A stretch of DNA of 34,156 bases, taken from Lachnospiraceae bacterium (lineage in GTDB: Bacteria > Bacillota > Clostridia > Lachnospirales > Lachnospiraceae). The position numbers were made by a program, and so were the translations under genes. The notes under the pieces were generated by a model. It was given only the letters and a program-made list of their open reading frames with translations, was not told the origin of the DNA and did not search any database. The DNA lies in assembly GCA_016282435.1 (NCBI GenBank), contig JAEEKN010000164.1:1-34156 (forward strand). Reading direction: 5' to 3'. The stretch's first letter is position 1. The number at the start of each line of letters is the position of its first letter. Shown piece by piece: positions 1-34,156 of this stretch.

Positions 1-6
1 AGTTAG

Positions 7-79
7 TGTCATTCTGAGCGAAGCGAAGAATCTTTAAGCTTTACGGGATCAGATCCTTCACTGGTGCTACGGGATGACA
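7..79. repeat. REP/MITE-like intergenic inverted repeat (TGTCATTCTGAGCGAAGCGAAGAATC ... GGGATGACA)
   Basis: Terminal inverted TGTCAT/ATGACA; similar TGTCATCCTGAGC...GGATGACA element seen at 33084-33142. Confidence 0.6.
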
Positions 80-139
80 AACAGAGCCGACTAAGTGACA
101 TAGGGTAGGTTCTTGGGTTAGTTGCATGAATACTATGAT

Positions 140-174
140 AAAAGCTCCTGCGTAATTGCAGTGAGCTTTTTTTA
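140..174 (+). terminator. Rho-independent terminator
   Basis: AAAAGCTC-CTGC-gtaatt-GCAG-t-GAGCTTTTTTT stem followed by T-run. Confidence 0.7.
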
Positions 175-238
175 TTTAATTATGTATGAATAAAGTTCTT
201 TTGGAAAAACAGATGATATACAGACAATAAAAAAGAAT

Positions 239-267
239 TTGACACATTTGTGTTCTGGGTATATAAT
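239..267 (+). promoter_or_regulatory. Sigma-70-type promoter upstream of the 311 CDS
   Basis: TTGACA (239-244), 17-nt spacer, TATAAT (262-267). Confidence 0.7.
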
Positions 268-310
268 TTTATGAGGAAAAAGTAAGGGCTTTATATTAAA
301 TTTAAGGAGG

Positions 311-1492
311 ATGGTAAACATGAGATTTGCAAAGAAAATGTTAGCTCTGATGCTGGCAATGGTGTTTGTTTTAGGGTTACTGGGGAATGTTCAGGTGGAT
401 GCAAAAGAGATAACGATTGCAACGCCGAAGATTTCTGTTAAGAAGGCAAAGAATGAAGCTGGCATCAAATTAACTATCGGAAAGACAAAAGACGCTAAGG
501 GTTATGAAGTTTATCTTGATTTTGAAGAGGATGAAGGGAACCTTTATAAAGAAGGTGAAATTTCATATAGTGATAATAGTCATTTAAGCTGTAAATCAAA
601 GCTTGTAAAGACGATAAAACTTTCCGGCACAAAGAAGAGGAAGGTTACTATAAAGGTTAAGGAACTGTTAAATAAAAACTGTAAGTCGCTCTATGCAGGT
701 AAATATACTATCAAGGTAAGAGCGTATAATAATACAAAGTACGACACAACAAAATACAGTGAGTTTAGTGAGGGAAAGTCTGTAAAGATCAAGACAAAGA
801 AAAACGAAGCAGGGTACAAGTCCTCATATGATTTTTCAAGTGTAAAGAAGGGCGATGTTATCAAATTTGGTACCTATGAGCAGGACGGAAACTTTACTAA
901 TGGACGGGAACCTATACAGTGGGTTGTTCTTAACAAGACTAAATCACAGATATTTATGGTAAGTAAATATGTTCTTGATCGATTACCATATAATAAACAG
1001 GGTGGTGAAGTTACATGGGATACATGCTCTCTTCGTAAATGGCTTAATACTAAGTTTTATTATGCTGCATTCAACGAAACTGAACAAGGTATGATCAAAA
1101 CAACAAAAGTTGAGAATTACGATAATGCGTTTTATGGGACTGATGGTGGTGAGGATACCAGGGATAAAGTATTCCTTTTATCTCAGCTTGAAATGATTGA
1201 ATCTGACTATGGATTTGCAAAATCATATGATAAAGAGGATAAAAAACGTAGGTGTACACCGTCAGTTTATGCTAGGATCAGGGGCGTAATTTGTTATTCT
1301 GATTATCGGACTAAAGATAAATCAGGTTCTTGCACATGGTGGCTTAGATCACCTGGTAGCAAGGAGTCATTAGTGTGCCATGTGTGCGTTCCCGGCAATG
1401 TGGATTCAAATGGCGTTTGGACCGGTCAGGATTACGACAGCTCCGAGAGCCAAGGCATTCGCCCTGCTATGGTTATTAATCTTAAATCTTAA
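311..1492 (+). CDS. Secreted protein with C-terminal DUF6273-like domain
   Basis: N-terminal signal peptide; FGTYEQDG...PIQWVVL...LRKWLN...WWLRSPG motif typical of DUF6273. In-frame ATG at 320 (MRFAKK) after AAGGAGG is the likelier start. Confidence 0.7.
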   Translation: MVNMRFAKKMLALMLAMVFVLGLLGNVQVDAKEITIATPKISVKKAKNEAGIKLTIGKTKDAKGYEVYLDFEEDEGNLYKEGEISYSDNSHLSCKSKLVKTIKLSGTKKRKVTIKVKELLNKNCKSLYAGKYTIKVRAYNNTKYDTTKYSEFSEGKSVKIKTKKNEAGYKSSYDFSSVKKGDVIKFGTYEQDGNFTNGREPIQWVVLNKTKSQIFMVSKYVLDRLPYNKQGGEVTWDTCSLRKWLNTKFYYAAFNETEQGMIKTTKVENYDNAFYGTDGGEDTRDKVFLLSQLEMIESDYGFAKSYDKEDKKRRCTPSVYARIRGVICYSDYRTKDKSGSCTWWLRSPGSKESLVCHVCVPGNVDSNGVWTGQDYDSSESQGIRPAMVINLKS

Positions 1493-1507
1493 TTATTTAA
1501 ACCTTTT

Positions 1508-1550
1508 GTGTGACAGGGGATATTTCTCCTGTCACATTATTATATTTTTC
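1508..1550 (+). terminator. Rho-independent terminator
   Basis: TGTGACAGGgGAtattTCTCCTGTCACA hairpin followed by T-rich tract. Confidence 0.65.
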
Positions 1551-1667
1551 TTTACTTTTTATAGATCTTTTGATAATATAATTTTGTTGGTTTTTAACAG
1601 AAGCTCTTGCTTTACTGCGGGGGCTTCGCTTTTTTGAAAGATATTTTTTTATGTTTAAGGGAGGAAT

Positions 1668-3080
1668 ATGATGAGAAAACTGTTGTCTGTAATTCTTGCT
1701 GTAGTGCTGATCGTAACAGCCATGAATACTTACTCTGTTTCCGCTGCCGGGAAAAAGAAGCAAAGCCCGAAGATCACCAAAACCAATGTTTCAGTGAATG
1801 AAGGATACAAGAAAGAGATTATTCCGCTGACAGTTGAGAATACTTATGGAAAGGTTGGCTTTTCTTTTGCGGATAAATCAATGTCTGAGAAATTTAAGCT
1901 TAATAAGAAAACCGGAGCACTGACACTGAAAAAGGGCACAAAGGAAGGAAAGTACAGCGTAAAGATAAAGGTTGCGGCAAAAGGAAACGGGACTTACAAG
2001 GCTTACAGTAAGACATTTAACGTAAAAGTGACCATAAACCCCGCTGATAAGGGATCTGTATGGACAGGTAAGGCCGATACTTCGTGGTTTACCGGTGATA
2101 AAGATGAATACGACATCAAGACCGCAGACCAGTTGGCAGGACTCGCTGTGATCGTAAATGACAGAAATGACACCTACCCGAAGATTGAGGGAGCCACCAT
2201 CAATCTGAAGACGGATATAGTGCTGAACGATACATCGGATTGGGAAAGCTGGTCGGCAGAGAATCCTGCGGAACACAACTGGACCCCTATCGGAAGATAT
2301 GGCAATCTGGTAACAGGTACTAACGGATGCCTTGTGAATTTTAATGGAAACGGACATACCGTTCGCGGATTATATTATAAAGGTGAAGACAACTGTGGAT
2401 TATTCGGTTACGCTGCAGGAGTGGTGATCAGGGATCTGAATATCGAGAAGTGCGTGATCGTCGCAGTAAATCAGTATACACGCAGAACTGAGGCAGGTGC
2501 TCTGATCGGGCTTGCAAAACTCTGTTATATAGAAAACTGTCATGCCAAGGATGTCAGGATAGACGGTGAGTCATATGTCGGAGGTCTTGTCGGAAAAGTT
2601 GAATCAGCTCCGAAGGATATGTGGCTTGTTACTCTGATAGTCACCGCCGGAACAGGTCTTATCATCAACCCGCTTATCTTAAAAGCAGGTGAAGACAGCA
2701 GCGAAATAAAAGGAACATGTATTGCGGAATGTACGGTAACAAATGCCCGACTCCGTACTGCACGGACCGGAGGTACAGAAGTTGTTGGCGGACTTATCGG
2801 CGGATTCATGGATGAGGGTATAGTTGCAGGCTGCAGTACCAAGAACATAAAGGCTTTATCGGTTGATCTGCTCAATTATGGACAGCATTTTACAAAACCA
2901 GTACGTATCGACTATATCAAAGAAGATGAGGAAGCAGGTTTGGTATATGTTCACAAGGGATCGTGTGGCGCAATCTACGGAGAGAAGGACGGTAACGCTA
3001 AAGTAATAGAGTGTTCTTTCAGTAAATTCAGCCGTTTGGATAACACGGATGAGAGAAGCGATTCAGATATAGTAAAATGA
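1668..3080 (+). CDS. Secreted protein, cadherin-like N-terminal segment plus GLUG/beta-helix-like repeats
   Basis: Signal peptide MMRKLLSVILAVVLIVTAMNTYSVSAAG; repeats such as NFNGNGHTVRGLYYKG...GLFGYAAGVVIRDLNIEKC. Confidence 0.6.
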   Translation: MMRKLLSVILAVVLIVTAMNTYSVSAAGKKKQSPKITKTNVSVNEGYKKEIIPLTVENTYGKVGFSFADKSMSEKFKLNKKTGALTLKKGTKEGKYSVKIKVAAKGNGTYKAYSKTFNVKVTINPADKGSVWTGKADTSWFTGDKDEYDIKTADQLAGLAVIVNDRNDTYPKIEGATINLKTDIVLNDTSDWESWSAENPAEHNWTPIGRYGNLVTGTNGCLVNFNGNGHTVRGLYYKGEDNCGLFGYAAGVVIRDLNIEKCVIVAVNQYTRRTEAGALIGLAKLCYIENCHAKDVRIDGESYVGGLVGKVESAPKDMWLVTLIVTAGTGLIINPLILKAGEDSSEIKGTCIAECTVTNARLRTARTGGTEVVGGLIGGFMDEGIVAGCSTKNIKALSVDLLNYGQHFTKPVRIDYIKEDEEAGLVYVHKGSCGAIYGEKDGNAKVIECSFSKFSRLDNTDERSDSDIVK

Positions 3081-3176
3081 AAAAATTACTTGAAAAAATA
3101 AAATGTTTATAGTATAATTTGCCGTATATTCATTTTTTACTTAAACAAGTGTTTTTAAAGTATGAAGGAGAAAGAA

Positions 3177-4031
3177 ATGTCTTACAAGATTATCAGAAAA
3201 GAAGATTTGAATCCTCAGGTTTTCCTGATGGAGATCGAGGCTCCGCTTGTGGCAAAGAAGGCTGAGCCGGGTCAGTTCGTTATCTTAAGAATTGACGAAT
3301 TCGGAGAGAGAGTTCCTTTTACAGTATCGGATTTCGATCGTGAGAAGGGAACGGTTACAATTATCATCCAGGCTGTCGGAAAGACTACAAAGGATCTTGC
3401 TGCTATGAAGGCAGGAGAGTCAATCCTTGATTTCGCAGGTCCTCTGGGAATGCCCACACCTCTTGATCATATCAAGAAGGTAGCCATCATCGGCGGTGGA
3501 CTCGGCACTGCTATCGCATATCCTCAGGCAAAGAAGTTAAAATCACTCGGTGCTGATGTTACCGTTATCACCGGTTTCAGGAACAAAGAACTCATCATCC
3601 TTGAGGATGAGATGAAGGCTGTTTCGAACAAGCTTATCATCACTACCGATGACGGATCGAACGGACTTCAGGGTTTTGTTACAGATAGACTCAAAGAAGA
3701 GATTGAAGCAGGAGAGAAGTTTGACGAAGTCATCGCTATAGGACCTCTTGTTATGATGCGTGCAGTATGCCGTGTTACAGAACAGTACAACATTCCTACC
3801 ACAGTATCCATGAACCCTGTCATGATCGACGGTACAGGTATGTGCGGCGGCTGCAGAGTTATAGTAGGCGGAGAGACAAAGTTTGCATGTGTTGACGGAC
3901 CTGATTTTGACGGACATAAGATAGACTGGGATGCAGCGTTAAAGCGTTCCCAGATGTTTAAGCCTTATGAGAAGAGATCATGTGAAGAAGGAAGATGCCG
4001 TATCACAGGAAAGGAGCACTGCAATGCCTAA
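3177..4031 (+). CDS. nfnA: Sulfide/dihydroorotate dehydrogenase-type FAD/NAD-binding subunit (NfnA/SudB-like)
   Basis: ATG at 3177 preceded by GAAGGAG; IIGGGLGTAIAYP NAD-binding motif; CGGCRV...C [2Fe-2S] motif; paired with the downstream GltA-like subunit. Confidence 0.75.
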   Translation: MSYKIIRKEDLNPQVFLMEIEAPLVAKKAEPGQFVILRIDEFGERVPFTVSDFDREKGTVTIIIQAVGKTTKDLAAMKAGESILDFAGPLGMPTPLDHIKKVAIIGGGLGTAIAYPQAKKLKSLGADVTVITGFRNKELIILEDEMKAVSNKLIITTDDGSNGLQGFVTDRLKEEIEAGEKFDEVIAIGPLVMMRAVCRVTEQYNIPTTVSMNPVMIDGTGMCGGCRVIVGGETKFACVDGPDFDGHKIDWDAALKRSQMFKPYEKRSCEEGRCRITGKEHCNA

Positions 4032-5409
4032 TATGTCATTAACAAAGAATCCCATGCCCGCACAGGAGCCGGATGTAAGAAATAAAAACTTTTTAGAGGT
4101 AGCAACAGGCTACACAGAGGACATGGCAGTAGATGAGGCACAGAGATGCTTAAACTGCAAAAACAGACCCTGTATGACAGGATGTCCCGTAGCAGTAAAG
4201 ATTCCTGAGTTCTTAGCTCTTGTTGCTGAGAGAAAATTTGAAGAAGCTTACGAGAAGATCACTGAGACCAATGCACTTCCTGCAGTATGCGGAAGAGTTT
4301 GCCCTCAGGAGAAGCAGTGCGAGTCCAAGTGTGTCAGAGGCATCAAGGGTGAACCCGTAGGTATCGGACGTGTAGAGAGATTCGTAGCAGATTATCATTT
4401 GAAGAATGGTAAGGACAAGACTCCGGAGATCAAAAAGAACGGCAAGAGAGTCGCAGTCGTAGGATCCGGTCCTTCCGGACTTACCGCAGCAGGCGATCTT
4501 GTAAAGCTGGGCTATGAGGTTACAATATTTGAAGCATTCCATACAGCAGGCGGTGTTCTGATGTACGGTATCCCCGAGTTCCGTCTTCCGAAGAATATAG
4601 TTCAGAAGGAAATCGATAAATTAAAGAGCCTGGGTGTTAAAATCGAGACCAATACCATTATCGGTAAGACCCTGATGGTTGACGAACTTTTAGACGGGGA
4701 GTTTGATGCAGTATATATCGGAACGGGAGCAGGACTTCCTTCATTCCTGAGAATTGAAGGAGAGGCTCTGAACGGAGTATATTCTGCAAACGAGTTCCTG
4801 ACCAGAATCAATCTTATGAAGGGATATAAGTTCCCTGAGTATGATACTCCCGTATACTGCGGAAAGAATGTAGCGGTATTCGGCGGCGGAAACGTAGCCA
4901 TGGATGCAGCCAGATGTGCAAAGCGTCTCGGAGCTGAAAATGTATATATCGTATACAGACGTGGCAAGGAAGAGCTTCCGGCTCGTAAAGAGGAAGTTGA
5001 GCATGCAGAGGAAGAGGGCATCCAGTTTAAGCTCCTTGAGAATCCTACCAAGTTCATCGGTGATGAGAACGGATGGCTTAAGGGAGTAGAGTTACTCAGT
5101 ATGGAACTTGGCGAGCCCGATGCCAGCGGCAGAAGAAAGCCTGTAGAGATAAAGGGTTCCGAGCATGTGCTTGATATCGATACCGCTGTTATAGCTATCG
5201 GACAGACACCCAATCCTCTTATCAAGAAGACCACAGAAGGACTTGATACCAACGCCAAGGGCTGTATCATAGCAGATGAGAAGGGCGCTACATCAAAGGC
5301 TTATGTTTATGCAGGCGGTGACGCTGTTACAGGCGCTGCTACGGTTATACTTGCCATGGGTGCAGGAAAGACCGCTGCGGCAGCAATACATGAAAAGTTG
5401 ACAAAATAA
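4024..5409 (+). CDS. nfnB: NADPH-dependent glutamate synthase small subunit-like flavoprotein (NfnB/GltA/SudA-like)
   Basis: ATG at 4024 overlaps the upstream gene; Cys motifs CLNCKNRPCMTGCPV and CGRVCPQEKQCESKC; GSGPSGLTAAGDL and GGGNVAMDAAR dinucleotide-binding motifs. Confidence 0.8.
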   Translation: MPNMSLTKNPMPAQEPDVRNKNFLEVATGYTEDMAVDEAQRCLNCKNRPCMTGCPVAVKIPEFLALVAERKFEEAYEKITETNALPAVCGRVCPQEKQCESKCVRGIKGEPVGIGRVERFVADYHLKNGKDKTPEIKKNGKRVAVVGSGPSGLTAAGDLVKLGYEVTIFEAFHTAGGVLMYGIPEFRLPKNIVQKEIDKLKSLGVKIETNTIIGKTLMVDELLDGEFDAVYIGTGAGLPSFLRIEGEALNGVYSANEFLTRINLMKGYKFPEYDTPVYCGKNVAVFGGGNVAMDAARCAKRLGAENVYIVYRRGKEELPARKEEVEHAEEEGIQFKLLENPTKFIGDENGWLKGVELLSMELGEPDASGRRKPVEIKGSEHVLDIDTAVIAIGQTPNPLIKKTTEGLDTNAKGCIIADEKGATSKAYVYAGGDAVTGAATVILAMGAGKTAAAAIHEKLTK

Positions 5410-5418
5410 AACGTTTTC

Positions 5419-5456
5419 GTGCATCATCAACAAAAATGGTGATGCACTTTTTTTGT
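5419..5456 (+). terminator. Rho-independent terminator
   Basis: GTGCATCATCA-acaaaaa-TGGTGATGCAC-TTTTTTT. Confidence 0.8.
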
Positions 5457-5500
5457 CTTTGTTTTAATATGGTTTATTAGGTGGATTTTGTATATTTATC

Positions 5501-5685
5501 CGTTTATAACAAAACAGAAGATATCCCCCACCTCATAGCGTAGCGAAGGTGGGGGGGAGATCTTTGTTTCAGGCGGGGTTCAAGCCCCGCCTGAAATGAG
5601 ATGCGGAGCATCGTTTTGTTACCGAGGAAACGCTAAAGGCGTTTTCGAGGTGACTTTGACTCTCCGGAAAGTACGGTTATAAACG
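5501..5685. repeat. Composite intergenic palindromic element flanked by 10-bp inverted repeats
   Basis: CGTTTATAAC (5501-5510) and GTTATAAACG (5676-5685); inside are palindromes 5525-5555 (CCCCCACCT/AGGTGGGGG) and 5568-5595 (TTCAGGCGGGG/CCCCGCCTGAA) and the 62-nt repeat 5598-5659. Confidence 0.75.
5598..5659 (+). repeat. 62-nt structured dispersed repeat, copy 1
   Basis: 59/62 identical by eye to 33189-33250. Confidence 0.85.
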
Positions 5686-5710
5686 AAAAAAAGCATAGGA
5701 GGATAAAGGT

Positions 5711-6910
5711 TTGAAAATTGCTGTATTAGGAGCAGGAGCTATGGGAAGTATGCTCGGAGCGTTTCTGAAGCTGGGCGGTGCTGATGTTACGCTTCTGGTC
5801 AGACGTAAGGAACTGGCTGCAAAAATGGCCGATCCCGGAATTGTTATGAGAAGTTATACGGGTGCTGACGGTGAGAAGACCGAGACCGCGCCCATTCCCA
5901 TGAAAGCAGCTGTCAGCTGTGAGGGACTGGGTGAGATGGATGCAGTGCTTGTGATGGTAAAGGGCTGTGACACGAAGAGTGCACTCGAAGGAGCATCATC
6001 CATCATTGGTAAAGATACAAAGGTTATCACTCTTCAGAATGGTATCGGTAACACCGATATTATCGCAAAAACCGTTGCACCGGAGAATATATATTACGGC
6101 TGCCTGAATATGTCAGCCATCATGTCTGCACCTGCGGTTCTCGACACCGGTCTTTTCGGTGATGTGAACGTAGCACTGGGTGCGGTTGTAAAAGGTGAGG
6201 AACAGAAAAAGTTCGGTGACGAATTTGCCGATATCCTGAATAAAGGCGGGATCAAGGCAGTATATACGGAAGATATAGATACGGAAGTATGGAATAAGCT
6301 CCTGGTGAATATTGCCGTAAACGCAGGATGCGGACTGGTACGTATGCGCGGCGGTGAAGCCGGTGCGGATCAGGAATTTGTGCTTCTGGCAGTAGATATG
6401 GTAAAGGAAGCTATAGCAGTAGGTATGGCTATGGGTGTAAAGCTCGATATCAATCACTTTATGACACATGTGCTTCCTTCAGCCAGAAAGACTTCGGGAT
6501 TACATTATCCTTCCATGGCACAGGATATGCTCATGAAGAAGGCTCCCACCGAGATAGATTTTATCAACGGTGCAGTTGAGCGTCTGGGAAAGAAGGCAGG
6601 TATCCCTACTCCCCTCAACCAGACTATCACAAGACTTGTTCATGTCATAGAGAGAAATTATGACAAACAGTATGTAGAAAAGTCGGCAAAGTCGGGTCCT
6701 TCATTTAAGGTATCGATAGCAGAGAAGTTCTGTAAGGGATGCGGATACTGTATAAAGTATTGCCCGAAGCAGGTACTCAAAGCTGAGGATTCACTCAATG
6801 CAAAGGGATATGTTAAGGTAAAGGTTGACAACATCTCGGATTGTATCGGATGTCTCTCATGCAGTACCGTATGTCCCGAAGCTGCTATCACTGTAGTTAA
6901 AGAAGACTGA
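5711..6910 (+). CDS. Ketopantoate reductase (PanE/ApbA)-like domain fused to a C-terminal 2x[4Fe-4S] ferredoxin domain
   Basis: TTG start after AGGAGGA; N-term MKIAVLGAGAMGSMLGAFLKLGGADVTLLVRR; C-term FCKGCGYCIKYCPKQVL...CIGCLSCSTVCPEAAI; one uninterrupted frame. Confidence 0.85.
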   Translation: MKIAVLGAGAMGSMLGAFLKLGGADVTLLVRRKELAAKMADPGIVMRSYTGADGEKTETAPIPMKAAVSCEGLGEMDAVLVMVKGCDTKSALEGASSIIGKDTKVITLQNGIGNTDIIAKTVAPENIYYGCLNMSAIMSAPAVLDTGLFGDVNVALGAVVKGEEQKKFGDEFADILNKGGIKAVYTEDIDTEVWNKLLVNIAVNAGCGLVRMRGGEAGADQEFVLLAVDMVKEAIAVGMAMGVKLDINHFMTHVLPSARKTSGLHYPSMAQDMLMKKAPTEIDFINGAVERLGKKAGIPTPLNQTITRLVHVIERNYDKQYVEKSAKSGPSFKVSIAEKFCKGCGYCIKYCPKQVLKAEDSLNAKGYVKVKVDNISDCIGCLSCSTVCPEAAITVVKED

Positions 6911-6940
6911 TTCAATAGAAAATAATAAGGAGTTTACAAC

Positions 6941-8020
6941 ATGGAAAAGAAATTCATGAAAGGTAATGAGGCATTGGCAGAGGCTGCGGTAAGAGCCGGT
7001 GTCAGATTCTTCGCAGGTTACCCGATAACCCCTCAGAATGAGGTTCCGGAATATTTGAGCCGCAGGCTTCCTGAAGTTGGCGGAGTGTTCATTCAGGGTG
7101 AAAGCGAGATTGCCTCTATAAATATGGTATATGGTGCTGCCAGTACAGGTGTGAGGGCTATGACATCTTCTTCAGGCCCCGGACTATCACTCAAATGCGA
7201 AGGTATTTCATATCTTGCCGCAGCACAGCTCCCCGCACTGATAGTTGACGTAAGCCGTGGAGGCCCGGGTCTCGGAAGTATCCAGCCTGCTCAGTCGGAT
7301 TATCTGCAGGTGACTAAGGCTTTAGGTCATGGCGGACACAGACTTATGGTATTTGCTCCCTCCACATTACAGGAGATAGTAGACCTTACATATAATGCAT
7401 TTGATTTTGCAGAGCGCGACAGGAATCCTGTATGTGTACTTATGGACGGAGTGCTTGGAGCTATGATGGAGCAGGTAGAACTTCCTCCTATGAAAGAACC
7501 CGATCCCAAGGCTCAGTCTTCATGGACCATGGGCAGATGGGAAGGCGAGGAAAAGAGACAGTCACATCTGATCTCCCCTATTTATGAGGCAGGTCTTGAG
7601 GGACTGAACAAGTCTTTCGCAGAACGTACAAAGCGTTGGGAAAAGGAAGACGTTCAGGTTGAGGAGCTTTACCTGGACGATGCGGAATATGTGGTTACCG
7701 CATACGGTATCGCAGCGCGCGTTGTTAAGTCCGTAGTTGAGGAACTGAGGGCAGAAGGCGTTAAGATCGGAGTTATCCGTCCTATTACCCTGTTCCCGTT
7801 CCCTAAGGAGAGCTTTAATAAGCTTGATTATTCTAAGGTTAAGGGTATTATTGATGTAGAAATGACCATTCCCGCACAGATGGGTGAGGATGTGGAAGCA
7901 GCCGTAAAGGGCAGAGCTCCCGTTTATACCTACGGCCATTCGGGCGGAGTATTACTTGATGATTATGACGTAAAGCAGGCTATAAAGAAGATCATAGCAG
8001 ACGGAAAGGAGGAAGAATAA
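6941..8020 (+). CDS. vorB: 2-oxoacid:ferredoxin oxidoreductase alpha subunit (VorB/KorA-like)
   Basis: GNEALAEAAVRAGVRFFAGYPITPQNEVPEYL...MTSSSGPGLSLKCEGISYL. Confidence 0.8.
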   Translation: MEKKFMKGNEALAEAAVRAGVRFFAGYPITPQNEVPEYLSRRLPEVGGVFIQGESEIASINMVYGAASTGVRAMTSSSGPGLSLKCEGISYLAAAQLPALIVDVSRGGPGLGSIQPAQSDYLQVTKALGHGGHRLMVFAPSTLQEIVDLTYNAFDFAERDRNPVCVLMDGVLGAMMEQVELPPMKEPDPKAQSSWTMGRWEGEEKRQSHLISPIYEAGLEGLNKSFAERTKRWEKEDVQVEELYLDDAEYVVTAYGIAARVVKSVVEELRAEGVKIGVIRPITLFPFPKESFNKLDYSKVKGIIDVEMTIPAQMGEDVEAAVKGRAPVYTYGHSGGVLLDDYDVKQAIKKIIADGKEEE

Positions 8021-8772
8021 TGAGTAAATTATATGAGAGACCGAAGTCGATTCTTCCTACCGCTTCATCATATTGCCCCGGCTGTCTTCATGCTACCGCT
8101 ACAAAGATCATAGCAGAAGCTATAGATGAACTTAAAGTCAGGGAAAAGGCAGTGTATGTTCTTCCTGTAGGCTGTTCTACTCAAGGGTTAGTTTCATGGG
8201 ATCTTGATATCATCGGTTCCGCACACGGAAGAGCACCGGCTGTTGCTACAGGTATTAAAAGATGCAGACCCGACTGTCTGGTATTCTGTTATCAGGGAGA
8301 CGGAGACTTAGCTTCCATAGGACTTGCCGAGATCCTTTCCTGTGCAAACAGGGGTGAGAATATCACAGTTATATTTGCAAACAACTCCATATTTGGAATG
8401 ACCGGCGGACAGATGGCTCCCACAACTCTTCTCGGACAGAAAGCTACTACCGCAGTGGATGGCAGAAACCTTCTGGGTACAGGTTATCCCTTAAAGATGT
8501 GTGAACTTATCAAGGAACTTGATGCTCCCAGATTTGTTACCCGTTGTACACTTCGTACACCTGCCGGAATAAAGCAGGCTAAAGCAGCTATTATCAAAGG
8601 ATTTAAGAATCAGCTGGAGAACAAGGGCTTTTCATTTATCGAGCTGCTTACTAACTGTCCCACAACATGGCACTGCGATCCCGTAAAGAGTCTTGAATTT
8701 ATGGAGAAACAGACAGAGAAGTATTTTGAGTGCAAAACATTTGTGGACAAGGAAGAGAGGTTTGGAGAATGA
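8020..8772 (+). CDS. 2-oxoacid:ferredoxin oxidoreductase beta (TPP-binding) subunit
   Basis: YCPGCLHA; GDGDLASIGLAEILSCANRGENITVIFANNSIFGMTGGQ TPP motif; start overlaps the upstream stop. Confidence 0.8.
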   Translation: MSKLYERPKSILPTASSYCPGCLHATATKIIAEAIDELKVREKAVYVLPVGCSTQGLVSWDLDIIGSAHGRAPAVATGIKRCRPDCLVFCYQGDGDLASIGLAEILSCANRGENITVIFANNSIFGMTGGQMAPTTLLGQKATTAVDGRNLLGTGYPLKMCELIKELDAPRFVTRCTLRTPAGIKQAKAAIIKGFKNQLENKGFSFIELLTNCPTTWHCDPVKSLEFMEKQTEKYFECKTFVDKEERFGE

Positions 8773-9560
8773 AATATTCATTACTTATTTCAGGTACCGG
8801 CGGACAGGGTGTTATGTCTGCAGGTGCTTCTTTGGCGGCTACTGCGGCAGCATTTGGATTTTCCACATTCGTTCCGTGGTACGGAGCTGCTCAGCGTGGC
8901 GGTATAGCAAAATGCACTGTTGTAATATCCGATAAGCCTATTCTTTCACCTCTTCCCGGAAAGTGCATGGGTATGATCGCCATGAGCGACGACGCATGCC
9001 AGAAGGGTCTTCAGGAGCTGGTACCCGATGGACTTGTCATCAGGAATTCGAGCAGGGCAAAGAGCAAGATCAGAAGCGGCGGAATATATCTTCTGGACGT
9101 TCCCGCAGATGACATGGCTAAAGAGATCGGTGATGTCAGAATGGCGAATATGATCCTGATCGGAGCGCTTTTAGGATTTACAAAGATGCTTCCAAAAGAG
9201 ATGGTACTGGCAGGACTCACCAAAAAGCTTGCAGGCAAGGGTGAACTTGTGGTACTTGCGAACCAGAAAGCATTGGAGGCAGGTTTTGAGTGGGGTGCTG
9301 ATAAAACACACCTTAAAAAGCTTGAGGCAAAGGAAAATAAGAACTCAAAATACAGCATCGAAAAGACTACTGTAGGTGAGATCCTGGATACTCCCGAACT
9401 TCGTGCCATAGTAGAGAAGATGTTCCCTCAGGTTCTGAACCATCCTCTGCTTGAAACCGGCAGAACATTTAAGTTTATAGATGCGGTTCCTTATATGAAG
9501 GATATGTTAAAACCTGAAGATCTTGACAACTTTAGTGATGCACTTGAGGAGATTGAGTGA
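8769..9560 (+). CDS. 2-oxoacid:ferredoxin oxidoreductase gamma subunit
   Basis: ATG at 8769 in an ATGA overlap with the beta gene; MKYSLLISGTGGQGVMSAG...FVPWYGAAQRGGIAKCTVVISD. Confidence 0.8.
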   Translation: MKYSLLISGTGGQGVMSAGASLAATAAAFGFSTFVPWYGAAQRGGIAKCTVVISDKPILSPLPGKCMGMIAMSDDACQKGLQELVPDGLVIRNSSRAKSKIRSGGIYLLDVPADDMAKEIGDVRMANMILIGALLGFTKMLPKEMVLAGLTKKLAGKGELVVLANQKALEAGFEWGADKTHLKKLEAKENKNSKYSIEKTTVGEILDTPELRAIVEKMFPQVLNHPLLETGRTFKFIDAVPYMKDMLKPEDLDNFSDALEEIE

Positions 9561-9640
9561 TCGGATATATGATTATCCCGTGACATCCCAAGAATTGTCT
9601 ATAATAAAAGGAGACAGCCGGAGTTTGGCTGTGAAAACAC

Positions 9641-11392
9641 ATGATAAGCTTTAGAAAGAAAGAAGATACCCGTGATATTTTTGAAAAACTATATAATACT
9701 GATTCAAACAGCGCGGGTACTATACTGAATTATTATGAGGGTACTATCTGCGACGCCCTGTTCAGGGCCGCAGATATTTATCCCGGTTATATAGCATACG
9801 AGTTTTTGGGAAGAAAAGTAAGCTACAAGAACATGAGGAAGCAGGTTGAGCTATGTGCCAAGGCACTTAAAAGTTCTGGCCTTCAGCCGGGAGAAAGCGT
9901 AACTATAGCGCTCCCGAACTGTCCTCAGGCACTGTGTCTGTTCTATGCGGTAAACCTCGCAGGCGGTGTAGCCAGTATGATCCATCCCTTATCCTCCGAG
10001 ATGGAGATAGAGTATTACTTAAAGACCTCCAGGTCTGTTATGGTAGTGACTCTGGATCAGCTCTTTGGCAAGTTCAAGAATATACTTGACAAGACAGAAG
10101 TAAGGCTCACCATCATCACAGGTATCCAGGACGGACTTGCATTCCCGAAGAATGTCGCATACAAAATGACAGCCGGAAGAAAAACAGAAAAGGTTGAAGA
10201 AACAGATTGTATTTTCCGCTGGCAGACATTTATGCAGCTCGGCAAAGATTATGAAGGACCTTACGCAGAAAGCCGTCTGGCACAAGATCCTGCGGTTATC
10301 CTGTTCTCGGGCGGAACTACCGGAACCACCAAAGGAGTTGTGCTGACCAATTACAACTTCAACGCCCAGGCCATCATGATAAAGGCTACGGTACCGGTCC
10401 TTTCACCCGGAGACAAATTTATAGCCGCTATGCCTATGTTCCACGGGTTCGGACTTGGAATCTGCATCCACTGCATGCTTTATGCAGGTGCCTGCAGCAT
10501 ACTGATACCCAGGTTTACGGCAAAGAGCTATGTGAAGCTGATATCCGAATCGAAGTGCTCGTATTTCGCAGGTGTGCCTACATTGTTTGAAGCAATACTC
10601 AGGGTTCCTCCGATCCATGGCCTTGATTTTTCAAATCTGAAAGGTATTTTCTCGGGTGGAGACAGTCTTTCGCCCGAACTTAAGGACAGATTTGATAAAT
10701 TCCTGGCAGATCATAATTCACCCGTACAGGTTCGTGAAGGTTACGGTGCGACGGAGACTCTGTCAGCATGCTGCCTGTCACCCAAGGAGGGTGCTAAGCG
10801 CGGAAGCATAGGTATTCCTTTCGCCGATATGGAGTTCAGAATCGTTGACCATGATACGGGCAAAGAGCTTCCTGTCGGAGAAACCGGAGAGATTATCATC
10901 AGCGGTCCTTTGATCATGAAGGAATATATCGGCAATCCCGAAGAAACAGCACAGACCTTAAGGGAGGACAAAAACGGAACCAGGTGGCTCTATACCGGAG
11001 ACCTTGGCATGATAGACGAAGACGGTTTTGTATTCTTTAAGGGAAGAGCAAAACGTATGATAATTGCTTCGGGATATAATGTTTATCCCAATCAGGTTGA
11101 GGCTGTTCTTGAGGAACATCCGAAGGTTGAGAAGTCCTGCGTTATCGGTGTGGCTGACAAATACAGGATGCAGAAGATCAAGGCTTTTGTGGTATTAAAG
11201 CAGAATGTTGAGCCGAATGAGGATACCAGAAAAGAACTCATGGAATACTGCAAGACCAAATTTGCTAAATATGCCAAACCAAATGAAATAGAATTTAGAG
11301 ACAGTCTTCCTACGACCAAAATCGGAAAAACCGATTTCAGAAAGCTGGAGGAAGAAGAGAAAATAGCCAGGGAAGCAAAGCAGGTAAGCTAA
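9641..11392 (+). CDS. Acyl-CoA synthetase / AMP-dependent ligase
   Basis: LFSGGTTGTTKGVVLTN P-loop, GYGATE motif, WLYTGDLGMIDEDGFVFFKGRAKRMI, C-terminal KIGKTDFRKL lysine motif. Confidence 0.85.
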   Translation: MISFRKKEDTRDIFEKLYNTDSNSAGTILNYYEGTICDALFRAADIYPGYIAYEFLGRKVSYKNMRKQVELCAKALKSSGLQPGESVTIALPNCPQALCLFYAVNLAGGVASMIHPLSSEMEIEYYLKTSRSVMVVTLDQLFGKFKNILDKTEVRLTIITGIQDGLAFPKNVAYKMTAGRKTEKVEETDCIFRWQTFMQLGKDYEGPYAESRLAQDPAVILFSGGTTGTTKGVVLTNYNFNAQAIMIKATVPVLSPGDKFIAAMPMFHGFGLGICIHCMLYAGACSILIPRFTAKSYVKLISESKCSYFAGVPTLFEAILRVPPIHGLDFSNLKGIFSGGDSLSPELKDRFDKFLADHNSPVQVREGYGATETLSACCLSPKEGAKRGSIGIPFADMEFRIVDHDTGKELPVGETGEIIISGPLIMKEYIGNPEETAQTLREDKNGTRWLYTGDLGMIDEDGFVFFKGRAKRMIIASGYNVYPNQVEAVLEEHPKVEKSCVIGVADKYRMQKIKAFVVLKQNVEPNEDTRKELMEYCKTKFAKYAKPNEIEFRDSLPTTKIGKTDFRKLEEEEKIAREAKQVS

Positions 11393-11423
11393 AAAAGTAT
11401 TAGTCTACCGGGAGGACAAAGCA

Positions 11424-12281
11424 ATGCTTGTTGACAGCGGTCTGGTATTGGAGGGAGGCGGAACCAGAGCCCTCTTTTCAGCCGGTATTTTAGATCGTTT
11501 AATAGAAAATAAAATATATTTTAAAAATGTCTATTCAGTATCAGCCAGTGCATATGTGGCCCTAAGCTATATATCAAAACAAAACGGCTGGTCCAGAAAC
11601 GCACTGCTGAATACTGTAGGGATCAGAAAACTGTTCTCGTGGTGGAACTTTTTTACCAGGGGATCGGTATATAACACGAAGCTTATGTTTTACCGCATTC
11701 CCAATGAAATACTGCCCATAGATTTTGATGAGTTTTTCAATTCTGGACAGAGACTTACCATGAGTATGACTGATCTTAGAACGGGAGAACCGGTCTATAT
11801 AAATGATTACAAGGACAAGGACTATCTGATGGATATGTGCTGTGCTTCAAATTCATTTCCGGTCATCACCCGTACAAGATTTATCGACGGAAGACCCATG
11901 ACCGACGGAGGAATGGCCGATGCTATTCCGATAAGGCGTGCGGTATCCGACGGGATGAAAAAGAATCTGATAATACTTACGCAGCAGAGCCGGTACAGGA
12001 AAAAACTGAAGACCAGTAAACTGATCACCACCAGATATTTCTGGCATAGGAACTTTGTAAAAACCATGAGGGAAAGACCGTACAAATACAATTCGGATCT
12101 GGATTTTGTGGAAGAACTCGTGCTTCAGAAACAGGCACTGGCCTATTATCCCGAGATAAGTCTGCCCAAACTTATAACCCGTGATCCAGTGAAGCTTAAC
12201 GAACTTTATGAGCATGGTTATGAAATGGGCAAAAAAGTAGTGGAAGAAGTAAAAGATTTTTTTGAGATTAAGGGAGAATAA
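11424..12281 (+). CDS. Patatin-like phospholipase family protein
   Basis: GLVLEGGGTRALFSAGILD oxyanion motif, SVSASAYVALSY near the nucleophile region, DGGMADAIPIRRA catalytic DGG. Confidence 0.75.
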   Translation: MLVDSGLVLEGGGTRALFSAGILDRLIENKIYFKNVYSVSASAYVALSYISKQNGWSRNALLNTVGIRKLFSWWNFFTRGSVYNTKLMFYRIPNEILPIDFDEFFNSGQRLTMSMTDLRTGEPVYINDYKDKDYLMDMCCASNSFPVITRTRFIDGRPMTDGGMADAIPIRRAVSDGMKKNLIILTQQSRYRKKLKTSKLITTRYFWHRNFVKTMRERPYKYNSDLDFVEELVLQKQALAYYPEISLPKLITRDPVKLNELYEHGYEMGKKVVEEVKDFFEIKGE

Positions 12282-13595
12282 ATGATTACGAAGCTTTTGA
12301 TCACCCTGAAATACGGTGAGACTAAAGTGAAAATGTACCTGATCGGTGTGATAGTCCTACTGATCGCAGGTCTGGTCCTCCTCATTTCGGGAATATCCGG
12401 GAACTCTCTGATATTCCTGGGGACGGGAGCGGTTCTGCTGATCGCAGGACTTCTTGTTATGTTTTCGTTTTCATTTGTTGATATTAATGTGGACCTTGAA
12501 AATAAAAACAAGGAGCCGAAACCCAAGAAATCAAAAGACAAAAAGGATAAAGAAAAAGAAGAAAAAAACAGCGAGTTCGACAAGAAGGAAGACGAGAACA
12601 TGGATATAGATTTTTCCATGCTTGAGGAAGATCTGTCGGATCTGGCTATAGGTGTGGGAAGCACCTTGCCCGGAGTAGGTAACTCTTCGAAAGAAGAAAA
12701 GGCAAAGGATGAAAAGAAGGATGGTTCCAAGAATTCGGAATCGGATGATGATCTGGAAGCGATGCTGAGAGAACGTGAGAGTGATGAATCATACGGTCTC
12801 GATGAGATTATGGCATATGATACAGGCGATGATGACAGGCCTTCTGCGAGCAGAAAGGAAGATGTGTATGAGGTAAAAAAGCCCACTGCCAAACAGATAA
12901 AAGCCCGGAAGAAGATGCTGAAAGTCAGAAAAGACGACAGAAGATATACACCTGTTTTTATCGATTCATGGAAAGAAGCCAGAGTTCTCCATACCCCTGC
13001 GTTTATTCAGGAAAAAGGAAGAATATGCAATATTATCCTTGTTGAGGGCGCGCTAAGAACAGAACTTATGCCCATGGGAGATTTCCTAAAAGTTACCTAT
13101 CAGAAAAACGTTGAGGAAAAATTTGCGGAGAGTTATGAAGAGATAAGAAACGATCCGGATGTAAACGTGATATTCGGAGATCTCCTTCCCTCGCTTTATC
13201 AGGGTACCGAAAGAGGAACTACGGATGCAATGTTTAAGAATCTGTATATCATGGGCGGAAAGATTGCTATTACCCCGAGATCTCTCAGAAAGATGTTCAA
13301 CAAGTTTGACTTTGAATTTGAAGTATTTGATTCGCTGAATATTCACGGAAAATATTCGGATTACTTCAAAGAAGCTTATGAGAGCCGTATTTTCTGGACG
13401 GACAATGTCATATCCCAGAATGATTATCAGGACAGGATCAGAAGAACCCTGCAGGCCATGGTCGATGACAAGGAACTTAAGAATGAAGATTTCGACAAGG
13501 ATGTTGAGCTTATGGTCAGATACAACCTGATCACCAGGGAATATGCCGATTATTACAAAGCCAGGAAAACGGATAACATAAAGATAAAGATTTAA
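12282..13595 (+). CDS. Membrane-anchored protein of unknown function with charged linker and conserved C-terminal domain
   Basis: N-terminal TM helices (YLIGVIVLLIAGLVLLISG...LIFLGTGAVLLIAGLLVMFSF), long K/E/D/S-rich linker, globular C-terminus; begins right after the patatin stop codon. Confidence 0.65.
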   Translation: MITKLLITLKYGETKVKMYLIGVIVLLIAGLVLLISGISGNSLIFLGTGAVLLIAGLLVMFSFSFVDINVDLENKNKEPKPKKSKDKKDKEKEEKNSEFDKKEDENMDIDFSMLEEDLSDLAIGVGSTLPGVGNSSKEEKAKDEKKDGSKNSESDDDLEAMLRERESDESYGLDEIMAYDTGDDDRPSASRKEDVYEVKKPTAKQIKARKKMLKVRKDDRRYTPVFIDSWKEARVLHTPAFIQEKGRICNIILVEGALRTELMPMGDFLKVTYQKNVEEKFAESYEEIRNDPDVNVIFGDLLPSLYQGTERGTTDAMFKNLYIMGGKIAITPRSLRKMFNKFDFEFEVFDSLNIHGKYSDYFKEAYESRIFWTDNVISQNDYQDRIRRTLQAMVDDKELKNEDFDKDVELMVRYNLITREYADYYKARKTDNIKIKI

Positions 13596-13606
13596 GAGGG
13601 TTTACC

Positions 13607-14227
13607 ATGGAAACGATTCAGATAGGAAAAATATACCGGCATTTTAAGGGCGGAATATATCAGGTTCTATGTACTGCGACACATACAGAGACAAACGAGA
13701 AGCTGGTGATCTATCAGGCACTTTACGGTAGTTTTCAGGTGTTTGCAAGACCTGCCTCGCAGTTTACTGAGGAGGTACCGGATTCTAAAGAAAATGTTAC
13801 AAAGCAGCGCTATAGGTTCGAGGAAGTAAAGGATGTGGAAAGTGTAAATGTTTCTGCAGGGAACATAAATACGGTACCGTCATCCGGTGACAGCGGGAAG
13901 AAGGCCGAAGTGGAAGGGTCGGTTGATCATACCGGTAATGATATCGGAAGTGATATGGCTGAAGACACAACAGAAAGTACAGCAGAAGACAAAGACATGG
14001 CAGGAGTTCCGTCACCGGTTATCATGCAGTTCTTAGACGCCGGATCATCAAAAGAGAAACTCGATATCATAAAGGCAAACTACAGTAAGATTGATGAAAG
14101 AACCATAACAAATATAGAGGTCAGTCTTGATATCATATCATCAAGCGATGATATCGATCAAAGAATCGGTTATGTTTGTGATGTATTAAGTACACGTTCA
14201 AGATTTGAAGACAGCAGACTACGATAA
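13607..14227 (+). CDS. DUF1653-domain protein with C-terminal extension
   Basis: QIGKIYRHFKGGIYQVLCTATHTETNEKLVIYQALYGSFQVFARPASQFTEEV resembles DUF1653. Confidence 0.7.
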   Translation: METIQIGKIYRHFKGGIYQVLCTATHTETNEKLVIYQALYGSFQVFARPASQFTEEVPDSKENVTKQRYRFEEVKDVESVNVSAGNINTVPSSGDSGKKAEVEGSVDHTGNDIGSDMAEDTTESTAEDKDMAGVPSPVIMQFLDAGSSKEKLDIIKANYSKIDERTITNIEVSLDIISSSDDIDQRIGYVCDVLSTRSRFEDSRLR

Positions 14228-14261
14228 AAAATGCCTCGGATTTTCAAAATCCGGGGCATTT
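14228..14261. terminator. Bidirectional terminator between convergent genes
   Basis: AAATGCCtCGGATTTT-c-AAAATCCGgGGCATTT. Confidence 0.75.
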
Positions 14262-14285
14262 AATGTTAAATATATAACTTGCAGA

Positions 14286-14777
14286 TTATTTAATAAGAAG
14301 AGGCATGAACTGCATGAAAATTCCTATTGCTGTTATAAGAATTCCGGCAACAATACCTGTATTTCTTCCACCCTTTAATACTATATCGTAGAATTCATGA
14401 GGATCTGATGGATTTATAAATATGGTCACTACATCACCTTCATGAGGACGCCGCCAGTACATTCCAATTTTTTCGTATATGTCGTTGCTTGCTACGAACC
14501 TTTGCTCATTGAAGAAAAACTCATATGAGAAATTGTAACGTCTTCCGCCTTTGCCGCCGTATTTGGAATCTATCTCATAAATTCTGGCTTCTACAGGGAC
14601 GGTACAATTTTTTTTGATCAGGCTGTATTTATATGCCTTGGTATACAGCAGCCACCCTCCCATGATAATACATACAAGTCCCATGACTATGTAAAATCCG
14701 TTACCTGTGAAAAAACTGTTGGTACGATAAACGGTATAGGCCGGTACGTAATATGCAGGTGTTAGCATCTGAATCAT
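14286..14777 (-). CDS. DUF3592-like membrane protein
   Basis: TM segments at both ends; VPVEARIYEIDSKYGG...YEFFFNEQRFVASNDIY...GDVVTIFINPSDPHEFYD. Confidence 0.6.
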   Translation of the reverse strand: MIQMLTPAYYVPAYTVYRTNSFFTGNGFYIVMGLVCIIMGGWLLYTKAYKYSLIKKNCTVPVEARIYEIDSKYGGKGGRRYNFSYEFFFNEQRFVASNDIYEKIGMYWRRPHEGDVVTIFINPSDPHEFYDIVLKGGRNTGIVAGILITAIGIFMQFMPLLIK

Positions 14778-14780
14778 AAA

Positions 14781-15779
14781 TCATCTCTCCTTTTGGTGTA
14801 TGGGATCGTTATCCTCTGTTTCCTTTACAATATACACCGGACGTTGTTTTATTTCCAGATATATTCTGGCGAGATACTGTCCCATAATTCCTAAGAAAAG
14901 CAGAATTATACCACCGAGCAGAAGCATCATGAGGTAGAGGGTCGGAAAACCGGCTACGGGATCTCCGAATATTATGGTTTTTATAAAATGAAATATACCC
15001 AAAAAGAAGGATACCAGACAGAAGATGATCCCGAGCCATGAGCATATTTTCAAAGGTACTTCGGAAAAACTTAAAATAGCGTCAAATGAATACGAGAGTA
15101 GTTTTCCACCGGACCATTTTGATTCTCCTGCAGGGCGTTCTCCCGTTTCAAAAGGAAGCCATTTGGTATTGAATCCCACCCAGTTGAATATGCCCTTTGA
15201 AAAACGGTTGGTCTCAGGCATCGACAGTATGGCGTTTATCATGGGGCGGTTCATGAGGCGGAAATCTGTGGCTCCATTCTTTATGTTCAGCTTTGACAGC
15301 CTGTTCATCAGCCTGAAAAACACTGAAGAAAAATGTCTTCTGAAGAACCCTTCTTTTTTCCTGTCATCCCTGTACATGGCTACCGAATCGTAGGGCCCGC
15401 TGCCGGTCGTATCGGAGTCGGAATCGGGTGTAGTGAGAGTATTGTACATCAGGGGCAGCAGTTCGGGCGGGTGCTGAAGGTCGGCATCCATTAGCACGGC
15501 ATAATCTCCTTTTGTATTTTTTAAGCCTGCCAGGATCCCTGCTTCTTTTCCGAAGTTTTTGGAAAACGAAACATAGCGGATGCTTTCGTCTCGCGCGTGA
15601 AAATCCCTTAAAATCTCAAGGGTTTTGTCTGTCGAACCGTCATCCACAAACAGCAATTCCGTATTTAATTCATGTTTTTCCTTTAGTTCCTTCCTGACAG
15701 GTGTGACTGCCTCGACGAACAAAGGCAATACCTCCTGCTCATTAAAACACGGAACAATGATAGTCAGAAGCTTGTCCAT
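14781..15779 (-). CDS. GT2 family glycosyltransferase (DPM1/GtrB-like) with two C-terminal TM helices
   Basis: LTIIVPCFNEQEVLP...FVDDGSTDKTLEIL...AVLMDADLQHPPELLP...C-terminal TM pair. Confidence 0.85.
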   Translation of the reverse strand: MDKLLTIIVPCFNEQEVLPLFVEAVTPVRKELKEKHELNTELLFVDDGSTDKTLEILRDFHARDESIRYVSFSKNFGKEAGILAGLKNTKGDYAVLMDADLQHPPELLPLMYNTLTTPDSDSDTTGSGPYDSVAMYRDDRKKEGFFRRHFSSVFFRLMNRLSKLNIKNGATDFRLMNRPMINAILSMPETNRFSKGIFNWVGFNTKWLPFETGERPAGESKWSGGKLLSYSFDAILSFSEVPLKICSWLGIIFCLVSFFLGIFHFIKTIIFGDPVAGFPTLYLMMLLLGGIILLFLGIMGQYLARIYLEIKQRPVYIVKETEDNDPIHQKER

Positions 15780-15792
15780 ATTTCTCTCCGGG

Positions 15793-17742
15793 TTATGAAT
15801 CCAGTTTTTCCGACAGTTCTTCCCATTTTTCGAGAAGAGCCTCCAGCTCTTTGGAATTTTTCTCGTGTTCTGCGGATAATTCCATAAGCTTTGAAGGGCG
15901 GGTAGCTACGTCGGGTTGCTGCATTTCTTCATCTATTTCAGAATTTCTGGCTTCGAGCCTATTTATCTCTTCTTCACATTTCTTTAATTCATTTTCAATC
16001 TTCCTGGTTTCCGCCTGCTTTTTCTTGGCGTTTGCCCAGTCCTCTTTGGAACCCTTTGATGATGCGGCATCATCGGATGAGACCGAAGCGGATACACCCG
16101 AGACGGCCACCTGTTTTTCTTCATGGAGTTTCATCAGCGCATCACGTTTTTCCAGATAGTAGTCGTAGCTCCCTTCAAAGCACAGGAAACCGTTATTCCT
16201 TAGTTCCATTATCTTTGTGGCGGTTTTATTGATGAAATATCTGTCATGGGAAACGTAGACAACGGTTCCTTTGTATGAAGATACAGCCTGCTCGAGTATT
16301 TCCTTCGATATGATATCAAGGTGGTTCGTAGGCTCATCGAGAAATAGAAGGTTTGCATCGGAAAGCATAAGTTTTGCCAGTGATACACGTCCTTTTTCTC
16401 CACCGCTTAAGTCCCTTATCAGTTTAAATACATCATCACCTGTAAACAGGAAAGCAGCGAGCACGTTCCTTACCCTGGTGTTATCCATATCGGGGTATGT
16501 ATCCTGAATCTCTTCAAATACTGTCTTTTCAGGGTTCAGGACATGATGTTCCTGATCGTAATAACCTGTATAGACCTTGGCTCCGAGTTTGAACGTTCCT
16601 GCATCGGGTTCGAGGAGCCCATTCAGGATTTTCATCAGTGTGGTTTTGCCGGTTCCGTTCGCACCTATGATGGCTACCTTGTCACCTTTTTTAACCTCAA
16701 AATCCACATCACGGAAGAGTGTTACACCGTCAAAGCCTTTTGATAGTCCTCTTACCGTCAGCACATCATTACCGCTCTCGATATTCGGTTCGAGGCGTAT
16801 ATCCATCTCGGCGTTCAGTTCCTTGGGAAGCTCGATACGTTCCACTTTTGCAAGTTGTTTCTCCCTGCTTTCTGCACGCTTTATGGACTTTTCACGGTTA
16901 AATGATTTCAGCTTTTCTATTACCGCTTCCTGATGCTTGATATCACGCTGCTGATTCAGATACTGCTTGATCAGGGCATCGCGCATCATCTTTTTCTTCT
17001 TCGAAAATTCGGTATAATTTCCGTCATAGCTTATGGCGTGTGTGTTCTCTATTTCTACTACTTTAGACACTATTTTGTCCAGGAAATAACGGTCATGGGC
17101 TACCAGGATAACGGCTCCTTTGTATGAACCGAGGAAACCTTCGAGCCATCTTATGGCATCCATGTCGAGATGGTTGGTGGGCTCGTCGAGCATGATGATA
17201 TCCGGTTTAGACAGCAGCAGTTTCGCCAGGGCTACTCTGGTTTTCTGACCTCCCGAGAGAGTACCGACCGTTTTAGAAAACTCGTCTTCTTCAAATCCGA
17301 GACCTTTCAGCACGCCTGTCACTTCACTTTTTATGGCATACCCGTTTGCATCCTCGAATTCGGCATTCATACGTGAGTAACGGTTTAGTGCCTGTTCGAG
17401 TTCTTCACCTTTGAGATCTTTAAGGGTATGTTCAGTTCTTCTGATATTTTCTTCCAAAGCGAGGATATCCGCTTTTACTGACAGAACCTCGTCATAGATA
17501 TTGTTATCGTCCGTGAGATTCTGAGTCTGGGTAAGTATTCCTATGCTTGCGTCTTTTTGCAGGGAAACCGTGCCTGAGTCGGGGGCAAGTTCGCCGGTTA
17601 TGATTTTTAATAATGTCGATTTACCTGCGCCGTTTATTCCGACGATTGCGGCTTTCTGACCCGCTTCTATATGAAATGAAACCTCGGACAGTATCATGTC
17701 CGTTCCGAAGCTCTTTGTTATGTTGTTTACGGATAATATCAC
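15793..17742 (-). CDS. ABC-F family ATPase with C-terminal coiled coil
   Basis: Two ABC cassettes (GINGAGKST, LSGGQKTRVALAKLLLSKPDIIMLDEPTNHLD; GANGTGKTT, LSGGEKGRVSLAKLMLSDANLLFLDEPTNHLD), no TM domain. Confidence 0.9.
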   Translation of the reverse strand: MILSVNNITKSFGTDMILSEVSFHIEAGQKAAIVGINGAGKSTLLKIITGELAPDSGTVSLQKDASIGILTQTQNLTDDNNIYDEVLSVKADILALEENIRRTEHTLKDLKGEELEQALNRYSRMNAEFEDANGYAIKSEVTGVLKGLGFEEDEFSKTVGTLSGGQKTRVALAKLLLSKPDIIMLDEPTNHLDMDAIRWLEGFLGSYKGAVILVAHDRYFLDKIVSKVVEIENTHAISYDGNYTEFSKKKKMMRDALIKQYLNQQRDIKHQEAVIEKLKSFNREKSIKRAESREKQLAKVERIELPKELNAEMDIRLEPNIESGNDVLTVRGLSKGFDGVTLFRDVDFEVKKGDKVAIIGANGTGKTTLMKILNGLLEPDAGTFKLGAKVYTGYYDQEHHVLNPEKTVFEEIQDTYPDMDNTRVRNVLAAFLFTGDDVFKLIRDLSGGEKGRVSLAKLMLSDANLLFLDEPTNHLDIISKEILEQAVSSYKGTVVYVSHDRYFINKTATKIMELRNNGFLCFEGSYDYYLEKRDALMKLHEEKQVAVSGVSASVSSDDAASSKGSKEDWANAKKKQAETRKIENELKKCEEEINRLEARNSEIDEEMQQPDVATRPSKLMELSAEHEKNSKELEALLEKWEELSEKLDS

Positions 17743-17879
17743 TTTCTTTTTCCTCCGGGTTTAGTACTATATAATTATACCCATGAAATAAAAAAAATCA
17801 AGTTAAACTTAACAAGGCACGGATATGAAAAGTAAGCACGCGTCCTGCAATAAAGCGGACCGGCTATGTATAGTAACAT

Positions 17880-17908
17880 TTGACAAAAAAATAGTTTTGG
17901 GATAAAAT
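17880..17908 (+). promoter_or_regulatory. Promoter for the MutS-like operon
   Basis: TTGACA (17880-17885), 17-nt spacer, TAAAAT (17903-17908). Confidence 0.6.
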
Positions 17909-17948
17909 AAAATGATATGAAAAAATGCAATTTTAGAATGGAGATAAT

Positions 17949-19520
17949 ATGGGATTTGAGAGCATACTTGATATAAAGGAATCGAATAAAGGAGTGACAA
18001 GGCCTGCATTTTTCCTGGACCTGAACATAGATCAGATTATAGAAAGGGCCACAAAAGGAGACAGAGGAGTGATACAGTATTTTGAGTATTTCCCTCTGGA
18101 CGAGGAATGCGTGGAATACAGACGCATGGTATACCGTGATATATGCGAATGCGGATTATATGACGCGCTGGCCGCCTTCAATATGGCATATAACGAATAC
18201 CGCGATATCGAGAATAAGAAAAACAGCACACGTGTAGATCTTCAAAAACCGGTCTGGAATTTCTGCGGTATGGTAATATATACGGGATGTCTGGTAAACC
18301 TTCTTGAGGCACTTAAGGCAGCGGATCTGAAGTCTGAAGGTTTTACGGAGCTTGCGAAATACCTCGAAGAGTATACCGGAACGCAGGATTTTATCTCTAT
18401 GAAAGAAAAATCCGTGAAGCTTAAGACTGCACTTGATGCGTTGTCTGTTACGGCCGATTATGAAAACGGAAGAATAATAGTGTCGGTTGAAAACGGTATT
18501 GAGGAAGAAAAAGAGAAGAGCGCTGAAGAGGATGATGAGCAGGAAGAAAGAAACTTTAGATTCTATGAAGAATTCCTCTCCGGAATCTGTGCTACCAACG
18601 AAAAAGAGTTTGTCAATCCCTGTGCATCTACCGACGAACTTACCGGATTCGAACAGGAGATAGTAAAGATAGTCGCAAAAAGAAATCCGGATATTTTCAA
18701 AGAAGCCGACAAGCTTTATGATGAAAAGAATAAATATGAGAATACGGTGTTTGGCAGGCTTGCAGATGAACTGAGGTTTTATCTTTCCTTCTATGAATTT
18801 GAGGAGAAGATGAAAAAAGCGGGATTTGCATTTACGAGTCCCAAAAAGTCGGAAGGCGAACGGATAGCTGCTACCGGACTTTACGATCTGGCACTTGCCT
18901 GTGTAAACTCGGAAAAAGGAAAACCTGTGATCAGTAATGACATGTCGTATGAAAAAGGAGAACTTTTCTTTGTCCTTACAGGTCCCAATCAGGGCGGAAA
19001 AACCACTTTTGCGAGAAGTCTCGGACAGCTGGTATATTTTTCAAAAGTCGGGCTTGATGTTCCTGCAAAAGAAGCTTCGGTGATGTATTTCCCGGATATA
19101 CTTACACACTTCTCCGTAGAAGAAAGCGTGGAGACCGGACGAGGCAAACTGATGGAAGAGCTGGTTCGTCTGTCACCTATGATGAAGGAAAATCCAAGCG
19201 ATGCATTTGTGGTAATAAACGAATTGTTTACCACTGCGGCAAATTACGATGCGATCATCATGGGCCAGAACGTGCTGAAGCATTTTCTGGAACAGGGATG
19301 TCACGGGATATATGTCACGCACTTGAGGGAGCTCTGTGATATAGATGACAGGATAGTAGGTCTTTCTGCACAGCTGGACGAGAATGGCAAACAGAACTTT
19401 AAGATATTGAAAAAAGCGGTGGACTACGAAGGATGTGCAAAGAATCAGGTGGAGAAGTACGGCCTGGGTTACGAGAATCTGAAGAAGAGACTTGAATCGA
19501 TCAGAGGGACGGTTCTGTGA
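17949..19520 (+). CDS. MutS-like ATPase, first paralogue
   Basis: LTGPNQGGKTTFARSLGQ Walker A, FVVINELFTTAANYDA Walker B region, GIYVTHLREL. Confidence 0.75.
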   Translation: MGFESILDIKESNKGVTRPAFFLDLNIDQIIERATKGDRGVIQYFEYFPLDEECVEYRRMVYRDICECGLYDALAAFNMAYNEYRDIENKKNSTRVDLQKPVWNFCGMVIYTGCLVNLLEALKAADLKSEGFTELAKYLEEYTGTQDFISMKEKSVKLKTALDALSVTADYENGRIIVSVENGIEEEKEKSAEEDDEQEERNFRFYEEFLSGICATNEKEFVNPCASTDELTGFEQEIVKIVAKRNPDIFKEADKLYDEKNKYENTVFGRLADELRFYLSFYEFEEKMKKAGFAFTSPKKSEGERIAATGLYDLALACVNSEKGKPVISNDMSYEKGELFFVLTGPNQGGKTTFARSLGQLVYFSKVGLDVPAKEASVMYFPDILTHFSVEESVETGRGKLMEELVRLSPMMKENPSDAFVVINELFTTAANYDAIIMGQNVLKHFLEQGCHGIYVTHLRELCDIDDRIVGLSAQLDENGKQNFKILKKAVDYEGCAKNQVEKYGLGYENLKKRLESIRGTVL

Positions 19521-19524
19521 TTGA
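19497..19524 (+). repeat. 28-nt GGGACGGTTCT palindromic repeat spanning the stop codon
   Basis: TCGATCAGAGGGACGGTTCTGTGATTGA, 26/28 identical to 33046-33073. Confidence 0.8.
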
Positions 19525-19554
19525 TGCAGTGATGTATATAAATGAGGGGATGCA

Positions 19555-21234
19555 ATGAACGCATATTTGTTATATAAGGATAAAGAATGGGTCGGAGCTT
19601 CAAAGTACTTTGATTCCAAATCGATAGTTCAGGATTTAGGGCTTAAAACCCTGTATATGAATGCCGGAAAAGACGTGGTATTTGAAAACGGAGCTGCAAA
19701 ACAGATAAAAGAACAGGATCCGTTTATAACGGATACGATGAGCAGGGTTATGGTGGTTCCGCTCGTCTCAAAAGAAGAGATATTATACAGGCAGAAGATA
19801 TTAAAGGACTGTCTGGAAAACGAAAGTTTTATCCAGGACCTGTACAAGGCTGCGACATCCATAGTCGGAGAATGGGACAAACTGGGGAGAAGAGCCACGG
19901 GATACAGCGGAAGATCCGATGATGCGGGCTGGACGGTCACACAGATACATCTGACTTCGCTCTTCGTTTCGGGTCTTAAAAAGATAAAAAAACTTCTCAG
20001 GGGAAGTACGGTTCTGTTTTCATCTGAAGGTCTGAAAAATCTCGCAAAGCGTCTGAATGAAGAATTCGACGACGAATATGAAAAGAAGATAGAGACGCTT
20101 CTTAATGATGTTTCATTCTATGTGAAGGAAAGCGAAGAAAAGGACGGAGCACTGTTTGTATACTCTCCGAGACTGGTAATAGAGGGGAAACTCGGAGCCG
20201 GACTGAAACTCAAAGATGTGAAATTAAAGGAAGTCACATCAAAAATGGTAAGATACAGGAATCCGAAAAGCACGATATCAAAAATAGTAGGATTCAAGAA
20301 TTCCCTGACCCCCGATTCATTTTCTGTCAAAATGACTCCGGCTATAGAAAAACAGGTGGTTCAGCTGGAGCAGAATACAGTAAATTATATTATGACTTTT
20401 ACCGGAGAATTTTTGGACAGATTCTCGGGATTCTTTGATCAGCTGTTGTTCCAGACAGCGTTTTACAGGGGTGCCGTGAATTTGAGCCGGCATATGAAGC
20501 GTATCGGGATAGACTATTGTTTCCCTACGGTATGTGAGAGGAATAATCTGGCGTTCAGTGAGCTTAAAGAATTTGTCATGTGTATGGAACAGCGTGTGAA
20601 TGCGGTAGGAAATACCTGCAACATACACGACAAAATGCTCGTGATCATCACCGGAGCCAACCAGGGAGGAAAATCTACGTTTCTTAGAAGCGTAGGCATT
20701 GCCCAGGTTATGATGCAGGCAGGACTTCAGGTAGCTGCGGAAAGCTTTTCAAGCGGAATATTTACATCTCTGTTTACTCACTTTACCCGTCGTGAGGACT
20801 CAGCCATGAACAGCGGACGTCTGGATGAAGAACTGGGACGTATGAATTCCATAATCGACCATCTGGATAACGCATCCCTCGTACTTTTAAATGAATCATT
20901 TGCTACTACTACGGAGATAGACGGATCCATTATAGCCTATGATATCATAAAAGCCATGAACGAGGCAGGAGTGAAGGTCATCACTGTTACTCATCTTTTG
21001 TCGTTTGCCCAGAAGATATATGCGGAGACTGAAGAGAAGGAAAAGAACAATGAACATTCTGATATCACCTTTTTCTGTGCCGAAAGAAAAGAAGGCGGCG
21101 TGAGAACGTTCAAGATGATACAGAGCGTTCCCGAGCTGACAAGTTTCGGTCTCGATCTGTATGCGGATGTTATAGGAAAACCTGTGATTTTTTCGGAGGT
21201 AGGTTCAAATGAACAGGAAGGAATTAAAAAATAG
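19555..21234 (+). CDS. MutS-like ATPase, second paralogue
   Basis: VIITGANQGGKSTFLRSVGIAQVMMQAGLQV Walker A, SLVLLNESFATTTEIDG Walker B region, VITVTHLL. Confidence 0.8.
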   Translation: MNAYLLYKDKEWVGASKYFDSKSIVQDLGLKTLYMNAGKDVVFENGAAKQIKEQDPFITDTMSRVMVVPLVSKEEILYRQKILKDCLENESFIQDLYKAATSIVGEWDKLGRRATGYSGRSDDAGWTVTQIHLTSLFVSGLKKIKKLLRGSTVLFSSEGLKNLAKRLNEEFDDEYEKKIETLLNDVSFYVKESEEKDGALFVYSPRLVIEGKLGAGLKLKDVKLKEVTSKMVRYRNPKSTISKIVGFKNSLTPDSFSVKMTPAIEKQVVQLEQNTVNYIMTFTGEFLDRFSGFFDQLLFQTAFYRGAVNLSRHMKRIGIDYCFPTVCERNNLAFSELKEFVMCMEQRVNAVGNTCNIHDKMLVIITGANQGGKSTFLRSVGIAQVMMQAGLQVAAESFSSGIFTSLFTHFTRREDSAMNSGRLDEELGRMNSIIDHLDNASLVLLNESFATTTEIDGSIIAYDIIKAMNEAGVKVITVTHLLSFAQKIYAETEEKEKNNEHSDITFFCAERKEGGVRTFKMIQSVPELTSFGLDLYADVIGKPVIFSEVGSNEQEGIKK

Positions 21235-23215
21235 GGGACTTGCAGTATTAAAGACCCACTATTGGATAATAGTCCTGATCATGGCATTCACTTCATTTAT
21301 CGGAGTGGAGAATGCCTCTTCATTTGGTTCGCTGAAAAGGGCATTGTCAAGGGAGAGCCTGCTGGATTCTGATGAAATATCAACCTCCATAATGGATGAG
21401 AGATTCGGAGGGGTCGCAGATGTGTTCCAGTACATAACCAGCGGGTTCGGAGCCGATAAAGTATGGGACAGTGCCACAAAACTAAAAGATAATATCACGG
21501 AAAGCGGTAAAAAAATAGGTGACAGCTTGTCAAACGGCATCCTCGAAGGCAAGGATTCCCTGATAGACGGTGTGAAGAACTTAAAAGACGGACTTACCGA
21601 TGTAAAGGACAGTGTTTCCCGTGTAGCAAGCCAGATAGACGGAGGAGCACTGGAATCTTCATACATTGGTCCCGTAGAAGTAGGTAAAACTCAGGGAGTA
21701 TTTGCGGAAATCGTAAACTCTCTTACATCGGGAAAGCTCTTCAACCGTATCTTTGCGGGTATAGCATCGATCGTAAAGTCGGATAATGCGGCATCTATAA
21801 TTATCATCGGATTGATGATCCTGCTTTCAGTATTTATTTGGTATTTTGTTTTTAATATATTTAAGGTTGTATCCATACGTTTTGTGCTGGAATCGAGGAC
21901 TTATGAAACTGTCCCCATCAGAAGAGTTTTTTATCTATTCAGATCCGGCAGATGGATACAGACGGCATGGGTATTGTTTTCTACTACGATTATAACCATC
22001 CTGTGGTCCCTTACGTTGGTGGGCGGTATTATAAAAGCATATCAGTACATGCTGGTGCCGTATATTATGGCTGAAAACCCCGGCATATCGGCAAAAGAAG
22101 CCAGAAAACTTTCAACCGATATGATGAACGGACACAAATGGGAGGCGTTTAAGCTCGGTGTTTCGTTTTTGGGATGGAAAGTGCTGTCATTTTTCACGTT
22201 CGGAATTTTGGAACTGTTCTTCTTAAATGCGTATGAGGCCGCTACATTTGCCGAGTATTATACGGAACTCAGGACTCAGATAAAAAAGAAAAAGAAGTCC
22301 GTTCCTGAAGCAGAGCTGTTAAACGACAGATTCCTCTATGTCAAGGCTGATGACAAGCATATCGATGAAGCTTATGCGGATATAAAAAGCCTTGTGGATG
22401 AGGAGATGCCGGCACCTTCCGAGATGAAGGGCGTTGCCGGATTTATAGCAAAGAATTTTGGTCTGGTACTTTTTGCCAGCCGTGAAGAGAAAAAGCTTTG
22501 CGAGTATGAAGAACACCAGATGAAGATAAAGACAAAGCAGGCGGTCTTTGAAAAGAAGATTTATCCGTTCAGACTATTCCCGGCATACAGAAAGACCATA
22601 CTGCATCTGATAAAACCGCCCAAGATTGAATATCTTCATTACGGCAGACGGTATTCTATATGGTCGATAGTACTGATGTTTTTCTGTTTCTCATTTATAG
22701 GCTGGCTGTGGGAAGTGGGACTTCATCTGTATGAGGACGGAGTATTCGTAAACAGGGGATTCCTGCGCGGACCCATAGTTCCGATTTACGGCTGTGGAAG
22801 TATCCTGATACTTATTTTCTTAAACAGGTTCAGGAACAGACCGTTACTGGAATTCGGAAGCATACTTGTATTAAGCGCTATCATGGAGTATTCTACCGCA
22901 ACGGTTCTTGATAATATGTATCACACCCAGTGGTGGGATTATACGGGTTATTTCTTAAATATTCAGGGCAGGATATGTGCGGAAGGTTTGCTTCTGTTTG
23001 CGGTACTCGGGTGCCTGGTGGTATATTTCTTAGGCCCTGTATGTGACAACTGTTTCAGAAAATGGAGGCTGCGTTATGTGGCCCCCCTGTGTATCATGCT
23101 GCTCCTGATATTTATGGCGGATATTGTATATTCAAGCAATAATCTGAATACCGGAGCAGGCATCACCGAATATCCAGACCAGCATCCTGAGACAGTACAG
23201 GAGAGTGGAACGTGA
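21209..23215 (+). CDS. DUF975-like membrane domain fused to PF06541-like (putative ABC-transporter type IV) domain
   Basis: DUF975-like polytopic N-half (FRSGRWIQTAWVL...YMLVPYIMAENPGISAKEARKLSTDMMNGHKWEAFKLGVSFLGWK); C-half SFIGWLWEVGLHLYEDGVFVNRGFLRGPIVPIYGCGSILIL...; start overlaps the MutS-like gene end by 26 nt. Confidence 0.7.
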   Translation: MNRKELKNRGLAVLKTHYWIIVLIMAFTSFIGVENASSFGSLKRALSRESLLDSDEISTSIMDERFGGVADVFQYITSGFGADKVWDSATKLKDNITESGKKIGDSLSNGILEGKDSLIDGVKNLKDGLTDVKDSVSRVASQIDGGALESSYIGPVEVGKTQGVFAEIVNSLTSGKLFNRIFAGIASIVKSDNAASIIIIGLMILLSVFIWYFVFNIFKVVSIRFVLESRTYETVPIRRVFYLFRSGRWIQTAWVLFSTTIITILWSLTLVGGIIKAYQYMLVPYIMAENPGISAKEARKLSTDMMNGHKWEAFKLGVSFLGWKVLSFFTFGILELFFLNAYEAATFAEYYTELRTQIKKKKKSVPEAELLNDRFLYVKADDKHIDEAYADIKSLVDEEMPAPSEMKGVAGFIAKNFGLVLFASREEKKLCEYEEHQMKIKTKQAVFEKKIYPFRLFPAYRKTILHLIKPPKIEYLHYGRRYSIWSIVLMFFCFSFIGWLWEVGLHLYEDGVFVNRGFLRGPIVPIYGCGSILILIFLNRFRNRPLLEFGSILVLSAIMEYSTATVLDNMYHTQWWDYTGYFLNIQGRICAEGLLLFAVLGCLVVYFLGPVCDNCFRKWRLRYVAPLCIMLLLIFMADIVYSSNNLNTGAGITEYPDQHPETVQESGT

Positions 23216-23279
23216 CAGTAGGAATTGTTCTTTTGGTCACATGATTTAGTTATTGTTATAAAAGGATAAATTTTACAAA

Positions 23280-24482
23280 ATGTTAGCATTAATACTTAGT
23301 CCGTTATATTTATTTGCGACATGGCTTATAGCATTTATGGTAAACAGATGGCTGAAGGCATGTTTTAAGAAAACAAATATACTGGTGAAAATCCTGATCT
23401 ACGGTGTGTTTATATTTGCGGCAGCAGCGATGCCCATAGGCTTTCTGCTCCCGTATTCAAAGACGAAGTTCGCATTCCAGCATTATGGCAGCATGTGGCT
23501 GGGGGTACTTCTCTACTCACTGTTCCCGGCTATACTGTATCTTATTTTCTGTCTTATCTGGAGAATCGTAAAAAAGAAGAAGGGGACTACAAAAAGTCTT
23601 GAAAGACCCAGAGAGATAGCCATCAGCGCTGCGTCTGCCGGTATAATATTTACATTGATAATATGTATCTACGGTTTTATCCATGCCACCGATACCAGGG
23701 TCACGGATTATTCGGTGGAACTTCCGAAGAAAAACGGCAGGCTTGAAGAACTGAATGCCGTAATGGTAGCCGATATGCATATGGGATTCAATATCGGTGT
23801 ACCCGAGATGGAAAAGATGGTGAAGCTTATAAATGAGTGTGAACCGGATATAGTGTTTATTTGTGGAGATATTTTTGATAATATATATGACGCTTTGGAC
23901 GATCCGGAAAGGCTCATCGGACTTTACCGTGAGATACACAGTAAATACGGAATATACGCATGTTACGGCAATCATGATGTTGATGAACCTGTACTTGCGG
24001 GATTTACATTTAATCAGGACCGGAAAAAAGAAAGTGATCCGAGAATGGATGAATTCCTTGAAAAAGCCGGTGTAAATCTGCTGATGGATGAGGGAGTCCT
24101 GATAGAAGACAGTGTATATGTGTACGGACGTCCCGATTATGCAAGACCCGGAAGAGGAATAACAGTCAGGAATACCCCTCTGGAGATTATGGATAAAGCT
24201 CCCGCTTCGGATTATCCTGTGATAGTGCTCGACCATGAACCGAAAGGCCTTGAGGAACTGGCGGCAGCAGGGGTGGATCTGACATTAAGCGGTCATACCC
24301 ATGCGGGTCAGGTATTCCCCGGGAATATCCTGCTCGTTATTATAAGTGAGAATTCATACGGATTAAAAAAGATAGGAGATATGACTGATATAGTGACGTC
24401 TGGTGTAGGTCTCTTTGGACCGTATATGAGAGTCGGAACTATATCGGAGATATGCAATATAAAAATACGATTTACAGAGTAA
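23280..24482 (+). CDS. Membrane-anchored metallophosphoesterase (YkuE-like)
   Basis: N-terminal TM helices; VADMHMGFN, CGDIFDN, YGNHDVDE, LSGHTHAGQVFP. Confidence 0.85.
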   Translation: MLALILSPLYLFATWLIAFMVNRWLKACFKKTNILVKILIYGVFIFAAAAMPIGFLLPYSKTKFAFQHYGSMWLGVLLYSLFPAILYLIFCLIWRIVKKKKGTTKSLERPREIAISAASAGIIFTLIICIYGFIHATDTRVTDYSVELPKKNGRLEELNAVMVADMHMGFNIGVPEMEKMVKLINECEPDIVFICGDIFDNIYDALDDPERLIGLYREIHSKYGIYACYGNHDVDEPVLAGFTFNQDRKKESDPRMDEFLEKAGVNLLMDEGVLIEDSVYVYGRPDYARPGRGITVRNTPLEIMDKAPASDYPVIVLDHEPKGLEELAAAGVDLTLSGHTHAGQVFPGNILLVIISENSYGLKKIGDMTDIVTSGVGLFGPYMRVGTISEICNIKIRFTE

Positions 24483-24484
24483 AT

Positions 24485-24522
24485 AAAAAGAATCCGGGCT
24501 GTCCACAGTCCGAATTCTTTTT
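24485..24522. terminator. Bidirectional terminator between convergent genes
   Basis: AAAAAGAATcCGGgCTGT-cc-ACAGtCCGaATTCTTTTT. Confidence 0.75.
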
Positions 24523-24547
24523 GTATATGATTATTGTAAGCGTTACA

Positions 24548-25774
24548 TTATTTTGTTACACTTTTTGCTATCGATACCGCGGGATCACGGTAAGGAATAA
24601 GCATGGACTGGAATGCATGGTACAGATCCGACTTACCGGGCCATACAGTACCTTTTAGCCTGTTTTTCTCATCCAGCTGATGGAACCATGAACCGGTATT
24701 ATGATCCAGAACCGTTTCATCCAGGTATTTTAAGAACATTCCGAAATCATCGCTGTATTTCTTGTCTCCGGTAACCCTGTACAGGACTGCCGATGTATTT
24801 ATGGCTTCGGCCAGGGTCCAGTGCATTCTGTCATGTACGACAGGTTTTCCTTCCCAGTCCGTGGTATACACTATTCCTTCAGCACCGTCTGCGTTCCATG
24901 CATCCGATATGGCTCTTCCGTACAGGTTGCAGGCTGTTTTTAAGTATTTCTCCCTGATTCCCCTATCCAGATCTTTGGTGGATAATACCCATTGTGTGAT
25001 GAGTCTCGCCCATTCTATGCCATGTCCCGGAGTAGCGCCGTACGGCTTAAACGGATCGTCGGGTTTATCTTTGTTCATATCAAGTTCGGCTTTCCATTCC
25101 GATGTAAAATGTTCGGGAAGCCTGTAGCTGTTTTCTTCTGCCCACTGTACTACTTTTGATATGATACGGCCTGCGCGAACTCTGTACTTTTTATCTTCGA
25201 GAGCATCGGCAGCTGCCAGGAAAGCCTCAACAGTATGCATGTTGGCATTTAATCCCCTGTAGCTGTCAAGTGTCGAAAAAACTGTATCCCAGGTATCGAC
25301 CGACAGTCCTTCTTCTTCATTCCAGAAACGCTTATCGTACAGGGCTATAGCTTCGTCAAGAAGTTCTTTCGCTCCTTCTATCCCTGCAAGATACGCGCTT
25401 GATGTGGCGAGTATTACAAAAGCATGAGCATAACACTGCTTGCCTTCCAAAGGTCTTCCGTCAGGGGTGATACCTGCATACCATCCATCGTTTTCTGTGT
25501 CCTTAAGTTCGGTTTTCAGTCCTTTAAGCCCTTTTGAAGCGAGCTCCTCACATTCCGGGAATCCCAACATTCTACCTATACTGTATACATGGACCATTCT
25601 TGAAGTTATCCATGTTTCTCTGTTTCTGTCCGTCCATGGTGTTCCGTCATCACCCAGATAATAGCTTGAGCCTCCGGGAGAGGGGAATTGTTTTCCGAAG
25701 CTTAACAGCGCTTTTACATTACTTTGCAAAAATTCTTTGTTTTCCGGTGTATCGATAACATATTTATTGTTCAT
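24548..25774 (-). CDS. AGE-family epimerase/isomerase
   Basis: (alpha/alpha)6-barrel-type sequence with R-M-H-Y-G-x-G-H-motifs: TSRMVHVYSIG, CYAHAFVILATSSA, NANMHTVEAFLAA, TPGHGIEWARL, HWTLAEAINTSAVLY. Confidence 0.75.
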   Translation of the reverse strand: MNNKYVIDTPENKEFLQSNVKALLSFGKQFPSPGGSSYYLGDDGTPWTDRNRETWITSRMVHVYSIGRMLGFPECEELASKGLKGLKTELKDTENDGWYAGITPDGRPLEGKQCYAHAFVILATSSAYLAGIEGAKELLDEAIALYDKRFWNEEEGLSVDTWDTVFSTLDSYRGLNANMHTVEAFLAAADALEDKKYRVRAGRIISKVVQWAEENSYRLPEHFTSEWKAELDMNKDKPDDPFKPYGATPGHGIEWARLITQWVLSTKDLDRGIREKYLKTACNLYGRAISDAWNADGAEGIVYTTDWEGKPVVHDRMHWTLAEAINTSAVLYRVTGDKKYSDDFGMFLKYLDETVLDHNTGSWFHQLDEKNRLKGTVWPGKSDLYHAFQSMLIPYRDPAVSIAKSVTK

Positions 25775-25799
25775 AGAAAAACCTCGTCTTCCTAAAATA

Positions 25800-28283
25800 T
25801 CAACGGATATCGTAAACGCTTCTTACGGTTATTCCGTCTGCTTTGCCACTGATAATTTTCACTGTCTTTGAATCGGCGTTTAAGTCAAAGAAGTTGTCCG
25901 ACAGCACGAGGTCATCGTTTTCGTTTCTTATCTCGACGCTCTTCGCATAAGCCGATGCACTGACGGTTATCTCATCGCCGTTTACGCTTACTTTCAGTTC
26001 GGGATCCCTGAATCTGAAATGTTTCGGTGCACAGAAGAGAACAGTTCCGCATGATACGGTCTCTCCTTCTGAGGTGAATTTGAAACTTACATAATTTTCA
26101 TAAAGCTTTGCATCGGGCATATCTGTTTTTTCAAGCCATACTGCTGACAGAGGATCTACAGATATAGTTTCTTCTTTCTCTTTGAGAATATTACCGGATG
26201 CATCCCTGAGCTGCCATGAAACCACACCTGTCTTTTTCTCCATGGTTTCATTGGTGACGTTCAGCTTTATGGATTTCTTTACGTCAAAAGGTTCGGCGTT
26301 CACGTTCAGGCTCTGTGTTAAAAGACCTTCTTCTTCGCATGATACCATAACGGGTGCGAAGAATCTCTTTGCGAAATAGTGAAGTGCTTTCCAGCGTCCG
26401 TAATAATCTATGGACGCCCATGAAGCTACGGGCCAGCAGTCATTTAACTGCCAGTAAACGGTTCCCATGCATCTGCCACGGTTACGTCTGAAATGCTCAA
26501 CACCGTATCTTATAGCCTCAGCCTGAAGCAGTTGTGATGCATAGACCAGAGTATCGAGGCTGTTCGGATATAGGAAGGTCTGTTCCATATAGTTCATGAT
26601 CTTTCCGTTGGCTGCGGCATTCCTCTGATGTTTCTCCATGATATATGAGAATACATTCCTGTCCTCGGGCAGAGTAAACTTTTCTATGGTTTTCATAGAA
26701 GGGAAGGACTGGAATCCGAATTCTGAAAGATATCTGAAATAGAACTGCCTGTACTCCGTAAAAGGTTTATTTCCGTGCCATACTTCCCAGTAGTGTACAT
26801 CGCCGCGGTTCGGGTCGTTCGGATAGTCAAAACCGCCGCCTGTCGAAGGACTTGCGGGCCAGTAAAATCTGTCGGGATCTTCTTCCTCGAGAAGTCTCGG
26901 GAAGAGGTATTCGTACATTTTTACATAATCGCTCTTTATCTCAAACTTTGCGCCCCATGTTCCCTGATCCACAAACATTTCCATTTCGTTGTTACCGCAC
27001 CATAACCCTAAGGAAGCATGATGTGAGAGCCTTCGGATCTGTTCTTTTAGCTCAGTCAGTATATTTTCTTCAAAGTGTCGGGTAAGCCTGTAGTTCGCAC
27101 ATGCAAACATGAAATCCTGCCATACCACGAGGCCCAGTTCGTCACATATGTCAAAGAAATAATCATCGGGATAAAGGCCGCCGCCCCAGACTCTGATGGA
27201 GTTGAAGTTTGCAGCCACACAGTCTGATAAAAGCTTACGGGTCCTGTCTGCATCACACAGGGGAAGCATATTGTCTTCTGGAATATAATCTGCACCCATG
27301 GCGAAGAACTTCACTCCGTTTACTACCTGGGCAAACTCTGCTCCGTACTCGTCCTTGGCTGTACTGATCTCCAGTTTGCGAAGACCTATACGCTTGGTAG
27401 AACTGTCGAGAAGATTGCCTTCTTTATCAAACAGACCGATTTTCACGGTATAAAGCGGATGTTCGCCAAATCCGTTGGGCCACCAGAGTTCCGGATTATC
27501 TATAGTGAGGTCACTGTATCCGTCGGCGTTCTCGAAAATAACGGAGCCTTTAGGATCGGTTACGGATACTTTTATATCAAACCCGCTATCCTTATTAAGT
27601 ATGATTTCAGGTTTTTCGGTGATAAATTCTTCTATAAAAGCTTTGCATCTGACACGTATGGATACTCTGGACATATCCTTATTAAATTCCTGATGGATAT
27701 ATGTGGAGGTAAAACCGGCCTTTTTAACCTTTAATAATTCCACATTCTTCCAGATACCTGCATCGGGAAGCCTGGGACCCCAGTCCCAACCGAACATATA
27801 ATGTCCTTTACGGATTTTGGGGAATCCCCTCATGGCGTCTTCTGTACCGAGGATTGCGGGATCCTTTTCAAATTCTTCTGCTATATATTTAGTGGGAGAG
27901 TGGAATACTATTTTTATCTCATTTTCCCCGCCTGTGAGTATTTCTTTTATCCTGTATTCCCAGATACGGTGCATATTATCAGCAGATCCCAGCATCTGTC
28001 CGTTTAATGAGATATCAGCCAGAGTGTCGATTCCGTTGAACCGTAACAGCACCTCGTCCGCATCGGCGATATCCGTTTGGTTGAGATTAAAAGTACCCAC
28101 ATATTCAAATTCATTGTCCATCAGCTTTAGAGCTGCATCTTCGTTATCCCTATAGTAAGGGTCTTCTATTCTTCCGGATCGTAACAGATCGTTGTATACA
28201 CTTCCTGGCACTGTAGCGGGATATTCTTTTCCTTCACCCCGTATGCTCATTTTCCAGACAGGATTAAAATTTATCTTCTCCAT
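25800..28283 (-). CDS. GH2 beta-mannosidase
   Basis: ATG at 28283 after AAAGGAG on the minus strand; LGLWCGNNEMEMF acid/base, LSEFGFQSFPSMKTI nucleophile region, GHYMFGWDWGPRLPDAGIW. Confidence 0.85.
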   Translation of the reverse strand: MEKINFNPVWKMSIRGEGKEYPATVPGSVYNDLLRSGRIEDPYYRDNEDAALKLMDNEFEYVGTFNLNQTDIADADEVLLRFNGIDTLADISLNGQMLGSADNMHRIWEYRIKEILTGGENEIKIVFHSPTKYIAEEFEKDPAILGTEDAMRGFPKIRKGHYMFGWDWGPRLPDAGIWKNVELLKVKKAGFTSTYIHQEFNKDMSRVSIRVRCKAFIEEFITEKPEIILNKDSGFDIKVSVTDPKGSVIFENADGYSDLTIDNPELWWPNGFGEHPLYTVKIGLFDKEGNLLDSSTKRIGLRKLEISTAKDEYGAEFAQVVNGVKFFAMGADYIPEDNMLPLCDADRTRKLLSDCVAANFNSIRVWGGGLYPDDYFFDICDELGLVVWQDFMFACANYRLTRHFEENILTELKEQIRRLSHHASLGLWCGNNEMEMFVDQGTWGAKFEIKSDYVKMYEYLFPRLLEEEDPDRFYWPASPSTGGGFDYPNDPNRGDVHYWEVWHGNKPFTEYRQFYFRYLSEFGFQSFPSMKTIEKFTLPEDRNVFSYIMEKHQRNAAANGKIMNYMEQTFLYPNSLDTLVYASQLLQAEAIRYGVEHFRRNRGRCMGTVYWQLNDCWPVASWASIDYYGRWKALHYFAKRFFAPVMVSCEEEGLLTQSLNVNAEPFDVKKSIKLNVTNETMEKKTGVVSWQLRDASGNILKEKEETISVDPLSAVWLEKTDMPDAKLYENYVSFKFTSEGETVSCGTVLFCAPKHFRFRDPELKVSVNGDEITVSASAYAKSVEIRNENDDLVLSDNFFDLNADSKTVKIISGKADGITVRSVYDIR

Positions 28284-28294
28284 AGTCAGCTCCT

Positions 28295-29275
28295 TTAAAT
28301 TCTTTCTATACTGTTTATTTCTTTTAATGTAGGAATTGCCGGAATTCCGCCGGGTTTGGTGATGCACAGTCCACCGGAAATATTACCGCAGAGACCTGCT
28401 TCCTTTAATATTTCTTTGTCTATATCCTCCGGGCGTTTAACTCCCTGACGTACCAGGCTTGACAGGAATGCGCCCCAGAATGCATCGCCCGCACCGGTAG
28501 TGTCCTTTACTTCCGGTACATTCATGGCAGCCAGATGTATCTTGGTGCAGTCCACCATTTTGTTGTCTTTTTCATCCCTGATCTCAGGGTTATTGAACAG
28601 GTAGATGGTGATGCCTTCGCCGCCCATCGTGAGAACCACAACTTTTATACCGTATTTGTACATATATAAAGGAATGTTTTTTTCACCGTCTACAAAATCC
28701 AGTTCTTCATCCGAGATTTTTAAGAGATCCACATAGGGCATGATTTTTTCAACTTCACTTTTGCATTCTTCATATCCCCATATTTTATCTCGGAAGTTTA
28801 TATCGAAACTCACTGTTTTTCCACATGCTTTTGCTTTTTTTACGGCGAGAAGAACGGCATCCTTTTCGGGAGAACCCGACTGGCTCACAGATCCCGCATG
28901 TACTATATCCCATTGGTTAAAATCTATTTTCTCGACATCCGAAGTATCCAGTAACATATCGGCACCGGGTTTTCTGGCGAACGTAAAAGACCTGTCTCCG
29001 TGCTCATCGAGAGAAACAAAAGCAAGTGTGGTAGTAGCTTTATCGGTGAGTTCGGGACAGAGTATCTCCACTTTGTCATCCTCTAAAGTCTTTTTTAAGA
29101 GCCTGCCGAAATCATCGTTACCGAGTTTACCCAGAAATCCTGATTTTACTTCGTTCCGGGCTACACTTACCGCTACATTTGCGGGAGCTCCGCCAGGGTT
29201 AGCGGTATATGTGTTCTTCATGTCTTTTACCGGTGTAAAATCTATTAACATTTCTCCTATACATAATATGCTCAT
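28295..29275 (-). CDS. PfkB-family sugar kinase (fructokinase-like)
   Basis: GEMLIDFTP, NPGGAPANVAVSVARN, VKDTTGAGDAFWGAFLSSL. Confidence 0.85.
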   Translation of the reverse strand: MSILCIGEMLIDFTPVKDMKNTYTANPGGAPANVAVSVARNEVKSGFLGKLGNDDFGRLLKKTLEDDKVEILCPELTDKATTTLAFVSLDEHGDRSFTFARKPGADMLLDTSDVEKIDFNQWDIVHAGSVSQSGSPEKDAVLLAVKKAKACGKTVSFDINFRDKIWGYEECKSEVEKIMPYVDLLKISDEELDFVDGEKNIPLYMYKYGIKVVVLTMGGEGITIYLFNNPEIRDEKDNKMVDCTKIHLAAMNVPEVKDTTGAGDAFWGAFLSSLVRQGVKRPEDIDKEILKEAGLCGNISGGLCITKPGGIPAIPTLKEINSIERI

Positions 29276-29344
29276 ATCGTTTCCTCATTTCTTTTTTTCT
29301 TACTTAAAGGGGAAGCCGAGACCCACACAGGTATCGGCTTCGAA

Positions 29345-29728
29345 TCATTTTTTCTTCGCGGACAAATATTTTTTCATATGTTTCTTTATAGCTGCGAAAG
29401 TCTCAGGGCTTAAGTCATGCTCAATCTTGCAGGCATCTTTTGCGGCCAGGTTCTGAGGAACTCCCAGTGAGAGCAGGCACGAGGTGAGAACCTGATGTCT
29501 GTCATATATATCCTCGGCTATCGCCTTGCCTTTGTCAGTAAAAGTAATATAGCCATTCTCATCAACATTGATATAACCGTTGGTTTTCAGTGTTTTCACA
29601 GCGCGGCTTACACTTGGCTTTGAAAAGTGCATTTCATTGCTTATATCTATGGATCTGACATTTGCTTTCTCTTTTTGAAGAACGAGGATGGTTTCAAGAT
29701 ACATCTCGCCTGATTCCAGTAAAATCAT
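29345..29728 (-). CDS. DtxR/MntR-family metal-dependent transcriptional regulator
   Basis: SGEMYLETILVLQ...VRSIDISNEMHFSKPSVSRAVKTLKTNGYI...LTDKG-like, HQVLTSCLLSLGVPQNLAAKDACKIEHDLS; short two-domain form. Confidence 0.85.
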   Translation of the reverse strand: MILLESGEMYLETILVLQKEKANVRSIDISNEMHFSKPSVSRAVKTLKTNGYINVDENGYITFTDKGKAIAEDIYDRHQVLTSCLLSLGVPQNLAAKDACKIEHDLSPETFAAIKKHMKKYLSAKKK

Positions 29729-29863
29729 AAAGGCCTCCTGTATTATCTGATAAAATCATAATTATAACAGTTAACGTATTCTGTTTTGCCAACTATATTT
29801 AGTATAGTAGAAATGATATAAAAGGTCAAGAAATAAAAAATATTAAAAAAATATAAAAAATGC

Positions 29864-29892
29864 TTGACAAGTTACTTTTTGCTAACTATAAT
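29864..29892 (+). promoter_or_regulatory. feo operon promoter
   Basis: TTGACA (29864-29869), 17-nt spacer, TATAAT (29887-29892). Confidence 0.75.
29871..29886. promoter_or_regulatory. Candidate metalloregulator operator A (GTTACTTTTTGCTAAC)
   Basis: Occupies nearly all of the -35/-10 spacer; reverse complement GTTAGCAAAAAGTAAC matches sites at 30418 and 33888. Confidence 0.6.
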
Positions 29893-29902
29893 ACATAGCG
29901 AA

Positions 29903-29918
29903 GTTACCTAGGGGTACC
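29903..29918. promoter_or_regulatory. Candidate metalloregulator operator A2 (GTTACCTAGGGGTACC)
   Basis: 13/16 match to GTTACCTTGTGGTAAC at 30418; 32 bp downstream of operator A. Confidence 0.5.
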
Positions 29919-29945
29919 TCTTAGGTGATTAAGGAAGGAGATAAG

Positions 29946-30158
29946 ATGATGCCACTAAATTTAGCAGACCCGGGCAGGGAAGAGATTATCAAGCGTATCG
30001 GCGGAACACCCGAAGTAAAACAGCATTTGGAGAATCTGGGCTTCGTAGTAGGCGGAAGTGCTACGGTGGTTTCCTCGATAAACGGGAATATCATAGTGAA
30101 TGTTAAAGAATCAAGAGTAGCCATAAGTAAAGAGATGGCTGCCAAGATTATGGTATGA
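29946..30158 (+). CDS. feoA: FeoA family protein
   Basis: MMPLNLADPGREEIIKRIGGTPEVKQHLENLGFVVGGSATVVSSINGNIIVNVKESRVAISKEMAAKIMV; RBS AAGGAAGGAG. Confidence 0.8.
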   Translation: MMPLNLADPGREEIIKRIGGTPEVKQHLENLGFVVGGSATVVSSINGNIIVNVKESRVAISKEMAAKIMV

Positions 30159-30172
30159 TAGAGGAGGAATAC

Positions 30173-30394
30173 ATGAGAACATTACGAGATGTTGAAATCG
30201 GCAAAACAGCCAAAGTTGTTAAGCTTCACGGTGAAGGAGCCATCAAGAAGAGGATTATGGATATGGGCATAACCAAAGGAGTTGAGATATATGTCCGCAA
30301 GGTAGCACCCTTGGGAGATCCTATAGAGATTACAGTCAGAGGATATGAACTTTCATTAAGGAAGGCTGATGCAGAGCTTGTCGAGTGCGTATAA
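30173..30394 (+). CDS. feoA: FeoA family protein (second)
   Basis: MRTLRDVEIGKTAKVVKLHGEGAIKKRIMDMGITKGVEIYVRKVAPLGDPIEITVRGYELSLRKADAELVECV; RBS GAGGAGG. Confidence 0.85.
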   Translation: MRTLRDVEIGKTAKVVKLHGEGAIKKRIMDMGITKGVEIYVRKVAPLGDPIEITVRGYELSLRKADAELVECV

Positions 30395-30417
30395 CGCACT
30401 TTATATTTTGTAATACA

Positions 30418-30433
30418 GTTACCTTGTGGTAAC
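30418..30433. promoter_or_regulatory. Candidate metalloregulator operator B (GTTACCTTGTGGTAAC)
   Basis: Perfect 6-bp arms GTTACC/GGTAAC. Confidence 0.6.
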
Positions 30434-30450
30434 ATTTATTTTGAACCAAG

Positions 30451-30466
30451 GTTAGCACAAAACAAC
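30451..30466. promoter_or_regulatory. Candidate metalloregulator operator C (GTTAGCACAAAACAAC)
   Basis: Shares the GTTAGCnnAA...AAC pattern; 33 bp from operator B. Confidence 0.45.
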
Positions 30467-30526
30467 CTGCTGCGATGTATTGATAAATATGTATGCAAAA
30501 AAAAGAAATCATAAAAGGAGAACAAA

Positions 30527-33043
30527 ATGGATATCAGAATAGCCCTTGCGGGCAATCCGAACAGCGGTAAGACCACCCTGTTCAATGCACTGACCGGATC
30601 AAACCAGTTTGTAGGAAACTGGCCGGGAGTAACGGTGGAAAAAAAGGAAGGCAAGTTAAAAAAACATGACGGAATAACCATTACAGACCTTCCGGGTATA
30701 TATTCTCTGTCACCGTACACACTTGAAGAAGTGGTAGCCAGGAACTATCTCATAAACGAGAGACCTGACGCCATCCTTAATATCATAGACGGTACGAACC
30801 TGGAGCGTAACCTGTACCTTACCACACAGCTTGTTGAACTCGGCATCCCCGTAGTACTTGCCATAAATATGATGGATGTAGTAAAAAAGAACGGGGATAA
30901 GATAGATACAAAGCAGCTCTCTAAACAGCTGGGATGCAAGATAGTAGAGATATCAGCTCTTAAAGGTGAAGGAATCATGGAAGCGGCTGAGGAAGCTATA
31001 GACGCCGCTAAAAACGGAAAAACAATACCTCAGCATACATTCTCGGGTCCGGTAGAACATGCGATAGCCCATATTGAAGAAGCAGTTCTCCATTCCATGC
31101 CGGAAGAGCAGCAGAGATGGTACGCCATAAAGATTTTTGAACGTGATGAAAAGATACTGGAGCAGCTGAACATATCATCCGATAAAATGACTCATATCGA
31201 GGAGGATATCAGATCGGCAGAGAAAGAACTTGATGACGATGCCGAATCAATCATTACGAACGAAAGATATGTATATATCGGAGAAATATTAAAAGCTTCT
31301 TATAAGAAAAAGAATAAGGGAAAGCTGTCAGCTTCGGACAAGATAGATAAGATAGTCACAAACAGATGGCTCGGGCTTCCTATATTTGCGGCAGTCATGT
31401 TTGCTATATACTACCTGGCCATGGTTACTGTCGGAGCTAGTGCAACTGACTGGGCTAATGACGGATTGTTCGGTGACGGCTGGCATCTGTTCGGCATAGG
31501 CGGAGGTGCTACCGAAGAAGCTGAAGAAGAGTATGGGGATACAGATGCTATTCTTGCAGGATTCCTGGCAAAAGCGGATGAAGACGGTTACGATATAGCA
31601 CCGGCTGAAGAAGCTATGGATACCGAAGCAGAAGAATTTGATGCATCCGCAGCGGTAGAAGCGTTAAATGCATTAATGGCAAACTATTCCGACAAATCAA
31701 CGGAACTCACATATGAACTTGAAGATGAGGAAACACTGGAAGTAACGGAAGAAACGGCTACTCTCGAGGATGTGGACGGTGCCATAGAGATGTTTGGCAA
31801 GTATGAGGGCGGCGTAGACCCTGCAAATTATGGAGTATGGGTACCCGGTGTTCCTGTACTGGTTGAAGACCTTTTGGATAAGATAGGATGTGCCGACTGG
31901 CTGAAGAGCCTGATTCTTGACGGTATCATAGCCGGTGTGGGCGCTGTACTCGGATTCGTACCTCAGATGCTTGTGCTGTTCTTCTTACTTGCATTTGTTG
32001 AGGCATGCGGATATATGGCACGTATTGCATTCGTACTTGACAGGGTATTCAGGAAGTTTGGTTTATCAGGAAAATCATTTATCCCGATCCTTATCGGTAC
32101 AGGTTGTGGTATCCCCGGTATTATGGCATCCCGAACCATTGAGAATGAGCGAGACCGAAGGATGACCATCATAACCACTACGTTTATCCCTTGCGGAGCA
32201 AAATTACCTTTTATAGCCATGGTAGCAGGCGCTATATTCGGTGGTTCTGCATGGATATCAACAGGTGCATACTTTATCGGACTTGCGGCGATCATCATCT
32301 CCGGTATCATGTTAAAGAAGACAAAGATGTTCTCAGGCGAGCCTGCTCCTTTCGTTATGGAGCTTCCCGCATACCATATGCCTACTATCGGCAATGTACT
32401 TAGAAGTATGTGGGAGCGTGGATGGAGCTTTATCAAGAAGGCCGGTACAGTCATCCTTATTTCACAGATTGTTATATGGTTCCTCAGCGGATTCGGCTGG
32501 GCAGAGGATGGTTTCAGAATGCTGGCTGAGGATGAGATCGATGTCAGCATACTGGCTAAAATCGGTAATGCTATTGCTTGGATCTTCTCACCTCTCGGTT
32601 GGGGCAACTGGCAGGCGGTTGTTGCTTCTATCACGGGACTTATCGCAAAAGAAAACATTGTTGGTACCATGGGTGTACTGTATGGCGGCGCAGGCAATAC
32701 ATATGAAGCCATTGGTGCTGCATTTACCGGTATTGCAGGAATGTCATTCCTGGTATTCAACCTCCTGTGCGCTCCCTGCTTCGCAGCCATCGGTGCTATC
32801 AAGCGTGAGATGAACAGCCATAAGTGGACCTGGTTTGCTATAGGATATCAGTGCGGATTTGCATATCTCGTATCACTTTGCATCATGCATATTGGCGGAT
32901 TATTCACCGGCGAGGCAAATGTTGTGGGCGTGATAGTATCAGTCGCAGCCATAGGATTTATGTTCTACATGCTGTTTAGACCGTATAAAGAAGCAAATAT
33001 CAGAACCGCAAAATATAAGGGCGAAACCAAAAAAGCCGCATAA
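30527..33043 (+). CDS. feoB: FeoB ferrous iron transporter
   Basis: GNPNSGKTTLFNALTGSNQFVGNWPGVTVEKKEG G1 motif, DLPGIYSLSPYT, Gate motifs LIGTGCGIPGIMASRTIENERDRRMTIITTTFIPCGAKLP. Confidence 0.95.
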   Translation: MDIRIALAGNPNSGKTTLFNALTGSNQFVGNWPGVTVEKKEGKLKKHDGITITDLPGIYSLSPYTLEEVVARNYLINERPDAILNIIDGTNLERNLYLTTQLVELGIPVVLAINMMDVVKKNGDKIDTKQLSKQLGCKIVEISALKGEGIMEAAEEAIDAAKNGKTIPQHTFSGPVEHAIAHIEEAVLHSMPEEQQRWYAIKIFERDEKILEQLNISSDKMTHIEEDIRSAEKELDDDAESIITNERYVYIGEILKASYKKKNKGKLSASDKIDKIVTNRWLGLPIFAAVMFAIYYLAMVTVGASATDWANDGLFGDGWHLFGIGGGATEEAEEEYGDTDAILAGFLAKADEDGYDIAPAEEAMDTEAEEFDASAAVEALNALMANYSDKSTELTYELEDEETLEVTEETATLEDVDGAIEMFGKYEGGVDPANYGVWVPGVPVLVEDLLDKIGCADWLKSLILDGIIAGVGAVLGFVPQMLVLFFLLAFVEACGYMARIAFVLDRVFRKFGLSGKSFIPILIGTGCGIPGIMASRTIENERDRRMTIITTTFIPCGAKLPFIAMVAGAIFGGSAWISTGAYFIGLAAIIISGIMLKKTKMFSGEPAPFVMELPAYHMPTIGNVLRSMWERGWSFIKKAGTVILISQIVIWFLSGFGWAEDGFRMLAEDEIDVSILAKIGNAIAWIFSPLGWGNWQAVVASITGLIAKENIVGTMGVLYGGAGNTYEAIGAAFTGIAGMSFLVFNLLCAPCFAAIGAIKREMNSHKWTWFAIGYQCGFAYLVSLCIMHIGGLFTGEANVVGVIVSVAAIGFMFYMLFRPYKEANIRTAKYKGETKKAA

Positions 33044-33045
33044 AA

Positions 33046-33073
33046 TCAATCAGAGGGACGGTTCTCTGATTGA
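33046..33073 (+). repeat. 28-nt palindromic repeat (TCAATCAGAGGGACGGTTCTCTGATTGA), left copy
   Basis: 10-bp arms TCAATCAGAG/CTCTGATTGA; exact reverse complement at 33288-33315. Confidence 0.9.
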
Positions 33074-33083
33074 AAATTCAAAA

Positions 33084-33142
33084 TGTCATCCTGAGCGCAG
33101 TGAAGAGTCATTAAAAATTCTTCGCTAAAGTTCAGGATGACA
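33084..33142. repeat. REP/MITE-like inverted repeat (TGTCATCCTGAGC...TCAGGATGACA)
   Basis: Perfect 11-bp terminal arms TGTCATCCTGA/TCAGGATGACA. Confidence 0.8.
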
Positions 33143-33188
33143 TCAATTTATGTTGAAATATAAATTGACTAATGATAATATAACAAAA

Positions 33189-33250
33189 GAGATGTGGAGC
33201 ATCGTTTTGTTACCGAGGAAACGCTGAAAGCGTTTTCGAGGTGACTTTGA
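33189..33250 (+). repeat. 62-nt structured dispersed repeat, copy 2
   Basis: 59/62 identical to 5598-5659. Confidence 0.85.
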
Positions 33251-33287
33251 TGTGACGGATTATATTTTGAAACGTGTCAATCCGAAA

Positions 33288-33315
33288 TCAATCAGAGAAC
33301 CGTCCCTCTGATTGA
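33288..33315 (-). repeat. 28-nt palindromic repeat, right inverted copy
   Basis: TCAATCAGAGAACCGTCCCTCTGATTGA, exact reverse complement of 33046-33073. Confidence 0.9.
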
Positions 33316-33341
33316 AAAACAGGAGAGGAGGACAAATCAGT

Positions 33342-33830
33342 ATGAACCCCGGTACATTAGCGGTTTCGGCCGTTTTAGTCATAATAGTAGGCCTTATAAT
33401 CTACAAAATGATCAAAGATAAAAAATCAGGGAAATCCTCCTGCTCTTGTGGTGGCAGCTGCTCAGGCTGCGGGATGGCAGGAAGCTGCCATAAACCGTCA
33501 AAGCCGGAACTGTCTTCTGCAAAATCATCAGAAAATGTATCAAACAGTGATCTGTCAACACATGTTTCAGATACTGGAAGCTTACAGATAGAAGACCGGA
33601 ATGTCATAAAGAAGATAACCCTTCAGATTGACGGCATGATGTGCGGTATGTGCGAGAGCCATATAAATGATGCCATAAGATCAAAGCTGAATGTCAAAAA
33701 ATTAAAAACCTCACATGTAGCGGGAACGTCTGAATTCCTGACAAACGATGTGGTGTCGGATGATACTCTGCGTGATATTGTAGAAAAAACAGGATACAGG
33801 TTAACAGGCATAACTAGGAGTTTTCAATAA
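33342..33830 (+). CDS. FeoB-associated Cys-rich membrane protein fused to HMA (heavy-metal-associated) domain
   Basis: ATG at 33342 after AGGAGAGGAGG; single TM then CSCGGSCSGCGMAGSC; C-terminal ITLQIDGMMCGMCESHINDAIR HMA motif. Confidence 0.75.
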   Translation: MNPGTLAVSAVLVIIVGLIIYKMIKDKKSGKSSCSCGGSCSGCGMAGSCHKPSKPELSSAKSSENVSNSDLSTHVSDTGSLQIEDRNVIKKITLQIDGMMCGMCESHINDAIRSKLNVKKLKTSHVAGTSEFLTNDVVSDDTLRDIVEKTGYRLTGITRSFQ

Positions 33831-33856
33831 AATCCCAAAATAAATTAAAAAAGTGC

Positions 33857-33885
33857 TTGACAAGTAAAAAGAGATATGATATATT
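33857..33885 (+). promoter_or_regulatory. Strong sigma-70-type promoter at right edge
   Basis: TTGACA (33857-33862), 17-nt spacer, TATATT (33880-33885). Confidence 0.65.
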
Positions 33886-33887
33886 CA

Positions 33888-33903
33888 GTTAGCGTAAGGT
33901 AAC
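33888..33903. promoter_or_regulatory. Candidate metalloregulator operator D (GTTAGCGTAAGGTAAC)
   Basis: 13/16 identical to the reverse complement of operator A (GTTAGCAAAAAGTAAC); lies at the predicted transcription start. Confidence 0.6.
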
Positions 33904-33929
33904 TGATAAAAATATTTAGTATTTCGCAC

Positions 33930-34156
33930 GTTTGGTTTCTTTTGAAACCCTCGTCGTTAAATCCTTCAAACCTCATGACGGTATACCGCCAATGTACCGT
34001 CGCTCATACTTTTAGACTTTGAGACCCAATATTACTTCTTATTTAGCATATTGATGAGCATCGGGCGAATGACTAAATCTATTTGTCAGAAGATACTGTA
34101 AATATCGGCTGGCCCTGAACCGGATTCGGGGAAGGGAAGCCGATAATTTATCAGTA
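33930..34156 (+). ncRNA. Candidate structured RNA or leader (class unknown), continuing past the window
   Basis: Hairpins 33934-33949 (GGTTTC/GAAACC), 33977-34001 (GACGGTA/TACCGTC) and a 17-bp bulged stem 34094-34156 with inner helices; no ORF in the supplied track covers it. Confidence 0.5.

Follow-up and report, generated by a model that had tools for sequence, protein, structure and literature searches.

A structured RNA behind a DtxR-type operator downstream of feoAB in Lachnospiraceae, and its possible role in iron sparing

The locus at the contig end

The window analysed here is a whole contig of 34,156 bases from a Lachnospiraceae genome that is 83% complete and assembled in 453 contigs. 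It carries the feoA, feoB and FeoB-associated/HMA protein genes, all recognised by Pfam matches, and the RNA locus lies 3' of all three, with the 3' end of the RNA and its terminator beyond the contig end. The features are as follows.

29871-29886, + strand: operator of the same kind as that of the RNA, in the upstream feoA operon promoter (pattern scan)
30155-30394, + strand: feoA
30418-30433, + strand: operator of the same kind, between feoA and feoB (pattern scan)
30527-33043, + strand: feoB
33312-33830, + strand: FeoB-associated/HMA protein gene
33857-33885, + strand: sigma-70 promoter TTGACA-17-TATATT, 11/12 consensus
33888-33903, + strand: operator GTTAGCGTAAGGTAAC, a DtxR-family-type box just 3' of the -10
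33892-34156, + strand: structured RNA, its 5' end placed from the -10 and its 3' end past the contig

A preliminary description of this DNA had claimed such a promoter, an operator-like box directly after its -10 and about 250 nt lacking an ORF, and each of these was found. TTGACA (33857-33862) is followed by a 17-nt spacer and by TATATT (33880-33885) with an extended TG, and the element is the top promoter-like site within 33000-34156. The operator is a 16-base near-palindrome. No ORF of at least 60 aa overlaps 33890-34156, and the short ORFs at the RNA locus are few, none being conserved among homologues. Between feoB and the FeoB-associated gene (33047-33320), the window also holds palindromic repeats, namely AATCAGAGGGACGGTTCTCTGATTGA and its inverse, GTCATCCTGAGC... 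and GTTACCGAGGAAACGC...GAGGTGAC; similar units occur in L002, L011 and L021 and look like dispersed repeats.

Structure, conservation and distribution of the RNA

The RNA starting at 33892 folds with an energy of -80.9 kcal/mol against -57.9 (SD 4.7) for its dinucleotide shuffles (z = -4.9), and none of the 200 shuffles was as stable. The three hairpins first noticed by eye (33934-33949, 33977-34001 and 34094-34156) all occur in the minimum-energy fold, and the fold adds a closing helix (33903-33927/34065-34089) that the first reading had overlooked. The inner closing helix of the window copy is in competition with a local pairing, 34002-34007/34054-34059. The elements of the fold are listed below.

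33903-33927, + strand: outer closing helix P1, 5' strand; pairs with 34065-34089 (pair probability 0.97-0.99), with an equivalent helix in each homologue
33934-33949, + strand: small hairpin GGTTTC-TTTT-GAAACC, also in G006
33950-33955, + strand: inner part of P1, 5' strand CTCGTC; pairs with 34053-34058, with two-sided changes in 6/6 pairs across the nine sequences
33960-33975, + strand: J1, unpaired AATCCTTCAAACCTC(A), the proposed seed; nine copies identical except for the last base, unpaired probability mostly >0.7
33977-34001, + strand: hairpin P2 with stem GACGGTATA/TGTACCGTC and the invariant loop CCGCCAA (33986-33992); two-sided changes in 4/9 pairs
34003-34049, + strand: J2, a conserved segment containing GAGACCC (34021-34027), to which the long form adds ACTTCTTATTT (34034-34044)
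34053-34058, + strand: inner part of P1, 3' strand GATGAG, with covariation among nine sequences
34065-34089, + strand: outer closing helix P1, 3' strand (pair probability 0.97-0.99)
34094-34156, + strand: P3, the long 3' hairpin of the long form

Homologues of the RNA are present in other genomes of the genus, which are rumen Lachnospiraceae MAGs. Five full copies, including the window, and a core match in G014 were found by blastn in 24 genus genomes, and a covariance model built on the 109-nt core detected nine copies in 8 of the 24, with two in G010. A second, broader covariance model made from all nine copies found no further ones in 41 relatives, so that the matches stay within the genus. 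When 397 genomes of the family were searched with a covariance model under strict filters, at the risk of missing weak matches, only the genome's own copy came back. Scanning 85,462 species genomes for the exact motif led again to the loci already found, in Lachnospiraceae MAGs from rumen and omasum (RGIG2768, RGIG6836, RGIG7538, RUI091, RUI443, Tb.RUG.451 and Tb.RUG.456). Within the genomes sampled, the RNA family is therefore narrow, since these searches gave no copies beyond the genus MAGs. The motif scan also returned 21 other stretches, mostly of Pelagibacteraceae, which score at most 26 bits against at least 84 for the true copies; three of them have a match overlapping the motif, and these lie inside ORFs and lack the stem.

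Rfam (riboswitches, FsrA, RyhB and others) gave no match anywhere in the window at the gathering score, nor one at E<=5 for 33831-34156. The preliminary description had seen no match to the conserved cores of GEMM/c-di-GMP, T-box, M-box, yybP-ykoY or cobalamin. The plasmid and phage collections searched by blastn contained no matches, and no iron-responsive small RNA of Lachnospiraceae was found in the open-access literature searched.

There is strong evidence for the structure from covariation. In the alignment of nine distinct sequences, which was fitted to the model and so favours the structure, standard pairs occupy 97.0% of the cells, two-sided changes are seen in 10 of 15 pairs, and the covariation score reaches 0.756, where shuffles give 0.252 (0/500 as high as the real value). 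Sliding the partners by one to three columns lowers the paired fraction to 23-43%. The register of P2 is fixed by its invariant loop, with 7 to 10 consecutive positions paired in every copy, and single-sequence folds, which are independent of the alignment, recover both the closing helix and the hairpin. About 30 unpaired bases are invariant while the scaffold stems vary. The core consists of the closing helix, AATCCTTCAAACCTC, a hairpin of ~9 bp with the loop CCGCCAA and an AGAC/GAGACC segment. Hence, a structured RNA that is absent from Rfam, as the preliminary description had suggested, is strongly supported by the covariation of nine homologues. A micro-peptide, MPPTY, encoded through the P2 loop was considered as the cause of the conservation and rejected, as in the window copy ATG has become ATA and the base paired with the altered one has changed as well.

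The copies fall into two forms sharing this core. The long form (window, G003, G006, G008 and G017) has the 3' hairpin TACTGTAAATATCGGCT...AGCCGATAATTTATCAGTA, followed in the four complete copies by a second operator-like palindrome, imperfect in G006, and then by a terminator-like hairpin. The second palindrome lies just 3' of the 3' hairpin (L080:8294-8309, L081:8146-8161, L082:11708-11723 and L013 ~1776-1791), at a position where a promoter is unnecessary, and could serve in repressor looping or as an RNA hairpin. The short form (G005, G014 and G010, twice) is devoid of the 3' hairpin and the second palindrome; its end is a hairpin followed by a run of T, for example AAAGCCCGG...CCGGGCTTTTTT in G014. 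A simple terminator scan missed most of these ends, partly on account of loop length.

The operator and the candidate targets

The promoter recurs in eight of the nine copies, and in these eight the operator keeps its register, its first base lying 30-31 nt beyond that of TTGACA. In the ninth, G010:C87 (L076, ~9500), a truncated ZIP transporter gene stands in place of the promoter, the junction being a rearrangement or a misassembly.

The pattern GTTASNNNNNNSTAAC occurs at 17 sites of the window's own genome against 3 for the reversed pattern. Boxes of this kind lie directly upstream of DtxR-family genes (Fe_dep_repress + Fe_dep_repr_C) in G000, G003, G006 and G014, at DUF6110/P-type ATPase genes that come after DtxR-family genes, upstream of DUF3793-flavodoxin and, in relatives, at a ZIP gene. 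They also occur at genes with no evident iron link, such as those for TetR/ABC exporters, a methyltransferase and enolase. Iron-dependent DtxR-family repressors control their own gene, ferrous uptake and flavodoxin, and feoA, feoB and flavodoxin are iron-starvation genes; the family also includes MntR. The predicted repressor site of the RNA gene is shared with the DtxR-family gene itself, and the control by a Feo box that had been suggested gains support from the operators at feoA, feoB and the DtxR-family genes. As a prediction from promoter and operator, metal control of the RNA is well supported; from the same sequence evidence we infer a DtxR-family protein as the probable repressor and iron as the probable metal.

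Two further sites in G000 were observed. At G000:C284:4183-4198 (L069), the operator lies at the promoter of the enolase gene, which is unexpected for a metal regulon. At G000:C284:5441-5640 (minus strand; L069, L002), a promoter and the same operator start a leader of ~100 nt that has an inverted repeat, GGTCAAC...GTTGACC, and a second operator, and lies upstream of the DUF3793 and flavodoxin genes; it is a possible further structured iron-regulated leader.

J1 and J2 were tested for pairing with 803 start regions, drawn from ~1 Mb of G006. Start regions pair with J1 more strongly than do windows upstream or in coding sequence, but the same is true of many shuffled versions; the mean of J1 over the 803 start regions is -7.83 against -6.68 +/- 0.76, with 15/200 shuffles as low, which is not significant. 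J2 did worse than its own shuffles on the same regions. Near-matches to the J1 complement were roughly doubled over the reversed pattern, a count left uninterpreted because codon composition can produce such an excess.

The scan for J1 complements pointed to nfnA, an iron-sulfur flavoenzyme gene, in G014, where its product is annotated as an FAD/NAD-binding protein like sulfide/dihydroorotate dehydrogenase and a glutamate-synthase-like subunit comes next (NfnAB-like). Over the Shine-Dalgarno of nfnA lies AAATGAGGTTTGAAGGA, which over 17 nt is perfectly complementary to the RNA that G014 itself carries. The pairing in G006 has a 2-nt bulge and reaches -18.4 kcal/mol, whereas no start region among the 803 sampled goes below -17.9. 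Among the tested carriers of the RNA, the site is present only in G014 and G006 and absent in G000, G005, G008 and G010; it is also present in G011 and G020, incomplete assemblies in which the RNA was not detected. Because of the way in which the site was found, nfnA is only a lead as a candidate target. G014 has two nfnA genes (L174 C53; L194 C103) with near-identical proteins and different start regions, and the J1 complement is at one of these and not the other. In G006 (L087:1501-1516; G006:C14:57161) and G014 (L098:1501-1516; G014:C169), an M18 aminopeptidase gene also has a perfect J1 complement of 16-17 nt, located ~64 nt upstream; this gene was set aside as a target, as the complement precedes the apparent promoter.

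Competing explanations and known iron-sparing RNAs

The locus is best explained, with slightly more belief than doubt, as a free-standing structured RNA gene that is repressed by a DtxR-family protein through GTTAG...TAAC and spares iron by pairing with mRNAs. The structure of the RNA, its non-coding nature, the conservation of promoter and operator and the company of the operator follow from the sequences; the repressor, the metal and the mRNA pairing we infer. A metal-dependent repressor of the DtxR family, sitting on an operator that overlaps the start site, would block the gene; when the metal, most likely iron, is scarce, it would leave, and the RNA would be expressed along with feoAB, flavodoxin and other genes of iron starvation. 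The covarying closing helix and hairpin would hold open the invariant pyrimidine-rich strands AAUCCUUCAAACCUC, CCGCCAA and GAGACC, which would most likely pair with mRNAs that encode iron-using or dispensable proteins and, by covering their purine-rich ribosome-binding sites, block translation. Against this stand the size of the RNA, which exceeds that of known iron-sparing small RNAs, the non-significant pairing of J1, the values of J2 below its shuffles, the patchy nfnA site, and the operators at genes with no evident iron link.

The preliminary description had left the choice between a small RNA and a leader or riboswitch of the next gene. A cis-acting leader, be it riboswitch, attenuator or protein-bound, is improbable, although the window contig ends before its next gene and three copies (G003, G008 and G017) are followed on the same strand by a shared gene, whose 463-aa product has an apparent signal sequence. 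Beyond these three, no single class of gene regularly follows the RNA: the next gene in G006 is convergent and resembles a metal ABC permease, and those in G005, G010 and G014 are others and differ. Moreover, in G003 and G017 a terminator-like hairpin lies between the RNA and the 463-aa gene, and the short-form copies end in their hairpin plus T run with no fitting gene downstream. A promoter of its own in eight of nine copies and terminator-like ends in the complete copies are the marks of a free-standing gene. Thus, the free small RNA is favoured, because the downstream genes differ and the short-form copies have their own terminators, and the leader fits worse, though it may hold for the three copies.

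There is a small yet appreciable chance that the RNA is metal-regulated and acts through a protein or another conserved partner, by titration or as a scaffold, and not on many mRNAs. In its favour are the about 30 invariant unpaired bases on a variable scaffold, and neither J1 nor J2 shows a significant pairing excess at start regions. On the other hand, such a partner is hypothetical, and the iron-sparing small RNAs of Gram-positive bacteria usually have unpaired C-rich loops as their seeds (PMC9410917, PMC12871923). A related reading, in which a metal-repressed RNA of 200-330 nt acts by its invariant core (J1, the CCGCCAA loop and AGAC/GAGACC) on one conserved partner, protein or RNA, is doubtful; if true, it would be a mode of metal control distinct from seed pairing of the FsrA/RyhB type. 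That the same small RNA answers to manganese or zinc instead of iron is likewise unlikely, for the box is shared by feoA, feoB and flavodoxin, even though the DtxR family includes MntR and the box is found at ZIP and P-type ATPase genes. That the locus is no RNA gene but a mobile element or a DNA repeat rich in hairpins is hardly credible. Long inverted repeats are present, with further palindromic repeats nearby, but there is one copy per genome (two in G010), every copy except one has a strong promoter and operator in front of it, and the loops are invariant with covarying stems.

Lachnospiraceae are abundant in the rumen and gut and dependent on iron-sulfur enzymes. Post-transcriptional iron saving in Lachnospiraceae becomes open to direct tests with an RNA family that is backed by covariation and comes with one testable target, a likely DtxR-type regulon and a defined promoter, and the variable scaffold with invariant loops lends itself to simple mutational tests.

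The RNA is a real family and a new one, of a known functional kind: on the best reading, its likeness to FsrA, IsrR and MrsI would be one of function, with no membership by sequence or Rfam. The enterobacterial RyhB, which depends on Fur and Hfq, may serve as a functional model, being repressed by iron and shutting off proteins that use it (summarised in PMC12871923), although the window RNA has no Rfam match to it. FsrA of Bacillus subtilis is an 84-nt, Fur-repressed RNA that is made when iron is short and pairs through C-rich single strands with ribosome-binding sites (PMC12871923). The proposed function would be alike, whereas the window RNA is at least 265 nt long, has a DtxR-type box and matches no Rfam family. 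Similarly, IsrR of Staphylococcus (174 nt, two Fur boxes) holds C-rich single-stranded regions in a stem-loop scaffold and targets mRNAs of iron-sulfur enzymes (PMC9410917). A stem-loop scaffold with conserved, C-rich single strands and an operator at the promoter are common to both, the targets of the window RNA being candidates only, and the window RNA differs in its long closing helix, its seeds and its DtxR-type box. MrsI of Mycobacterium tuberculosis, of ~100 nt with a six-nucleotide seed, has in its promoter a site for IdeR, a DtxR homologue (PMC8628891). Though unrelated to the window RNA in sequence and host phylum, MrsI sets the precedent for a DtxR-family box in front of a small RNA.
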